Shown in pieces: positions 1 through 64,000 of a stretch of DNA of 64,000 nt. The stretch lies in NCBI RefSeq assembly GCF_000196115.1, contig NC_005027.1, forward strand, positions 3,472,001 to 3,536,000, in the 5' to 3' direction. Positions within the stretch are counted from its first letter, which is position 1. Each line of letters begins with the position of its first letter. The translations under genes and the position numbers were made by a program. The stretch is from Rhodopirellula baltica SH 1. Its GTDB lineage: Bacteria > Planctomycetota > Planctomycetia > Pirellulales > Pirellulaceae. The notes beneath the pieces are model-generated. The model had not been told where the DNA came from. It was given only the letters and a program-made list of their open reading frames with translations, and made no database searches.

Positions 1-863
1 GTCAGGTCGCCCTCTTTGTCGGATGAATCCAACACGAAGTTGTGGTCATACCCCAAACCGAATTCGAGCTGTTCGTTTTCCATGCCCACATCTCGTCCAA
101 TCGCTTTCGCTTTTCGAAAGTCGAACGGCGTCCCCTCGACATTGCGAAGTTCTCCTGTGGGAATCAATGTCGAATCAACCGGAGTGAACTTCGACGCATT
201 CAACATCAGCTCATGATCGAGAATCGTGCCGTTGCCTTCACCGGCCAAATTGAAATACGTGTGCTGGGTCAAATTTACCGGGGTGGCCTTATCTGTTGTC
301 GCTTCGTAGCGGACGATCAATTTGTTCTCGTCCGTCCACTGGTAGGTCACCGCAACTTGCAGATTGCCTGGATAACCTTCTTCACCGTCTTTGGCCAAAT
401 AAGTCATTTTCAGTGCTGGTTTGCCATTCACCGCGGTCGGTTCGGCGTCCCAAACAACTTTGTCAAAACCGATCACGCCGCCATGCAGATGGTTGGGTCC
501 GTTGTTGGTTGCCAACGAATACGTCTCACCATTCAACGAGAACTCACCATTGGCGATACGGTTGCCGTAGCGTCCAACGATGGCACCGAAGTAAGGCTTG
601 TCGACCGCATTGATGTAACTCTCAACAGAGTCGTACCCTAATGCGACATCCCCCAGTTTCCCATCGCGATCGGGTACCACGATCGATGTCACGATCGCGC
701 CGAAGTTCGTGATTTGTACCTTCGCACCCGATTGGTTCTCGAGCGTGTACAGCTCGATCGAATCAAAGTCTTCGACTTGCATTTGATCTTGCGCGGTGAT
801 CGGATTGGCGAGGCAACCAAGCATCAACAAACCGGCGAACCATTTTGCATTGAATCGGTTCAT
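1..863 (-). CDS. galM: Aldose 1-epimerase (galactose mutarotase), 3' end outside window
   Basis: This enzyme interconverts alpha and beta anomers of aldoses such as glucose and galactose. The window holds the first ~287 residues and the C-terminus is cut off by the window edge, so the usual C-terminal catalytic Glu cannot be checked. Visible family motifs are NNGPNHLHGG and LTQHTYFNLAG, which carry the two conserved His residues, and LGYDHNFVL near the edge. The N-terminus (MNRFNAKWFAGLLMLGCLA) is a hydrophobic export signal, possibly a lipobox around Cys17, so the protein probably acts outside the cytoplasm. GGAGAG lies just upstream of the ATG. It follows the SSS symporter gene on the same strand after ~66 bp, suggesting joint expression in sugar uptake. 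Confidence 0.88.
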   Translation of the reverse strand, partial: MNRFNAKWFAGLLMLGCLANPITAQDQMQVEDFDSIELYTLENQSGAKVQITNFGAIVTSIVVPDRDGKLGDVALGYDSVESYINAVDKPYFGAIVGRYGNRIANGEFSLNGETYSLATNNGPNHLHGGVIGFDKVVWDAEPTAVNGKPALKMTYLAKDGEEGYPGNLQVAVTYQWTDENKLIVRYEATTDKATPVNLTQHTYFNLAGEGNGTILDHELMLNASKFTPVDSTLIPTGELRNVEGTPFDFRKAKAIGRDVGMENEQLEFGLGYDHNFVLDSSDKEGDL

Positions 864-929
864 TCCATCTCTCCAAGAAGCGACAAACATGATTTTGAAT
901 TTGAAAGTTAGCCGAAGGTAACAACGGAT

Positions 930-2585
930 CTAGATCGCAAAGAAAGCGTAGACGCCAAGGCACAACAGAACCAAAACGCCTCCGACGTACGGTGCTGGTT
1001 TCCACGGCGTTAAGTCAACAAGCTTGGCATCTCGTTGCTCGTACGGCGAATCACGGCGAATTCCCATCGCCACCATGACCAATTGCATCACGATCAAAAA
1101 TGCAAACACGGCTCCCATGTAGTGGAAACCATTGACGAACGTGGCTTCCAACCATCCATCTTCGCCACCGCCAAAGAACGTACCGATCACCATCAGGACC
1201 AAGCCAACGATCAACGCAGCCATCGCGGATCGTCCGTCTGCGGTTTTATGGAACAACCCCAACAGAATGACGGAAGCTAGCGGGATGAAGTACACACCGT
1301 TCAATCCTTGGAAAAAGCTGAACACTCCGTCGCGTCCATAAAACACCAACGGTGCCGCGATTACGGCAAAGATGGCGACAACAAAGCTGCAAACCTGACC
1401 CGAGAAGCGAACCTGTTTGGTGGTCGCATCCGGTCGAATGTATTGCTTGTAAACGTCCAGCGAAAACAATGTTGCTGCAGAGTTCAGCACGGAGTTGAAG
1501 GTGGAAAGGATGGAACCAATGACGACCGCTGCGAAGAAACCCAGCAGCCACTCAGGCAACACTCGAGCGACCAAAGCACCGTAGGCCTGACTGGAATTCC
1601 AATCGCCATCGGAATTGGTTCCGACCGCATCGATCATTTGTTGATCGTTCGCGGTGACGACTAAATAGGCCGCCGCAATTCCCGGCAGCACCAAAATCAA
1701 CGGCGCCAAGATTTTGAAGAACGCCGCCAGCAAAACGCCCTTTTGACCTTCGGCCAAATTCTTGGCACCAAACGTTCGCTGAATGATCTGCTGGTTGGTG
1801 GTCCAGTAGAAAAAATTCAGCAACAACACTCCCGTGAACAACGTTGGCCAGTGAGTGGACTCATTATCCGCCCCGAGTGACCGAAAGGCGTCCGGGTCGG
1901 CTGCGTCGATTTTCTGAAGGGCCCCGCTGATTCCACCGTCATCGCCAGCGACGACCTGCAGTGAAAAGTAGGTGATCATCAAACCGCCGACGAGCAGCCC
2001 CGCACCATTGAAAGTGTCGGACACCGCGATCGCCCGCAAGCCACCGAAAATGGCGTAGGCACCGCCCAATGTCGCAATGAAGACGAGCAGCATCCAAATC
2101 ATTTGGTAATCGGTGACACCAAATTTCACGTTCAACGAGAGCATACTGTTCAGTCCGTTTGCCCCCAAAAACAGCACGAACGGCAACAGAATCAGCATGT
2201 ATGCCACGATGAAAATTCCCGCGGTCAATGCACGGACGCTGCGACCGTAGCGTTCTTCCAAAAACTGTGGAATCGTCGCGATTCCAGACTTCAGATACCG
2301 GGGCAGGAAAACCAAAGCGAGAATCACAAGCGAAATCCCAGCAACGACTTCCCAGCACATCACTGACAAGCCATCGCGAAAAGAATCCGCATTGAGTCCG
2401 ACCAACTGTTCGGTCGACAGATTCGTCAGCAACAACGAACCGGCGATGAAGACTCCAGTCAAAGACCGACCGGCCAAGAAATAGCCCTCGTCGGTGTCCA
2501 CATCGCTGCCACGCGTTTTCCACCAAGTCAAAAACGCCACCATGCCGGTGAAGAATAGAAAGGAAATCAGCGTGGTGGTGTTCAT
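930..2585 (-). CDS. Sodium:solute symporter (SSS family), probably sugar
   Basis: A 551-residue polytopic membrane protein with about 13-14 hydrophobic helices, the normal size for SSS-family Na+/sugar symporters. SSS-like landmarks are the N-terminal DEGYFLAGRSLTG segment, FLEERYGRSVRALTAG and the WTTNQQIIQRTFGAKN region. The start was placed at the ATG of MNTTTLISFLFF because GAGG sits 8 nt upstream. A longer in-frame extension to 2693 has no signal-like character. The downstream aldose 1-epimerase gene points to a hexose or related sugar as substrate, but this is inferred from context. A 13-bp palindrome lies just upstream of the start. Confidence 0.88.
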   Translation of the reverse strand: MNTTTLISFLFFTGMVAFLTWWKTRGSDVDTDEGYFLAGRSLTGVFIAGSLLLTNLSTEQLVGLNADSFRDGLSVMCWEVVAGISLVILALVFLPRYLKSGIATIPQFLEERYGRSVRALTAGIFIVAYMLILLPFVLFLGANGLNSMLSLNVKFGVTDYQMIWMLLVFIATLGGAYAIFGGLRAIAVSDTFNGAGLLVGGLMITYFSLQVVAGDDGGISGALQKIDAADPDAFRSLGADNESTHWPTLFTGVLLLNFFYWTTNQQIIQRTFGAKNLAEGQKGVLLAAFFKILAPLILVLPGIAAAYLVVTANDQQMIDAVGTNSDGDWNSSQAYGALVARVLPEWLLGFFAAVVIGSILSTFNSVLNSAATLFSLDVYKQYIRPDATTKQVRFSGQVCSFVVAIFAVIAAPLVFYGRDGVFSFFQGLNGVYFIPLASVILLGLFHKTADGRSAMAALIVGLVLMVIGTFFGGGEDGWLEATFVNGFHYMGAVFAFLIVMQLVMVAMGIRRDSPYEQRDAKLVDLTPWKPAPYVGGVLVLLCLGVYAFFAI

Positions 2586-2600
2586 GGACATCCTCGGGTG

Positions 2601-2613
2601 TTGCATCATGCAA
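2601..2613. promoter_or_regulatory. 13-bp palindrome upstream of the symporter gene, possible operator
   Basis: TTGCAT-C-ATGCAA is a perfect odd-length inverted repeat 16 bp upstream of the symporter ATG. Its place in the leader suits an operator, and a LacI/AraC-type regulator is encoded 1.2 kb away. One short palindrome is weak evidence. Confidence 0.25.
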
Positions 2614-2969
2614 ATGGGTTCGCGGCTAGACCACATACCATACAGCGTCACCTGCTCACTCACAGCCGCCAGGCAGATTTTTCTTCCTTTCAACCCTCAC
2701 AGATGGTCACGATCTTCCCTTCAACACGCTCTGCCTCACCAATCACGCATGACCTCACCACAATCAACTCGCGACCACAACTAAGACATATTGCCTTCCA
2801 ATCGACTTTCGTGACCATTGGACTTCACCAGCGAATTAGCGTTCCGCCGGCCGGAATCGATGCGACTGGCTATCGCCGACGGACTGAATTTCGCAAAATG
2901 ACGCGTTCCACCATTGCCCCACCGTCTGGGCATCCGCCCGCTTTCCGAATTTTCGTTTGCTCCACACTC
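2614..2969. other. Divergent intergenic region, no gene seen
   Basis: About 360 bp separate the minus-strand symporter from the plus-strand membrane protein. The plus-strand reading frame stays open through most of it, but that translation (rich in His, Arg, Ser, Pro) does not look like a folded protein. It presumably holds both promoters. I could not pick convincing -35/-10 pairs. Confidence 0.4.
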
Positions 2970-3722
2970 ATGGCCCAACGTTCACGCAAGTCCCGAGACG
3001 CTGAGACCAACCCTGGCGAGAATTCCACCGACTCAGATTCCAAACAGGATTCCGCAAAGGACTCCAAGCCAAAACCGGAGTCCATCAAAATCAATCCCAA
3101 GGTCTTCAACGGCGACTCTCAGATCGAAGTGGACGGGATCCATGTCGACCTGCGAAATCGCTATTTGGCCGCGTTTCTTGCTTGGCTGGTCCCCGGCGCG
3201 GGCCATTTCTACCAAGGTCGACACACAAAAGGGACCTTGTTCGTAATCAGCATCCTCTCGATTTGGATGCTGGGTTTTGCCCTTGGCGGATTTCACGTCG
3301 TCTATGCTTCCTGGTATCCAGGCGACAAACGCTGGCACTATTTTTTGCAGGCCGGAGTCGGCTCCGCAGCACTTCCAGCCTTGGTTCAAGGCAACCGGAT
3401 GCGACTGGCAACGGACAGCCGCGGCCGGACCCGTTCGGACTACGAGCCCTTGTGGAATGGCTTCATGGCACCTCCACATCGCCCAGTCGTTGAATCCGAG
3501 GCCGATGAGGTCGCCGCCTGGTACGCCCGGCGCGGATCGGGATACGAAATGGGAACTTGGTACACGATGATTGCCGGACTGCTGAATTTCCTGGTGGTTT
3601 ACGACGCGTTCGGTGGCCCTTTGGCGGTGCCGATCAGCGGCCGGAAGAAACGCGAATCGGATTCCTCTGAGACTGCGACCAACGAAGGAGACGCATCGCC
3701 GGAGTTTGCGAATGGCGTCTGA
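2970..3722 (+). CDS. Small planctomycete membrane protein (DUF6677-like)
   Basis: A 250-residue protein. Residues 1-45 are a charged, Ser/Lys-rich low-complexity leader. A membrane segment with AWLVPGAGHFYQGRHTKG follows; this Pro-Gly-Ala-Gly-His-Phe-Tyr-Gln-Gly signature resembles TM2/DUF6677-type proteins known in planctomycetes. Two more hydrophobic stretches come next (LFVISILSIWMLGFALGG and, near the C-terminus, MIAGLLNFLVVYDAFGGP), with a polar tail. The ATG of MAQRSRKSRD was chosen because the region upstream looks non-coding. ATG 2898 (MTRSTIAPP) is an alternative. Function is unknown and the family name is from memory. Confidence 0.72.
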   Translation: MAQRSRKSRDAETNPGENSTDSDSKQDSAKDSKPKPESIKINPKVFNGDSQIEVDGIHVDLRNRYLAAFLAWLVPGAGHFYQGRHTKGTLFVISILSIWMLGFALGGFHVVYASWYPGDKRWHYFLQAGVGSAALPALVQGNRMRLATDSRGRTRSDYEPLWNGFMAPPHRPVVESEADEVAAWYARRGSGYEMGTWYTMIAGLLNFLVVYDAFGGPLAVPISGRKKRESDSSETATNEGDASPEFANGV

Positions 3723-3794
3723 AGCGATCACACTTTTCTATGCGATACTCATCGCCTTATCTAATCAGCTGACTTTTCTGTCGAAGGACGCGCG

Positions 3795-4964
3795 TTGAAC
3801 AAGCCTGCTCGCTCCAAACCTCACGTCGCCTTGATGGTCGAGACCGCGACCGTCTACGGACGTGAAGTTCTGTCTGGAATCATGCGTTTCATGCGAACGC
3901 AAGAAGATTGGTCGGTCTTCCTAGAACAAAGAGACTTGTTGACGTCGCCGCCCTCGTGGCTGAACGACTGGCAGGGTGACGGAATCATTTCGCGTGGATC
4001 CACCGACGAAATGATCGAGGCGGCGGTCCGGCGGAACATTCCGGTTGTGGAACTGAACGACCGCAGCGAAGTCGACAAAGCACACGTCCGCAGCGACGAC
4101 GCCAAGATCGGTGAGATGGCAGCCCGACACTTGATGGAACGCGGTTTTCAACACTTTGCCTTCTGCGGATTCGACTTCGAAGCGTGGTCGCAACGACGCC
4201 AAGAAGCGTTCATCAAAACGATCCAACAAGAAGGCGGCCAATGCGACGCATTCAACTCGCCTTGGATGAACCTGGCGCGCCCATGGGAAGAAGATCAACA
4301 AGCGATCTCGGAATGGTTGCAATCGCTGCCGAAACCCTGCGGGATCTTCACCTGCAACGATTTGCGAGGCCAACACGTTCTCGCAGTTTGCTCAACGTTG
4401 GAATTGACCGTCCCAGAAGAAGTCGCCGTCATTGGTGTCGACAACGATGAATTGCTTTGCCAATTCTGTCAGCCACCGCTGTCCAGCGTGATTCCAAACG
4501 CGGAAGCTGTCGGGTTCCTTGCCGCTGAACGCCTGTCCCGATGGATGAAGGGCGAATCGCATCACGAGACTCAGCAAGTCGTCGCGCCGACCGGAGTCGC
4601 CACCCGACTTTCGACCGATGTTGTTGCCATCGATCACCCCGAGGTTGCCTCCGCTTTGGCGTACATTCGTCAACACGCTTGCGAAGGCCTGACCGTTGAT
4701 GAAGTGCTGCAAAACGTGGCCGTCAGCCGAAGCACACTTGAACGGCAACTTCGGCGGTATTTGGGCCGGACACCCCAGCAGGAAATCCGAAACGTTCAGC
4801 TCAAACGTGTCCGAGAATTGTTGGTCACCACCGAAATGGCTGCCGAACAGATCGCTTACCGAGCGGGGCTCGATCATCCGGAATACATGCATTATGTGTT
4901 CAAACGTGATCTCGGAATGACACCCGGCCAGTACCGGCAAAGCGTCCGAGGCCAAGAAAGCTGA
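3795..4964 (+). CDS. XylR-like transcriptional regulator (LacI-type sensor + AraC HTH)
   Basis: A 389-residue regulator of the XylR type. Residues ~8-275 resemble the LacI/periplasmic-binding sugar sensor fold, with VALMVETATVYGREVLSGI at the start and VAVIGVDNDELLCQFCQPPL. Residues ~285-385 form an AraC-type double helix-turn-helix (VDEVLQNVAVSRSTLERQLR, then YRAGLDHPEYMHYVFKRDLG). Such proteins bind a sugar and control its catabolic genes. The start is TTG at 3795, with GAAGGA 5 nt upstream; ATG 3834 is an alternative that would trim the sensor. A role in controlling the nearby symporter/epimerase genes is an inference from proximity. Confidence 0.85.
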   Translation: MNKPARSKPHVALMVETATVYGREVLSGIMRFMRTQEDWSVFLEQRDLLTSPPSWLNDWQGDGIISRGSTDEMIEAAVRRNIPVVELNDRSEVDKAHVRSDDAKIGEMAARHLMERGFQHFAFCGFDFEAWSQRRQEAFIKTIQQEGGQCDAFNSPWMNLARPWEEDQQAISEWLQSLPKPCGIFTCNDLRGQHVLAVCSTLELTVPEEVAVIGVDNDELLCQFCQPPLSSVIPNAEAVGFLAAERLSRWMKGESHHETQQVVAPTGVATRLSTDVVAIDHPEVASALAYIRQHACEGLTVDEVLQNVAVSRSTLERQLRRYLGRTPQQEIRNVQLKRVRELLVTTEMAAEQIAYRAGLDHPEYMHYVFKRDLGMTPGQYRQSVRGQES

Positions 4965-5049
4965 GCCAAAACGGCGAAAGCGATGCGGAATTCACCGGTC
5001 GACTCCGCCGAATTCCGTGGGAATTGCGTCGCCAGCGCGGCAAGAAAAT

Positions 5050-5078
5050 TTGGTGCTGGGGCTGGGACCAAGTATACT
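5050..5078 (+). promoter_or_regulatory. Candidate sigma-70 promoter for the Gly/Met-repeat protein gene
   Basis: TTGGTG (5050-5055) and TATACT (5073-5078) are separated by exactly 17 bp. The -10 hexamer is near-consensus. It lies ~200 bp upstream of the likely start codon, leaving a long 5' leader. Confidence 0.45.
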
Positions 5079-5277
5079 AAGCCGACCTTGATCGCTCCCG
5101 GTCTAGCCTTTTCGATCGCTGATTTGCCGCCCGCATTCAGCAACGTTGGTTGTCGCGGCAGGGAGATCGATCACGCAGGGTGCCGAATCGATGGTGGATT
5201 TTGCCGTCCAACAACCATCCATCTTTCAGCTCCCGACCATTACTTCTCCCTGCACACTGATTCTCAGGATGTTGACC

Positions 5278-6189
5278 GTGAATCGCCACACCTTCTCTCG
5301 TTGCACCCAATCTTCGTTCTTCGGAATGAGCTCCCTGATGTGCGTTGCCGCTCTCGGTTTCGCCGTCGCGAGTTTTGCATCGCCTTCCACCGCTAATGCT
5401 GGTGGCGAGGAAGCCGTCGTCAACGGCTTGTTCGAGGCCATGGAAGCCGGAACCGTCGAAGCCAAGTTCATTCCCCAGTCGTCGGCAAAAGCCAACCTGT
5501 TGGTCAAAAACTTGACTGACAAGCCACTTCACATCCACGTTCCCGCGGCCTTCGCTGGCGTTCCTGTCCTTGCTCAAGGAATGATGGGCGGCGGCATGGG
5601 AGGCATGGGCGGTGGCATGGGAGGAATGGGCGGCGGCATGGGTGGCATGGGCGGCGGCGGTGGCGGTCAAGCCATGGGCGGCGGCGGAGGAATGGGTGGC
5701 GGCATGGGCGGCGGCATGGGAGGCATGGGTGGCGGCATGGGAGGGATGGGGGGCGGCATGGGAGGCTTCATGCGAGTTGCCCCCGGACGTACGACCAAGA
5801 TGGCTCTCAACACCGTTTGCCTGGAACACGGCAAGCCAGAACCAAACGCCAAAATGAAATACACCATCGCTCCACTCGACCAAGTCACGAAAGACCCAGC
5901 CGTGGCTGCTTTGTGCGAAGCACTCGGCAATGGCGTAATCGCTCAGAACACCGCCCAAGCTGCGGCTTGGCACCTGACCGACGATATGTCCTGGAATGAA
6001 CTGGCAGAGAAGAACCGCAAGGAAAGCCAGTACACCGGAAACGAGCCTTACTTCACCTCGTTCGAGTTGCGTGCCGCTTCCAACGTGGTGGGCGAAGTCA
6101 AACGGATCGCTCAGGACTACCAGGACAAACTGGAGTCAGCCGAGAAAACCGAAGGCGGCCTGACACTGGACAACACCTACGGCGGCTGA
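5278..6189 (+). CDS. Secreted Gly/Met-repeat protein, function unknown
   Basis: About 303 residues. An N-terminal signal peptide (CVAALGFAVASFASPSTANA, cleavage after ANA) is followed by a ~55-residue domain (VNGLFEAMEAGTVEAKFIP and on). Residues ~102-163 are an almost pure Gly/Met repeat built from GGMGGGM units. A C-terminal domain contains NTVCLEHGKPEP and a helical region with WHLTDDMSWNELAEKN. The start was set at GTG 5278 because AGGA lies 8 nt upstream; ATG 5269, in the same frame, is the alternative. A promoter candidate precedes the gene and a strong terminator follows it, so it is probably monocistronic. The Gly/Met tract may be an interaction or metal-binding segment, but no function can be assigned. 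Confidence 0.8.
   Translation: MNRHTFSRCTQSSFFGMSSLMCVAALGFAVASFASPSTANAGGEEAVVNGLFEAMEAGTVEAKFIPQSSAKANLLVKNLTDKPLHIHVPAAFAGVPVLAQGMMGGGMGGMGGGMGGMGGGMGGMGGGGGGQAMGGGGGMGGGMGGGMGGMGGGMGGMGGGMGGFMRVAPGRTTKMALNTVCLEHGKPEPNAKMKYTIAPLDQVTKDPAVAALCEALGNGVIAQNTAQAAAWHLTDDMSWNELAEKNRKESQYTGNEPYFTSFELRAASNVVGEVKRIAQDYQDKLESAEKTEGGLTLDNTYGG
5581..5766 (+). repeat. In-gene imperfect tandem repeat coding Gly/Met
   Basis: About 186 bp made of variants of GGCGGCATGGGAGGCATG, with synonymous GGC/GGA/GGT changes between copies. One interruption codes GGGGGGQAMGGGGG. It lies entirely within one reading frame and is a likely site of repeat-number variation. Confidence 0.85.
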
Positions 6190-6250
6190 AGGTTGCGTGC
6201 CGCTGAGTGAACGCGAAAGACGCGGCAACAGAATCGAAAACAACGTTTAC

Positions 6251-6285
6251 CTGCGAGGACATCACTGTCCTCGCAGGTTTTTTTT
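6251..6285 (+). terminator. Rho-independent terminator
   Basis: A perfect 11-bp stem (CTGCGAGGACA with TGTCCTCGCAG) and a TCAC tetraloop are followed by G and eight T. It sits 61 bp past the stop codon of the Gly/Met-repeat gene. Confidence 0.93.
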
Positions 6286-6345
6286 CGTCCGTTGGTTTCA
6301 TTCGGTGAGGTGGCTCATTGTGAGGTGACTCACTGAATCACATCA

Positions 6346-7474
6346 TCAATCGTCGTCGCCGGAGTGAACGGCTTCCGTCTTTCCAGCTTTCAATCGCAGG
6401 AACGCGTCGAAAAAGCCCTGCAGTTCGCTGCCATCAAGCACGCTGTTGAAGTTGCCGACGTAATGACCGGTCCGAGCGTCTTTGACTCGCTGGTCGGGAT
6501 GCAGGAAGTAGTTGCGAATCTGGCTACCGAATCCGGTTCTCGCCTGAGTCTCGTACTTCTTGGCTTCCTCCGCTTCGCGGCGTTCTTCTTCGATCCGGGC
6601 CAACTTGGCCCGCAACATCTTCCAAGCGGTGTCTCGGTTCTGGTGCTGGCTTCGTTGGTTTTGACACTGCACGACCGTGTTGGTCGGGATGTGTGTCAAA
6701 CGAATGGCACTGTCCGTTTTATTGACGTGCTGACCACCCGCTCCACTGGCCCGATACGTGTCTTCGCGAACGTCCTTCTTCTCGACATTCACCTCGATCG
6801 AATCGTCGATTTCCGGCGAAACACTCACGGCTGCAAAACTCGTCTGACGCTTGCTCTCGCTGTTGAACGGACTGATCCGAACCAACCGGTGCATGCCTTC
6901 TTCGCCTTTCAAATAGCCATACGCCATTGGTCCTCGTACCGCGATCGAGGCGTGGTTGATCCCCGCCTCCTCGTTTTCTTGGCGGTCCAGCAATTCGATT
7001 TTATATTCCTGACCAACCGCCCAAGCGGAGTACATCCGCAGCAGCATATCGGCCCAGTCATTGGCATCGGTCCCACCGTCGCGGGCGTTGATCGTCACGA
7101 TCGCACCGGCGGAATCATTCGGACCGTTCAGCAACGCTTTGAGTTCGAGGTCATCCAGGACGACCTCCAGGCGATCGATCTCGGACCGAACCTCATCAAC
7201 GATCGATTCGTCTTCATCAGCCATCTCAAAGAGGGCTTCCAAGTCTTCCGCCGAGGACTCAAGCTCATTCAGGGGCGAGACGATTCCCTTCAGGCCCTTC
7301 AGCTGCATCACTACCTTTTGGGCTGATTCGCTGTCGTTCCAGAAGTCGGGAGCTGCCATCTGCTCTTCAATCTTCTTGATCGCCTTGTTTTTGCCAGAGT
7401 GGTCAAAGAGAGTCCTGAAGTTGGACCAGGCGGCTGCGGATCGCTTGGCTGCGTTGTGTTAATTCAGCGTCCAT
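6346..7474 (-). CDS. prfB: Peptide chain release factor 2 (programmed +1 frameshift)
   Basis: RF2 recognises UGA and UAA stop codons and triggers peptide release. The gene is read as 23 codons from ATG 7474 (MDAELTQRSQAIRSRL...), then a +1 shift at CTT TGA C, then frame 6346-7404; base 7405 is skipped. The joined product is ~375 residues, close to E. coli RF2. The anticodon-like SPF tripeptide is at ~201-203 and the catalytic GGQ loop (SGAGGQHVNKTDSA) at ~246-248. GAGAGGGA lies 9 nt before the ATG. Without the shift, an annotator would find only a 337-residue ORF from 7359 lacking the N-terminus. The gene is divergent from mnmA. Confidence 0.95.
7402..7416 (-). other. prfB +1 frameshift site (CTT TGA C) with upstream SD-like AGGA
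   Basis: On the minus strand the sequence is AGGA-CTCT-CTT-TGA-C. The in-frame TGA (7403-7405) is preceded by the slippery CTT Leu codon and followed by C, the classic RF2 autoregulatory arrangement. AGGA four bases before CTT can act as the internal Shine-Dalgarno stimulator. Low RF2 lets the ribosome slip +1 instead of terminating. Confidence 0.93.
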
Positions 7475-7572
7475 GACGAAATGTCCCTCTCGGATATGAT
7501 GGTAAACGGGCGAGGCCGTGCACGGCGTGTGCAAGGCCCGCCAATTGTTCTTTCTTAGAAATCGGATTCTAC

Positions 7573-8772
7573 ATGTCTCGCGTGGTTCTCGCGATGAGTG
7601 GCGGCGTTGATTCCAGCGTCGCGGCACACCTGTTATTGCGTGACGGTCACGAAGTGATCGGTGTCTTCATGCGTCACGGCGAAGCCTCCGCGGCCGCTTG
7701 CCGGATTGATTCCGACGAACCGCAAAACACAAATCCGCTGAACCTACCGGTGCTGGGCGATTCTGCGGGTGGAAAGCGAGCCGACCACAAACAAGGCTGC
7801 TGCAGTGCGACCGACGCCGCGGATGCTCGCCGGGTCGCGATGTCGATGGGGATCCCGTTTTACTCGCTCGACCTGCAGGAAGACTTTCGCAAGATCGTCG
7901 ACTATTTCGTCGACGATTACCTTGCCGCGCGAACACCCAATCCATGCGTCAAATGCAATCATTGGATCAAGTTTGGCCGCCTGTTCGATTACGCCGATGG
8001 TGTCGACGCTGAATTCGTCGCGACCGGTCACTACGCCCGGATGGTTCATTCCAATGGCCGGTCCGAATTGCATCGCGGTTTGGATGGACACAAGGACCAA
8101 TCCTACGCTCTGTTTGGCATCGACCCAGCCCGCTTGTCTCGCATGATGCTGCCGGTCGGCGACTTCACCAAACCCGAAATTCGCGAAATGGCGACCTCAC
8201 TTGGACTGGGTGTCTCGGACAAGAAAGACAGCCAAGAAATCTGCTTTGTCACCCAAGGTCACCACAGCGACTTTGTCAAATCCCGTCGTCCCGAAATGGT
8301 CGGCGCGACCGCCGGCGAAATCGTGACCACCGGCGGCAAAGTGGTCGGCGAACACAAAGGCTTCGAAGCCTTCACCATCGGCCAACGCAAACGACTCGGT
8401 GTCGCGATGGGTGAGCCGCACTTTGTGATCCGCATCGAACCGGACACCCGCCGCGTTGTGATCGGGCGAGCCGAAGAATTGCTGCGTCCAGGATTGGTCG
8501 CAGATCAATGCAATTGGTTCGTCACACGCGAAGAGCTCGCGGACGCTCAGTCGGTCGGCATTCAAATTCGCTACAACGGACAACCTCACCCTGGTCATGT
8601 GGTGATGGATGGATCAGACCCGACTCGCATGAAGGTGATGTTCGACGATCCGCAAGCCGCGGTCGCACCGGGCCAAGCCGCCGTTGTCTACGACGGAGAA
8701 AGAGTCCTTGGCGGCGGCTGGATCACCCACGCCATCGATCATATCGCCGACGGAAGCCCTCCGCCGGCATGA
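7573..8772 (+). CDS. mnmA: tRNA-specific 2-thiouridylase MnmA
   Basis: MnmA uses ATP and a persulfide relay to thiolate U34 of tRNA-Lys, -Glu and -Gln. The PP-loop is at the N-terminus (LAMSGGVDSSVAAHLL). The catalytic Cys is Cys125 in TPNPCVKCN, and the second active-site Cys is Cys224 in DSQEICFV. FTIGQRKRLGV and the C-terminal beta-barrel region with APGQAAVVYDGERVLGGG are typical. At 399 residues it is slightly longer than the E. coli enzyme. The extra length is mainly an insertion at about residues 34-73, between FMRHGE and GCCSATDAADARRVA. It is transcribed divergently from prfB across ~100 bp. Confidence 0.95.
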   Translation: MSRVVLAMSGGVDSSVAAHLLLRDGHEVIGVFMRHGEASAAACRIDSDEPQNTNPLNLPVLGDSAGGKRADHKQGCCSATDAADARRVAMSMGIPFYSLDLQEDFRKIVDYFVDDYLAARTPNPCVKCNHWIKFGRLFDYADGVDAEFVATGHYARMVHSNGRSELHRGLDGHKDQSYALFGIDPARLSRMMLPVGDFTKPEIREMATSLGLGVSDKKDSQEICFVTQGHHSDFVKSRRPEMVGATAGEIVTTGGKVVGEHKGFEAFTIGQRKRLGVAMGEPHFVIRIEPDTRRVVIGRAEELLRPGLVADQCNWFVTREELADAQSVGIQIRYNGQPHPGHVVMDGSDPTRMKVMFDDPQAAVAPGQAAVVYDGERVLGGGWITHAIDHIADGSPPPA

Positions 8773-8884
8773 GCTCACCCCATCGCTTCAAGCGGTCCGA
8801 TCCACAAAGCACCAACCATCCTTGCGACACTTGCAAGCAATTCCCATCTCAACGTGCTACGCCAATTACTCCATTCCACCTGTA

Positions 8885-8907
8885 GCCGACAGAGGCCCTC
8901 TGTCGGC
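8885..8907. repeat. Perfect intergenic palindrome, REP-like or bidirectional terminator
   Basis: Arms GCCGACAGAGG and CCTCTGTCGGC are exact 11-bp reverse complements around a single C. It lies between the convergent ends of mnmA and the DUF1501 gene. There is no T tract on either side, so it may be a repetitive palindrome or an RNA-stabilising hairpin rather than a classic terminator. The rest of 8773-9049 shows no gene. Confidence 0.6.
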
Positions 8908-9049
8908 CTGAGCGCACTCAACAGCGGTCTCGGGGTTTCGCTTCGAGCGAAGGATGGCAGCCCCATCCAAGGCAATGGGGGACACAATGCTCACGAGCAC
9001 GACGAAGCAGAAGAGCCTGAATAGGATGACCTTGGGTAAGGCGTTCTTA

Positions 9050-10471
9050 TCAACCGATGATCTCATCGACGATTCGTCCGTGGACGTCGGTCAATCTGAA
9101 ATCGCGACCGGCGTAACGGTACGTCAACCGTTTGTGGTCATATCCCATCAAACGCAACACGGTGGCGTGCATGTCGTGCACATGCACGCGGTTCTCCACC
9201 GCTTTGAATCCCAATTCGTCGGTTGCTCCGACTCGGGTTCCGGCGTTCACACCACCACCGGCCATCCACATCGTGAACCCGTAGTGGTTGTGATCGCGGC
9301 CGTTCATTTTGCCTTGGTTGGATCCCTCTTTAGGCATTTCAACAACGGGAGTCCGCCCAAACTCTCCGCCCCAAATCACCAAGGTTTCGTCCAGCAATCC
9401 GGTTCGTTTCAGATCGGTCAACAAAGCTCCAATCCCTTGGTCGACCCCCTTGGCAACTCGCCGGTGTGCCTTGTCCAAATCATCGTGGCTGTCCCAGGGT
9501 TGGCCGGCACCTGTGTAAAGCTGCACGAAGCGAACACCTCGTTCGACCAACCGTCGTGCGATCAACGCTTGCCGGGCGAAGTCGCCATCGCCATACATCG
9601 TGCGTGTTTCTTCCGTTTCGCGACTGATGTCAAACGCTTCCGACGCTTCGCTTTGCATTCGATAGGCAAGTTCAAAGGACTCGATGCGCGATTCCAAACG
9701 CGGGTCGTTCCCTCGCTGAGCTGCATGTTGTTGATTCATCTTCGCCAACAGATCCAACTGCTCACGCTGATTGATCGGGTGAACGGAACGGCCGCGAATG
9801 TTTTCCAGCAACCGTTCGACCGTCGCGAAACTGCTGTCGATGTAGGTGCCTTGGTACTTCCCCGGCAAGAAGCCGTTTTGCCAGTTCTGCGACTCCTTGA
9901 TCGGGTATCCACCCGGACACATCGCGATGAACGATGGCAAGTTTTCATTGTCGCTGCCCAAACCATAAGTGAGCCACGATCCCATCGCGGGACGGATCAA
10001 TCGAGCTTCGCCGCAATTCATCAGAAGCAATGACGGCTCGTGATTGGGCACATCCGCGTACATGCTATTGATCACACACAAATCATCCGCGTGCGTTGCG
10101 GTATGTTCGAACAGCTCGCTGACCTCCAATCCGCACTCACCGTACTTGTCCCATTTGTAGGGCGACCGCATCACGTTGCCGGTCGGGCGCTCGGTCTTCA
10201 AGTTTGCCATCGGAGCCGATTTGCCATCGAACTCTTCGAGCGCGGGTTTGCGGTCGAATGAATCCACTTGGCTGGGTCCGCCATTCATAAACAAGTGAAT
10301 GACGCGTTTGGCCTTCGCAGGAAAGTGTGGCATCACTTCACCACGAAAGTCCGTTGCTTTCGGCAACCCGGAGGCGACGCTTTCACGGCACAAAGCATCC
10401 GTCAATGCGAGCGAGCCGAAGCCCATCCCGCAAACTTTCAATGCTTCACGACGAGACAAAGGGAGATTCAT
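9050..10471 (-). CDS. DUF1501 family protein, Tat-type signal
   Basis: A 473-residue member of the DUF1501 family, which is greatly expanded in planctomycetes and has an alkaline-phosphatase/sulfatase-like fold. The N-terminus SRREALKVCGMGFGSLAL has a twin-Arg motif and hydrophobic stretch. Family landmarks are VIHLFMNGGPSQVDSFD, GSWLTYGLGS, VIWGGEFGRTP and the C-terminal HDMHATVLRLMGYDHKRLTY. The gene starts 3 bp after the stop of the upstream cytochrome-type gene, so the two are surely cotranscribed and probably work together outside the cytoplasm. The substrate of this pair type is not established. Confidence 0.92.
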   Translation of the reverse strand: MNLPLSRREALKVCGMGFGSLALTDALCRESVASGLPKATDFRGEVMPHFPAKAKRVIHLFMNGGPSQVDSFDRKPALEEFDGKSAPMANLKTERPTGNVMRSPYKWDKYGECGLEVSELFEHTATHADDLCVINSMYADVPNHEPSLLLMNCGEARLIRPAMGSWLTYGLGSDNENLPSFIAMCPGGYPIKESQNWQNGFLPGKYQGTYIDSSFATVERLLENIRGRSVHPINQREQLDLLAKMNQQHAAQRGNDPRLESRIESFELAYRMQSEASEAFDISRETEETRTMYGDGDFARQALIARRLVERGVRFVQLYTGAGQPWDSHDDLDKAHRRVAKGVDQGIGALLTDLKRTGLLDETLVIWGGEFGRTPVVEMPKEGSNQGKMNGRDHNHYGFTMWMAGGGVNAGTRVGATDELGFKAVENRVHVHDMHATVLRLMGYDHKRLTYRYAGRDFRLTDVHGRIVDEIIG

Positions 10472-10474
10472 GAT

Positions 10475-13186
10475 TCAATCCACGAATGCGAATTCGTTGG
10501 TGAGGAATAAAACCTGGGCGAGTTGCGCCAGGCGATCCAGCTGGGGTGTTTCGGTTTTCTGGAATGGACCACTGAAATCGTCCACCGAGTTGGCTTCGAC
10601 GACCAAGCCATCGCTCGCCGTCGCCGAGATCTTTGATCGCCAGAAGAAACCGTCGTGGCTCAACGTCGGACCGCTGTGAGCGATGAATTCGACGAATTCG
10701 CCTTTGCGGATCGATCGTTTCCTGGCTGGCAGAGGTCGGTTGCTACTGAATTGCTTCTCGTCAAACACAACCTCGCCGGCGATCCGAATCACAGACTGAA
10801 TCCCATCGCCTTGCTTTGCCCGGTGACCGACCATTCCGATGACCTTCACGACCCCATCAATGGGACTTTTCCATCGGCGTACCACCGCCGCGTTGTTGCC
10901 GTGCCCCGGGTGCCCACCTTCGTTAGTCAGCCGAGCGTAGGTGAACGCCCCCGGACTTGGGTACTGCGCTTCGATCTGCCAACCGTTCTTGTCAAAGACC
11001 GGAAACGGAGTGAACTCGCTAAGCTGTTTGTTTTCCCACTTGGCCGTGCCGTACGACCAAAGCTCTCGTGGATCAGCGTTGACCAACGGAGGCAGGACTT
11101 CGGATTGAACAAATGCGACCGCTCCATCCAATTCCGACGCGGATGGCTCGCGTTGAAGCAGCCGCCGAAACAGCATCCTCACTTGTTGGCGGACGTCGGC
11201 GGCGTGATCCTGCTTCACCTGACTTGCCGCCGCCAGTGCGGCCCCGGTCAACTGCGAGTGGTTCATCAAGAACAATGCTTGCTGCGGCACAGTCGTTTGA
11301 TAACGCTCGGGCGAATGCATATCGGGACTGGCAAAATCAAACGTGCGAAACAACCCCGGCAAGTTCTGACGATTGATCATCGCATACAGCGTTCGACGCG
11401 GCGTGATAGTCGGCGATGTGATCTCAACCGACTCACCACCGTATTGGCACTCCATCTGGCCCGCACCGACCAGGATGCTATCACGCAGTGATTCAAAATC
11501 TCGTCGACGTCGTTCCGCTCTGGCAAGTGCCGTGTTATTTGGATCGAGAGTTAACGTCTCGGCGTCGGCGGTGGATGCCTGCTGATAAATACGGGTCGAC
11601 AAAATGCGACGCATCAATCGCTGAGTGCTCCAGTGCGTTTGAAAGTCCGCCGCCAAATCATCCAGCGTCTCCGGAATCGCCGGAGCGGGGGTTCGAAACC
11701 CAAAATCACTGGGCGAATCCACCAACGGGCGCCCGGTTAAATGCCCCCACACACGATTGACGTAAACGCGAGCGGTCAAAGGGTTATCAGCCGCGACGAT
11801 CTTTTCTGCGAGGTCCAACCGGCCGCTGCCGTTCTCAAATGGAACTTCTTCTGATCGACGAAACGCCGTCAAATACTGCCGAGGCGCGTCGTCTCCGCGA
11901 TTGCCCCGTTGGCCTCGAATGTAAACCTGTTGTCGGCGAAGCTTGTCGCGATCGACCAACATCAAAGGGCTCGCTGCGGCGTCCAAGTCCTCCGGCGGCA
12001 CACTGTTGTTCAGAACGTTGTAGAGCGAGTAGTAATCCACCGTCGGGATCGGATCGAACTTGTGATCGTGACAGCGTGCACATGAAACGGTGAGTCCCAA
12101 CAACCCGCGAGTGATCACATCAATGCGATCATCCAGCGTGTCTTCGTTGGACAGAAATTTCCGACCAATCGTAATGAATCCCATCGCATCTGCATTGCCG
12201 TTCTCGTTCTCAGGATCCGTTCGATCACCCGCCAATTGATGACGCACCATTTCGTCAAAAGGCATGTCCTCAGCAAACGCTTTCAAAACCCAATCGCGAT
12301 AACGATGTGATCCTTTGATCGTTCGCTCTTTGCCCGCGGTCGTGTATCCGATCGTGTCGGCGTAGCGAGCGACGTCCAACCAGTGCCGGCCCATTCGTTC
12401 GCTCATGCGAGGATCCGCCAACATCCGATTCACTCGTCTTTGAAACGCATCCGGACGACGATCTTCGCGGAACGATTTCAGCTCATCGTACGACGGCGGA
12501 AGGCCGGACAAATCAAAATGCAAGCGACGTAGCAACGTATCGCGGTCCGCGATTTCACTAACAGAAATCCCCAGCTCGCCGGCGTACTTTGCCGACAGGT
12601 CGTCAATTAAATCGCTAGAGAAGGGATGCGCCGTAACACTGTCCTCCCGCAGTTCCGTTCCGCTAACACGGCTTGGAGGGACAAAGGCCCAGTGCGAATC
12701 CACATCGCGACTGAGCGGCGAGACAGACTCTTCGGGCGGATGCTCATCCGTTCGTGGATCCGCCGCTCCCGAATTAATCCAATGCTTCAGAATCTCGATC
12801 TCGTCGTCATCAAGTTTCTCATCCGGAGGCATTTCCAATCCGGGTTCGTTGTAGCTGATCGCACGAACGAGAACGCTAGCATCAGCATCACCCGGGACGA
12901 TCGATGCGCCGCGTGAACCACCGGTGCGCATCGCGGGAGCGGTATCGAGTCGGTAGTCTCCCATCGATTCGCCGGACTCGACCGAATGGCACTCGTAGCA
13001 ACGCTCAATCAAAAGCGGCCGGACTTTGGCTTCGAAGAAATCCGTGTCATCAGCACAGGCCCAAACGGGAAAGATCAGCGATGCGACCAATCCGAGACTC
13101 AGAGATCTGACCCATTTCGAATCGAGCTCGCTCAGGTGGCGCGCATGAGAAGACCGATGGTCTCGATAGGATCGGCGGACGAACAT
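10475..13186 (-). CDS. Planctomycete cytochrome-type protein (PSCyt1-DUF1549-DUF1553/PSD1)
   Basis: A 903-residue exported multi-domain protein. After a short hydrophobic segment (LGLVASLIFPVWACA) comes a PSCyt1 cytochrome-c-like domain with the heme motif CYECH. DUF1549 (PSCyt2) follows, with RMGRHWLDVARYADT and a second heme-type motif CARCH in LTVSCARCHDHKFDPIP. The C-terminal half is DUF1553 (PSD1), with ARVYVNRVWGHLTGRPLV and RRILSTRIYQQAS. The last ~180 residues contain a beta-rich segment (VIGMVGHRAKQGDG...). The gene forms a tight pair with the DUF1501 gene. Such proteins are assumed to be c-type-heme proteins of the planctomycete envelope; the reaction is unknown. Confidence 0.9.
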   Translation of the reverse strand: MFVRRSYRDHRSSHARHLSELDSKWVRSLSLGLVASLIFPVWACADDTDFFEAKVRPLLIERCYECHSVESGESMGDYRLDTAPAMRTGGSRGASIVPGDADASVLVRAISYNEPGLEMPPDEKLDDDEIEILKHWINSGAADPRTDEHPPEESVSPLSRDVDSHWAFVPPSRVSGTELREDSVTAHPFSSDLIDDLSAKYAGELGISVSEIADRDTLLRRLHFDLSGLPPSYDELKSFREDRRPDAFQRRVNRMLADPRMSERMGRHWLDVARYADTIGYTTAGKERTIKGSHRYRDWVLKAFAEDMPFDEMVRHQLAGDRTDPENENGNADAMGFITIGRKFLSNEDTLDDRIDVITRGLLGLTVSCARCHDHKFDPIPTVDYYSLYNVLNNSVPPEDLDAAASPLMLVDRDKLRRQQVYIRGQRGNRGDDAPRQYLTAFRRSEEVPFENGSGRLDLAEKIVAADNPLTARVYVNRVWGHLTGRPLVDSPSDFGFRTPAPAIPETLDDLAADFQTHWSTQRLMRRILSTRIYQQASTADAETLTLDPNNTALARAERRRRDFESLRDSILVGAGQMECQYGGESVEITSPTITPRRTLYAMINRQNLPGLFRTFDFASPDMHSPERYQTTVPQQALFLMNHSQLTGAALAAASQVKQDHAADVRQQVRMLFRRLLQREPSASELDGAVAFVQSEVLPPLVNADPRELWSYGTAKWENKQLSEFTPFPVFDKNGWQIEAQYPSPGAFTYARLTNEGGHPGHGNNAAVVRRWKSPIDGVVKVIGMVGHRAKQGDGIQSVIRIAGEVVFDEKQFSSNRPLPARKRSIRKGEFVEFIAHSGPTLSHDGFFWRSKISATASDGLVVEANSVDDFSGPFQKTETPQLDRLAQLAQVLFLTNEFAFVD

Positions 13187-13305
13187 CGTCGTTTCGCTTA
13201 CTGGCGGGAGGGGAGGATGGCGGGGGACGGCTTGAGGTGGGGAGACGGAAGTTCAATCCGTCCCAAAACCGACAGGTACCATTGTATCACCGCTGATCTA
13301 TGGAG

Positions 13306-15090
13306 TCACTCTCGAAATGACTTGTCGATCAATCTTGCCCGCAAACGATTGCCATGACCGCTGTAGGTTCGCTCCGATTTCAGCAATTCCTCCACCTCAT
13401 CCCACTCTTCTGCATGCTCTTTGGCTCGAGCCAGGTTGTAGCGAGCGGAATCTTCCCACATCGACATTTGGTCTTCGTCCAAGACTCGTTTTTCGAACCA
13501 ATTCGCTGCAGTGGCGAAACGCCCGTCGTCGTACTGAACCAAAGCCAACCAATGCGTGGCGGTGCGTTTGCCCAAACGCATGAACATTTGAATCTGTTGT
13601 AGTTGTTGGTCGTACTGAGAGCTGTCGATGCCCAATCCGCGTCGCAAACCATATCGCTTTTGCAAATCGACATTGATTCGCAAATCCGAGATTTCAAATT
13701 CCGGAGCACGTTGTTCCAGATACCGAGTTCGAGCACCCTTCACTCCCTCGATGTCATCATCGGCGAACTGACCGGTCAGATGCTGCCACCGACCACTGGA
13801 AAGGTTCCGGGCCATCTCATCTTGCCCCTCCAGCACCGCCCAGCGAGACGTGTAATAGAACGAGAACAAAGGATCACGGTCGACCATCCGTCGGGCCTCG
13901 GCTTGATAGATGTCTGCCAACAAAGGCAATGTCCACATCCGAACACCGGCAACACCGGGAATGGCATCCAGCTTTTCGGCGACCGCATCAACATCCACAT
14001 ACAACGTCATCCGACGATCGCCGGTCAGCCCGTCTTCCAGCTTTTTCATCCGTGGAGAAATGGCCTGCATTCGGCTGTTGAGCAACGCGACGCTCTGTTG
14101 AATATCGGTTCGCGACAATGGGTAATCGAAGTAACCGGCAACATCCAAACGACGCATCACCGTCGGCTCTTTGCGAGCCTGCTCCAAAGTCGCAATACCG
14201 ACTTGATCGGGACCGGGAATCGGCAATCCCAATTCGGTTTCGAACAAGTAGATTTGGTCACCCGCCAACACTCCGACCGCCCAGGGCGTCAACACACCGT
14301 CCTCGTCCGATTGACGAGCCAACACCGCGGAGATCACTCCGGCTTGCTCGCACAATGCTGTGAAGACGTTGGCTCGTTGAATTGAATCACCGCGACCACG
14401 CCAAATGGTTTGATACAACGTTTGACGATAACCGGGCCCTTCCAACTTCATTCCAAATGGAAACGGAGGCTGCGGGACTTGCGGAGGCACACTTACCGAG
14501 CTGTCCAGTGGCTCCACGGCAACATTGCGAATCGTCCAATCAAACAACCGGCAACCCGTTCGGAGCTGACTGGCAGCATCTTCGCCGATCTCACCAGACA
14601 ATCCCTTCAACCAATCGACCAACAGCGGATCTTCTCGAATGGGATTGTCGATCCACTGAACCGCTTGTCGAAACAGGTACGCATCTCGCAGGACGCTCAC
14701 GTCGGAAGGTTGAAAATCGTCTCGCAAAACTTCCCCGCGGAGATTTTCTTCTGGGAGCACGTCGGTCAGTGTCGATGCCAGTTCCGGCATTTTGACCGGG
14801 TCACCGTCACCGGATTGATTCTGGGACCACTGGTTCAAATGGTAAGAAATTTGGCGACTGGCTTTCTCTTCATTCAGCCCCACAAATTGGCTCAGCAGCG
14901 AAACGGTTTCACCGAGGTGATCCTGCTGGGACTGCTTTTGCAACGCGACTTGTCGCTGCGTTTGAATCCGACGAACGGTTTCCGAATCATCGGTGCACCC
15001 GGTCATCAAGACCGCGGCGGACGCCATGCATGCCAATACCGATGCGGGCGAAAAAGCGAACGTCATGGCTTGTTTGGCGGAGTGGAGCAC
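13306..15090 (-). CDS. Conserved lipoprotein with transglutaminase-like and TPR-like regions
   Basis: About 594 residues from GTG 15090, or 586 from ATG 15066 (MTFAFSPASVLACMASAAVL). The lipobox is LMTGC, followed by Thr-Asp-Asp-Ser. The middle part (RTGCRLFDWTIRN, GRGDSIQRANVFTALCEQAG) resembles planctomycete transglutaminase-like domains. The last ~150 residues look like TPR helices (YDDGRFATAANWFEKRVLD, YNLARAKEHAEEWDEVEELL). Neither start has a good ribosome-binding site. The gene follows kdsA on the same strand. It is probably an outer-membrane-side scaffold, but no activity can be claimed. Confidence 0.72.
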   Translation of the reverse strand: MLHSAKQAMTFAFSPASVLACMASAAVLMTGCTDDSETVRRIQTQRQVALQKQSQQDHLGETVSLLSQFVGLNEEKASRQISYHLNQWSQNQSGDGDPVKMPELASTLTDVLPEENLRGEVLRDDFQPSDVSVLRDAYLFRQAVQWIDNPIREDPLLVDWLKGLSGEIGEDAASQLRTGCRLFDWTIRNVAVEPLDSSVSVPPQVPQPPFPFGMKLEGPGYRQTLYQTIWRGRGDSIQRANVFTALCEQAGVISAVLARQSDEDGVLTPWAVGVLAGDQIYLFETELGLPIPGPDQVGIATLEQARKEPTVMRRLDVAGYFDYPLSRTDIQQSVALLNSRMQAISPRMKKLEDGLTGDRRMTLYVDVDAVAEKLDAIPGVAGVRMWTLPLLADIYQAEARRMVDRDPLFSFYYTSRWAVLEGQDEMARNLSSGRWQHLTGQFADDDIEGVKGARTRYLEQRAPEFEISDLRINVDLQKRYGLRRGLGIDSSQYDQQLQQIQMFMRLGKRTATHWLALVQYDDGRFATAANWFEKRVLDEDQMSMWEDSARYNLARAKEHAEEWDEVEELLKSERTYSGHGNRLRARLIDKSFRE

Positions 15091-15153
15091 GGCGGGAACA
15101 AACAGAGCAGCGAAGAAAAGAAGGCGTTTCGAAAACGTTGCATCGCGGGACGA

Positions 15154-15999
15154 TCAACCATCCAGGCCGTCAACCGCTTCTCGCAATCGCAGCAAACGGT
15201 CCAACGTTCCCGCGAATCGGTCCAGCGGGATCATGTTCGGCCCGTCACTCGGCGACGTTTGCGGATCGGGATGCGTCTCAAAAAAGAGAGCATCACAACC
15301 GATGGCTACGGCGGCGCGAGCCAATGGTTCGACCATTTCTCGATTTCCGCCCGTTGCACCGCCCAAACCGCCCGGTTGCTGGACGCTGTGGGTGGCGTCA
15401 AAAACGACCGGAACGCCCAAAGACCGCATGATTGGAATCGCTTGCATGTCATTGACCAGGCGGCCGTAACCGAAAAACGTGCCTCGTTCGCAAGCCATCA
15501 CGCCGCCATCGCCTGAACCTCGCAGCTTATCCACCACGTATCGCATGTCCCCCGGAGACATGAACTGCCCCTTTTTGACGTTCACCGGTCGCCCCGTGCT
15601 CGCAGCCGCGACCAGCAAATCAGTCTGGCGAGCTAGGAAGGCGGGAATCTGCAGCAAATCACAAACTTCCCCGACGGCTGCCGCCTGCTCGGGCAAATGG
15701 ATGTCAGTCGTCACAGGCAATCCAGTGTTGGCCCGAACGGCCTCAAGGAGCCCCAATCCCTGTTCGATCCCCGGTCCGCGCTGAGCCGCCAAACTGGTCC
15801 GGTTGGCTTTGTCGAACGATGCCTTGAAGATCACTTGCACATCGGAACGCTGATTGATCCGAGCCAATTCTTCACCGATTTGGAGTGCCAACTCACGCGA
15901 CTGCAACACACACGGGCCAGCAATCACCAACAGGGGTTCCCCCGGTCCGCACACGTAATCGCGAATTCGAACGGGTTGAATTTCAGGGGTTTCGGTCAT
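15154..15999 (-). CDS. kdsA: 3-deoxy-8-phosphooctulonate (KDO-8-P) synthase
   Basis: KdsA condenses phosphoenolpyruvate with arabinose 5-phosphate to KDO 8-phosphate, the precursor of the lipopolysaccharide inner-core sugar. The 281-residue product starting [20 protein letters not shown] matches the usual family length. Conserved segments are [72 protein letters not shown] and [14 protein letters not shown]. The frame stays open to 16176 and ATG 16014 is another possible start; no start has a clear Shine-Dalgarno sequence. Its presence supports a Gram-negative-type envelope with LPS. Confidence 0.94.
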
Positions 16000-16194
16000 C
16001 GGTTCGCAGGCCATGCGGGTTTGGCGGATCAAAAGCAATCGAATGATCGCAAGCCTGCTGACGATCCGTTCCGCCAAGTCGAGCCAACAATCAAATTGCT
16101 TCGTTTTATCTTGGCGGTTGCCGGTTTCGTTGCCAATCCGACTGACAATATCAGCCCCGTTGTTTGCGCGGCGCAACGCGGACCGAAAGTTTGC

Positions 16195-17184
16195 CTACTC
16201 GGCCGGCCGAAGCAACGTGACGTAGCCAGGCAGGACTTCGATTTGAACAGGTAATCGCCCGGCGTAATCCCCGTCGATTTGATAGGGCACCCGCGACAGA
16301 CTGGTCCACGTGATCTTGGTCGATTGAAAACGAAAGACGTCGGACCTTCTCAGATGACGCCCACCGGGCAATGACATCAAGTAACGCAACCCTGCGATCA
16401 CTGAACCATAAGTCAGATTGATCAGATCCAGTTTTCCATCGTTGCCATTCGCTTCGGGCTCAATCGGCAACGAGGCCGCATAGCATGGCAGATTGAACGC
16501 CATCATCCAGCAACCGCTGGTCCGAATGGATTGAGTGGTCGAAGAAGCGCCGGTACTCGATTTGTCCCCACCGGATCCGGCAATGACCGCTTTCTCAGAC
16601 GACACCGCGGCGGCATTTTCCATTTCGGCATCGATCACGGGGAACGCGTACCGACGAATCGCTCGCCATAGCGGTCGTGCATAGCTGAATCGATTGATAT
16701 GACCGCGACGAGTCAAATGCATCGCTCGGACGACCTCGGCGTCAAAGCCCGCCGTCACCATCACCAAAAACAACCGACCGTTCGCTCGGCCCGCATCGAT
16801 TTTCATCGCGGCACCGCGACGGATGGTTGCCAGCACAGCCTCCGCCTGACGTGAATACTTGTAGTATCGAGCGAGCAGGTTTTCCGTTCCCATCGGCATC
16901 GGAATCAACGCACTGCCCGGCGGCAATTGACCGGCCAGCAACGCCAGCGTCCCATCACCTCCGGCTCCCACAACGGCGACATCATCGGGCAAACGATCCG
17001 CCTCTCCCACTCGCTCAGCGAGCTCCGCCAAATTGTCGATCCGGCGACAAGTCAATCCATCGGCGCGACACAGTTCGATCAATCGCAAGATTTCTCCGCG
17101 TCCGGCACCCGTCCCCGCCTTGGGGCTGGTGAAGATCCAGACTTCACGAATGGTCCGTTTCGAATCCACGGCGGGCACGGTCAA
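16195..17184 (-). CDS. Diacylglycerol/sphingosine-kinase-like lipid kinase
   Basis: A 329-residue protein of the DAGK catalytic (YegS/BmrU-like) family. The N-terminal part has VWIFTSPKAGTGAGRGEI and the nucleotide-binding VVGAGGDGTLALLAGQL with the GGDGT motif, then LIPMPMGTENLLARYY, corresponding to the P-x-G-T-x-N motif. The C-terminal beta-sandwich region includes ISLPGGRHLRRSDVFRFQS-type sequence ending in a conserved DGD (YQIDGDYAGRLP). The start is uncertain: TTG 17184, with GTG 17178 and 17169 also possible. It phosphorylates a lipid that cannot be identified from sequence. It lies upstream of kdsA on the same strand. Confidence 0.85.
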   Translation of the reverse strand: MTVPAVDSKRTIREVWIFTSPKAGTGAGRGEILRLIELCRADGLTCRRIDNLAELAERVGEADRLPDDVAVVGAGGDGTLALLAGQLPPGSALIPMPMGTENLLARYYKYSRQAEAVLATIRRGAAMKIDAGRANGRLFLVMVTAGFDAEVVRAMHLTRRGHINRFSYARPLWRAIRRYAFPVIDAEMENAAAVSSEKAVIAGSGGDKSSTGASSTTQSIRTSGCWMMAFNLPCYAASLPIEPEANGNDGKLDLINLTYGSVIAGLRYLMSLPGGRHLRRSDVFRFQSTKITWTSLSRVPYQIDGDYAGRLPVQIEVLPGYVTLLRPAE

Positions 17185-17549
17185 TCAGTTCTCTATGGTC
17201 GGGTGATGAGGGCGGAATTCATTCGAGAGCGAAGTGTCAATCAAATCGCGCCTGGGTGATAGACGAAAATGATGCTCCCTGCCGAACCTATCCGCCAAAG
17301 TGCGACGTTGTGTCGTGGCGGGTTCGCTTCACCAGAGCCTTTCGAACGGGCGGCAACGCGGCTCGAACACGGATTTTCGGACATTTGCACTCGATCAGAC
17401 CGGCCAAAACAGCAACCTGAGCCATGAAACGAGGATTTTCTGCGCATCTGTTTGCTCGCTCAGTTTTCGCAACCTAGGCTTCGACGGAACCATTCAACAT
17501 CCGTTGTTGGCCTCCAATTCGCTTTGACTTCACTCTCCTGAGCAATCCC
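17185..17549. other. Divergent intergenic region, no gene seen
   Basis: 365 bp lie between the lipid-kinase gene (minus) and a small membrane-protein gene (plus). Short ORFs here have no protein-like features. Presumably it holds the two promoters; no clear hexamer pair or palindrome was found. Confidence 0.4.
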
Positions 17550-18014
17550 GTGCAACTGCTGCGACGTTTTTGGGCCCCTGCGATCATCCTTCTCATGGTG
17601 GCGATTCACGCTGCCGTGATTGGCTACGTTCGCAGTCGCGTGGCTCGGCTGAGCAACATGCAGAGTTCGGCAATTGAAATTGGGCTGATGAGGTTCCAAA
17701 ACCCCAACGTGCCCGATTGCACGTACCAATTTCAACTGCATGCCATCGTCGATCCCTCGCGCCGTTTTCGTGGTGAGGAACGTTTGAAACTGAACCAGCT
17801 TCCCATCACCGAAGCCGCCGAACAAATGCTGCGACAGGTCGACGCCTCTTGGCTGAATGACCCATCGCAAAAGGAAATCCGTGAACGTCTGATGGATGTC
17901 GTGTTGCAGCATCTCGATGAACCACTCGTTCAGCGGGTCGTCATCACTGACTGGCTCTGTCTGCCGAGCCAATCCGTCCCAATGACCAGCAACATCATCA
18001 CCGCGTCTCTGTAA
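17550..18014 (+). CDS. Small membrane-anchored protein, weakly FliL-like
   Basis: 154 residues from GTG 17550. A single N-terminal transmembrane helix (APAIILLMVAIHAAVIGYV) is followed by a soluble domain. The order resembles FliL-type proteins: a beta-rich part (YQFQLHAIVDPSRRF) and then helices ending in ERLMDVVLQHLDEPLVQRVV with a final strand VITDWLCLP. This resemblance is my own reading and is weak; no flagellar gene is nearby. The gene sits alone between a divergent lipid-kinase gene and a convergent DUF1552 gene. Confidence 0.6.
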   Translation: MQLLRRFWAPAIILLMVAIHAAVIGYVRSRVARLSNMQSSAIEIGLMRFQNPNVPDCTYQFQLHAIVDPSRRFRGEERLKLNQLPITEAAEQMLRQVDASWLNDPSQKEIRERLMDVVLQHLDEPLVQRVVITDWLCLPSQSVPMTSNIITASL

Positions 18015-18091
18015 ACGCGGGTTGGAACGCGACGATCACGCTCGCGCAGAACACGCGAGAATATCGGCTTGAGAACGGTCTTCGTAAGACG

Positions 18092-19447
18092 TTACAAACG
18101 CTCGGCCATTAAACCGTCGATCATTCCGGTACTGTCGGCGAACCGTTGCATGGGAACCCCCAGCAATCGAGCCTGGGTCAACCACAAATTCGCCAGCGGT
18201 GTTCCTTCGGGCATGTTGATGTGACGCCCAGAGGCAACGCGATCGCCGCCTCCCGCAACAACGATTGGCAGATCGTTGTATTGGTGCGTTGATCCATCAC
18301 CCAACCCTGATCCATAAGTTAAAAGGGTGTTGTCGAGGAGTGTGGAACCATCGGCTTGCTCGATCGAGTCCATCTTCTCCATCAGATAGACATATTGCTC
18401 CACATGAAAACGATCAACCTTCAGCAAATCATCGATCACCTTCGTTTGATTGTGTGACATTTGGTGATGGCTGCGAGGCTCGTCAAACAAGCTCTCAAAC
18501 TTGAATGGCGTGTCCCATCGCTCTGGCCCCACCATGAATGTCGCCACGTTGGTCAGCCCGGTTTGCAACGCGACCACCATCAGATCACCCATCAAGCGAA
18601 TGTATTCGCCGCGAGGCAGATAGGCTTCGGGCGGTTCGTCCAATTGCACGCGAGAAAGTTGCGACTTCATCTGTTCCAATCGATCCATTTGCGTTTCGAT
18701 CGTACGAATCGAATCAAAGTACTCGGCAAACTTGTGCCGGTCCTCGTACCCCAAATGCATCTTCAAATCGCGAGCGTCCTCAAGGACCAAGTCCGTGATG
18801 TCTCGATAGCGATCGATTTCCTGGGTGGAAAACAATCGATGGTACATCTTGCGAGGGTCCCGAATCGATGGTGCCAGATGCCCGGTGCCGAACCACGAGA
18901 TGTTGTCAAAGTAGATCGACTCTTTGTTGTCGCGGTGGCTGTTGCAACTGAACTCGAGAGTCGCAAACGGTGTTTCGGTGCCGATCACATCCGCCACCAA
19001 ATGGTCCAGCGTTCGATCGAGCGGCCAAGCCGTTCCCTGATCCGTGTACGGGACCGCACTGCTCAAGTAACACGATGCGCACTGCGCGTGCACGTCAGTT
19101 CCTTGCTGGAACGTGCGGTCCATCCCGGTGATGAGATTAACTTTGTGTTTGAGCGACTCCAACGGTTCCAAGGTGGGTGTCAATTGACCGAGCGGTTCGT
19201 CACTGGCGAACGGGCTTTGTTTGCCCAATGATTTCATCACATTGCCAAGATTGCCCTTGGGAATCACATCATTGGCTTCGCCCGGAAAGAAGCCGCGACG
19301 GACGACCCCAATCGGCACATAGAAATGCGCCATTCGCATCGGCACATGATCCGCCTGCGCAGCGATAGCAATGCTGGGCATCCAAGGCAGTGCCAAAGAA
19401 GCTCCGCCCAAACCGCGAAGAAAGCGACGTCGACTGGTTCGAATCAT
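18092..19447 (-). CDS. DUF1552 family protein with Tat signal
   Basis: A 451-residue DUF1552 protein, a planctomycete/myxobacterial exported family. The N-terminus SRRRFLRGLGGASLALPW is a textbook twin-arginine signal. Family landmarks are HFYVPIGVVRRGFFPGEA, LNLITGMDRTFQQGTDVH-like sequence, DLVLEDARDLKMHLG, HHQMSHNQTKVIDDL and LLTYGSGLGDGSTHQYNDLP. Its ATG overlaps the stop codon of the upstream DUF1592-type gene (ATGA), showing translational coupling. It mirrors the DUF1501/DUF1553 pair at 9-13 kb in arrangement. The biochemical role is unknown. Confidence 0.92.
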   Translation of the reverse strand: MIRTSRRRFLRGLGGASLALPWMPSIAIAAQADHVPMRMAHFYVPIGVVRRGFFPGEANDVIPKGNLGNVMKSLGKQSPFASDEPLGQLTPTLEPLESLKHKVNLITGMDRTFQQGTDVHAQCASCYLSSAVPYTDQGTAWPLDRTLDHLVADVIGTETPFATLEFSCNSHRDNKESIYFDNISWFGTGHLAPSIRDPRKMYHRLFSTQEIDRYRDITDLVLEDARDLKMHLGYEDRHKFAEYFDSIRTIETQMDRLEQMKSQLSRVQLDEPPEAYLPRGEYIRLMGDLMVVALQTGLTNVATFMVGPERWDTPFKFESLFDEPRSHHQMSHNQTKVIDDLLKVDRFHVEQYVYLMEKMDSIEQADGSTLLDNTLLTYGSGLGDGSTHQYNDLPIVVAGGGDRVASGRHINMPEGTPLANLWLTQARLLGVPMQRFADSTGMIDGLMAERL

Positions 19448-21549
19448 GGCCGTGGATTGCTCGCGATTTGCGGGAATGATTTGGTTTGAAACGGTTCGCT
19501 CAACACAACTTGGCGAAGCAGCGTGTGAATTTTGTATTCGTCCGCGGCAACCTTCGCCGTGATCTCATCCAGCGCAACACGATCGGCGGCACTCAGCGGA
19601 CGAGCCAACGCGAAACTCAGCAGATGCCCCGCCAACGCCTCGGTGAATCGATCCTTTTCCACCAGCAACGCGTCCTTGAATTCGATCACGTTCTCAAAAC
19701 GGTGCTTGCGAAACAGCGTCCCGGCCATGTCGACGTCGCGACCGTTTTCGTATTGATCTCGCCAAACACCCACGGGATTGAAATTCTCGAGTGCGAACCC
19801 CAACGGGTCGATCTGTTCGTGGCAGCCTTTGCAATCGGACCGTTTCCGATGCATCGAAAGTCGTTCACGAAGCGTTAAGTGCTCTTCGCCTTCGGCAGGT
19901 TTTTCCCCCAATGCGGGAACGTCCGCGGGAGGAGGCTCGGGCGGGTTGTTGAACACAACCCCCGCCAGCCAAGCGCCTCGGGTGATCGGTTGCGTTCTTT
20001 CCGGTCCCGATGTCATCGTCATCACAGCCGCGTTCGTGATCACGCCGCCACCGCGTCGGTCTTCGATTGGCAACCGACGAAACCGAATGACCTGCACGCC
20101 TCGGCCGTTTCGATCGTGTTGGATTGCCAAGTCGCCGTAAGCATCCTCTAGCAAATCAGATCGATACGTGAAGTCAGAATCAATCAACTGAGTGATCGGT
20201 TGGTTTTCGATCAACACAGTCTCAAACAACAGCAGAGGTTCCAACATCATGTGCATGCTGTCGCGGTACTTCAAAAAGTAAAAGTCCGGAAACTCTTCCG
20301 GACTGGGCACCGACGAAATAATCCGCTCCAGCTGCAACCACTGCGAAGGAAAGCTGTCGCAAAAACGCTTGAGCTTTCGATCGCGAATCATGCGTTCGAA
20401 TTGCTCATTCAAAACATCCTTCTCATGCAGACGCTTCTTCGCAGCGAGTTCCAACAGGATCTGATCCGGGATGCTTCCCCATAGAAAGAACGACAATCGA
20501 GAAGCGAGTTCGTAATCATCGAGCGGCGTGACGGATGACGACTCGTCAGCTGAGTCGTACAGGTACAGAAATCGGGGCGAAGAAATCGTTGCCGCCGCGA
20601 TAGCCCTCATTGCAACGGGAAAGGCGACTCCTTCCTTGAGGTTCTGCAAAACGTATTGGCTGTAACGATCCAGTTGAGATTGATCGACTGAGCGGCGAAA
20701 CGCTCGCGTCAAAAACGACTTCAACCGTTCACGCACGATTGACTCGATGTCAGCTTCGGGCGTTGGAGCGGCGAAGAACGAATCCCAAATCCCGACGTTG
20801 GCCGGAACAAAATCGGAACTCTCGGTGATGGATTGCCCGAGTTTCAAAAACGACTCCATCAACAACGGCGACAGCGACAAATGGTCGGCTTGATTGTCGT
20901 AACCGTGTTCCGCACGCAGATCCTGAGGGAATGCAGCGACGCCGGCCAACCGAGGTTCGATCATCTGTGACTTGCCCAGTGGCCGACTTCCGACAAACAC
21001 TTCCTCAGGCATCTTTCCCGACGCCGGTTGGAAGTAACCGCGATGTTCCCGCAGCATACGTTCGGGCAAGGTGAACACAGTGCAATTCAGATCGAACAGA
21101 TCCACCACCGCATTGTTGTATTGAAATCGATTCATCCGCCGAATCGGTGTGCGAGGGTATTGTCTGGTATGGGCGACCGCGTTCTGAAGGGTCGCCTTCA
21201 ATTCGGCCAGCAGCTTCCGACGTGTCTCGGCCGGCAACTGCGTCTCGCCCTCCGGAGGCATCTCTTCCAGATCCAGAACGTCAATCAAACTCTGCAGTTG
21301 ATCCAAATCGTCGGCGACGTTCCGATCATTGATCTCTGACAACGCGATGTCGCCCTCAGGATCCTGCCCGGCCGAGTGACACTTCACGCAATGGGTTTGG
21401 AGAACCGTTTCCAGCGTTCCAGAAGGTTTCGCCGAAGCATCGGGAGCGGTGCGTTCAGGTTCGGACGCTGACACCGCCTGCGTGGTGAGCAGAACCGTCA
21501 ACGCGCAGAACATCGCGAAATCAGTGCATCTCAGCGGAGGATTCCGCAT
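19444..21549 (-). CDS. Planctomycete cytochrome-type protein (DUF1587/1595/1592/1588/1585)
   Basis: About 701 residues from ATG 21549 (MRNPPLRCTDFAMFCALTVL), which begins a signal peptide cleaved near VSAS. An N-terminal cytochrome-c-like domain carries CVKCH. The family order follows: DUF1587 (TPIRRMNRFQYNNAVVDLF), DUF1595, DUF1592 (LASRLSFFLWGSIPDQ), DUF1588 (RRGGGVITNAAVMTMTS; RSDCKGCHEQIDPLGFALEN, a second heme-type motif) and DUF1585 at the C-terminus. An in-frame extension to 21693 lacks signal features and is probably not translated. The 4-bp overlap with the DUF1552 gene indicates a two-gene operon of exported proteins. Confidence 0.9.
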   Translation of the reverse strand: MRNPPLRCTDFAMFCALTVLLTTQAVSASEPERTAPDASAKPSGTLETVLQTHCVKCHSAGQDPEGDIALSEINDRNVADDLDQLQSLIDVLDLEEMPPEGETQLPAETRRKLLAELKATLQNAVAHTRQYPRTPIRRMNRFQYNNAVVDLFDLNCTVFTLPERMLREHRGYFQPASGKMPEEVFVGSRPLGKSQMIEPRLAGVAAFPQDLRAEHGYDNQADHLSLSPLLMESFLKLGQSITESSDFVPANVGIWDSFFAAPTPEADIESIVRERLKSFLTRAFRRSVDQSQLDRYSQYVLQNLKEGVAFPVAMRAIAAATISSPRFLYLYDSADESSSVTPLDDYELASRLSFFLWGSIPDQILLELAAKKRLHEKDVLNEQFERMIRDRKLKRFCDSFPSQWLQLERIISSVPSPEEFPDFYFLKYRDSMHMMLEPLLLFETVLIENQPITQLIDSDFTYRSDLLEDAYGDLAIQHDRNGRGVQVIRFRRLPIEDRRGGGVITNAAVMTMTSGPERTQPITRGAWLAGVVFNNPPEPPPADVPALGEKPAEGEEHLTLRERLSMHRKRSDCKGCHEQIDPLGFALENFNPVGVWRDQYENGRDVDMAGTLFRKHRFENVIEFKDALLVEKDRFTEALAGHLLSFALARPLSAADRVALDEITAKVAADEYKIHTLLRQVVLSEPFQTKSFPQIASNPRP

Positions 21550-21738
21550 GGGACTGAGTCTTCCACAAGGCAGGAATGAAGGTGGGGGAGGGACTCCCAG
21601 TGTAGCAAACCGCATCGCTGGTGTTTTTCTGGGTTTTGGTGAGGGCGTTTCGGCGTTCGCGACGCAGGAACCCCCGACAACCCAACACGGCAATCAATTC
21701 CGCCAAAACTCACCCTCCTGCACAAAGCGAGAAGACCG

Positions 21739-22956
21739 ATGAAACCCGCACTCGTCCTGTCGATTCCGTTCCTGCTCGCTTTCGCGGCAACCACGCTGAA
21801 CGCCTCTCCAATTCCCAGCAACATGCGAGAAACCCGAGCCATCGACAGCGATTTGGCTCGCATCGAAAAGGAATGCCAAACATTGCAAAACCGACTGACT
21901 CAGCTTCGCCAACAGGTCAAAACGGCTCGTGACGGAGTGAACCATGCCATCGACGCGACACGAGCCATCAAGGCGACCGACGAACGCTTGATCACTCTGA
22001 TCGACAATCTCAAACCCTACACCTCTGTCCCCAAAGTTCGCACAATCGCTCGTACGCTTCGAAAGAACTTGCAACGCGTCCAGGAACAAATTCACACGTT
22101 GCGTAAGAAGACGGACAAAGCCGAAAAAGACATCCTACGTCCGGCAAAGGACCGTTTGAAAGTACTGGAACAATCGATCCTGGGCGGCGAGTTCAAACTG
22201 GCGAGCTACAAGAAAACCATTTCGACTTGGCGACGCGATTTGCAAACCAACGCGGCTCGCGCCAATTCGATTCCAGGTGGAGCAGCTGCTTTTGACGCAA
22301 CATCCCGTGTTGCCCGCCCTACTGTTCAGTCGATTGCCACCGTCTTGACTAACACACGCCAGTCCCTCGACCGCGTCGGAAACAACCTGACCCAGTGGAA
22401 CGATCCCATCCGTGCATTCATGACGATGGATCAGTCACTGTCCAGCTTCGAGAAGAAATTGGCTCCAGCAGAGAAGACCGCAGCCAAACTTGAGAAAACG
22501 CTCGGCAAAAAGCTTTCGATCAAACTCCCATTCGGTAAGAAGACCATCACCTTCAGCATTCGCGAAATTTTGGAAACGCCGGGCAAGGTTCTCGGCGTGG
22601 TCCTGAAACCGCTCGAAAAGCTGGCGGACAAACTACTACAACCTGTTCTGAAAGAACTGAAGCTCGAGATCAAAGCCCCGAGTGGCATCGCCAACCTGAA
22701 CAGCGAACTCAATCGATTGCCTTCAATCGAAGCCTCGTTGCGACGCGAAGCCGATCAATTGCAGCAACAGATCACCACGCGGTTGCAACAAATCATTCAA
22801 AGCTGGAGTCGCATCCAACCTCATTTGCCACGGCATCTGACATCGCAACCCCAACCACCGAAGCGACCGATCGCAGCAGAACGTCCGGCACAAAATCCTC
22901 CCAGCTCCAAGCCAGCACCGGTTCGCAAGTTCCCGGTGATGTTCATCCAGCCCTAA
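21739..22956 (+). CDS. Secreted coiled-coil protein, function unknown
   Basis: 405 residues. A signal peptide (ALVLSIPFLLAFAATTLNA) is followed by long heptad-rich helices: residues ~30-130 (DLARIEKECQTLQNRLTQL, TLRKNLQRVQEQIHTLRKK) and ~215-345. The central segment includes Lys-rich helices around LAPAEKTAAKLEKTLGKK. The C-terminal 45 residues are Pro/Gln-rich (QPQPPKRPIAAERPAQNP). The ATG has GAGAAG 4 nt upstream. A strong terminator follows. It looks like a periplasmic or surface structural protein; no known family was recognised. Confidence 0.78.
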   Translation: MKPALVLSIPFLLAFAATTLNASPIPSNMRETRAIDSDLARIEKECQTLQNRLTQLRQQVKTARDGVNHAIDATRAIKATDERLITLIDNLKPYTSVPKVRTIARTLRKNLQRVQEQIHTLRKKTDKAEKDILRPAKDRLKVLEQSILGGEFKLASYKKTISTWRRDLQTNAARANSIPGGAAAFDATSRVARPTVQSIATVLTNTRQSLDRVGNNLTQWNDPIRAFMTMDQSLSSFEKKLAPAEKTAAKLEKTLGKKLSIKLPFGKKTITFSIREILETPGKVLGVVLKPLEKLADKLLQPVLKELKLEIKAPSGIANLNSELNRLPSIEASLRREADQLQQQITTRLQQIIQSWSRIQPHLPRHLTSQPQPPKRPIAAERPAQNPPSSKPAPVRKFPVMFIQP

Positions 22957-22989
22957 TGCGAACGAGGTCACCTCACGACAACGTTCCCG

Positions 22990-23023
22990 CTGCCTCGCTC
23001 CATCGGATCGAGGCAGTTTTTTT
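22990..23023 (+). terminator. Rho-independent terminator
   Basis: CTGCCTCG and CGAGGCAG form an 8-bp stem around an 11-nt loop, followed directly by seven T. It ends the coiled-coil protein gene and just touches the stop codon of the convergent gene. Confidence 0.9.
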
Positions 23024-23915
23024 ACTTCTTTGATCGGTTGTGCATGTGCAAGGCATACTCCTCAATGGTGATGATCTTATCTTGATTGAGATCCGCGGAT
23101 GCCGGACTCATCAGCATTTGTTTCCACTCACGCTCATCGAGAGACTTGGATTCGTCTTTGTCGTATCGGCTGATGATCTTCTCGGCGTAGGAAAAAAGTT
23201 TTGGAGCGACATCTTTGAGCTTCTCGCCGAGGTCAGACTGCGGAAGTGGCGTTGCCACGCTTGCCAAGTACTTCGACCACAACGAGACAACTTCGCCGCG
23301 AATCTCTTGGTCGCCCGATTTCGATAGCTCATTCAAGCAATCCACATTCTCGACAACGTTCAAGTTCAACACCCCTGCGAGCTGTAAATGAAGCAACGTC
23401 ATCGGACCGGTCGCTTGTAGCCGCTCTGCGAGCGTTGCGTTTGCGATGTCCGAATGCTTCGTCAACACACCGACGGCGGGAGCCATCGACCGATGGCTCA
23501 GCGGGGTACGTCGGTCCGGGTTCTGATACCGCATTTCCAAGTAGTCAATTGCGGCATCGACCTTTCGCTGCGGCTTCAACTCCACTCGATCTAACATTTG
23601 AATCGCATTCAAACGCACGAAGAGATCGGAAGCGTCGAGGCACTGTTCGACCGCATCGTTCAAACAATCTCCCCCATCCGGAATGTTCGCACACGCTTGA
23701 AGAGCATTGACTCGAATCACAGGTGACGGATCGCTGACTGACATTTCAAACAATCGGTCGACGATCTGCTCGGGATATTTCGTGTCAGTTTCTGTCGCCG
23801 CCGGCGAATTGGGCTCCCGCTCTTCAAACACGAAATCTGCCGCTTGAACTCCGGGGGCCTGAGCACAAAACGCCACCATCAAAACGATTGAACTGCGATG
23901 AAAAAGATTCCACAT
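23022..23915 (-). CDS. Secreted HEAT-like repeat protein with C-terminal EF-hands
   Basis: About 297 residues from ATG 23915 (MWNLFHRSSIVLMVAFCAQA), with a signal peptide cleaved near VQAAD. The middle consists of HEAT-like helices (SPVIRVNALQACANI, DLFVRLNAIQMLDRV, DQEIRGEVVSLWSKYL). The C-terminal ~50 residues hold two EF-hand loops: DKDESKSLDEREW and DLNQDKIITIEEY, both with acidic residues at calcium positions. GGGA lies ~10 nt before the ATG. The protein is likely exported and calcium-binding; its partner is unknown. An in-frame extension to 23957 is not supported. Confidence 0.78.
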   Translation of the reverse strand: MWNLFHRSSIVLMVAFCAQAPGVQAADFVFEEREPNSPAATETDTKYPEQIVDRLFEMSVSDPSPVIRVNALQACANIPDGGDCLNDAVEQCLDASDLFVRLNAIQMLDRVELKPQRKVDAAIDYLEMRYQNPDRRTPLSHRSMAPAVGVLTKHSDIANATLAERLQATGPMTLLHLQLAGVLNLNVVENVDCLNELSKSGDQEIRGEVVSLWSKYLASVATPLPQSDLGEKLKDVAPKLFSYAEKIISRYDKDESKSLDEREWKQMLMSPASADLNQDKIITIEEYALHMHNRSKK

Positions 23916-24254
23916 CTCGAAAATCCCGTTGGAGGCAGTACGACTGTCGATCGCCAATCAGTCTATCCCATCCACGAAAGGCGACGCCCGAGAGTCCAGC
24001 AGTTGTTACAAAGTTCACTTCGTCTCGCGGAATAAATGTTTTCTCGCCCCGAACCGTTCGAAAGCGGACGATCCCAAAGACGCCAGCGTCAATAACGCTA
24101 CTTAATGCGAGCAGATTGGCTTTCGCGGGCAAACTGAATTGTCCGTTTCAGCGGAATCTGGGTTGCAAAAGCCGGTTTGGGAGTTTCCCCCCTCATCGGC
24201 TAGAATGATCCGGCGGTACCGAGTTGGAGCCCGCAATCGCTTTCGCACGATGAG
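23916..24254. other. Divergent intergenic region, no gene seen
   Basis: 339 bp lie between the EF-hand protein gene and the J-like protein gene. A minus-strand ORF crosses it (23824-24132), but its sequence has no domain features and it overlaps the real gene in another frame. No clear promoter hexamers were picked. Confidence 0.4.
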
Positions 24255-26015
24255 ATGCAATTCGTTGGACTTTTGGATGACGGCATGACGGGGAAGACCA
24301 TTCACGAACTGCTTGAGTTGCCTGAGCACGTCACGTCGCCGCATGCCTACCAAGTCTTTGGGCTGAATCCCGGCGAATCCAACGCCGCTGCCATTCAAGA
24401 GGCCATCGCGCGGCGAATCACCCAACTGAAGGCCGCCAAATCCAGTACCGCACCCGAAACGTGGTCGCGTGCGGCTCAGGTTCTGCAGACCGCACAAAGA
24501 GCGCTGACGGACCCGAAGAAGAAGGCCAAGTTGGACGCACGTTTCGGCATTGTTTCAATGGACGATGCATCCTCGACCAAGACTGCTTCGCCCAGCGTCA
24601 CCGCAACGCCGCAGCAGGCTTCGCCAAACGACGCCACAACAAACACACCTGCGGCACCCGTGGTGGATCCCTTGGCGGCATTGTTGCCGACCGGAAACAC
24701 GTCCAACAACACGCATGCTGCACCGGTTGCATCAGCACAACCTGCGGCTCGCGTCTCGAACAACCAACCAGTCACCGAAATCGTCGATGCCACGCTTGCC
24801 GCTGGTCCCGTTATCGATCAAGTGCACGTCACGCCGGCCAACCCAGCTACCGGGATCGGGGACGTCACACCCAACTTGACTCCGACCATTTCACAATCCC
24901 CCGCCCCGTTGGTCGTCCAACCTCGTTCGCCAACCGCTGCTCGCGCACGACGCCGCCAAAATTCCGGTGGATGGTTGATGGGAGGATTTCTGTTGCTCGG
25001 TTTTGTGATCGTTGGTTTTCTCGCCGCCTTTTTCTTTTGGGGTCCCGGCGAAGTCCAGGTCGTTCGCAGCAACGATGGAATCACGATTCGAACCAAAAAT
25101 GACAACGCGAATCGGCAGGGCCAACCTCAAGCACCGGTCGTCGAGCAAAAGGAACCTGTTCGACAAGTTCGACCGACGAGCGATGGGATCATGAAACAAC
25201 CGCCCCCCGCTCAACCCAATTCGCGAGACTCTTTGGGAAACTTCCTATCCAATCCGGATGCGTTGCCTGACACCAGCACAATGCCAGGGCTGCCATCGGG
25301 AATGCCATCGCCACCCGAGACTGCTCCAGCTCCCGGTATGGGAATGGGAATGCAGTCGAACGTCGACGACAGCATGCAACCGAACACCGTGCAGCCTACG
25401 CCTGGTCCCGAACCATCCCCCACAACGACACCATCACCCGCAGCTCGTCCCGAACCGACCGCGGAGAACATTGCGGCTGGTGAAACCGCCATTGCGTCTG
25501 CTGAAGAAGCAATCCGGCAACCGGATTGGTCAACAATGAAATCGTTGGCTGAAGCTGCCGAGAAAGCTGCGGTCACCGACGAACAGGTCGCTCGTGCAGA
25601 AACGCTGTATCAAATCGCGGACCTGGGAACGTACTATCGAGGCGGCGTTTCGCGAGCAATGGCAGACCGGACCGCAGGCAACGAATTCAACGTAACGGAT
25701 TCGATTGCATTGCTGGTCGTTGAAGCCAGTGCTCAACAACTGATCGCACGCCGTGGAGCTCGGAACTACACCTACACGCTCGACGATCTTCCGTTTGTGG
25801 TTTCCAAGGCATTGGCCAAATTCCAATTGCCGATGGAATCCGAAACGGGGCAGGCCGCTCAGGCGATTTACGAATCGATTGCCTCAAAATCCACCCCGGA
25901 AGTCCGCGCCGACGCGGCGGGTATCCTTCGGTCGTTTCAAAACGTCGAAGGTGCTGACCCACAACGAATCGCCGATTGGATTGAAACCCGATACACCCCA
26001 TCAACTTCGCAGTGA
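24255..26015 (+). CDS. J-domain-like membrane protein with Pro-rich linker
   Basis: 586 residues. Residues ~14-95 resemble a degenerate J-like helical domain (AYQVFGLNPGESNAAAIQEA, AQRALTDPKKKAKLDARFG) but lack the HPD tripeptide needed to stimulate Hsp70. A low-complexity Ala/Thr/Pro segment follows, then one transmembrane helix (MGGFLLLGFVIVGFLAAFFF) at ~240-265, a second Pro/Gly/Met-rich linker, and an all-helical C-terminal domain from ~405. ATG 24285 (MTGKTIHELLELPEH) is an alternative start nearer the conserved part. The stop codon overlaps the next gene's GTG, so the two are coupled. Confidence 0.72.
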   Translation: MQFVGLLDDGMTGKTIHELLELPEHVTSPHAYQVFGLNPGESNAAAIQEAIARRITQLKAAKSSTAPETWSRAAQVLQTAQRALTDPKKKAKLDARFGIVSMDDASSTKTASPSVTATPQQASPNDATTNTPAAPVVDPLAALLPTGNTSNNTHAAPVASAQPAARVSNNQPVTEIVDATLAAGPVIDQVHVTPANPATGIGDVTPNLTPTISQSPAPLVVQPRSPTAARARRRQNSGGWLMGGFLLLGFVIVGFLAAFFFWGPGEVQVVRSNDGITIRTKNDNANRQGQPQAPVVEQKEPVRQVRPTSDGIMKQPPPAQPNSRDSLGNFLSNPDALPDTSTMPGLPSGMPSPPETAPAPGMGMGMQSNVDDSMQPNTVQPTPGPEPSPTTTPSPAARPEPTAENIAAGETAIASAEEAIRQPDWSTMKSLAEAAEKAAVTDEQVARAETLYQIADLGTYYRGGVSRAMADRTAGNEFNVTDSIALLVVEASAQQLIARRGARNYTYTLDDLPFVVSKALAKFQLPMESETGQAAQAIYESIASKSTPEVRADAAGILRSFQNVEGADPQRIADWIETRYTPSTSQ

Positions 26016-29002
26016 CCACCACCTTGAGTAACAAGCTAGCGTTCGCGATTGTCGCCGCGTGTCTGTCCTGCACCATGGTTCCCGCTCAATTCGCATGGAG
26101 CGTGGACCAGGAGGCACCACCCTCGGAAACGCCGACAACTCAAACGGAATTGCTGGCTGCTTCGGAGTTCGACGATCGAGTTCAAACAACGTTGCGGTGG
26201 TGGAGTGATCGAGATCGCTGGCGGTCTGATGTCGCCCAGGCGATCCGACATCATGATCCCGAAATTTCGGATCGCGCCCGGTGGGTTCAATCTCAATGGC
26301 AACGTGGGATTCTCTCCGACACACCCACCGAACTGGCCGACATTCTCTCCAAAGTCAGTCCTGCCGAAGCGATCGAAGTGTTGCTCGAAGCTGGCCGATT
26401 CCGTGCCGCCACCGTCGCGATGGAGGAAGCTTCCGGAACGATCGAATACGAAGCCATCCTCGCTCGAATTTCGTTGGTCGTCGAGTCTCGCTATCCGATC
26501 TACGCCCGGATCGCGGTCCTACAAAATTCGCTGCCCGAATTGATCGCATTCTTGGATCGTGCTTCGGCCAACAAAAAAATGGCACTCTGCCGGGACGACT
26601 TGATTCGCCGCCCCGGCGATTCGCCATCGCTTCCGGCCACCGCAGAAACGTGGCGAGATGACCAACGTGCCGAAGCATTGTGCGTGATGCATTTGCAGCG
26701 TGGAAATCTTGAAGCCGCTTCCGAAGTCGCGCAGAAGCACGACGAACTTGCTCAGCAACAATCAGCGGAAACCGACGAGCCCAACACATCGCGGCACTCG
26801 CTCAACCGAGTCGTGCGAATGGTGACGTCGGATTGGAATGCGATCGCGGAAGAATCCGCTCAGGAAGCCACACGGCTCGATGAATCCGCCGGCGAAGGAA
26901 CACCGGTCGAGCAACAATTGGCACGCGACGAAGCCGTTCGGCACTGGTCCGACACCCTGCTCGCCGCCACTCGATCGGGCAATGACTCGCTTCGCCTCGC
27001 AGCCATCGAAGCGTTGACAGGAGACCGCGAAAAAAGTCTTTCTCCGTCCTACGAAACGCTTCGTTGGCGATCATTGCTGATCCACGGCGAAGTCGACTCC
27101 GCCATCGATATTTTGGAACGGCAATCACCGCGGGAGGCATCGGCGGTCGCGATCAAAACGTCACGTCATGCTCGCGGGTTACAGCTTTTGGGATTCGAAG
27201 CTGAACAACTCGATACGCACTTGGAACAATGGATCGACGAAGCCATCGATCAACAACGCAGTGTGTCTGAAGAGGAATTGACTTCCGGATCGGGCGTTGC
27301 ACCGAAAGAAAAAGTCCTGGATTGCCTCGCTCTGATGCGAACGGCAATTGACATTGGTCGGCCAGACTTCGCGTATCGAATCGCAACTCAATTTTCCGAT
27401 TCGAGAATGTATGTCAAAGCCTCACCAGGCCGCGAATCGGTTTTGACTCAGCATTTTGTTCTCGCGACGCTCGCCGCAACGAACAAGACTGATTGGATTT
27501 TCGAATTGGCCGCACCTGAAAAACCCAGCCTGCTTTCTCGGCTGTCACTGCGTTTGGTTTCGCGTGTGGTCGAACCGACCAACGAAGAGCTCCTCTACTA
27601 CCTCAATTGGTTCATCTTTCACCATCGTCCGAAATGGTCGACCGAACAAAGCTTCATCACGGCGTGTGAGATCGCACGAGCCGCTCCGGAAGATGTTCGC
27701 AACCATCGTGAATGGATCGAGTTACTCGGCGAACACCTTCGTTCCGGTGAATCGGAAAACGATCTCCAACAACGAACCAAAGTCGATGAATACACGCTGT
27801 CGGAATCAGATGTCCCCTCCGCTCAACAGTGGGAAGCACTTTTTGAAGCACACGGTCGAGCGGATTTCGTCCGCGGGATCGTTCGAGGAATGGCTCAAAA
27901 CGGAGACCTACCGGCGCGTTTGAAATTGTTGACCGACCACCATCGCGATGACTCACACGCTCCCACGCCGGAGGATTTCGAGAGCATCTGGCAGGAGTTG
28001 ACGAGTGAACCGCAATCGGTACTGAATGCGGGATTGCGAGACGACGCGATGATCGGGTTCCAGGTCGTTCTGCAGCAACTGATGCTTGCACAACGAGATG
28101 GTGACCAATTGTTGGCTGACGAGCTTCGCACCCAATTGCAAGTCATGGCGGCAACACCATCAACCGACATGCGACAACAAATGGCGGACGCGTTGGCCGG
28201 TGCCGGCATGTGGGATTTAGCGGAAGACTTATACCAATCACTGCTTTTAATCACCGCGTTTGAATCAGACGAAACGCTTGCCTTGATGGACATCGCTCGA
28301 GCTTACAACCGGTTCGTCCTACGACGCACCACGGCAGCCTCCGCCGACGAGGGCAACGCGGCGGAAGCGGAATTGGAACAACTACCACCCGACGCGATTG
28401 AAAAACGCTTGCAAGCGATTCGCTGGTATGACCTGGGGTTTGCGGGCACCTTGGCAGCCTCGGACTATCAAGAAATTAACTACGTCCTTTTGCCACAGTT
28501 GATCCTACGCAACCAGTTGGAACTGATCCTGCAATCTGACAAGCAACAACTGACGGCGGACGAGCAACGGGAGGTCAAACGTATCTTTGAACTGCTGCTT
28601 CGCTTCGAGCCCATCGACATCCACTCGGCCGAGTTGATGTTGCCACGAATCAAACAACTGGGCATGACGCAGTCCGCCGACGAATGGCTCAACCGCATCG
28701 TGGACGCCGGCATGGAACATCTTCGCCTTTTCCCGCTCGACGCCACGACCGCGAACAATGTTGCTTGGTGTGCCGTTCGAAATCGTTCAAGATTGGACGA
28801 CGCGTTGGACATGTCACGCCACGCTGTTTCGATCGAACCGAACAGCGCTGTCTACCGTGACACGCTCGCTGAAATCCTGGCCCAGCAAGGCGAGATCAAC
28901 CAAGCCCTGCTGCTCGAGCGAACCAGCCTGTTGGACGATCCGGGCCAATGGCACTTGCATCTTCAAATCGACCGATTCGAGTCGATGAAAGAAGAAGAGT
29001 AA
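26012..29002 (+). CDS. Large secreted TPR-like helical repeat protein
   Basis: 996 residues from GTG 26012, which overlaps the upstream stop codon (GTGA). A signal peptide (LAFAIVAACLSCTMVPAQFA) is followed by acidic, helix-rich sequence along the whole length. TPR-like pairs are visible, for example EAIEVLLEAGRFRAATVAME and, at the C-terminus, NNVAWCAVRNRSRLDDALDM with YRDTLAEILAQQGEINQALL. It is probably a periplasmic scaffold working with the J-like membrane protein encoded just upstream; this is inferred from coupling only. No enzymatic motif was found. Confidence 0.78.
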   Translation: MTTTLSNKLAFAIVAACLSCTMVPAQFAWSVDQEAPPSETPTTQTELLAASEFDDRVQTTLRWWSDRDRWRSDVAQAIRHHDPEISDRARWVQSQWQRGILSDTPTELADILSKVSPAEAIEVLLEAGRFRAATVAMEEASGTIEYEAILARISLVVESRYPIYARIAVLQNSLPELIAFLDRASANKKMALCRDDLIRRPGDSPSLPATAETWRDDQRAEALCVMHLQRGNLEAASEVAQKHDELAQQQSAETDEPNTSRHSLNRVVRMVTSDWNAIAEESAQEATRLDESAGEGTPVEQQLARDEAVRHWSDTLLAATRSGNDSLRLAAIEALTGDREKSLSPSYETLRWRSLLIHGEVDSAIDILERQSPREASAVAIKTSRHARGLQLLGFEAEQLDTHLEQWIDEAIDQQRSVSEEELTSGSGVAPKEKVLDCLALMRTAIDIGRPDFAYRIATQFSDSRMYVKASPGRESVLTQHFVLATLAATNKTDWIFELAAPEKPSLLSRLSLRLVSRVVEPTNEELLYYLNWFIFHHRPKWSTEQSFITACEIARAAPEDVRNHREWIELLGEHLRSGESENDLQQRTKVDEYTLSESDVPSAQQWEALFEAHGRADFVRGIVRGMAQNGDLPARLKLLTDHHRDDSHAPTPEDFESIWQELTSEPQSVLNAGLRDDAMIGFQVVLQQLMLAQRDGDQLLADELRTQLQVMAATPSTDMRQQMADALAGAGMWDLAEDLYQSLLLITAFESDETLALMDIARAYNRFVLRRTTAASADEGNAAEAELEQLPPDAIEKRLQAIRWYDLGFAGTLAASDYQEINYVLLPQLILRNQLELILQSDKQQLTADEQREVKRIFELLLRFEPIDIHSAELMLPRIKQLGMTQSADEWLNRIVDAGMEHLRLFPLDATTANNVAWCAVRNRSRLDDALDMSRHAVSIEPNSAVYRDTLAEILAQQGEINQALLLERTSLLDDPGQWHLHLQIDRFESMKEEE

Positions 29003-29010
29003 GGTTTCGC

Positions 29011-29631
29011 TTACTTGCGACCGAAGAAGCGGCCCATGCCGAACTTGACGACATCCATCATGTCGAAGTCACCGTCGCCGTCTTGGTCAAACATTCGGCC
29101 CAACATGCTTCCGCCGTCAGCCGATTGCTGGACCGAGGCCTTCTCTTGACGCAGCATTTCGCCTAAACCGTCCGGTGACAACCCTTTGGATTTTCGCTGC
29201 TGTCCCAAAACGCCCATCAGCACCGGGGCCAATATCATCATCAGCTTGGTTGACTGTCCCATCGACAACCCGCTCGCTGCGCTAACACCATGTTCAACGC
29301 GTTCTTTCTTGTTACCCAGAATGTGATCCAAGATCGCGCCGCCGGCGGTCGTTTTGGATGTCACACCAGCGTTCTGAGTTGCATCGTCCGATCCAAACAA
29401 ACCACTCAGATGATCCAGCAACGAACCATCGTGATCACGCTCCAACGCATGATGCAATTGAGCGGTTTGGGAGGGATCGTCGGCTTGGCGAGTCACTGCG
29501 CCGAGCAACGTTGGCAATGCCGCGCTGACCGCATTCCGAACCGTATCCTCATCCGCACCAAGCGATCGGCTCAGGCTTGAGATACGTTCGGGCGTCATTT
29601 GACGACCGACTTGTTCCAACAACTCAGACAT
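29011..29631 (-). CDS. DUF937 domain protein
   Basis: 206 residues of the DUF937 family. SELLEQVGRQMTPERISSLS, AALPTLLGAVTRQA and GGAILDHILGNKKERVE are characteristic, followed by LMMILAPVLMGVLGQQRK. Near the C-terminus DQDGDGDFDMMDV resembles an EF-hand calcium loop and precedes a basic tail (GMGRFFGRK). AGGA lies 7 nt before the ATG. The gene converges with the TPR protein gene, whose stop is only 8 bp away. The family's function is not known. Confidence 0.85.
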   Translation of the reverse strand: MSELLEQVGRQMTPERISSLSRSLGADEDTVRNAVSAALPTLLGAVTRQADDPSQTAQLHHALERDHDGSLLDHLSGLFGSDDATQNAGVTSKTTAGGAILDHILGNKKERVEHGVSAASGLSMGQSTKLMMILAPVLMGVLGQQRKSKGLSPDGLGEMLRQEKASVQQSADGGSMLGRMFDQDGDGDFDMMDVVKFGMGRFFGRK

Positions 29632-29743
29632 GGATGAATCCTAAAGACGGGGTCTTCAAAAAGAAGTGATGAGGTGTGAACGATTGTATCTTTCACCCGA
29701 CCAACATGGCACCCGCCGCGATCGTCAACTGTGTTCGCATCGA

Positions 29744-30583
29744 TCAAGCGATGCGAACTTCACCGCACTCTTGAACGATCCCACGAACGATCGTTCGCAG
29801 TTTGGGTTCGGCGGCATTTGCCGTCGCAATGATCTCAGACACATCGGCCGGCTTCAGTGCATCTGGTAAGCACATGTCAGTGATCACGCTCAATCCAACG
29901 ACTTTCAATCCCGCGTGCACGGCGACGATGGTTTCGGGCACTGTACTCATTCCAACAACATCTGCCCCGATCTGCCGCAGGTAGCGATATTCAGCGCGAG
30001 TTTCCAAACATGGTCCCGCGACCGCGACGAAGACACCTTTGTGAGGATAAATTTCGTTGCGACGAGCGATGGCCAACGTCTTGTCGATCCATTGTTGATC
30101 GTAGGGTTCGCACATATCCGGGAAACGTGGTCCCAAGCGATCGTCGTTGATGCCGATCAACGGATTGCCGCCCATCAAGTTGATCTGGTCCTCGATCACC
30201 ATGATGTCGCCGTTGGCGAAGTAAGGATTCAGTCCCCCACAAGCGTTGCTGACGATCAACAATTCGGCGCCCATCGCTTTGAATACACGCACGGGCAGCG
30301 TGATGTCTTTCAGATCGTAACCTTCATAAAAGTGGAAACGACCTTCCATCGCCAACACCGGCACGCCGCCCATCCGGCCAATGATCAATCGTCCCGCGTG
30401 GCTGGTCGCGGTCGACTTCAGAAAGTGTGGAACCTCGGAATAGTCCAGCGTTGCTTCGACCTCGATGTCCTCAACCAACCCGCCCAATCCCGTGCCCAAA
30501 ATAATGCCGACACGTGGCGTGTCGCGAGTGTGACGACGGATTTCTGTGCAGGCTTCGTCAATTTTGTCGTACAGATCGAGCAT
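29744..30583 (-). CDS. punA: Purine nucleoside phosphorylase (trimeric PNP-I type)
   Basis: This enzyme cleaves inosine and guanosine with phosphate into the free base and ribose 1-phosphate in purine salvage. The 279-residue sequence has the trimeric-PNP hallmarks: IILGTGLGGLVEDI (phosphate loop), SHAGRLIIG, GRFHFYEGY, VSNACGGLNPYFANGD, DQINLMGGNPLIG, AGPCLETRAEYRYLRQIGAD and MSTVPETIVAVHAGL, followed by SVITDMC. It lies downstream of no co-directional gene and is divergent from the HerA-like ATPase gene across ~100 bp. The symbol follows usual bacterial naming for this subtype. Confidence 0.92.
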   Translation of the reverse strand: MLDLYDKIDEACTEIRRHTRDTPRVGIILGTGLGGLVEDIEVEATLDYSEVPHFLKSTATSHAGRLIIGRMGGVPVLAMEGRFHFYEGYDLKDITLPVRVFKAMGAELLIVSNACGGLNPYFANGDIMVIEDQINLMGGNPLIGINDDRLGPRFPDMCEPYDQQWIDKTLAIARRNEIYPHKGVFVAVAGPCLETRAEYRYLRQIGADVVGMSTVPETIVAVHAGLKVVGLSVITDMCLPDALKPADVSEIIATANAAEPKLRTIVRGIVQECGEVRIA

Positions 30584-30686
30584 GGATCAGGTCGTGTTGG
30601 AGTGGCACCGATGATGGAAACTGCCGAACGTTGTATGTTACCAACCGCTTGGAATCCACTCGTCTGCTCGCAACACGATTCGTCGC

Positions 30687-33149
30687 ATGTCCTCATCTTC
30701 TCCTTCTCAGACATCTGCCACGCCTTCTCCCGACGTGTTCGAGAAACTGGCCACGTTCTATTTGGGCCGCCAGTACGACATTGCGGGCGGCAAAGCTCTC
30801 GACGACTTGCTGCTCTACGACGCGAAAGATTTGTGCACCCACGCGATGTGCGTGGGCATGACCGGCAGCGGAAAAACCGGGCTGTGTTTGTCGTTGCTCG
30901 AAGAAGCCGCGATCGATGGAATCCCGGCGATCTGCATCGACCCCAAGGGTGACCTGGCGAACCTGATGTTGGCGTTTCCCGACATGAAGCCCGACGATTT
31001 TAAGCCTTGGTTGGAACAGGGCGAAGCGTCTCGCAAAGGCATGACGTTGGAGGAGTACGCCGCCAAGACCGCGAAGACATGGAAAAATGGCTTGGCCTCT
31101 TGGGGACAGTCACCGGAGCGAGTTGCCAAGTTCAAAGCCGCCGCCGACGTCGCGATCTACACACCGGGCAGCAACACCGGGATTCCGCTGACCGTCCTGA
31201 AGAGTTTTGACGCTCCGCCACCGGAGGTCTTGTCCAACACCGACGCGATGCGAGAACGAGTCACCGGTGCCGCGTCGGGATTGCTGACATTGCTCGGGAT
31301 GGAAGCCGATCCGTTGCTTTCACGCGAACACATTCTGATCAGTTCCATCTTGGATCATTGCTGGAGAGACGGACGCAGCGTCACGATTGGTGACTTGATT
31401 GGCTTGATCTCCGCACCACCGATCACTCGCGTCGGCGTGCTCGACCTGGACACCTTCATGCCGCCGAGCGAACGAGCCAAGCTGGCGATGACGCTCAACA
31501 ACTTGTTGGCCTCTCCCGCCTTCTCGTCGTGGCTGGAAGGCGAGTCACTTTCGATCCCCGATTTGCTGTACACGAAAGAAGGCAAACCCAAACTATCAAT
31601 CCTTTCGATTGCACACTTGGGTGATCAAGAACGCATGTTCTTCGTCACGATCTTGCTCAACGAGATCGTCTCCTGGATGCGAACGCAAAGCGGTACCAGC
31701 TCTCTCCGCGCGATGCTGTACATGGACGAGGTGGCTGGCTACTTCCCACCGGTTGCCAACCCACCATCCAAACCACCGATGCTAACGCTGCTCAAACAAG
31801 CCCGCGCGTTTGGACTGGGCGTCACGCTCGCGACCCAAAACCCGGTCGACCTCGACTACAAAGGCTTGTCGAACATTGGCACTTGGTTCCTTGGCCGCTT
31901 GCAAACCGAACGCGACAAGGCTCGTGTGCTGGATGGGCTAGAAGGTGCCGCCGCTCAAACGGGCAAACCGTTCAACAAGGCCGAGATGGAACAACTCCTC
32001 GCCTCGTTGGGCAGTCGCGTTTTCCTGATGAACAATGTGCACGACGATGGACCGACCGTGTTCCAAACGCGTTGGGCGATGTCGTTCCTGGCCGGTCCGT
32101 TGGCCCGCGATCAAATCTCCGCACTGATGGCGGATCGCAAAGCGGAACTCGCGGCCGAACAAGCCGGCGAGCACGAATCGGTCTCGAGCGAAGTCTCCTC
32201 CCCCAGTCGCCCCGTGTTGCCGACCGGAGTGGGTGAAGCATTCTTGGTCCCCACTCGTTATCCCGGTGGCGACGGCCGACGAGTTTACCGGGCCGCATTG
32301 TTGGGCGAAGGTTCCATGCACTTCGTCCGCAGCAGTGCTGGCGTGGACGAATGGGTCGACGCTCGACGAGTTTTGCGTTGCGGAAAAGGAGTCCCCGAAG
32401 GCGTGTGGGAATCCAGCGAAGCGTTGGACGTTGACGCCGAATGGGTGTCCGACCCCGAGGAGGGTTTCGACTTCACCGATTTGCCCGACGACCTTCGCGG
32501 AGCCAGCAAACTGAAGTCGATCCAAAAGCAATTGAAGGACTACCTCTACCGACATCATCCGATGGAGCTTTTCAAAAGCCCCGCGCTGGGTGAATACGCT
32601 CCGGCGGGTGCCAGCGAAGTCGAAGCTCGACTGCATTTCCAACAAGCTGCACGTGAAGAACGCGATTTGCAGACGGAAAAGCTGCGTGACAAATACGGTT
32701 CGAAGATGAAGACGCTCGAAGGCAAGATGCGAACGGCAGAGGAACGAATCGCTCGCGAAGAAGACCAATACGAATCCGCCAAGATGTCCTCGTTGCTGTC
32801 CTTTGGCACCTCGTTGATCGGCGCGTTCATGGGACGCAAAATTGCCAGTCGAACGAACGTTTCCAAGATGTCGACGGCGGCTCGAGGTGCGTCACGAGCC
32901 GCCCAGCAACGCGGCGATGTCAAACGAGCCGAAGCGGCACTCGAGCAACTGCACATCGACATGCAAGAGCTCGAAGACGAACTGCGTCACGAAATCGATC
33001 AGCTCGGACAGGAGTTCGACATCGAAAACCTGGAGCTCGAAACAGTGACCATCCCGCCGCGAAAAAGCGACCTGAAGATTGGCAGCCCAGTCATCCTATG
33101 GACGCCCTGGCAAGTCGACTCCACCGGCGAAGCGACCGCGTTGTTCTAG
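30687..33149 (+). CDS. HerA-like/DUF87-type ATPase with C-terminal coiled coil
   Basis: 820 residues. The FtsK/HerA-type RecA fold is in the first ~500: Walker A GMTGSGKTG at ~57-65, IPAICIDPKGDLANLM, and Walker B LYMDEVAGYFPP at ~345, followed by LLKQARAFGLGVTLATQNPV with a sensor-type Thr-Gln. From ~610 a long charged coiled coil runs (KLRDKYGSKMKTLEGKMRTA), interrupted by LLSFGTSLIGAFMGRK, then a second coiled coil. The C-terminal strand is near PVILWTPWQVD. HerA relatives act on DNA ends or in conflict systems, but no nuclease partner is adjacent. The substrate is unknown. Confidence 0.82.
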   Translation: MSSSSPSQTSATPSPDVFEKLATFYLGRQYDIAGGKALDDLLLYDAKDLCTHAMCVGMTGSGKTGLCLSLLEEAAIDGIPAICIDPKGDLANLMLAFPDMKPDDFKPWLEQGEASRKGMTLEEYAAKTAKTWKNGLASWGQSPERVAKFKAAADVAIYTPGSNTGIPLTVLKSFDAPPPEVLSNTDAMRERVTGAASGLLTLLGMEADPLLSREHILISSILDHCWRDGRSVTIGDLIGLISAPPITRVGVLDLDTFMPPSERAKLAMTLNNLLASPAFSSWLEGESLSIPDLLYTKEGKPKLSILSIAHLGDQERMFFVTILLNEIVSWMRTQSGTSSLRAMLYMDEVAGYFPPVANPPSKPPMLTLLKQARAFGLGVTLATQNPVDLDYKGLSNIGTWFLGRLQTERDKARVLDGLEGAAAQTGKPFNKAEMEQLLASLGSRVFLMNNVHDDGPTVFQTRWAMSFLAGPLARDQISALMADRKAELAAEQAGEHESVSSEVSSPSRPVLPTGVGEAFLVPTRYPGGDGRRVYRAALLGEGSMHFVRSSAGVDEWVDARRVLRCGKGVPEGVWESSEALDVDAEWVSDPEEGFDFTDLPDDLRGASKLKSIQKQLKDYLYRHHPMELFKSPALGEYAPAGASEVEARLHFQQAAREERDLQTEKLRDKYGSKMKTLEGKMRTAEERIAREEDQYESAKMSSLLSFGTSLIGAFMGRKIASRTNVSKMSTAARGASRAAQQRGDVKRAEAALEQLHIDMQELEDELRHEIDQLGQEFDIENLELETVTIPPRKSDLKIGSPVILWTPWQVDSTGEATALF

Positions 33150-33293
33150 GAACATCGCCGACCTGACCGTGAGATCCGTAGCTGGATTCGCCAGAATTCA
33201 GACTCACCTGAAGAGCTTGTTCCGTTTCGCAAGCCGGCGTTTGCAACAACAAGTTCACCCTCGAAAACGCAGAGGTCCTGCCATTGCAATTCA

Positions 33294-33331
33294 CCCTCCC
33301 TTTGGGAGGGTCGAGCGAAGCGAGGGGAGGG
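33294..33331. repeat. Intergenic palindromic repeat (CCCTCCC...GGGAGGG)
   Basis: CCCTCCC-TTT-GGGAGGG forms a hairpin at 33294-33310. It is followed by TCGAGCGAAGCGA and another GGGGAGGG arm that can pair with the same CCCTCCC. The composite looks like a mobile REP-type intergenic element placed between convergent gene ends. Copy number cannot be judged from this window. Confidence 0.6.
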
Positions 33332-33360
33332 CCGAGCATAGGATCGAGCACTTACGCATT

Positions 33361-33379
33361 CACGGCGGAGACCGCCGTG
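33361..33379. repeat. Intergenic palindrome (CACGGCGG...CCGCCGTG)
   Basis: Perfect 8-bp arms CACGGCGG and CCGCCGTG flank AGA. It lies 50 bp from the CCCTCCC palindrome in the same 319-bp convergent intergenic region (33150-33468), which contains no gene. Two copies of a TTGCTTGATC-type direct repeat follow at about 33387-33427. Confidence 0.6.
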
Positions 33380-33468
33380 CTACAGGATTTGCTTGATCGG
33401 CAAAACGACAGGAATTGCTTGATCAGCAATGATCGAAGCCTGCGATGGCTGCCGAAACAGCCTACTGA

Positions 33469-34161
33469 TCAGTGACCGTAGTGGATATGAAAGCCGTTGC
33501 TACGACCATGGCGTGGCGGCCCGTGGTAGACGGGACGAGCACGATAAACCGGTGCTGGCTGCACGTACACGCGAGGCGCGGGCACATAAACCGGTGTTTC
33601 CACCACCGTGGGTGCTTGCACGACGACCTGGTCACCAACGGGAGCGTTCTGCATTGCCGAAATCACCACTTCGCTTACGCCTTGTTGGTGCAGCGAGATG
33701 ATGTCCGACACGACGGGACGCCGCTGAACACCGCGGGATGCAATTTGATTCAGCACCACGCCTTCGCTGACACCGCTGCGGCTCATCGCGACGACGTCGT
33801 TGAACGAGACGGCTGTGGTAGGCACAAGTGGCGATACGGCAGGTTGTGGGGCAATGGTTCGTGTGTAGTGGCTGGGCTGCGTGTAATACCGCTGCTGAGC
33901 TTGCAACTCTTTGTCTTTCGCGTTGCCAAGCAATCCACCGGCAACGGCTCCGACGGCACCGCCGATTGCAGCTCCCGCCCCCGCTTCGTTGTTGTTGTCG
34001 CCGATGATCGCGCCTGCGATCGCGCCGGTGATACCACCCAAAGTTGCACCACGCTGGGTGTTGGCTTGTGCCATGGCGTTGCTTGGGGTGAAGACTCCCG
34101 ATGCCAACACAGCGGCACCAGCGAGAATCAAACGGACGCCAAAGTTGAATTGGATTTTCAT
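33469..34161 (-). CDS. Glycine-zipper secreted protein
   Basis: 230 residues from ATG 34161 (MKIQFNFGVRLILAGAAVLA). The strong GAGGTG 9 nt upstream decides this start over an in-frame GTG. After the signal peptide (cleavage near AMAQA) comes a glycine zipper, GATLGGITGAIAGAIIG and GAAIGGAVGAVAGGLLGNA, typical of membrane-associating outer-membrane proteins. A middle region (VVAMSRSGVSEGVVLNQIAS; IISLHQQGVSEVVISAMQNA) looks like two copies of a short helical repeat. The tail is Pro/Tyr/His-rich (VYVPAPRVYVQPAPVYRARP) and ends in HIHYGH. Probably a cell-envelope protein. Confidence 0.82.
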   Translation of the reverse strand: MKIQFNFGVRLILAGAAVLASGVFTPSNAMAQANTQRGATLGGITGAIAGAIIGDNNNEAGAGAAIGGAVGAVAGGLLGNAKDKELQAQQRYYTQPSHYTRTIAPQPAVSPLVPTTAVSFNDVVAMSRSGVSEGVVLNQIASRGVQRRPVVSDIISLHQQGVSEVVISAMQNAPVGDQVVVQAPTVVETPVYVPAPRVYVQPAPVYRARPVYHGPPRHGRSNGFHIHYGH

Positions 34162-34374
34162 ATTCAATGCCACCTCAAACGGGGCAAACGAAGGGAACGC
34201 GAACGGGAAAGGTTGCTCGCCTCGGCTGCGACGGAAACCATCCGTCGACCACCTACGCTTTTAGATCGGCAGTCCCTTCAACAACAACGCCAATTTTTTG
34301 TATCCGCTTCCCAACCGCGCGCGATCCTCATGAAACCGAGCCGTGAAACTGCCCAATGAGAACCTGGCTCGAAC

Positions 34375-35061
34375 CTATCCCCGCAACGCTTTTGCCAGCG
34401 GACACCCAACCATCGCGTTTTCTTCCCCGGAGCGATAATTCTGAAGCAGCTCACGAGATTTCGCGGCGAGCTCGCGACGCACCTCACGCCGACGGCCTTT
34501 GACTCGTTCGATCTTCATGTTGTCGTACGCCGTCGTCTGGTGACGCATCCAAGCGATGACGGCTGATTCGGCTCGACGCTCGATCGGGATTCGTTCGGTG
34601 CGAGCGACCGTGCCACTGCCAACGGGCGTTGCGTGCTCCGTCACCGCTTTGGCGAGATGTTTGGCCACCGCGGAGTACTCCGGGGCGAATTCTAAAAAGT
34701 CGCAGACGGCTTGGAAGAAATCCTCGACGTATTCACCCTGCTTTTCGTCACGCCGTTTTTTCGCGGCCGCCTGCTTTTTCGCGTAGCCAGCGGTAGATCG
34801 AGTCGCCTCCATCGACGCCTTCGCATCCGCGATCTGCTTCGCGTCCGCCCACAGCCCCTGCGAAAACTCACGCCGCCCTTTCTTTTCTTTGACCGTCCAC
34901 GTTGGACCAGCGGCTTTGACACGGCGAGTCACACCGGCGTCTCCCGGCGGCAACAACTCCCAACCACTCGGGACATTGCAGACTTCTCCCGAAGACAAAC
35001 GCACGGTTCGCTCAGTTGGACCGGGCGAACCCGTCAGTGTTTCAGTGGATCGATCCGCCAT
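34375..35061 (-). CDS. DUF2293 domain protein
   Basis: 228 residues from ATG 35061. The N-terminal ~75 residues include PSGWELLPPGDAGVTRRVKA. A basic helical region is followed by the DUF2293-like C-terminal part: RAESAVIAWMRHQTTAYDNM and IERVKGRRREVRRELAAKS. Such proteins are small, basic and of unknown function, and nucleic-acid binding has been a reasonable guess. It lies ~210 bp upstream of the glycine-zipper gene and is divergent from the sulfatase gene. An upstream TTG (35067) is unlikely to be used. Confidence 0.75.
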   Translation of the reverse strand: MADRSTETLTGSPGPTERTVRLSSGEVCNVPSGWELLPPGDAGVTRRVKAAGPTWTVKEKKGRREFSQGLWADAKQIADAKASMEATRSTAGYAKKQAAAKKRRDEKQGEYVEDFFQAVCDFLEFAPEYSAVAKHLAKAVTEHATPVGSGTVARTERIPIERRAESAVIAWMRHQTTAYDNMKIERVKGRRREVRRELAAKSRELLQNYRSGEENAMVGCPLAKALRG

Positions 35062-35089
35062 CGTCAACTTTGGATTGGGTGGTGACTGT

Positions 35090-35123
35090 CATTCTACGAG
35101 CACAATCATTCTACGAGCACAAT
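35090..35123. repeat. Two tandem copies of a 17-bp sequence
   Basis: CATTCTACGAGCACAAT occurs twice back to back (35090-35106 and 35107-35123) in the divergent region between DUF2293 and the sulfatase gene. The rest of 35062-35373 holds no gene. The exact duplication could be a recent replication slip or a paired regulator site. Confidence 0.7.
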
Positions 35124-35373
35124 ATCGGCACGCGATCTTCCATCCCCCAGCCCAGTCATCGCACCTCGATTTCCGCCAGAATCGTCATAACTTCTCATCC
35201 AAAGTGGCACAGGCCTCCAGTCCGTGTTCCTCCGCAGACTGGAAGCCGATGCCACTCGACAGAAGCCCCGCCGGCACCACCGAGTGCCCTTGGATTGGGC
35301 TACAATGACGCTCAGCCCGATCCTGGATCTGGCTTAGACAACCACCACTTAGCTAGACATCTTGTGCCGTCAA

Positions 35374-36939
35374 ATGCTGCGATCTCATTGCCCTGTCTCA
35401 TCACCCTCACTCGCATCATCGAACCTGGTGACAACGGCGGTGTTGTTGATTGCAACGATCGCTTCGCTCGGAAACCCAACGACGCTGGTCGCAGAGGAAA
35501 CCTCGCCAGCTCCCTCGCGTCCCAACGTCCTGCTGTTCTTGGTCGATGATTTGGGATGGGCGGATTTGGGTTGCTATGGCAGCACTTATCACGAAACGCC
35601 ACAGATCGATGCTTTGGCTGAATCGGGAATACGGTTCACCAACGCGTACGCCGCTTGTCCCGTGTGCTCTCCCACTCGAGCCAGCATCATGACCGGACGT
35701 CATCCGGTTCGTGTCGACATCACCGACTGGATCCCAGGCATGTCGACCGACCGAGCCCAGAACCCTCGGTTCCAACATGTCGACGACCGAGACAACTTGG
35801 CACTGGACGAAGTCACGATCGCGGAACACCTGCGAGACGCCGCCGACTACCAAACGTTCTTCTTGGGCAAATGGCACCTCGGTGACGTCGGGCACCTGCC
35901 CACCGACCAAGGATTCCAAATCAACATCGGCGGCGGCCACAAAGGCTCGCCTCCCGGCGGCTATTACTCGCCTTGGAAGAACCCGTATCTGAAAGCCAAG
36001 CAAGATGGCGAATACCTGACAACGCGTCTGACCGATGAAGCGGTCTCGTTGGTCGACACCGCATCGCGTGAAGACAAACCGTTCTTCATGATGATGAGCT
36101 ACTACAACGTGCACTCGCCCATCACTCCTGACAAGCGAACGATCGATCACTTCGAAGAAAAGCAATCAAACTCGCCGGAACTGCAGGGCGACACTCCGAC
36201 GATTGCCGAGCGGGATGCGGTCACGCGTGGTCGCCAAGACAACCCGGCGTACGCGTCGATGGTGAAAGCCGTCGACACCAGTGTCGGCCGAATCATGAAA
36301 GCGTTGAAAGAACACGGAGTCGATGACAACACACTGGTCATCTTCTTTTCTGACAACGGCGGTCTGTCGACACTTCGCAAATTTGGCCCAACTTGCAATT
36401 CGCCCCTGCGAGCCGGCAAGGGTTGGTTGTACGAAGGCGGAATCCGAGAACCGCTGCTGGTGCGATTGCCAAAAACGATGCCCGGTGGAGCGACGAACGA
36501 AACCGTTTCTCATCAACCGAAAACAGTTGACTCCGTCGCGTGCAGCACGGATTTGTTCCCAACCATTCTCGACGTGGTCGGATTGCCGCTTCAGCCTGAA
36601 TCGCACGCCGATGGAATCAGCTTGTTGCCCGCGATCGCTGGTGAAGCCGCGGAAACCGATTCCTCGCCCCGCGACCTGCACTGGCACTACCCTCACTACC
36701 ATGGTTCGCTCTGGCGTCCCGGTGCGGCGATTCGCCGTGGCAATTACAAATTGATCGAGTTCTACGAAACCGACACCGCAGAACTGTATGATCTATCGGT
36801 CGACATGGGCGAAACCAAAGACTTGTCGAAAACTGAGCCCGAACGTTTCGCTGAATTGCGTGATGCACTTCGGCAATGGCAAACTGAAATGAATGCCAAA
36901 ATGCCCGTTCCCAATCCAAACTTCACCTCTTCGAACTGA
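35374..36939 (+). CDS. Cys-type sulfatase (arylsulfatase family), exported
   Basis: About 521 residues from ATG 35374. A signal peptide ([19 protein letters not shown]) precedes the sulfatase domain: [20 protein letters not shown] with the metal-binding Asp pair, the formylglycine motif CSPTR (Cys98) in [29 protein letters not shown], and FFSDNGGLS with metal-binding Asp-Asn. Cys98 needs conversion to formylglycine by a maturase that is not in this window. The family hydrolyses sulfate esters of polysaccharides; marine planctomycetes carry many. TTG 35362 is an alternative start. MoxR follows 11 bp downstream. Confidence 0.93.
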
Positions 36940-36950
36940 CACACAAGCTT

Positions 36951-37955
36951 ATGAGCACCACCGTCGATGCGATGCGAGCCGACGCGGAACAATTTCGTCA
37001 GCGATACGTCGCGATCCGTGAAATGATTGGTCGCGTGATCGTGGGTCACGATGACATCGTCAGCGGAGTTTTGACATCGATGCTTTGCGGTGGTCACTGC
37101 TTGCTCGAAGGCGTGCCGGGACTGGGCAAAACGATGCTGGTCCGGACACTGGCCGAGGTCTTGGATTTGCAATTCAATCGAATTCAGTTCACGCCTGACC
37201 TCATGCCCGCCGACATTTTGGGCACCAACATGGTCGTGGAAGATGAATCCGGACGCCGCAAGTTTGAATTTCAAAAAGGCCCCGTCTTCACCCAGATTCT
37301 GCTCGCCGACGAAATCAACCGAGCGACCCCGAAGACTCAGTCGGCCATGCTGGAAACGATGCAAGAAGGCACCGTGACCGCGGGCGGCCATCGTTACACG
37401 CTGGACCAACCGTTCTTTGTCTTGGCCACGCAGAACCCGATCGAGCAGGAAGGCACCTACCCGCTTCCCGAAGCTCAGATGGACCGGTTCCTGTTCAAAC
37501 TGGTAGTTGGCTACAGCAACCGCGATGAGCTGGCGACGATCGTCGATCGCACGACCCGTGGCGAGCGTCCCGAGATCGAAAAGGTCATGGATGGCGAAGA
37601 AATCCAACGCTGGCAAAAACTTGTTCGCGAAGTCATCCTCGCCCCGCACGTCCAGGATTACTTGGTGCGGCTGACCATGGCGACTCACCCTGACGGTCCC
37701 TACAGCGTTCCGATCACCAACGAATACGTTCGCTGGGGCAGCAGCCCCCGCGGAGCCCAAACGCTCGCTTTAACCGCGAAAGTGCAGGCTTTGCTGGACG
37801 GCCGCTTCAACGTTTCTTTCGAAGACATTCGCCGGATGTTCCTGCCCGCGATGCGTCACCGCGTGCTTCTGAACTTCGAAGCTCAAGCCGAGGGCATCGA
37901 CACCGACCACGTTTTGCTGGAAATTCTAGAGAAGGTTCCAGAAAAGGGCGATTGA
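36951..37955 (+). CDS. MoxR-family AAA+ ATPase
   Basis: 334 residues. Walker A is GVPGLGKT at ~54-61, Walker B lies in ILLADEINRATPKTQSAMLE, and QFTPDLMPADILGTN and TQNPIEQEGTYPLPEAQMDR are the MoxR signatures, with the C-terminal lid ending in FEDIRRMFLPAMRHRVLLNF. MoxR ATPases act as chaperones for assembly or metal loading of partners, often with a VWA-domain protein encoded next to them. No DUF58 or VWA gene follows here. The gene starts 11 bp after the sulfatase stop and could be cotranscribed with it. Confidence 0.93.
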   Translation: MSTTVDAMRADAEQFRQRYVAIREMIGRVIVGHDDIVSGVLTSMLCGGHCLLEGVPGLGKTMLVRTLAEVLDLQFNRIQFTPDLMPADILGTNMVVEDESGRRKFEFQKGPVFTQILLADEINRATPKTQSAMLETMQEGTVTAGGHRYTLDQPFFVLATQNPIEQEGTYPLPEAQMDRFLFKLVVGYSNRDELATIVDRTTRGERPEIEKVMDGEEIQRWQKLVREVILAPHVQDYLVRLTMATHPDGPYSVPITNEYVRWGSSPRGAQTLALTAKVQALLDGRFNVSFEDIRRMFLPAMRHRVLLNFEAQAEGIDTDHVLLEILEKVPEKGD

Positions 37956-38028
37956 TCGGTGCTCCTATCCGTCTCACAATCTCACCCCCTCTTTTCACTC
38001 CCATTCTCCAGCTCCCGCATTCTGCCTG

Positions 38029-38748
38029 ATGGCTCTGCCCTCCACCACGACTAAATTTTCCAGCGTCCTTTTGCGAACGTTGCACAACACGTTGCAGCAA
38101 CGCACCGATTTGGAGGGGCAATTGCGTCGTGGCCCACTTCAAATCAAGGCCGTTCAGTCGATGGTCGACGAGGCTCAAGCGAATGTGGACGCGGCGGCGG
38201 AAACGCTGAAGAAAACCCGCATGACGGCGGATGAAAAGCAACTGCAACTGCAGACCCGCGAAGCCCACGTCAAAAATCTGCAGGGCAAACTGAACACGGC
38301 CGCTTCGAACAAAGAGTTCTCGCTGCTGAAGGATCAAATCGCCGCGGATGAACAAGCCAACAGCGTTCAAAGCGATGAAATCCTGGAAGTGCTTGAACGA
38401 ATCGACACCTGCGAAATCGAACTGGGCCGCGCCCAAAAGAAACTTGAACAGGCCCAGGCAGACCAAACCAAACGGGTCAACGAAATCGAAGCTCGTCTCG
38501 AACAAGTTCGCCAGGATCTTGCTCGTATCAACGAACAACTGGCCGCTCACGAAGCGGACATTCCGGCCGCGGTGAAAGCGGACTATCGCCGATTGGTTGA
38601 TGCCCGCGGTGACGAGGCATTGGCGGCCGTCGAACAAGACTCCTGCGGTGGTTGCTACCAAACACTGACCACTCAGGTCCTCAACCAAGTGATGTTGTCG
38701 ACTTTGACGCATTGCCCCAATTGCAACGCGTTTCTTTACCAGGCTTGA
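38029..38748 (+). CDS. Coiled-coil protein with C4-type zinc ribbon
   Basis: 239 residues. Residues ~20-190 form a long antiparallel-type coiled coil (LHNTLQQRTDLEGQLRRG, IELGRAQKKLEQAQADQ, ARLEQVRQDLARINEQLAAH). The C-terminus has a CxxC...CxxC zinc ribbon: SCGGCYQTL and HCPNCNAFLYQA. This is the CT398-like 'C4-type zinc ribbon' family found across bacteria. Its stop overlaps the coaE start (TGATG), indicating translational coupling. A nucleic-acid or secretion-related role has been proposed for relatives; nothing here decides it. Confidence 0.86.
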   Translation: MALPSTTTKFSSVLLRTLHNTLQQRTDLEGQLRRGPLQIKAVQSMVDEAQANVDAAAETLKKTRMTADEKQLQLQTREAHVKNLQGKLNTAASNKEFSLLKDQIAADEQANSVQSDEILEVLERIDTCEIELGRAQKKLEQAQADQTKRVNEIEARLEQVRQDLARINEQLAAHEADIPAAVKADYRRLVDARGDEALAAVEQDSCGGCYQTLTTQVLNQVMLSTLTHCPNCNAFLYQA

Positions 38749-39395
38749 TGTCGGCCGAGCCACGGACTGTTTCAACGCCGGCCCCTTCGACACCAATCAT
38801 TGGTGTCATCGGTCCGCCTTGCAGTGGCAAATCCACAGTCGCTCGTCACCTGGAATCCTTGGGTGGCGTCTGGCTGAACGCCGATGAAATTGCGAAGAGC
38901 CAACTCAGCGACTCCGCCGTCATTGGCGAACTGAAATCGCTGTTCGGCGATTCGATCCAAATGGCAGACTGTTCGCTGTCCCGCTCGCGATTAGCCGACT
39001 TGGTCTTCGGTGATGACGAAGCTTCACACGCTCGGCTTCGACAACTCGAAGGCATCCTTCATCCACGGACACGAAAGATTCTGCAATCTGAAATCGCGAA
39101 AGCGAAATCGGAGCGACGACCGTTTGTGATCCTTGATGTGCCTTTGCTTTTGGAAAGCGGGTATCGCGACACGTGTGACGAAGTGTGGTGTCTACAGGTC
39201 AATCCCGATCGACATCAGCAACTGCTCGCCTCTCGAGGTTGGAACACGGAAGAACTTGAGCGACGAAGCGCGCGACAGTGGTCCTGGAAGCGAAAACAAT
39301 CGGCTAGCACTCGCGTGATTTCAAACAACGGCACCGAGGAAGAATTGCGTCGCTTGGTGGAATCCGAACTGGCTTCCGTGCTGCAATCCAAGTGA
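38748..39395 (+). CDS. coaE: Dephospho-CoA kinase
   Basis: CoaE phosphorylates the 3'-hydroxyl of dephospho-CoA with ATP, the last step of coenzyme A synthesis. The 215-residue product from ATG 38748 has the P-loop GPPCSGKST at ~22-30, LGGVWLNADEIAKSQL (the D-AD motif region), RRPFVILDVPLLLESGYRD and the lid-type VNPDRHQQLLASRGWNTEEL. The first ~15 residues are a Ser/Thr/Pro leader not found in E. coli. An in-frame extension back to 38652 overlaps the zinc-ribbon gene and is unlikely. It is coupled to the upstream gene by a 1-nt overlap. Confidence 0.92.
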   Translation: MSAEPRTVSTPAPSTPIIGVIGPPCSGKSTVARHLESLGGVWLNADEIAKSQLSDSAVIGELKSLFGDSIQMADCSLSRSRLADLVFGDDEASHARLRQLEGILHPRTRKILQSEIAKAKSERRPFVILDVPLLLESGYRDTCDEVWCLQVNPDRHQQLLASRGWNTEELERRSARQWSWKRKQSASTRVISNNGTEEELRRLVESELASVLQSK

Positions 39396-39867
39396 CCCCG
39401 TCATGATTTGTGGGTTTGCCCAAACGAATTCACCGGAAATTCTTCCGCAGCCGGCATGTTTGAAGCGATTCATCCTTCGCTCCCCCGACTGACCTTTCCG
39501 GTGTCAGTCTCGCATGTACATCCATGCCCCAAACACCCCAACGCGCCGGCCCGCCCCGCTATCACGACCCAGCGAGAACCCAATTCGCATTAGCGTGACT
39601 CACAACATACACACTCAATAGATTCACGCCGCGAACTGCCGTGGAATCGGAGGGCCTCGCGCGAATCCCGTCCGATTCAAATTCGGGCGGTATTTGCTAA
39701 GCTCCTCTCCACCAAGCCTGTCCTTGGATCCAACGTTTTTCGTGAGACTGCCGTCAATCGTCGAACGCTTTGGACGCAAGGTGCTCCGCGATCAATTGCG
39801 TCAAAGCTTTTCGATCACGAAGCTTGGTTTTGCCGACCACATTCATGTTCGAACCGGAGAGATCCTC
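39396..39867. other. Intergenic region / possible long 5' leader
   Basis: About 470 bp before the best start of the large candidate PEPCK gene. The downstream frame stays open back to TTG 39694, with GTG 39742 also possible, so part of this may be coding. A 61-codon ORF at 39408-39593 shows no protein character. No convincing promoter hexamers or terminator were identified. Confidence 0.4.
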
Positions 39868-42800
39868 ATGGCATTGCTGCGAGAACCCACAGAACTTCAA
39901 CGCGCTTTGAGCTGGGACCGCATGCTTGCGGCCGCTCCGGAACAACGGCAACGCCTGCAAAACTATCTCTCGTTTCAATTGGCCTTGGCTGGACTGATGC
40001 CCCCCGGCGAAGAGGACCAAGAACGTCCCGACGCTGCTTTCCCTCGCGAAATGCTGGACAGTTTTCGTGAGCGCAACGCGATTTTGCGTCAGCACCAACC
40101 ACCAATTGATCAACGTATTGAAGCTTTCCTCGCGTCCTACTTTGGTGACGAGGTCGGCGACGAACCGCTGAAGCTTCCGAGTCGTTCTTTGAATTTGGAC
40201 CGTCACGGTATGGCTCGTGAATTGAGCATGCCTTTGGGTGGCAACAAGTTCGAAAACGATCAGGTCAAATCGTACCGCTGCTTCAACGGTGTCTTGAACA
40301 ATCCGCGAGCCGACCGCCGCACCACGGCAGGGACGTTCCACGTTGTCGAAGGCGGATTGTCGATCCCCGGTGATAAACGAGTCGTTCCCAAGAATGTCTT
40401 CGTAAACCTTTTCCGTGCCGCCATGCAGCCACCCGCGGCCGACATGGAATTGCCGTACACCCACAACTCGCCTCACCCCGCTGAATCGTGGGTGTCGCTG
40501 ATGTTGCGTCCATTGGTTGCTCCCGGTGTTCCCGGATACAGTGAATCGAAGACGATGGAAACCCGTTTCTTCGTTCCGGGCAACTATGTCAGCAACCTGG
40601 ACTTCGTCGAATCCATCTTTGGCAATGCCGGCGACCCTTTGATCGCTGCGTGCGACGCCGGACTCGATGCCAAACACTGGAGTGGACACACCGGTTGCGT
40701 GATTCTGGCAACCCACCTGACTCAGTTGACCAAGAAAGAACTGGGGCTGCCTCACTACGACGATGCAAACGAACGCCAGCGGCACGACCGGATGTGCTGG
40801 CAAGACGAAACGGAACGCTACAACGACGGCGGTGCTTTCAAAATCACCTGTCGGAACAGCGATGGTGTGATCGTGACTTTGATCGCCGACAACTATTACG
40901 GTTATTGCAAGAAAGAAGTCAAAACCCAGCTCAGCTACGCAGCCAACTTGATGGGCAACGCGGAAGAGGAGCATGCCGGTGGTGCAATCGCATTTGCTTC
41001 GTACTCGTTAGGCGACGAGTTCCAAGTCAACAGTCGCCTCTACAACGGCCAAACATTTGCCGATGTCGCGAAACGCTACAGCGATTTCATTGACGTTCAA
41101 CCGGAAGGATACGGCATCGATCGCATCCATCCGAGTGTCATCTACATCCCAGAAGATGCCCTGGCAACGCTTCGCGAACGCTGCATTCGCTGGACGGATT
41201 CATCCGGTAAAGAGCAATCGATTCCACTTTCGCCCGATGAGATTTACATCGCTCCGAGTGGTTACAAGCTTCAACTGGAAAAACACCCCTCGGCACCAAG
41301 CTGGCGTTTGATCGGCACCGTCGGCGAAGGCGTCTTCTGTCACAAACCCTGCACGGTCAGCGGTGGTGGCAAAAGCGAAATCAGCAAGAGTCTTCGCGAC
41401 TACATGTTGTACGGACCGATCTTTGTCAAAGACCACGAAATCGATTTCCAACTCGTCGATGACATCTTCTCGAAAGATTACGGGACGCGTTGGTCGAATT
41501 CATACACGGGTCGCACCGACTACAGCGAGCGTCCCAGCCGCAAGGTGCTCGATCCAAATCGATCGCTCGGTAGCGTGATCAAGTTGCTGACCCCAAGTCC
41601 CGAATACAACGACGACTACAACGCTTGGTTGAAGAGCATTCCTGAGCACGTCTACGCTCTCGCTTTGATCATCAAACGTTTCGCCGGGCCTGGCGTCGGC
41701 GATGATTGGCGTGAATCGTTCGGCGTCGATATCGTCAACGGTTCACCGGGCCACGAACTGAAAATTGGAAGCCGCCCGTTGGTCGGAACTTACTTGCGTG
41801 TCGGTCTGGAAAACTCGCAATGGCGAACGTTCAAACTGCGGCAGGACTTCATCGCATCATCCAAGGTTCAGCGCGAAGACGATATCTCCGTCAGCATCGT
41901 GGTTCCTGCGGGAAGCATTGGCGATGTCGGATCCGCCGTCGCGGAAGCTCCCAGCTACAAGTTTGTTGAGAACTGCGAATACCGTTTGTTCCAACGGCCC
42001 GACGATGCCGTTCATCGCGGACTGGACAAACAAACTGAGTCTGATCTGGCTGCACCGGGCAACTTTATCAGCAACTTCGAACCACTCACCAGCCAACAAG
42101 CTCGCGACATCATTCGTGATGCCATCGAGTTCGACAAATTCACCGGCCCGATGGAAGAGCTGCTGCTCACCGCGGCGGCATCCGAGGATGGCTACGTCGT
42201 CAGCACCGCCAATCCGCGTTTGGTCGATGGCAAGCCAACGAAGAACCCTCGTTACTTGCAAGACCGTCCCGATTTGGCATCGCCCCGCGCGACCTATGTT
42301 GCCATGCGAGGCATCCAATTGCATCGCAAACTGGGTACTAGCGATGCGGTCCTGACTCCCGTCGGCGCGGTCCTGTCCGGTCGTCGCAACAATCCACCAG
42401 ACGCCGAAGCCGGCATCCGTTCATTGGCGGTTTACTCGCCACTTCACTATCAGGAGCTTCCTGAACTGGTGATGGATTACGTTTGCTCACTGACCGGCAA
42501 AAGCCCCAGCACGACTGGTGCGGGTAGCGAAGGTGCACTGACCAAAGGTCCGTTCAACGCTTTGCACCCTGCCGTCGACCTGAATGCCGTGATCGTCTCG
42601 ATGATCTTGACCGATCTGGGCGGCTTCAGCACACCCGCCGGTCACGTTGGTCCCAACCTGGAAGTCGGCCACGACATTTCTTTGTTGATACCTGAAGTCT
42701 GGTGCCGCATGACGGCCGAAGAACGCGACCCACGCCGCATGATCGAAGACGGCATGCTGGAAAAAATCGAAGACTTCGACCACGACGGCAAAAGGATTCC

Positions 42801-43401
42801 TGCCAGTCGACTTGGCTATCGCATCACGGACAAATTCGTTCGCACCTACCTGGCTCGTGTCTTCGACAACCCGTCCAAGGTCTTCCCCGAACCGATTTTG
42901 CGTCCCGAGAAACAGGATGAAGATTCGTTTGCCGATGGCGTGCTGCAAATTTCCGAAGCCCAAGCTCGTGTCGCTCAGAACTACTTCGGTGATTCGGGAT
43001 ACGAGTTGGCGTGCCCGCCGCTGCGTGCGGCACTGGACATCATGGTGCACGGCGAACACAACGGCAAAACGATCGACGATCCCGAAGTGCGTCAACTCTT
43101 TTCGCGAGAATCACTGCTCAGCAGTGACTGGTATCGACGTCGTCTGGACGCCAAACAGCAACGCGATATCGCTCACTGGAAATCAATGCAGCAGCGATTG
43201 CAAGCGTTCATGGACGATCCGCTCAATGCCGACGCAACGGAACGGCTGAACATGAAAGCCCAGTACGAATATGCGACCCAACAACGCCAATTGGCCGAGT
43301 CGGGAGACTATATTGCATCGTTGCAGGGAACCTTGGGCGTCGACCCGATGTCGCCATTACCCAACGACCCTGTGATGCTGGACCGGTTGGCCAGCGTCTA
43401 G
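39868..43401 (+). CDS. Candidate PPi-type phosphoenolpyruvate carboxykinase
   Basis: 1177 residues with no signal peptide or membrane helix. The start at ATG 39868 is supported by GGAGAG 6 nt upstream. Length and overall character match the ~1130-1200-residue pyrophosphate-dependent PEPCKs described from Entamoeba and Propionibacterium, which interconvert oxaloacetate and PEP with phosphate/PPi instead of a nucleotide. A PEPCK-like phosphate loop may be TVSGGGKSEISKSLRD (Ser498 onward), in the position where ATP/GTP enzymes have a G-x-x-x-x-G-K-T/S motif. Other notable segments are HWSGHTGCVILATHLTQL, LIADNYYGYCKKEVKTQLSY and GGFSTPAGHVGPNLEVGHDI. The family assignment is from memory of the family's size and motif and needs a profile search. 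Clearly a cytosolic metabolic enzyme by composition. Confidence 0.6.
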   Translation: MALLREPTELQRALSWDRMLAAAPEQRQRLQNYLSFQLALAGLMPPGEEDQERPDAAFPREMLDSFRERNAILRQHQPPIDQRIEAFLASYFGDEVGDEPLKLPSRSLNLDRHGMARELSMPLGGNKFENDQVKSYRCFNGVLNNPRADRRTTAGTFHVVEGGLSIPGDKRVVPKNVFVNLFRAAMQPPAADMELPYTHNSPHPAESWVSLMLRPLVAPGVPGYSESKTMETRFFVPGNYVSNLDFVESIFGNAGDPLIAACDAGLDAKHWSGHTGCVILATHLTQLTKKELGLPHYDDANERQRHDRMCWQDETERYNDGGAFKITCRNSDGVIVTLIADNYYGYCKKEVKTQLSYAANLMGNAEEEHAGGAIAFASYSLGDEFQVNSRLYNGQTFADVAKRYSDFIDVQPEGYGIDRIHPSVIYIPEDALATLRERCIRWTDSSGKEQSIPLSPDEIYIAPSGYKLQLEKHPSAPSWRLIGTVGEGVFCHKPCTVSGGGKSEISKSLRDYMLYGPIFVKDHEIDFQLVDDIFSKDYGTRWSNSYTGRTDYSERPSRKVLDPNRSLGSVIKLLTPSPEYNDDYNAWLKSIPEHVYALALIIKRFAGPGVGDDWRESFGVDIVNGSPGHELKIGSRPLVGTYLRVGLENSQWRTFKLRQDFIASSKVQREDDISVSIVVPAGSIGDVGSAVAEAPSYKFVENCEYRLFQRPDDAVHRGLDKQTESDLAAPGNFISNFEPLTSQQARDIIRDAIEFDKFTGPMEELLLTAAASEDGYVVSTANPRLVDGKPTKNPRYLQDRPDLASPRATYVAMRGIQLHRKLGTSDAVLTPVGAVLSGRRNNPPDAEAGIRSLAVYSPLHYQELPELVMDYVCSLTGKSPSTTGAGSEGALTKGPFNALHPAVDLNAVIVSMILTDLGGFSTPAGHVGPNLEVGHDISLLIPEVWCRMTAEERDPRRMIEDGMLEKIEDFDHDGKRIPASRLGYRITDKFVRTYLARVFDNPSKVFPEPILRPEKQDEDSFADGVLQISEAQARVAQNYFGDSGYELACPPLRAALDIMVHGEHNGKTIDDPEVRQLFSRESLLSSDWYRRRLDAKQQRDIAHWKSMQQRLQAFMDDPLNADATERLNMKAQYEYATQQRQLAESGDYIASLQGTLGVDPMSPLPNDPVMLDRLASV

Positions 43402-43429
43402 CCCGCCATCCCCGCTCCTGAGTTCACGC

Positions 43430-44122
43430 ATGTTTCGTCCCCAACTGCTGCTACTGTCTGCCGTCGTTTCACTCGCATCCGCCCTCTCGATCAATCCGAT
43501 CGTGAAGGCGGACGATGCTGCAACAAACGCATCCGCACAAGAGACCGGATTCGTTTCTCTGTTCGACGGCGAATCGCTGGACGGCTGGAAGAAGTCGACC
43601 GAGAACCCAGACAGCTGGCAAGTTGAGGACGGAATGCTTGTCTGCAAAGGCGAACGTTGCCACCTCTTCTATGTCGGCGAGTTGGCTCCGCTGAAAAACT
43701 TTCACTTCAAGGCCGACGTGAAGGTGATGCCCGGCAGCAACGCTGGAATTTACTTTCACACCAAATACCAAGAATCAGGCTGGCCAAAATATGGCTACGA
43801 GTGCCAAGTCAACGTCAGCCACAAAGACCCCAAGAAGACCAGTTCACTCTACGGGGTCGAAAACATTGACGCGGAAACGCTTGCGGCCAATGGCATTCGC
43901 GACAACGAATGGTACACGCAAGAAATCATCGTTCGCGGCAAACACATTGAACTGAAAGTCAACGGAAAAACCCTGGTGGATTTCACCGAACCGAGCGACC
44001 AGGAAGCGTTCTCAGATCGCTTCGAACGCCGGTTGGGCGAAGGCACGTTTGCCTTGCAAGCCCATGACCCACAAAGCATCGCCTACTTCAAAAATCTGCG
44101 AGTCAAACCACTCGATGAGTAA
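43430..44122 (+). CDS. DUF1080 (3-keto-disaccharide hydrolase-like) exported protein
   Basis: 230 residues. A signal peptide (LLLLSAVVSLASALSINPIV) leads into a DUF1080 domain: FVSLFDGESLDGWKKS, WQVEDGMLVCKGE, FKADVKVMPGSNAGIYFHT, GWPKYGYECQVNVSH and FALQAHDPQSIAYFKNLRVK. The fold is a concanavalin-like jelly roll; some relatives bind or cleave keto-disaccharides and many in planctomycetes are uncharacterised. It begins 28 bp after the candidate PEPCK gene, and its last 8 bases overlap the purD start, so coupling with purD is likely although the functions are unrelated. Confidence 0.9.
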   Translation: MFRPQLLLLSAVVSLASALSINPIVKADDAATNASAQETGFVSLFDGESLDGWKKSTENPDSWQVEDGMLVCKGERCHLFYVGELAPLKNFHFKADVKVMPGSNAGIYFHTKYQESGWPKYGYECQVNVSHKDPKKTSSLYGVENIDAETLAANGIRDNEWYTQEIIVRGKHIELKVNGKTLVDFTEPSDQEAFSDRFERRLGEGTFALQAHDPQSIAYFKNLRVKPLDE

Positions 44123-45428
44123 ATACAACGTGTTGATTGTTGGCTCTGGTGGACGTGAACATGCCTTGGCATGGAAAGTCAAACAGAGCCAGCACGTTCA
44201 AAATGTTTTCGTTGCCCCCGGCAACGCCGGCACCGGGATGGACGCGACCAACGTCGACCTGGATCCGGCCGATCACGATGCCGTGATCCAATTCGCGAAA
44301 GAGAACAACGTCGGCTTGGTCATCGTCGGTCCCGAGGCACCTTTGGTCGCCGGATTGGTCGATGCGTTGACCGACGCCGGACTTCGTGCCTTCGGCCCCA
44401 GCAAAGCAGCATCGGAACTCGAAGGCAGCAAAGTCTTCTGCAAGAACCTGCTGCGGTCCGCTGACATTCCCACGGCAGACTACCGAACTTTCCGCAGCGC
44501 CGACGACGCCTCGCGGTACATCAAAGATCGATTCAGCGAACCCACTGATCCGGTCAACGTCGTTGTCAAAGCCGATGGTTTGGCCGCCGGTAAAGGCGTT
44601 GTCGTCTGCGACACACGCAGCGAAGCATTGGAAGCCATCGATCGCATCGCGGCTCGCAAAGAGTTCGGTGCCGCCGGCAAAGAACTGATCATCGAAGAAC
44701 GTTTGACGGGCCCCGAGGTCAGCGTGTTGGCGATCACCGATGGTGAAACGATTGTCACGTTGCCGCCCGCGCAAGACCACAAACCCGCCAACGATGGCGA
44801 CACGGGTCCCAACACTGGCGGCATGGGTGCTTACTGCCCGGCGCCTGTTTTGGACGAAGAAACCCTGGCAAAGGTCGAATCGAGCATTCTGGTGCCGGTC
44901 GTGCATGCGATGAAACGCTCACGCCGTCCTTTCAAAGGCGTGTTGTACGCGGGATTGATGTTGACTCCTGCCGGTCCAAAAGTATTGGAATTCAACGTTC
45001 GATTCGGCGACCCCGAATGCCAACCGTTGCTGATGCGATTGAAGACCGACTTGGTCGAAGTCATGCAGGCCGTCGTCGATGGCAAGCTCGAAGAAACCGG
45101 TCCGCTTGAGTTCGATCCACGACCAGCCATTTGCGTCGTGATGGCCAGCGAAGGCTATCCGGCTGACTACGAGAAAGGCCACGCGATCACCGGTATCGAA
45201 TCAGCCGACAAAATGGAAAACGTCAAAGTCTTCCATGCGGGAACTCAACGTGTCGACGGCGAAGTCGTCAACACCGGCGGACGCGTTCTAGGCGTGACCG
45301 CAATGGGCGATTCGATCAGTGCCGCGAAATTGCAGGCTTACAAAGCTGTGCGTGAGATTCGTTGGCAGGGAGCTTGGTGCCGGAAAGACATCAGCGACAA
45401 AGCACTTGTCACCGCCGATAAAGCGTAG
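44115..45428 (+). CDS. purD: Phosphoribosylamine--glycine ligase (GAR synthetase)
   Basis: PurD ligates glycine to 5-phosphoribosylamine with ATP in the second step of purine synthesis. The 437-residue product starts MSKYNVLIVGSGGREHALAW, the conserved N-terminal motif. The ATP-grasp region includes VVKADGLAAGKGVVVCDT, EERLTGPEVSVLAITDGE, PPAQDHKPANDGDTGPNTGG and LEFNVRFGDPECQPLLMRL. An in-frame extension to 44049 would lie inside the DUF1080 gene and is rejected. It overlaps that gene by 8 bp. Confidence 0.95.
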   Translation: MSKYNVLIVGSGGREHALAWKVKQSQHVQNVFVAPGNAGTGMDATNVDLDPADHDAVIQFAKENNVGLVIVGPEAPLVAGLVDALTDAGLRAFGPSKAASELEGSKVFCKNLLRSADIPTADYRTFRSADDASRYIKDRFSEPTDPVNVVVKADGLAAGKGVVVCDTRSEALEAIDRIAARKEFGAAGKELIIEERLTGPEVSVLAITDGETIVTLPPAQDHKPANDGDTGPNTGGMGAYCPAPVLDEETLAKVESSILVPVVHAMKRSRRPFKGVLYAGLMLTPAGPKVLEFNVRFGDPECQPLLMRLKTDLVEVMQAVVDGKLEETGPLEFDPRPAICVVMASEGYPADYEKGHAITGIESADKMENVKVFHAGTQRVDGEVVNTGGRVLGVTAMGDSISAAKLQAYKAVREIRWQGAWCRKDISDKALVTADKA

Positions 45429-45502
45429 CGTTCCAAAGCAAAGCGATAGGCCGGATCAAGCCGCTTCGGCGCTGCTCCGGCATCTTGGTCGTCAACGGGC
45501 AA

Positions 45503-46207
45503 TCAATGATTGAGCAACCCGGGCGTGTCCTTCTGAGTGACACGCCGGAAGATGTCCTGCAATAGGATTTGTTCCAGCGTCGTGTCGCGTCCCAGCGGAA
45601 TCCAACCAAGAGTCTGCGGGTTATCGTCGAAGTCATCCACGCGACTGGTACGTGAACCGTCGTGACGTTGTCCGGCGGTGGTTTCGGTCGCGTACTGGGT
45701 TCGATCGGTGTCTTCCAAGTCTTTTTGGACAATGATCTCGACGGAATAGCCGTTCGAATGCGGACGAACATGGACGATCGCTCGGCGTCGGATGGATTGC
45801 AACGTGCTCTGCAAACGTTCGAATCCGGGCGAACTGTCTTTCCGCCACGGCTCCAAAATGGAACCACCAACCTTGTAGCTTGTTTCAAGTCGTCCTTCGA
45901 GAACGGCACCCGGCTGATTGACCACCGGTTGCTCCCGAGAAATCCGAAACACGTCGTCCACCGCATCGACCACCTGCAACCAAAGGAAGTCTGCCGGAAC
46001 GGGCGGTAGATCCAACGGATTAGGAACGTACTGGGGTGGGATATCGGTTCCAAGCCGGTACGCCAGTTGGCCACACCCGGCCGACATCAACGCCAGTGCG
46101 CAAATGACGATCCACCGTACGTGAAGGGCACTGCGTTGGTGCGGGGTTCGGTTTGGACAAACGCGTTGGTTCCGATTCGCACGATGCCGTGATGCGCAAT
46201 GGGCCAT
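45503..46207 (-). CDS. Conserved lipoprotein, function unknown
   Basis: 234 residues from ATG 46207, with AGGTAGG shortly upstream. A long basic leader precedes the hydrophobic segment VRWIVICALALMSAGCGQLA, whose lipobox ends in Cys-Gly. The mature part has VPADFLWLQVVDAVDDVFRI, YKVGGSILEPWRKDSSPGFE and RRRAIVHVRPHSNGYSVEII, a mixed alpha/beta domain seen in planctomycete lipoproteins without assigned function. It begins 5 bp after the stop codon of the PpiC-type gene, so the two form an operon of envelope proteins. Confidence 0.8.
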   Translation of the reverse strand: MAHCASRHRANRNQRVCPNRTPHQRSALHVRWIVICALALMSAGCGQLAYRLGTDIPPQYVPNPLDLPPVPADFLWLQVVDAVDDVFRISREQPVVNQPGAVLEGRLETSYKVGGSILEPWRKDSSPGFERLQSTLQSIRRRAIVHVRPHSNGYSVEIIVQKDLEDTDRTQYATETTAGQRHDGSRTSRVDDFDDNPQTLGWIPLGRDTTLEQILLQDIFRRVTQKDTPGLLNH

Positions 46208-46212
46208 ACCGC

Positions 46213-47382
46213 CTACCTTTGCAGCGCCGGTCGAGCTGACACCTGAAGCAACGGTTTCGCTTCTGGGAAATCGTCGGGATAGAACGACCAAACCGGAACA
46301 CGTTGGCGAACTTCGACCATCACTTCTTCCTGGTCAGCACGAATCTTCTGCTGACGAAGAATATCTGAGATATCGTCTTGAAGCTCTCCGACAGGAGTCA
46401 CCCCAGCGTCTTCTCGTTCCAACACTCGGATGATGTGATACGCATCAGTGTCCTCGATGATCTCGCTCATCTTACCGGTCGGCAACGAGAAGATTTGCTG
46501 ATCCAGGATTGCTGACACCAAAGACCCTTGATTAGTCCAATCATGCAATCCGCCTGAACTCGCGAATGGTTCTTCGCTCTTGGCCTTCGCAACCGCTTGC
46601 ATGTTGCCGCCGTACAACGCCTCGCGTCCCATCTCGGTGATTGCCTTCATCGCCGCATCGCGAGTTGGGTGATTGCTGAACATGACCGTCAGCTGTTCCC
46701 AACGAGCACGGGCTTTGTGTTCGTACTTGGATTGATGTTCCTGGTAGTACCGCACAATCTCGGAAAGCGAGACCGCGGGGTCTTTGTTGACCTTGCTGCG
46801 GATGTACAAGCTGCCCAGCATCTGGTCCATGAATTCACGCTGGCGGAAGGCCAGCGACGATCCCTCTTTGCGAAGAAGATCGTCGAGTTCTGCCTTTGAA
46901 TCCACATTGGCTTTTTTCATCAGCCCGGGCAGTTCCGTTTCATAGAACATCTGACGAGCCTTGGCGGCCATCGTTGCCTCCGCTTCACGTCGTTTGTCCG
47001 CCGCAGCGGTGCCGACTTGTTCCAACAAAAACGCTTCGCGAAGCATCCGACTTTGTATGGTTTGAACGAGCAAGCTACGAGTCATCCGCAACTTCACGTA
47101 GTGCAGTTCGTCCTCCGGTACCTCGCCACTGGCTTGCGCGAGCATACGAGAAAGCTGAGCATCCACGCGTGGTTTCAGCTCGCCGAGCAGAACTCGTCCT
47201 TGGCCGACGACGGCCATCACCGTCGCCGGATCTGTGGGAAGCGGCGTTTTCTTGGCCTCTTCCACTTCTGCGCGGGTCGGCATTTGCGCATGCAATCGCG
47301 GCATAGCCATGGCGGTTACCCCAATCGCCAACGCAATCCAAGCGAAACAACGAGGGACAACGTGATGGCAGGGCGAAGGCAT
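46213..47382 (-). CDS. Periplasmic parvulin-type peptidyl-prolyl isomerase
   Basis: 389 residues from ATG 47382 (GGGG lies ~6 nt upstream); TTG 47409 is an alternative. A signal peptide (CFAWIALAIGVTAMAMPRLH) is followed by a SurA-like N-terminal helical chaperone region (~45-200) and a parvulin domain: RARWEQLTVMFSNHPTRDAA, EEPFASSGGLHDWTNQGSL, QQIFSLPTGKMSEIIEDTDA and YHIIRVLEREDAGVTPVGEL. It should assist folding of exported proteins. The partner lipoprotein gene follows 5 bp downstream. Confidence 0.9.
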   Translation of the reverse strand: MPSPCHHVVPRCFAWIALAIGVTAMAMPRLHAQMPTRAEVEEAKKTPLPTDPATVMAVVGQGRVLLGELKPRVDAQLSRMLAQASGEVPEDELHYVKLRMTRSLLVQTIQSRMLREAFLLEQVGTAAADKRREAEATMAAKARQMFYETELPGLMKKANVDSKAELDDLLRKEGSSLAFRQREFMDQMLGSLYIRSKVNKDPAVSLSEIVRYYQEHQSKYEHKARARWEQLTVMFSNHPTRDAAMKAITEMGREALYGGNMQAVAKAKSEEPFASSGGLHDWTNQGSLVSAILDQQIFSLPTGKMSEIIEDTDAYHIIRVLEREDAGVTPVGELQDDISDILRQQKIRADQEEVMVEVRQRVPVWSFYPDDFPEAKPLLQVSARPALQR

Positions 47383-47595
47383 GGTGACCCCAATTCGCAA
47401 CGGAAACAAATGAATGAGTTCGGCTTGTAGAGAAATCGAACGCGCATTGGCAACCGCGATTTAGCGACAATCGATGGATGAACAACGGTTTTCCATGGCA
47501 TATCGACTCCGTGTCGCATTGCTGGCACCGCCAACAGGCGAAACAATGCGTGAAACCTTGACCGTGAAACCGCTCCACTTCGATTGAAACCAGCC

Positions 47596-48531
47596 ATGGA
47601 TTATCGCCCTGTCCAACTCGACGACGCCTTGGAAAACGACCTGCGGCAATTGGTCCGTCTTTCGATCGCAGAGGACTTGGACATTGCCGTCGACTGGACC
47701 ACGGTCGCCATGATCGCCCCCGAACGCCGCGGTGCCTGCCAGATCGTTCCTCGATGCTCCGGAATCGCGGCGGGGATCGCTTTGGCACCGTGGATCGTCG
47801 ATGAGTTCGACGCCGATTTGGAAGTCGAGGTTTTGATTGACGAGGGAACTCCGTTGGTTCCCGGAGAACCGATCGTGCGGCTCTCAGGTTCGGCCAGAGA
47901 CCTGCTGACCAGCGAACGCGTTTTGCTCAATATCCTTTCTCGACTGTGCGGCGTCGCGACATTGACCGGACGATACGTCGAAGCAATCGGAGAACACGAC
48001 GCTCGACTGTATGACACTCGCAAAACGACCCCCGGCTGGCGACGACTCGAAAAGTATGCGGTGCGATGTGGCGGCGGCCATAACCATCGAACCGGACTGT
48101 ACGATGGCTTTCTGATCAAAGACAACCACCTCGCTCTCGGTCGCAGTGAGCACGATCCTTCGTCCAAGCTCACCGCCGGCGAAGCAGCGACGAGAGCCGT
48201 TGCGATGCGGGGAGCCAGCGTCAATCAATTGGTCGCACCGCCGATGGTTGAAATCGAAGTCGACACGCTGGAACAATTTGAACAAGTCGCCACGACGGGC
48301 ATCGACATTGTTCTGCTGGACAACTTTTCGTTGGATGACCTTCGCCGCGCAGTGGCTCGACGAGACGAACTGGGTGTGACACTCGACTTGGAAGCATCAG
48401 GAAACGTCACGATCGATACGATCGGCAACGTCGCTGCGACTGGCGTGGACCGAATCAGCAGCGGGGCTTTGACGCATCAAGCCACTTGGTTGGACCTGGG
48501 GATGGATTGGCTGGACGGGTTCGCAAGCTAG
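47596..48531 (+). CDS. nadC: Nicotinate-nucleotide pyrophosphorylase (carboxylating)
   Basis: NadC converts quinolinate and PRPP into nicotinate mononucleotide in de novo NAD synthesis. The 311-residue product from ATG 47596 has RVLLNILSRLCGVATLTGRY, DTRKTTPGWRRLEKYAVRCG, GGHNHRTGLYDGFLIKDNHL, MVEIEVDTLEQFEQV and VLLDNFSLDDLRRAV, and ends with VDRISSGALTHQATWLDLGM. These are the family's substrate-binding segments. TTG 47584 is a less likely start. It is divergent from the foldase gene. Confidence 0.94.
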   Translation: MDYRPVQLDDALENDLRQLVRLSIAEDLDIAVDWTTVAMIAPERRGACQIVPRCSGIAAGIALAPWIVDEFDADLEVEVLIDEGTPLVPGEPIVRLSGSARDLLTSERVLLNILSRLCGVATLTGRYVEAIGEHDARLYDTRKTTPGWRRLEKYAVRCGGGHNHRTGLYDGFLIKDNHLALGRSEHDPSSKLTAGEAATRAVAMRGASVNQLVAPPMVEIEVDTLEQFEQVATTGIDIVLLDNFSLDDLRRAVARRDELGVTLDLEASGNVTIDTIGNVAATGVDRISSGALTHQATWLDLGMDWLDGFAS

Positions 48532-48588
48532 TGTTGGGGAAATCGGACCGTTGGTAGCGGTCATTCACTTCCTCTTTGTACACCGACC

Positions 48589-50100
48589 ATGCCGTCAAAC
48601 CACTCGGACGCCTCCTCAGCATCGTCGAAGTCTGCGGATTCAACCCGATCCGTTTCCATTTTGGGCAGCCAACATTGGTATGACTTCGTTCAGCCTTGCC
48701 TGGATTCGGCCTCGATATTGGCTTCTTTGGTGTTGGTCAAATTCGCCGCACGAGGCCATGTCGACGATGCATCCTTTGCGATGGGATTGATCGCGGTCAT
48801 CGTGTTCTTTCTCAGCAGCCAGTTGACTGGACTGCAACGAGGCGACCGTCGCGCGTGCACCGACAGTGAAATCATTCGCGTCATCACAACATGGACGATG
48901 ACGATCCTGGTGTTAGGTGCCATCGCGTTTGCAACCCGCTACGGGCAGTACTTTGCCCGATCGGTGATTCTGTCTTGGTGTGTGCTTTGTCCCGCCATGA
49001 TCGGACTTTCGCGAATGTGTCTGCGAATTGTCCAGTTTGGATTGCTTCGTCGTGGCGTCGGTGTTCGACGAGTCGCGATTGCGGGCTGCAACACCCTTGG
49101 ACATCAAACACAATCCAACATCGAATCAGATTCGTCGCTCGGACTGCAGTTCGCTGGCTTCTACGATGACCGCAATTTCGCACGAGACAATGTCGAAAAT
49201 GGAAGTGGCGAAACTGAAAGCACTGATTCAGAAGATCTGAGTTTGACCGAATCCGTACCAGCGGTCTCACTGCAGGGTGACTTGAACGACCTGATCGCTG
49301 CGGCACGTTCGGGTGAGATTGAAACGGTGCTTGTCACCCTTCCCATGCGTGCCGAAAAGCGAATCCGTTTTTTGCTGGACGAGCTGAGTGACTCAACAGC
49401 ATCTGTTTACATCGTGCCCGATTTCTTCGTGTTCGAATTGCTCCACGCTCGCTGGACGCAAGTCGGCGGTTTGCCGGCGGTCAGCGTCACCGAATCGCCG
49501 ATGTTCGGCATCGATGGAGTCGCGAAAAGGGCGGCGGATTTGATCGTCGCCTCGGCTGGGTTACTGGCCATTTCGATTCCGATGCTGATGATCGCGGCGG
49601 CGGTCAAATTGACATCACCCGGTCCGGTGTTCTTTCGACAGCGTCGATACGGATTGGATGGACAAGAAATTCGTGTCTGGAAATTTCGCTCGATGACGAC
49701 GTGCGACGATGGTGCCGTCGTCAAACAGGCCACTCATAACGATTCGCGAATCACGCCATTGGGTGCAATCCTTCGAAAAACGAGCTTGGACGAACTTCCA
49801 CAATTGTTCAACGTGATTGAAGGATCCATGTCATTGGTCGGCCCCCGGCCTCACGCCTCCGCCCACAACGAACAATATCGCGGTTTGATCCGTGGATATA
49901 TGATGCGGCACAAAGTCAAACCGGGCATCACCGGGTTGGCACAAGTCAACGGCTGTCGCGGCGAAACGGAAACGGTCGACAAAATGGAACAGCGGATCCA
50001 TTTTGATCACCAATACATCCGGTCGTGGTCGCTGTTGCTAGACATTCGGATCTTGTTCCGAACTCTGATGGTCGTTTGGAAGCAACCCGAAGCCTACTGA
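48589..50100 (+). CDS. Polyprenyl-phosphate sugar-1-phosphate transferase (exopolysaccharide)
   Basis: 503 residues of the WcaJ/GumD-like polyprenyl glycosylphosphotransferase type, which transfers a sugar phosphate to the lipid carrier to start exopolysaccharide synthesis. About four N-terminal helices (LDSASILASLVLVKFAA, GLIAVIVFFLSSQLTGLQ, VITTWTMTILVLGAIAF, and another) precede a nucleotide-binding-like domain, a fifth helix (LIVASAGLLAISIPMLMIAA), and the bacterial sugar transferase domain: KLTSPGPVFFRQRRYG, VWKFRSMTT, RKTSLDELPQLFNVIEGSMS, LVGPRP and MRHKVKPGITGLAQVNG. No other polysaccharide genes are adjacent. Confidence 0.9.
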   Translation: MPSNHSDASSASSKSADSTRSVSILGSQHWYDFVQPCLDSASILASLVLVKFAARGHVDDASFAMGLIAVIVFFLSSQLTGLQRGDRRACTDSEIIRVITTWTMTILVLGAIAFATRYGQYFARSVILSWCVLCPAMIGLSRMCLRIVQFGLLRRGVGVRRVAIAGCNTLGHQTQSNIESDSSLGLQFAGFYDDRNFARDNVENGSGETESTDSEDLSLTESVPAVSLQGDLNDLIAAARSGEIETVLVTLPMRAEKRIRFLLDELSDSTASVYIVPDFFVFELLHARWTQVGGLPAVSVTESPMFGIDGVAKRAADLIVASAGLLAISIPMLMIAAAVKLTSPGPVFFRQRRYGLDGQEIRVWKFRSMTTCDDGAVVKQATHNDSRITPLGAILRKTSLDELPQLFNVIEGSMSLVGPRPHASAHNEQYRGLIRGYMMRHKVKPGITGLAQVNGCRGETETVDKMEQRIHFDHQYIRSWSLLLDIRILFRTLMVVWKQPEAY

Positions 50101-50123
50101 TTCAACTCCTCCGTCGATGTCCC

Positions 50124-50699
50124 ATGTTCCCTTTGCTTCTCATCGATGGATACAACGTGATTGGGCCGGTGGCTCCTCCGTCGCGGGGTGCATCGCCGAA
50201 TTGGTTGCATGACGAACGGCAGTTGTTGCTCAACCGGTTGTCGGAACACCTGACCGACCCCATTCGCAGTCGCACGTGCGTTGTCTTTGATGCTCGCAAT
50301 CCGCCTCACGGCGTGAGCGATCAAATGATATTCGCCGACATGGATGTTCGCTTTGCGGTCGGCTACCCAGAAGCGGATGACTTGATCGAAGAGCTTATCT
50401 TCGAACATCCAAATCCCAAGTCCTTGACGGTGGTGTCCTCCGATCACCGTCTGCATGCGGCCGCCAAACGCAAGAAAGCATTGCCGATCGATTCCGATGT
50501 TTGGTTGGATGCGTTGCTGGATGGGCACATTCAAATGGCCAAACTTCCGAAAGCAACTTCCAAACGAAAACGCCACAAGAAGTCCGATCGTAAATCCGGT
50601 GAACCATCTGCCGACGCATCGCCGAGCGGGCCAACATTGGACGCAATGCTCGAAACCGAAGAGCTACAGAAATGGCTCGATCAATACGGTTCTGATTGA
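50124..50699 (+). CDS. NYN-domain (YacP-like) putative ribonuclease
   Basis: 191 residues from ATG 50124. FPLLLIDGYNVIGPVAPPS with the first catalytic Asp, RTCVVFDARNPPHGVSDQ, FAVGYPEADDLIEELIFEHP and LTVVSSDHRLHAAAKRKKAL are the NYN/PIN-like acidic motifs. YacP relatives (Rae1) are ribosome-associated endoribonucleases. The C-terminal tail from ~145 is basic (KRKRHKKSDRKSGEPSADAS) and ends in a short helix. It follows the sugar transferase gene by 23 bp on the same strand. Confidence 0.87.
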   Translation: MFPLLLIDGYNVIGPVAPPSRGASPNWLHDERQLLLNRLSEHLTDPIRSRTCVVFDARNPPHGVSDQMIFADMDVRFAVGYPEADDLIEELIFEHPNPKSLTVVSSDHRLHAAAKRKKALPIDSDVWLDALLDGHIQMAKLPKATSKRKRHKKSDRKSGEPSADASPSGPTLDAMLETEELQKWLDQYGSD

Positions 50700-50867
50700 G
50701 TGAGACCGGCGGTCACGGCGAGCTCTGAAGAATGGCTCCGTCCATTTGGTCAGACCAGCGTAGCGAACGAAACACCAGCCAAGTTTCGCGATGGTCCGCT
50801 GTGTATGCTGTGGGACCGATTGACCGATACTACCTTCTGATTTTGCACTCTGGCGGATTTGGCTCGA

Positions 50868-52985
50868 ATGATTCTGTCGTTGACTCGTGGACTGACTCTG
50901 TGCGGCTGCCTCGTAATGGCAACCGCCTCTTCTTTGCTAGCCGATGGACCGGCAGACAACCAAGCGGAAAACGTTCGTCCAATTCCGCCCCCCGGAATTG
51001 ACGTCGATTCTGGTCAACTGGAAACACTTCGAACATCCATTGAATCAGTCAGGAACCGTTGGCAACAACTATTGGATGCTGCCGGAGAGAAGAAACAAGA
51101 CGCTGCCACGGCTGCTCGGTTGAGGGATCTCGAACCAGAGGTTTTGGTGTTTCCGAGAGCGGTCGAGATGACCATCGAGCAATCGATTTTCTACTCCCCA
51201 AAGGCGTTGGATGATGCGCAGCGATTACTCAAAATCGCTAACGATCGCATCAACCGAATCGCCGCCGGTGCGTCCTGGGCGGAAGTGGTCGGACTGCGAG
51301 CGAGCAAAGAAAAACAGCTGATTGCCGGCGGCTACCGATCAAAGATCGATGATTCGTTTCAGCCCTATGGCATCGTGGTTCCCGAGAATGTGAATGCCGT
51401 CGATACGTTGCCGATTCGCATGGACATCTGGTTGCATGGCCGAGGTGAAAAGGTGTCCGAACTGGCGTTCTTAAGCAAACACAGCAACGATCCGGAACGC
51501 TATCGAGCCGGCAATGAACCGATGCCCCAATCTGCAATTGTGGCTCACCCCTATGGTCGCTACAGCAACGCGTTCAAATTCGCCGGCGAGGTCGATGTTC
51601 TGGAACTACGTGACTACTTGCAGCGACGCATTGCCATTGACGAGCGCCGCGTTGCGATCCGAGGTTTTTCGATGGGCGGCGCAGGTTGCTGGCAGATCGC
51701 GACCCACTATGCGGACCAATTCTTCGCCGCCACACCGGGCGCAGGCTTTTCGGAAACACCTTTGTTCCTTGATGTCTTCCAGGGTGAAGACGCAGCCGGC
51801 ACCGCTCCATCGCATCAGAAGACACTGTGGCAACTTTACGATTGCCCGCCCTGGGCGAGCAACCTGAGGCACTTGCCAACCATTGCTTACAGCGGCGAAA
51901 TCGATCGGCAAAAACAGGCCGCCGACGTGATGGAATCGGCGTTATCAGAAGAAGGGATCGAGCTGGTGCATTTGATCGGTCCGCAAACCGCTCACAAGAT
52001 TCATCCCGATGCTCAACAGGAAATCGGCAGGCGATTGGACTCAATCGAACAACAAATCACATCCGGCGTCCCTCGGAACGTCCACCTAACGACGCTGACC
52101 CTGCGTTATTCGCGGATGCACTGGATCGAAGTCACCGGAATGAGCCAACATTGGTCACCGGCCATCGCCGATGCATCGGTCCTGGCAAGTCAAACTGGAA
52201 ACGGCTCCCAGATCATGATCGAGTGCGAGAACGTGACGCGAATCCGCGTGAACTTTGATGCCGGGCAATGGCCGGGAAAAACAGCCGGACGCACCGGCGT
52301 GATGATCAATGGCGATCAGGTTGTCGATACCGACACCGGTCCACTGGTGGCTTCGGACCGATCGCTTGAAGCTGAGTTCATATTTGACGGAACGTGGAAA
52401 GTTGCTTCCGATGACGCAGCGTCTCTTCGCAAACGACCTGGATTGCAGGGGCCCATCGACGACGCCTTCATGGATCGCTTTGTATTTGTGCTGCCATCGG
52501 GGACATCCGATGATCCCGCCGTCGAGCAATGGGTCCAAGCGGAATCCAAGCACGCCATGGACCATTGGCGGTTGCATTTCCGAGGTGACATTCGTGTGGT
52601 CAAAGATACGCAAGTCGACGCGGCGATGATGGCCAATCAAAACGTGATTCTGTTTGGTGACGCCAGCAGCAACCAAGTCATTGCAAGGTTGCTACCCACA
52701 CTGCCACTTCAGTGGACCAACGATAAGATCAGCATCGGCGATAATCAGGTCACCAGAGCCGGGCACGTGCCAGTGATGATCTATCCCAACCCGGAGAGTC
52801 CAGATCGCTATGTCGTGATCAACAGCGGGTTCACCTTTCGCGAGTACGACTATCTGAACAACGCTCGCCAAACACCCAAGTTGCCCGACTGGGCATTTTT
52901 GGATGTCACAGAAGGCTCGACTTTCCGCGACCCTGGCAAGGTGATCGCGGCGGGCTTCTTCGATGAGTCATGGCAACCGAAGTGA
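50868..52985 (+). CDS. Secreted alpha/beta hydrolase (prolyl-oligopeptidase-like)
   Basis: 705 residues from ATG 50868. A signal peptide (LTLCGCLVMATASSLLADGP) is followed by a helical N-terminal region and an esterase-type hydrolase core. DTLPIRMDIWLHGRGEKVSE corresponds to the oxyanion-hole HGR region, and VAIRGFSMGGAGCWQIATHY carries the nucleophile Ser in G-F-S-M-G-G. THE SEGMENT LVHLIGPQTAHKIHPDAQ supplies a plausible catalytic His. The C-terminal ~250 residues have a beta-rich part and a second alpha/beta part (VVKDTQVDAAMMANQNVILF, TRAGHVPVMIYPNPESPDRY) seen in planctomycete exported hydrolases. The substrate, peptide or carbohydrate ester, cannot be told. Confidence 0.85.
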   Translation: MILSLTRGLTLCGCLVMATASSLLADGPADNQAENVRPIPPPGIDVDSGQLETLRTSIESVRNRWQQLLDAAGEKKQDAATAARLRDLEPEVLVFPRAVEMTIEQSIFYSPKALDDAQRLLKIANDRINRIAAGASWAEVVGLRASKEKQLIAGGYRSKIDDSFQPYGIVVPENVNAVDTLPIRMDIWLHGRGEKVSELAFLSKHSNDPERYRAGNEPMPQSAIVAHPYGRYSNAFKFAGEVDVLELRDYLQRRIAIDERRVAIRGFSMGGAGCWQIATHYADQFFAATPGAGFSETPLFLDVFQGEDAAGTAPSHQKTLWQLYDCPPWASNLRHLPTIAYSGEIDRQKQAADVMESALSEEGIELVHLIGPQTAHKIHPDAQQEIGRRLDSIEQQITSGVPRNVHLTTLTLRYSRMHWIEVTGMSQHWSPAIADASVLASQTGNGSQIMIECENVTRIRVNFDAGQWPGKTAGRTGVMINGDQVVDTDTGPLVASDRSLEAEFIFDGTWKVASDDAASLRKRPGLQGPIDDAFMDRFVFVLPSGTSDDPAVEQWVQAESKHAMDHWRLHFRGDIRVVKDTQVDAAMMANQNVILFGDASSNQVIARLLPTLPLQWTNDKISIGDNQVTRAGHVPVMIYPNPESPDRYVVINSGFTFREYDYLNNARQTPKLPDWAFLDVTEGSTFRDPGKVIAAGFFDESWQPK

Positions 52986-53190
52986 TTCGACGCGGTGTGA
53001 GCGTTTGATGACCTTCTCGTTTGGAACGCACGAAAATCCGTTCCATTGTCGTCTCCCGATTGGCGTTCAAAACCTTGGTGAGTATGGTGACTGCGGTTCC
53101 CCGATTCACCTCCAAATGCCTGACGATTGACTCACGGTTTCTTTGTTGCAAGTTCACCACAACCTCATTCGGTTTCCATCTCGCTACTGG

Positions 53191-53742
53191 ATGGCGTTGG
53201 GGCCTGTTGTGCTTGCATGGGCGAGCGTCGGACTGCAGTGGGGTGGACACCACAGCCACCCGATCACGCCATCGACTGATTCGATTCCACGGCAATTGGA
53301 ATCCGGCATTCATGCGTCTCGTCTTGCTGAATTGCATTCCCAATTACATTCACATGGCTACGCTTATCCGCACGATCATGGGCATTCGCATGGCGACGGG
53401 CATCCACATTCGCATGATTCCTCCCATTCCCACGTGACAGATACGACGCACATCGAAGGTGCAATCGTGGGCAGTCAGCTCCATTCGCACATTCGTTTCT
53501 TCGGGATTGAATTTGTCGTGCTCGCGACCGCCGAGCAACACGAGCGGCACTCTGTCACCACGGGACTCCACGAACGCACGAAGAACATGGTTCTTCGTGT
53601 GCTCATGATCCGAAGTCCGATGCCACCGACTGGCGATCATTTCCTTCGATCCAACAACAGCGACTTGGTATTGCTTGCCAATTCGCTCGTTAAGGGATGC
53701 GAACGCGCGGCACCTTTGGTTCCGCCTCCTCAAGCGACCTGA
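53191..53742 (+). CDS. Small His-rich membrane/exported protein, possible metal binder
   Basis: About 183 residues from ATG 53191 (MALGPVVLAWASVGLQWGGH), or 199 from TTG 53143. The first ~20 residues are hydrophobic, a signal or anchor. Residues ~50-80 are densely His-rich (SHGYAYPHDHGHSHGDGHPH, then SHDSSHSH), a typical Zn/Cu/Ni-binding composition. The C-terminal part (LHSHIRFFGIEFVVLATAEQ; GDHFLRSNNSDLVLLANSL) is a plausible small folded domain. Overlapping ORFs in other frames lack such features. No ribosome-binding site decides the start. It lies between the hydrolase gene and the DUF1559 gene on the same strand. No family was recognised. Confidence 0.55.
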   Translation: MALGPVVLAWASVGLQWGGHHSHPITPSTDSIPRQLESGIHASRLAELHSQLHSHGYAYPHDHGHSHGDGHPHSHDSSHSHVTDTTHIEGAIVGSQLHSHIRFFGIEFVVLATAEQHERHSVTTGLHERTKNMVLRVLMIRSPMPPTGDHFLRSNNSDLVLLANSLVKGCERAAPLVPPPQAT

Positions 53743-53907
53743 CCTTCGCTTTCTTTCGTCTTCCTTGGTTGATGCATCCCTTTCTTGAATGCCTCAATCT
53801 CACTCTGCGCGTTTCGTGTTTTCGCGATCCGATGCCGCATGCATGCATCATGCGTTGTCTGGATCGGTGTGCGCGATCGTGCGATCTCAAGCAACCACTT
53901 CAATACC

Positions 53908-54882
53908 ATGACTCTCTTTCACCAAACTCAATCTCGTAGCCGCCCCCGGTTCCGTCGCAACAATCAAACCGGATTCACCCTGGTCGAATTGTTAGTCGTG
54001 ATCGCCATCATTGGCGTCCTGGTCGGTCTTTTGTTGCCGGCCGTGCAGGCTGCACGCGAAGCTGCCCGGCGAATGTCTTGCAGCAACAACCTGAAACAAC
54101 TCGCGTTGGGAATTCACAACTACGAATCAAGCTTCAGACAGTTCCCGCCCGGTTACCTGCACAAATTCGGCGAACCAGGATCAATGTATCTTGCCAACCA
54201 TCAAGGTTTTTCCTGGGGAAGTGCGATCCTGCCCCACATCGAACAAGCGGCCTTGTACGACACGATCCATTTCGACCGACCAACCTTTGACATCGAAAAC
54301 CTTTCCGCTCGAGAAACATCGCTTCCCACTTTCTTATGTCCCTCGGACACCTATTCCGAAGGAGAGTTTGTCGTCCGTGATGACAGCTTGACTCCGGTCC
54401 TTCAATATGCCGGTGCGTCTTATGCAGCGAACTGGGGTCCATCCACTCCAACAATCAACTTGGACGACACGCCGCTGGAAAGTGACGGGGTGTTCTTTCG
54501 CAACAGCAACTTAAGGCACGCGGATATTCTCGATGGGCTGTCCAACACGTTGGCGTTGGGGGAACGAACCAACGGCCCGCTTCCCGTCAGCACACCATCA
54601 CCGGGTGGACACAGCAATTTTGAAACCGCCTGGTTCGCTGCTGTGCACGACCGCGATGACTTCGAAGACGATCACGGCCACATGGTTCTTTTCGAGACTC
54701 AGTTTCGGCCGAACCAAATCGATGGCGATGACAAAGGGTTGTCGGCTCCCCATGTCGGTCTGGCTCAATTCGCGTTGTGCGACGGCAGTGTGCGTGCCAT
54801 CACTCAAGAGATCGATGCCGAGATCTACAATGCCCTCGGCAGCCGGAACGGCGGTGAAGTCATCGATTCCGACGGTTTTTAA
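53908..54882 (+). CDS. DUF1559 protein with prepilin-type N-terminus
   Basis: 324 residues from ATG 53908. [20 protein letters not shown] is a type IV prepilin-like cleavage/methylation motif (cleavage before Phe), followed by the planctomycete continuation [20 protein letters not shown] and [20 protein letters not shown]. The DUF1559 domain ends with the family's H-x9-DG element ([20 protein letters not shown]). Planctomycetes carry many of these; most are thought to be pseudopilin-like surface proteins. Translation could begin further upstream (53785), but that part has no prepilin leader features. An IS701-like element is inserted 54 bp past the stop codon. Confidence 0.92.
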
Positions 54883-55025
54883 ATCGTTCTGCGGACGGTT
54901 GAGATCTGTGCTCCTTCGAATCCAATGCCTACCTAGTACTACAGCGCTAACTGGTGTTGTAGAGGGCCGGGCTTTTCGCTGAGAATAGCAGCTGGAGATT
55001 TTGTTTGCTGCACGGAGAGCTTGGC

Positions 55026-56306
55026 ATGGATGTCGCTGAACTGGAACAACTCGAAGATCGGTTAAATGCTTACTTGGCTCGCTTTGGCGATTGTTTTCGA
55101 CGAAGCGACACGAGGGCTCATTTGACGACCTATGTCCGTGGTCAACTTTCCGACCTGGACGCCAAGAGTGTGGAGCCGATTGCGTTGCAAGCCGGTACAC
55201 CGGTGCGAACCTTGCAGGAATTTATCGCCCAGCATCGGTGGGACGAAGATGGACTTCGCAGGAGGCTGATCCACATCGTCCGTGATGAGCATGTCAACAA
55301 GAACACTGTCGCGATCATTGACGAAACCAGCGACGTCAAGAAGGGCGACAAAACGCCTGGCGTGCAACGACAGTGGTGCGGCAAAGTCGGCAAGCAGGAG
55401 AACTGTATCGTCACGGTTCATCTGGCTGCGGCGAACGAAGACTTTCACTGCATGGTCGATGGTGAACTGTTCCTCCCCGAGAGCTGGAGTAACGACCGCG
55501 AGCGTTGTGCCGCCGCCGGCATTCCCGATGAGATGGTCTATCGCCCCAAGTGGCAGATCGCGTTGGAATTGCTTGATCGCAGTAAGGAGGAGGGGATTGA
55601 ATATCCTTGGCTAACCGCTGACGAAGGCTACGGCGGTAAACCTGGATTCCTGGAAGCTCTTGCCGACCGCGATCAGAAGTTTGTGCTTGAAGTGCCGCGA
55701 ACGTTTTCGGTTTGGGAGAAGCATCCCGAAGTGACCGAGCAGCCCTATCGCAAGGGCGGCCGCGGCCGAGGTCGCAAGACACCCCGCGTCAAGAGCGGGG
55801 AAAGTTCGCCGCGAAGTGTTGAAACAGTGTTCTGGCACGGCGAAGCGATGAAAGCGAAACGCTGGAAACGCTACCGCGTCAAAGACGGCGAGAAAGGTCC
55901 CATCATCTGGGAAGCCAAGCGGGTTCGCGTCACACTCAAAGGCAGCGACGGACTACCGGGGCTGTCTCTGTGGTTGGTGGTCGCGAGAAACGTGCTTGAC
56001 GGCGAACTGAAATTCTTCGTCAGCAACGCGAGCGAGTTCGCTTCGATGGCGATGCTGCTACAGGTTGCGTTTCAGCGATGGCGAGTGGAACGTTGTTTCG
56101 AGGATCAGAAACAAGAGGTCGGCTTAGACTGTTACGAGGGGCGCCGATATTTGGGTCTGAAACGCCACTTGATCATCACGTCGTTGAGCTATCTGTTTCT
56201 TTCGCAAACCTGCCAGCAGGAGCGGGAAAAAAAATCCGGAGTGGACAATTCAGCAAATTCGCGACGCGGTCGACGCAATCGTTGTCAGCTGGTCACTCCC
56301 TCGTGA
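55026..56306 (+). CDS. IS701-like DDE transposase, main frame
   Basis: 426 residues from ATG 55026, which has GGAGAG 6 nt upstream; TTG 55005 is an alternative. The DDE residues are likely in VAIIDETSDVKKGDKTPGVQ (first Asp), YPWLTADEGYGGKPGFLEAL (second Asp) and WRVERCFEDQKQEVGLDCYE (Glu). The conserved C-terminal tail of the family is missing from this frame: after GAAAAAAAA (A8 at 56227-56234) the frame runs into 23 unrelated Arg/Ser-rich codons and stops at 56306. The proper tail lies in the +1 frame (next entry). Either the gene is frameshifted by one A or the tract is slippery. Confidence 0.88.
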   Translation: MDVAELEQLEDRLNAYLARFGDCFRRSDTRAHLTTYVRGQLSDLDAKSVEPIALQAGTPVRTLQEFIAQHRWDEDGLRRRLIHIVRDEHVNKNTVAIIDETSDVKKGDKTPGVQRQWCGKVGKQENCIVTVHLAAANEDFHCMVDGELFLPESWSNDRERCAAAGIPDEMVYRPKWQIALELLDRSKEEGIEYPWLTADEGYGGKPGFLEALADRDQKFVLEVPRTFSVWEKHPEVTEQPYRKGGRGRGRKTPRVKSGESSPRSVETVFWHGEAMKAKRWKRYRVKDGEKGPIIWEAKRVRVTLKGSDGLPGLSLWLVVARNVLDGELKFFVSNASEFASMAMLLQVAFQRWRVERCFEDQKQEVGLDCYEGRRYLGLKRHLIITSLSYLFLSQTCQQEREKKSGVDNSANSRRGRRNRCQLVTPS

Positions 56307-56469
56307 GAGTCGTCGCATGTTGCTTGATCAGGTCGCCTCACGGATCAACTACCATCAATCACGCAACGTAGCGGCTCGCATCAGCCATACGCAAACGAAG
56401 CTCGACAGATACGCCGAACTCGGTATCGACCCCGAAAGCATCACACGATGCCGATGGCCCAAAACTTAG
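56233..56469 (+). other. C-terminal part of the transposase in the +1 frame
   Basis: From the end of the A8 tract the +1 frame reads NPEWTIQQIRDAVDAIVVSW, then RESRRMLLDQVASRINYHQS and RISHTQTKLDRYAELGID, ending at TAG 56467-56469 inside the right inverted repeat. Composition and position fit the usual end of IS701 transposases. With seven instead of eight A the whole ORF would be continuous at about 480 residues. Confidence 0.82.
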
Positions 56470-56516
56470 CGCTGTAGTACTAGCAGAACCATCATTCGAG
56501 CCCGACTGCCACAACG

Positions 56517-57980
56517 CTATTCCGTGGCGTCGGGCGTTTCTTGCGAAAGGTTGTATTGAGTTCGGATTTGAAGATGGATGCCAGCCACGCGGCGATTGAC
56601 GGCGGTCATTCTCTCTCGCACCGTTTCGACATGGCCATCCGGGAACTGAAGATTCAGCTCAACTTCCCACCCCACGTCGTGCCCCATTTTCGAAAGCAGC
56701 TCAACCAAATCTTCAGTGAAGCGTTTGCGTGCGAGCAAGCCATATTGCTCGCTCGCAAACGACATGATCTGGTCGGCTGGGATTCCATCAATCGATCTGA
56801 GTTGCGACCAATCGCCAGCCACACAAACCGTTGGCAGATCGTCCTTCCACCGCACGTCTGTGAACGGGGCGACTCGAGCATACTTCCCAGCATTCACGGG
56901 AGGGTCCAACGCACTGACGACTTCCGCATCGGACGATGCTTTGGAACTGGCATGGGTGACAAAAGAAAAGATAGCTGCGAACGCCAAGGCAGAAACAACC
57001 AGAAGCGTGATCAGGACGACGATTGCCGGACCTTCGAGTCGCTTCGAATTCTCCCCCGTCGATGGTTGCCCTTTGTAGCGTTTGGAAATGAGATACCAAC
57101 GGCCGAAGAACATGATTTCGAACACAATCACGGCCATGACCACGGATTGAAAGAACACCGGACCGGCTTTGTCAAATGCGAACCGGTATCCGCTGTACGC
57201 TGCCATCAAAGTTGGCAGGAGAATCATCCCCGCGATCCACCATGACGGTACGATTCGGTTCCAATTCTCAAACCATTCCGCCGCTCCGGGATTGCCCTCG
57301 ATCTTCGGGTCGTTTTCAGACAACGAAGAAACGAGTTCCACCAGTTCGTCGACCTCGGCGGCGTCGCTCGCGTCTTCGCTTTCCAGAGTTGCCACAATCC
57401 TGCGCAAGTGTTCTTGCCGCGGCTGAAGCTGCTCATCGACTGCTGCTTGATTGAGTCGATAAATCTTGCGGTAGGTATAAAAGAGAAATACGCCGAACGG
57501 TGTCGCAACAAGAAGACATCCCCACCAAGTGCCAGTGAGATTCCAGGCGAGATGGACGAAGAAAGCCATCAACGAAATCGTAAACGGCAGCAGGTACCAC
57601 CAGAAAACGTTTCGCAACAGCCAAATTTGATGTTCGACCTGAGTGAGCGATTCCTTCGCATAAAACAACAGCGGTTGCCCAGGATCGCTTGACGCCTTGG
57701 GATGTCGCTTGCGATCGATCAGCATGAAGCCCGCAATCCAAAGCAACACCGGCACGGTCAACCACCACGACCACGGCAACGAAAAGCCGATCCCCAACAC
57801 CAACCAAACCGGGATCAGCAACAACGACACGCCGACTTCACGCACATCTCGCCAGAAAATCATGGTGCGAAATTGGTCGTCCGATCGCTGGACCTGCTGC
57901 GTCAGCAATTCAATATCAATCGTCACCTTCAACTGCGATGCATCGGCCTTCCAGGCTTGCCGAAACTTATCAAGACTCAT
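56517..57980 (-). CDS. Polytopic membrane protein coupled to an ECF sigma factor (candidate anti-sigma)
   Basis: 487 residues. A ~45-residue cytoplasmic N-terminus (MSLDKFRQAWKADASQLKVT; QVQRSDDQFRTMIFWRDVRE) is followed by helices at about 48-65, 70-88, 125-143, 148-165, 250-268, 277-297 and 322-345, and a C-terminal ~140-residue extracytoplasmic domain. No HxxxCxxC zinc anti-sigma motif is visible. Its start overlaps the ECF sigma gene by 11 bp, the typical arrangement of sigma/anti-sigma pairs, so a regulatory role for the N-terminus is a reasonable inference. No named family was recognised. Confidence 0.82.
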   Translation of the reverse strand: MSLDKFRQAWKADASQLKVTIDIELLTQQVQRSDDQFRTMIFWRDVREVGVSLLLIPVWLVLGIGFSLPWSWWLTVPVLLWIAGFMLIDRKRHPKASSDPGQPLLFYAKESLTQVEHQIWLLRNVFWWYLLPFTISLMAFFVHLAWNLTGTWWGCLLVATPFGVFLFYTYRKIYRLNQAAVDEQLQPRQEHLRRIVATLESEDASDAAEVDELVELVSSLSENDPKIEGNPGAAEWFENWNRIVPSWWIAGMILLPTLMAAYSGYRFAFDKAGPVFFQSVVMAVIVFEIMFFGRWYLISKRYKGQPSTGENSKRLEGPAIVVLITLLVVSALAFAAIFSFVTHASSKASSDAEVVSALDPPVNAGKYARVAPFTDVRWKDDLPTVCVAGDWSQLRSIDGIPADQIMSFASEQYGLLARKRFTEDLVELLSKMGHDVGWEVELNLQFPDGHVETVRERMTAVNRRVAGIHLQIRTQYNLSQETPDATE

Positions 57981-58509
57981 TGTGCTGGCCCTCCGCGACT
58001 TCGACGTTCAGCAATTGGGAGAGTGTTTTCTTTACACGATTCAGCCGCACTCCGACGTTGCTTTCAGATATTCCTAGAACACTGGCCATTTCGCGGTAGG
58101 ACAATTCGTCCAGGTACAGCAGCACCAATGCAACATCGGATTTCGGCAACTGATGAATCGCCTCGTAAAGTTGCTCCAGCGTCTCTCGCTGTTCAGCGTG
58201 CTCGGCAGAATCAATTGTTTCAGATGGAATGGCTTGCACTTCGAGCAGCGGCTGTTGGCACGTCCTTCGCCGTTGATCGTTGCGACGCCAATTCATTGCG
58301 GTATGCAGTGCAACGCGATAAAACCATGTTGCCGGACTGGCTTGCCCTCGAAAACGAGGCAATGAATGCCACGCCTGAAGCAAGATCTCCTGGGCGAGAT
58401 CCTGGCTCTCTTCGCTGCCAAGCGTGTAGGCACGCGCCACCTGAACAACCGAAGCTTTGTGCTTCTCCAGCCAATCAATGAATAGCGACTTGGCATCTTC
58501 TTCCAGCAC
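57970..58509 (-). CDS. ECF-type RNA polymerase sigma factor
   Basis: 179 residues from GTG 58509, chosen because GAGGG lies 7 nt upstream; the frame is open to TTG 58587. Region 2 includes LGSEESQDLAQEILLQAWHS and FRGQASPATWFYRVALHTAM, and region 4 includes LPKSDVALVLLYLDELSYRE and MASVLGISESNVGVRLNRVK, the helix-turn-helix that reads the -35 box. No region 3, as expected for the ECF group. It is cotranscribed and overlaps by 11 bp with the membrane protein gene, its probable regulator. The stimulus is unknown. Confidence 0.92.
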   Translation of the reverse strand: MLEEDAKSLFIDWLEKHKASVVQVARAYTLGSEESQDLAQEILLQAWHSLPRFRGQASPATWFYRVALHTAMNWRRNDQRRRTCQQPLLEVQAIPSETIDSAEHAEQRETLEQLYEAIHQLPKSDVALVLLYLDELSYREMASVLGISESNVGVRLNRVKKTLSQLLNVEVAEGQHNES

Positions 58510-58633
58510 CAGTAGCCCTCGTTCAGTGGTTCCGTTCGACGTCTTTCTATTTGTGTTGGTAACGCTGGTAGCGTATCCCTTACACAAAAAGTTGGTCGTT
58601 CACGAAAAAATCGGTGTGCCGGGCTGAGTGGCC

Positions 58634-58685
58634 AAAAACGCCTACTCGATTGAGTGAAGTGAACTTCAACCAACGCGAGTGGGCG
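58634..58685 (-). terminator. Probable rho-independent terminator of the pseudokinase gene
   Basis: Read on the minus strand, CGCCCACTCG pairs with CGAGTAGGCG (one G-T) around a 27-nt loop and is followed at once by TTTTT. It lies between the stop of the large pseudokinase gene and the ECF sigma start, separating the two transcripts. Confidence 0.6.
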
Positions 58686-58697
58686 CCTCACAAGCGA

Positions 58698-61600
58698 TCA
58701 TGGGCTCGCTTGGGAGACGAACTCGGCTGGCAATTCGTACTGTCCGTCCGATGCCAAACGTGTCGTGATCAAGATTGCTGACTTGTCCGGTTTCACCACC
58801 CACACCAATGCCTGCTTCGGATCGGCCGGTCCGGTCGCGGTTCGATCGGGGTTGGCCCCAAGCACCAAATCGGTCAGCACCGTTCGCAACGGAATATCAT
58901 TTTTCGCGAAATCACGAATTTGTTGGTTTTGGGTGATGCCCATCTTCTGCAAATCACCACCAATGATTTCGATGGGTGGCAATTGATTGTTCGCGGGCAG
59001 GTCACGGTTGAACTCTTCAGCAATCGTGTCGACGGCAAACTGCAACGATTCTTGATCGAAGCTGACCGACATCTTCCGGTCCAGCAATTCCTCGATCGAC
59101 AATTTGGTTTGAGTGGACGCCATTGCCTCCGAGACAGGTTCGGTCGTCGTGTTTGTGGCGAGCAAGGTTGCCAACGTCAGTTGCGGCAGAGCCAATGGTG
59201 GCAGGTAAGCGTTCCAAACAAGTTTGCGATCCACGCGACCGGTACGCACATTCTCTTGCGCAAACGCCCACATCGACGGCAGCCTCGCGGCGAGCAATCT
59301 CCACGAAGGATCGATGTCACGCGTCACCAGGAAGTCTTCTGCCCAGCGAGGTGCGTTGTCGAGTTGGGCACGAAGTGGCGTCGCCAGCGCGGTGGGATCA
59401 ACGCCCGGGGCAGCTGCCAAGCGAACTTCGACATACGATCCAGTTGGGCTGGTTGATGTTTCGTTGGACGAATTTTCGGACGCGGATGCCACTCGAACCA
59501 ACACGCCGCCGCAATCGGCGAGAAGGTTTTGTCGAATCCATGGAATCAGTTCCGGCGAAGTCGCGTCCATCCAATGCCTCGCATCGCTGACCAGGAAATT
59601 AGGCTGGGTTAGAAACGCGATCGCATCATTGGGACGAGCGGATTGCCAAAGTTCTTCGAGCAACCGCGGCAACACAACCGGCGCGCCTCCCATCTCGGCG
59701 ACCTCACCAATGCGAGCGATGGAGCCAACCGCGAACGCATCGACCAGGTCGTCGGCAGCTCCCGCAGGACGACCTTGCGTCATCGGGAAATACGCCAACG
59801 CATCGCGAGTGTCACCGGCGTAGATGGTCTCACCACCAGGTCCGCGTGCGGAAGAGACGCCCCAGGTATCCAGCAAAGTTTCTAACGACTTTGGTTCGTT
59901 CAAACGAATTCCAGCGGCGACTTCTGGAATGCCTTCTTCTCCAGGAAACCAGGCCAACGCCACATGAGCGATCGTTTCGCTAGGCACTCCCGACCATTGG
60001 TTCAGGGCGTCCAACCAGCTTTGAGTTTCGGGACCGAACATCTCCAGCAACCCGAGTTGTTGAAGTCGTTGCCAATCCATCGTCACCACCGCGGCGGGAC
60101 CTGGCGGCAACAATCCGGTGGCACGACTGACTTGTTCACCGTCTGCCCGCAAGTCTGGCGGAGCCCAAAGCATTTGCTCGTTGTCGACGACTTGAATTCC
60201 CGTCGCGGGCGGATCGGAACGACGAACCGGAGAGCGGACCGGCGTCGTGGGCTGGTTCGTATCACTCGAAACACGAGGAATGAATTGTGGAACCGGCGGC
60301 CGGACTCGCTTAGCAACTTCCCGCGGATTCTTGTCTCGCGTTGCCAGCATGGCGACCAAAACCAATACGGGAACGCACAACGCGTAGATCCCGTACCACG
60401 CTTTGCGGTTGCGTCGCCTTCGTCGACGGCGAACCGGAACAACGGCGGCAACGTTTTGTTTTGATTCCGTTGGTTTCGGTTCAGGTGTCGCGGTCGATGC
60501 TTCGGCTTTCGTCGTCTCAGGCACTTCCGACTCTGCGACAACGAGCGGAGTGGCATCGGCTTCAGGGTCCGCGTCGACGGAAGCGACGCCCGCCGAAGTT
60601 TCAGGCTGTGATGTGCCACCTCGTTCTACCATCGCTTCCTTGGCAACTTTCGCGACGGAAGCCACCTCTGCTTCCGCAATAGCCTTTGCGTCAGTCGGCG
60701 TCTCAACTTTCTTGGGCGAAGTCCCCGAGCCTGGTTCCGATGTGCGAGATGGCTTGGCCAGCGGCGCGTTCCGTGGCGTCGGTTTGGAAGCCTCGACCTT
60801 TGGAGCGGTTTCTTTTGCCGCAGGTTTGGGCTTCGCCGGCGAAGTCGTTCGTTCCGCCTTTTTCTCAGGCGACTTCTTCTCGGTCGACTTCTCTACAACT
60901 GGCGTCTTTTCTACCGGCCGCTTGGTGATCGTCTCTGTCTTCGTAGCCGATCGCTGTTTTGTAGGCGCTGGTTCAACCGGAGTTGCCGTTGCCGCCACGT
61001 TCAAAGCTTGCGCGAATTGCTCGACGCTTGCGAAGCGAGCATTGGGATCAGTCGCCAATGCGGCTGCCAAAACTCGACACAACGGATCGCCGGTTGCACC
61101 CTGCTCAACGGCCGTCGTCAATTCCGAAGGCAATGCGGATCGCGAATCGTTGGCAAAAGCAGGACGTCCGAACCGCAATTCAAATCCCAAACATCCAATT
61201 GCAAAGATGTCGTCGGCAACCGTCAGTTCGTGATTTTGCGAACCAGCCAAACGTTCGGGCGACCAGTAAGATTGGCAATCGGGTGATGAATCGAGCCATG
61301 TTTCGCGTTTGGACTTTCCGTTTTTTCCGGCAACGCTCTGCATCGATGCAAATGGATCTCGCAGCAAAGTCCATTGACCGGAATCGTTGGCCCAAATTCG
61401 ATCGCGATGAATGTCGCCATGGACCATCTTCTTTGCGTGCATGGCTGCGACCGCATCGCAGATCGGATTTAGCACGGCCACGGTTTGCTGGACCGATCGA
61501 GGCTGGTCGAGTGGATCCAAGCATCGTCCCGAAGCCAACGGGGTGAAAACACCCGCGAAATCATGGCGGCTGCCGATGGGCTCGCCCAATGGACCGTTCC

Positions 61601-62063
61601 GAACCGGGACAATCTCGATGGGTTGCAACGATGGGTGTGATAGTTCGGCGTGAGCCCGCAAGTTGGCGGCGGCTTCGGCGGGCAAGCCGGCCGGATTGAT
61701 TTGCCGCAACCAGCCGGAGACCGGCTTTGCACCGGCTTGCGCTGGGTCGCAAACCACGGATTGCCAATCCGAGAAAGGAAAGGGAGCCGATTTATCAGCC
61801 GCAACCAGGGTCAGCGGCGGAATTCGCAGGAGTGGCGTGTTGGGAAAGTCAACTTCCCACGTGGTGTGCTGCAGCACTCGCGAAATAGGGTATTTTTTAA
61901 CTCGGCCGGTTTTGACCAGCCACGATGCGAGCGACACGGGATCCGACGGCGGTTTGCCCCCGTGATCGTTCGCGAAATCGGCGGCCCAAATTGGTGGGTC
62001 GGAGGCGTCGGCCAGTCCGCTTTGGACCATCCGTTTCCAAAAATCGACAAGTTGCAGCGGCAT
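58698..62063 (-). CDS. Large pseudokinase-like membrane protein with C-terminal secretin-N-like tail
   Basis: 1121 residues from ATG 62063. Residues ~75-375 have a protein-kinase layout: HGDIHRDRIWAND in place of the catalytic HxDxKxxN loop, RDPF where DFG should be, YWSPERLAG (APE-like) and DDIFAIGCLGFELRFGRPAF. No Gly-rich loop or VAIK lysine is visible and the loop Asn is missing, so it is probably inactive. A Lys/Pro/Glu-rich linker (~380-560) is followed by a transmembrane helix (WYGIYALCVPVLVLVAMLAT), a large extracytoplasmic region, and a C-terminal part (VSFDQESLQFAVDTIAEEFN; DIPLRTVLTDLV) resembling STN/secretin-N modules. Not part of an obvious operon. Confidence 0.78.
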   Translation of the reverse strand: MPLQLVDFWKRMVQSGLADASDPPIWAADFANDHGGKPPSDPVSLASWLVKTGRVKKYPISRVLQHTTWEVDFPNTPLLRIPPLTLVAADKSAPFPFSDWQSVVCDPAQAGAKPVSGWLRQINPAGLPAEAAANLRAHAELSHPSLQPIEIVPVRNGPLGEPIGSRHDFAGVFTPLASGRCLDPLDQPRSVQQTVAVLNPICDAVAAMHAKKMVHGDIHRDRIWANDSGQWTLLRDPFASMQSVAGKNGKSKRETWLDSSPDCQSYWSPERLAGSQNHELTVADDIFAIGCLGFELRFGRPAFANDSRSALPSELTTAVEQGATGDPLCRVLAAALATDPNARFASVEQFAQALNVAATATPVEPAPTKQRSATKTETITKRPVEKTPVVEKSTEKKSPEKKAERTTSPAKPKPAAKETAPKVEASKPTPRNAPLAKPSRTSEPGSGTSPKKVETPTDAKAIAEAEVASVAKVAKEAMVERGGTSQPETSAGVASVDADPEADATPLVVAESEVPETTKAEASTATPEPKPTESKQNVAAVVPVRRRRRRRNRKAWYGIYALCVPVLVLVAMLATRDKNPREVAKRVRPPVPQFIPRVSSDTNQPTTPVRSPVRRSDPPATGIQVVDNEQMLWAPPDLRADGEQVSRATGLLPPGPAAVVTMDWQRLQQLGLLEMFGPETQSWLDALNQWSGVPSETIAHVALAWFPGEEGIPEVAAGIRLNEPKSLETLLDTWGVSSARGPGGETIYAGDTRDALAYFPMTQGRPAGAADDLVDAFAVGSIARIGEVAEMGGAPVVLPRLLEELWQSARPNDAIAFLTQPNFLVSDARHWMDATSPELIPWIRQNLLADCGGVLVRVASASENSSNETSTSPTGSYVEVRLAAAPGVDPTALATPLRAQLDNAPRWAEDFLVTRDIDPSWRLLAARLPSMWAFAQENVRTGRVDRKLVWNAYLPPLALPQLTLATLLATNTTTEPVSEAMASTQTKLSIEELLDRKMSVSFDQESLQFAVDTIAEEFNRDLPANNQLPPIEIIGGDLQKMGITQNQQIRDFAKNDIPLRTVLTDLVLGANPDRTATGPADPKQALVWVVKPDKSAILITTRLASDGQYELPAEFVSQASP

Positions 62064-62224
62064 GGCGACGAGAAGAAGTAACAACAGACCGGATCAACCG
62101 GCATCACATAGAACTTTGACCTAGTTTATTCTGTCTGGCACGTCGACATCGGATGCCTTTTCGACGAATGTCCTTAGTCTCGTCATTTTCCTGATTCGCA
62201 ACCTTGTAGAACCCCACCGTTGCC

Positions 62225-63748
62225 TTGAATATCGTCTACCTGACGACCGAAGCCGTTCCATTCGCCAAAACCGGTGGTCTCGCCGACGTCTGTGGCACTC
62301 TGCCCAAAGTGGTTGCCGCTCAAGGGCATCGCTGTGCGGTCATCATGCCTGCCTTTTCATCGATCGAACGATCGTTGCAACCGATCGAGACGACCGACAT
62401 CAGCTTCGCGGTTCCAATGTCGGATCAAAAGCTGATCGGTTGCCGCCTATTGAAAAGCCATCTGCCGAAAGATCCCAACGATCCAGAGGACTCGGCCGAG
62501 GTCCCGGTTTATTTCATCGACCAACCGCAATACTTCCGACGCCCCTCGCTCTACGGTGACGCCAACGGAGACTACCACGACAACGCCGAACGATTCATTT
62601 TTTACTGTCGTGCCGCGATCATCGCGATGACTCGATTGGGGTATCCGGTCGATTTGGTGCACTGCAACGATTGGCAATCTGCTTTGGTACCCGCGCTGTT
62701 GCGAGCTGCGTCGGACAACGTGGCAAAGACCCAACCAATTGCGACGATGCTGTCGATTCACAACATGGCCTATCAAGGCAACTTTGGTTTCGATGCGTTT
62801 CCGTGGACTGGTTTGAGTTGGGATCACTTCCGACCGGAATCATTCGAGTACTACAACCAGCTGAACTTCCTCAAAACCGGTGTTGTGACCTCCGATGTTG
62901 TGTCGACGGTCAGCCCCACGTATGCCTTGGAAATCCAAACGCCAGAGTACGGCTGCGGACTGGATTCGATCCTGCAAGGCATCCCGCAACCTGTCGCGGG
63001 AATCATCAACGGAATCGACACAAACATTTGGAATCCCGAAACCGATCCACACCTCAAACGCAATTACAGCGTGGTGGATTGGGCTGACGCAAAGATTGAC
63101 AACAAACTTGCGTTGCAAGCCGAGGTGGGTTTGCCACAAGATCCTGACGTTCCGTTGCTGGGATTGATTGGTCGTTTGGCGGATCAAAAAGGGTGGGACC
63201 TGATCCTTCCCGTTTTAAAACAACACCTCGCCGAAGCACGTCCAACGCAGTGGGTCGTACTAGGCAGCGGCGATCCCAAAATCGAGGAGCAACTACGCGA
63301 GCTGACCGAGCAACATCCCGAACAACTGGCCGCGTACATCGGCTTCAGCGATGCATTGGCTCATCGCATCGAAGCGTCGAGCGACATGTTCATCATGCCC
63401 AGCCACTACGAACCCTGCGGGCTCAATCAACTCTATAGCCTTCGGTACGGTACTCCGTGCGTTGTGACCAAGACCGGCGGTTTAGCGGACACAATCGTGG
63501 ATGCGACTCCGGAGAACGTTGCGGCAAATCTCGCCACAGGGTTCCATTTGAATGACAGCAGCGCCGGTGCGCTTGACCACGCGATCAACCGGGCTCTGCA
63601 GCTTCGATATCACTCTCCCGAAAAATGGAAAAATCTTGTCGAATTCGGTATGTCGCAGGATTGGACGTGGAGGAAAAGTGCAGACCAATACATTCAACTT
63701 TATGCCCGCACAATTTCCCTAAATCGTCGAAGGCGATCGGGAAGCTAG
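62225..63748 (+). CDS. glgA: Glycogen synthase (ADP-glucose type)
   Basis: GlgA adds glucose from ADP-glucose to the growing alpha-1,4-glucan. The 507-residue GT5 enzyme begins MNIVYLTTEAVPFAKTGGLA, with the ADP-glucose-binding Lys15-Thr-Gly-Gly-Leu; because this is the conserved N-terminus, TTG 62225 must be the start. LVHCNDWQSALVPALLR, TMLSIHNMAYQGNFGFDAFP and VSPTYALEIQTPEYGCGLDS follow. The C-terminal Rossmann domain has LLGLIGRLADQKGWDLIL and MPSHYEPCGLNQLYSLRYGT with the catalytic Glu, and TKTGGLADTIVDAT. No other glycogen gene lies within the window. Confidence 0.95.
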   Translation: MNIVYLTTEAVPFAKTGGLADVCGTLPKVVAAQGHRCAVIMPAFSSIERSLQPIETTDISFAVPMSDQKLIGCRLLKSHLPKDPNDPEDSAEVPVYFIDQPQYFRRPSLYGDANGDYHDNAERFIFYCRAAIIAMTRLGYPVDLVHCNDWQSALVPALLRAASDNVAKTQPIATMLSIHNMAYQGNFGFDAFPWTGLSWDHFRPESFEYYNQLNFLKTGVVTSDVVSTVSPTYALEIQTPEYGCGLDSILQGIPQPVAGIINGIDTNIWNPETDPHLKRNYSVVDWADAKIDNKLALQAEVGLPQDPDVPLLGLIGRLADQKGWDLILPVLKQHLAEARPTQWVVLGSGDPKIEEQLRELTEQHPEQLAAYIGFSDALAHRIEASSDMFIMPSHYEPCGLNQLYSLRYGTPCVVTKTGGLADTIVDATPENVAANLATGFHLNDSSAGALDHAINRALQLRYHSPEKWKNLVEFGMSQDWTWRKSADQYIQLYARTISLNRRRRSGS

Positions 63749-63886
63749 CTCGCGACGCTCGTTTTCGCCGCTGATGGAGAAGATTGGGGATGCATCTCGG
63801 TTCTGGACTGCTACATTGCAGAGACGCATATTGAGCGGGGAGGTGTAACCACTCTGCCGTCAGCCCCACGATCGCGAGTCGAATCG

Positions 63887-64000
63887 ATGAAGACACAACA
63901 GTCAGGAGTCAACATCGATCCGCGTCAAATATCGCTGAGTGAGACCTCCCGGACTGCTGAACATTCGCTTCCCGCGGAACAAAGCGGATTGGACACGCAA
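63887..64000 (+). CDS. Start of a further gene, cut by the window edge
   Basis: From ATG 63887 the frame is open for 38 codons to the end of the window (MKTQQSGVNIDPRQISLSET, then a Ser/Glu/Gln-rich stretch). No family can be recognised from so few residues. The 138 bp between glgA and this ATG contain nothing recognisable. It may be chance. Confidence 0.4.
   Translation, partial: MKTQQSGVNIDPRQISLSETSRTAEHSLPAEQSGLDTQ

Follow-up and report, generated by a model that had tools for sequence, protein, structure and literature searches.

A membrane-tied planctomycete pseudokinase with a predicted N0/STN-like ectodomain, a candidate scaffold of a two-protein envelope assembly

The window, that is, the whole stretch of 64,000 nucleotides of Rhodopirellula baltica SH 1 analysed here, carries on its reverse strand (58698..62063) a gene for a protein of 1121 aa, with the ATG at 62063 and the stop codon at 58698-58700. 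The mechanically called ORF starts at a TTG located 7 codons upstream of this ATG. The protein consists of a helical domain, a kinase fold, a linker, a single membrane helix, and a two-part ectodomain, and each ectodomain module had only one match in the genome, namely in this gene. A first-pass annotation had described the product as a signalling pseudokinase fused through a membrane helix to a secretin-N-like domain; the search for this architecture in other planctomycetes, which it proposed, yielded orthologues with the same layout. The divergent neighbour is the glycogen/starch synthase gene glgA (62225..63748, forward strand), linked to the system by gene position only. It keeps its place beside the pseudokinase gene in 33/80 related loci and was not found in the rest, and we read this adjacency as an inherited neighbourhood. 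The genes for an ECF sigma factor and a membrane protein located downstream in the window were considered as conserved partners and rejected, since they lie beside the gene in 1/80 related loci (tblastn with flanks of up to 7 kb, some shortened by contig ends).

The protein begins with a helical domain (residues 5-72; 61848..62051, reverse strand). Its profile also hit a membrane protein with a PQQ beta-propeller (E 4e-6), and there was a weak match (E 0.005) to the N-terminal part of a Ser/Thr kinase in the same genome that looks active. The kinase-like domain follows (residues 75-362; 60978..61841, reverse strand), having a PknB fold with the catalytic residues lost. The AlphaFold2 model of residues 1-400 (pLDDT 86.1, pTM 0.83) displayed the bilobal kinase fold of the protein kinase superfamily, and the comparison of the predicted head with PknB gave a Foldseek E of 5.6e-11 and a VIA Z of 21.8 (235 aligned residues, 3.6 A, 17% identity). 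When residues 1-400 were searched, Pfam Pkinase matched positions 192-310 (E 1e-7) with 32.0 bits versus a cut-off of 31.7, while the whole TTG-started protein scored 29.6 bits, just under this cut-off. Among the family rows, 66/67 had a Pkinase match at E<=0.01. The kinase layout read earlier from the sequence was therefore borne out by the structure prediction.

The catalytic positions were counted in 67 family rows, which include the window protein, and in 14 further, deeper rows. The beta-3 (VAIK) Lys is replaced by Q121 in the window protein, and no Lys was found in this column in either set (0/67 and 0/14). The HRD equivalent reads H215-G216-D217 (HGD; 61413..61421, reverse strand), so that the Asp is present here, as it is in 6/67 and 2/14 rows. 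R222 occupies the place of the catalytic-loop Asn (kept in 2/67 and 6/14 rows), and R235-D236-P237 (61353..61361, reverse strand) that of DFG, whose Asp is kept in 0/67 and 1/14 rows and is an Arg in 51/67. A93 and F95 stand at two columns of the Gly-rich loop where both glycines are retained in one row of the 67. The Lys, HRD Asp, Asn, and DFG Asp never occurred together (0/67), and 61/67 rows have none of the four. The HRD-Arg column holds a Gly in 57/67 rows and is preceded by a His in 54/67; an Asp stands right after the DFG-Asp column in 54/67. The beta-3 Lys column is most often filled by Arg (27/67), and the window protein has its Arg one residue before the Gln. The losses of the Gly loop, the loop Asn, and DFG named in the first-pass annotation were all confirmed; the list had omitted the beta-3 Lys, and the HRD Asp survives. 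Of the two results named there as refuting the idea, a predicted structure lacking the kinase fold and an intact Lys/Asp/Asn set in an alignment, neither was obtained.

Meanwhile, the residues holding the C-lobe together stay although the active site is lost: the P and E of APE (67/67 and 66/67 rows), the D and G of the D-x-Y-x-L-G helix (61/67 and 66/67), and R343 (67/67). For comparison, 24 control kinases were chosen by the pattern H-x-D....N plus a DFG-like motif, which 24/30 loci passed; being picked in this way, they keep D, N, and DFG by construction, and their Lys, found in 24/24, is free of this selection. The dN/dS of the head was 0.106-0.152 (four comparisons, the kinase dS of one being near saturation at 2.1), while the two outer modules had 0.058-0.077 and 0.010-0.042. 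The head is therefore a maintained domain under purifying selection.

The Pro/Lys/Ala-rich linker (residues 363-552; 60408..60977, reverse strand) was predicted with low confidence in its first part (363-400), and its dN/dS of 0.42 and 0.58 in the two computable comparisons of the four indicates relaxed constraint. The hydrophobic membrane helix (residues 554-577; 60333..60404, reverse strand) was read from the sequence and lies, as expected from the earlier description, between the head and the extracytoplasmic half. Because an Arg-rich stretch precedes the helix, the positive-inside rule would place the head in the cytoplasm and the ectodomain outside. No N-terminal lipobox was seen in the window protein, which has this internal helix instead.

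The first part of the ectodomain (residues 646-967; 59163..60128, reverse strand) was assigned by structure prediction and fold search. Its clearest fold match was TP0453 of Treponema pallidum (Foldseek E 6.1e-8; Z 11.3, 222 aligned residues, 4.9 A), reportedly an outer-membrane-associated lipoprotein, and the predicted module shares the fold of this protein at 10% identity. The solved chains of TP0453 span only this module, and a PDB profile search with the module gave no sequence match to TP0453. The same part also matches RseB/MucB with a Z of 4.5-4.9.

The terminal module (residues 989-1104; 58752..59099, reverse strand) resembles the N0/STN domains of secretins in its predicted fold and through a profile link described below. 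It matched EscC (Z 7.2, 84 aligned residues, 3.0 A), PilQ (Z 6.9), phage Mu gp44 (Z 7.2), the phage needle 9g8s (Z 7.5), and a Legionella Dot outer-membrane-complex chain that we take to be DotD (Z 5.9); VIA rates values of about 7 as common, a Z below 8 alone would be weak, and the best of these rows, from a phage protein, has 3% identity. The N0 assignment of this predicted module is strengthened by the kind of structures matched and by the hhalign link to the STN of a partner protein. Table 3 of PMC3093366 lists DALI Z values of 5.0-7.3 for a known N0 domain against EscC, DotD, gp44, GspD, and TonB-receptor domains, a set overlapping with the structures matched here. Phage tail hubs and VgrG also appear in the VIA rows of our module, and PMC3093366 lists both with the proteins of N0 topology. 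Pfam STN had no match in 75 family ectodomains at E<=1 and matched weakly (E 0.21) in one relative (L147) of a zinc-ribbon-headed family, f21; the Pfam, NCBIfam, and PDB profile searches with the ectodomain found no relative. The most conserved motif of the family, GITQNQ (G1042-I-T-Q-N-Q1047; 58923..58940, reverse strand), takes the form G[YF]T-x-N in the 11 relatives examined that have a zinc-ribbon head. Unlike in secretins, the module ends a barrel-less inner-membrane protein, carries this family-specific motif, and has an insert before the last strands. The secretin-N-like end proposed earlier thus holds for one module, the other being TP0453-like.

The proposed link to a secretin itself was not supported. 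Pfam found only Pkinase in the 1121-aa protein, which has no secretin barrel, and the 75-row family alignment contained no Pfam Secretin match. Secretins are present in the genomes of 60/60 relatives, and tblastn with seven secretin sequences detected their genes in 2/111 neighbourhoods (L140 and L164; 1.56 Mb in total), in the case of L164 (G048) at ~7 kb from the gene. About 1.4 neighbourhoods would be expected by chance if genomes of ~7 Mb average 6 Secretin matches, a rough comparison since tblastn has a lower sensitivity than the profile behind this average. The genomic linkage to secretins, which had been suggested as a check, was therefore judged to be at about chance level and rejected.

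A different neighbour was found instead. In 30/47 relatives of the order outside the genus, the next gene codes for a protein with a zinc ribbon, a membrane helix, and two STN plus two N1-like modules. Adjacency was counted by hand as directly downstream, on the same strand, with matches <0.5 kb apart; contig-edge cases other than G053 were excluded from the count. The other 17/47 show no such adjacency: in some the pair is not side by side or is far apart (e.g., in G018, G022-G025, and G035), and in others the gene was undetected or at a contig edge. The partner homologue is unlinked in all 13 genomes of the window's genus. That of the window genome itself (G000:C1:1086617-1088098) is diverged: it aligns to positions 13-490 of the profile, with one additional weak piece, and Pfam detects no STN in it at E<=0.1. 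In the family f21, a comparable shorter gene lies downstream in 6/11 loci and is lacking in 5/11. Five partner proteins were scanned with Pfam: STN exceeded the 28.4 cut-off in one (L161, 31.3 bits), fell below it in two (27.9 and 17.2), and was absent in two. Meanwhile, hhalign linked the N0 module to the second STN of the partner at 94.6% (E 6.7e-8) and to the first at 57.3% (E 1e-4), as compared with 0.1-1.1% for 11 control pairs. That many relatives pair the gene with a second ring-domain protein suggests an undescribed two-part planctomycete envelope scaffold, in which the contact of the pair would follow from gene order and shared domain type.

The N0 module was found in 170/246 genomes of the order and was absent at E<=0.001 in 76/246; the protein mostly occurs once per genome, with 2 or 3 matches in a few of the genomes listed. 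A tree was built from 97/111 loci, leaving out 11 truncated or frame-broken loci and three others; the window protein was not in it, its near relative L063 was. The heads on this tree are a pseudokinase (80 loci), a zinc ribbon (11), none (5), and the helical domain only (1), and the head type changes three times, the fewest possible. The tree is of a quick kind, and the headless rows lie inside the kinase-headed ones on branches whose support (94 and 90) stays under the starred level. Since it was rooted at the midpoint, it does not give which head, zinc ribbon or kinase, is older. The pseudokinase head occurs in Pirellulales and the zinc-ribbon head in f21, a different family of the class that probably belongs to Planctomycetales. 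One family of Pirellulales lacks any head (5/5 loci examined), so the head is dispensable there; by eye, the N-terminus of its member L153 looks like a lipoprotein signal rather than that of a membrane-helix protein. As the heads differ among relatives, these comparisons present the ectodomain as the conserved core and the cytoplasmic head as exchangeable. Of the earlier term "signalling pseudokinase", the dead kinase fold stands, and signalling is just one possible role of the head.

The predicted folds, the loss of the active site, the purifying selection, the exchange of heads, and the conserved gene pair form the basis for the following reading, to which we give an even chance: the protein would be a non-catalytic bitopic scaffold subunit, in the inner membrane, of a two-protein N0-type envelope assembly. 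The dead kinase-fold head would face the cytoplasm and serve as a protein-binding surface, connected through the long, flexible linker and the single membrane helix to the TP0453-like and terminal N0/STN modules outside. The latter module may contact the N0/STN modules of the zinc-ribbon/double-STN partner, and the two proteins would hetero-oligomerise at the periplasmic face, probably into a ring or patch, passing information on position or state to the cytoplasm via the heads. As envelope transport machines contain N0 domains, a transport or pilus-related role is a first guess. More tentatively, and with some doubt, Planctomycetia may possess an undescribed machine of two inner-membrane N0/STN proteins without a secretin and with a swappable cytoplasmic adaptor (zinc ribbon, dead kinase, or none). 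In that case, a kinase fold would have been taken up (or lost) as a whole, serving as a non-catalytic, pluggable head on a periplasmic ring that is itself conserved.

The other readings overlap with each other and with the scaffold, and their likelihoods do not add up to one. A receptor, whose ectodomain senses the envelope state or a lipid and whose dead head docks to, and is phosphorylated by or regulates, an active kinase with a regulatory output, seems rather unlikely. Partners would abound, given 60 Pkinase matches in the genome, a seemingly active kinase has an N-terminal domain weakly similar to the helical one, and MviN works with PknB and FhaA according to section 8 of PMC12599244; however, heads are lost or swapped for zinc ribbons while the ectodomain persists, and the conserved neighbour is a zinc-ribbon and STN protein, with no kinase, phosphatase, or FHA domain detected by Pfam in the five partners.

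We consider it improbable that the TP0453-like module binds or inserts in lipids while the N0 module docks an outer-membrane partner, the protein being a bridge or a lipid mover anchored by its head. TP0453 is said to integrate into membranes by two amphipathic helices and to affect membrane permeability, and both the fold match and the lipoprotein-like signal of the headless L153 would agree with this. Against it stand the low identity, the deviation of 4.9 A, the lack of a PDB sequence match, and the internal membrane helix of a protein that is not a lipoprotein; a shared fold is not a shared function. There is likewise little to commend a part in a standard secretin machine (type II or pilus) as the inner-membrane contact of the N0 ring, like GspC/GspB. 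DUF1559, found in planctomycetes on pilin-like proteins, occurs in 4/4 scanned f21 partners, the module has an N0-type fold, and secretins are universal among the relatives scanned; yet they lie near the gene no more often than by chance, and GspB and GspC are described as touching the secretin N0 through their HR domain, not by an N0 of their own. Finally, nucleotide binding coupled to an altered activity, of the sort seen in SelO or the DYD kinases, is very unlikely: the RDP Asp and a beta-3 Arg might substitute, as proposed from models for the pairing of the beta-3 Arg with the motif Asp in DYD pseudokinases, but the Lys and DFG Asp are absent in 67/67 rows, the Asn in 65/67, and the two glycines in 66/67, and the window protein has its Arg one residue off the Lys column.

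Among known systems, PknB-type Ser/Thr kinases share the overall fold and the C-lobe framework residues with the scaffold candidate; here, the catalytic set is missing and the ectodomain does not consist of PASTA repeats (Pfam: Pkinase only). MviN (MurJ) of Mycobacterium has a multi-helix membrane part. It is also a membrane-tied pseudokinase, regulating cell-wall synthesis via partner recruitment (PMC12599244), and differs in its carbohydrate-binding domain, in a catalytic loop without the HG motif, and in a mostly deleted DFG (Table 1 there). EssB/YukC of type VIIb secretion in Firmicutes is described in section 4 of PMC12599244 as a transmembrane, non-catalytic scaffold within a secretion apparatus, whose kinase fold lies in the cytoplasm and has decayed in every catalytic motif; it belongs to another phylum, and that section mentions no TP0453-like or N0 module. 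With EssB/YukC and MviN as precedents, transmembrane pseudokinase scaffolds are already known as a kind, and the earlier claim of a new architecture has to be narrowed, a pseudokinase on a secretion machine being represented by EssB/YukC. In GLW, ActPs2, and many ActPs3 proteins, the membrane helix also lies C-terminal to the pseudokinase domain; these families are described mainly in proteobacteria or actinobacteria (PMC12599244), and in most rows of our family the HRD position reads HG-x (HGD in the window protein), not GLW. Bacterial pseudokinases are little studied according to the same review, the main text of which does not contain "planctomyc". A title search of the open-licence literature found no planctomycete pseudokinase of this type, a broader one covering transmembrane pseudokinases of bacteria yielded no planctomycete paper, and nothing was found there on STN domains in planctomycetes.

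Planctomycete envelope transport and pilus machinery is poorly understood, and these results bring up two N0-domain proteins of this envelope as a pair that can be tested. With one ectodomain joined in different orthologues to a dead kinase, to a zinc ribbon, or to nothing, the family represents a natural experiment. As a minor observation, a Glu-dehydrogenase-like gene lies divergently to the pseudokinase gene in 14/100 loci, which we also read as an inherited neighbourhood.

The gene at 58698-62063 (-) encodes, on reading of the ORF, a pseudokinase-fold protein of 1121 residues. The protein opens with an N-terminal helical domain (residues 5-72), followed by the kinase-like part (75-362) and a linker rich in Pro, Lys and Ala. 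A hydrophobic helix (554-577) with an Arg-rich stretch before it then leads to two outer modules, the first TP0453-like (646-967) and the last of N0 type (989-1104). As no signal peptide was seen in the sequence and the Arg-rich stretch precedes the helix, the head should lie inside and the remainder outside. The helical-domain profile also matched (E 4e-6) the head of a PQQ propeller-repeat membrane protein encoded elsewhere in this genome (L146 765-4154 (+); 5815264-5818653), so this domain looks like a mobile cytoplasmic module of which kinases are not the sole carriers.

The head was modelled using AlphaFold2 with a 67-row alignment that included the window protein. The model adopted a kinase fold (pLDDT 86.1, pTM 0.83), and its closest structural matches were PknB and other kinases. 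For the scoring of active-site residues, the family rows were aligned with 24 kinases that this genome encodes, picked by motif pattern. The beta-3 Lys was found in 0/67 rows, which leaves no functional Lys/Asp/Asn set, the HRD Asp in six, the catalytic-loop Asn in two and the DFG-Asp in none, with Arg at that position in 51; none of the four residues was retained in 61 rows, one in four rows and two in two rows. The spacing from the Asn position to the DFG position is the same as in PKA, in support of R235 being the equivalent of the DFG-Asp and D236 the residue following it. In 14 further rows, of which five belong to the window's family and nine to other families in its order, Lys was absent throughout, while Asn occurred in six, the HRD Asp in two and the DFG-Asp in one. 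As Lys is thus missing in 81/81 rows and the DFG-Asp in 80/81, the active-site loss in the family heads is, from these alignments, old and general. The C-lobe framework residues are retained. The first-pass annotation, which had described a kinase layout without the loop Asn and the DFG motif, was correct in this respect.

Selection was estimated in four within-genus comparisons, three with the window gene and one between two relatives. The dN/dS of the kinase part was 0.106-0.152 versus 0.42 and 0.58 for the linker, where computable, and we conclude that the head is maintained and is not decaying. The most reduced head seen belongs to an 877-residue protein (L168, G023:C1:149000-164000), which by eye seems to lack both the helical domain and much of its N-lobe.

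Neither outer module belonged to a Pfam family, as the 75 family rows gave scattered weak matches only. The model of residues 585-1121 (pLDDT 86.2, pTM 0.66) placed residues 646-967 close to TP0453 (Foldseek 6.1e-8; Z 11.3 over 222 aligned residues, 4.9 A, 10% identity). The secretin-N-like end proposed earlier was borne out by residues 989-1104, which in this model matched N0-type domains: EscC (Z 7.2), PilQ (Z 6.9), a Legionella Dot complex chain (Z 5.9), phage Mu gp44 (Z 7.2) and the phage needle 9g8s (Z 7.5). In a table published in PMC3093366, an established N0 domain has DALI Z scores of 5.0-7.3 against an overlapping set. The N0-like module is under the strongest constraint in the whole protein (dN/dS 0.010-0.042), and G58, I59, T60, N62 and Q63 are invariant in its 48-row alignment. 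Partial matches to the TP0453-like profile in DUF1559 proteins (L236 1560-4313 (+) and L237 5455-7119 (-)) suggest that this module may be spread wider than the family; one of the two stands behind a BlaR1-type M56 peptidase.

The proposed tie to a secretin structure was not supported. A tblastn search with seven secretins found them near the gene in 2/111 loci (1.56 Mb) versus ~1.4 expected if random; therefore, the protein is secretin-like in one domain and, by gene order, not secretin-associated.

With the whole protein as a query, 60/60 relatives matched, some through kinases only. The N0 profile matched 170/246 genomes of the order, taken as Pirellulales, and 5/294 phylum-wide, one of the five weakly. 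The TP0453-like profile matched 20/294 phylum-wide, four in the window's family and 16 in f21, another family of the class that we infer to be Planctomycetales. The window genome has a single match for each outer module. The architecture is that of a well-kept family and no chance fusion.

The heads of these proteins are exchangeable. All 11 f21 loci read encode proteins that begin with a zinc ribbon, not a kinase, and share the two end parts; their motif reads G[YF]T-x-N where the order has GIT-x-N. The f21 N0 part is distant by profile from that of the order, L225 alone reaching E 1e-3 with our profile A4; its probable equivalence rests on position, motif, A7 (also built here) and weak Pfam STN matches. 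In family f7, 5/5 loci are headless and four begin just ahead of the membrane helix; the fifth (L153 5401-6807 (+)) starts with what by eye is a lipoprotein-like signal and lacks a membrane helix there. In L157 (family f3), the helical domain is the whole head. On a midpoint-rooted tree of 97 ectodomains, the four head labels required three changes, the minimum possible. The zinc-ribbon rows were split off by one branch (support 100) and the headless rows by another (97), nested within the kinase-headed order (94 and 90). As the partner protein carries a zinc ribbon in both groups, this hints that the ribbon is the older head type, the midpoint root leaving the direction of the tree unset.

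Neighbour clustering of 100 loci placed this partner family directly behind the gene on the same strand in 22; its cluster also takes in two loci with an unrelated DUF1559-like protein. The partner combines a zinc ribbon with a membrane helix and two STN modules, and an N1-like module stands behind each of the latter. The N1-like pieces match one another at 96.3% in profile comparison and look like secretin N1, judging by the module pattern and a single weak hit of Pfam Secretin_N (E 0.064); Pfam STN exceeded its cut-off in 1/5 partners scanned. By hand count, 30/47 relatives of the order outside the window's genus have the partner as the immediately following gene (G013-G017, G020, G026, G028, G030-G033, G037, G038, G040-G042, G044-G046, G048, G049, G051 and G053-G059, G053 being cut by a contig end). 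Within the genus, adjacency was found in 0/13 genomes and a diverged homologue is unlinked, in the window genome at C1:1086617-1088098. In f21, the next gene encodes a shorter zinc-ribbon protein matching the partner profile in 6/11 loci; DUF1559 was found in all four scanned of these six, with STN below cut-off in two of the four. In profile comparison, the window N0 module matched the partner STN modules at 94.6% and 57.3%, the control pairs (n=11) giving 0.1-1.1%.

The predicted folds, the lost active site, the selection, the head exchange and the gene pair are the observations behind the following proposal. With its head in the cytoplasm and its modules outside, the family protein would bind the partner, the pair would oligomerise and the head would act as a scaffold. 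Two papers offer models: GspB, an inner-membrane protein holding a secretin through the N0 domains of the latter (PMC9239104), and EssB/YukC, a dead kinase scaffolding a secretion machine (PMC12599244). The membrane pseudokinase scaffold is a known type, of which the window family is a new form; a possible bolder reading is an undescribed two-protein N0 assembly.

The gene is adjoined by overlapping genes for an ECF sigma factor and a membrane-type protein (56517-57980 (-) and 57970-58587 (-)), the latter with no significant Pfam family. This pair is next to the pseudokinase gene in 1/80 loci, that of the nearest relative, and is itself adjoined by a transposase ORF (55005-56306 (+); Pfam DDE_5, E 3e-82). 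On the other side, a divergent glycogen synthase gene (62225-63748 (+)) occupies the same place in 33/80 loci at ~51-99% identity.
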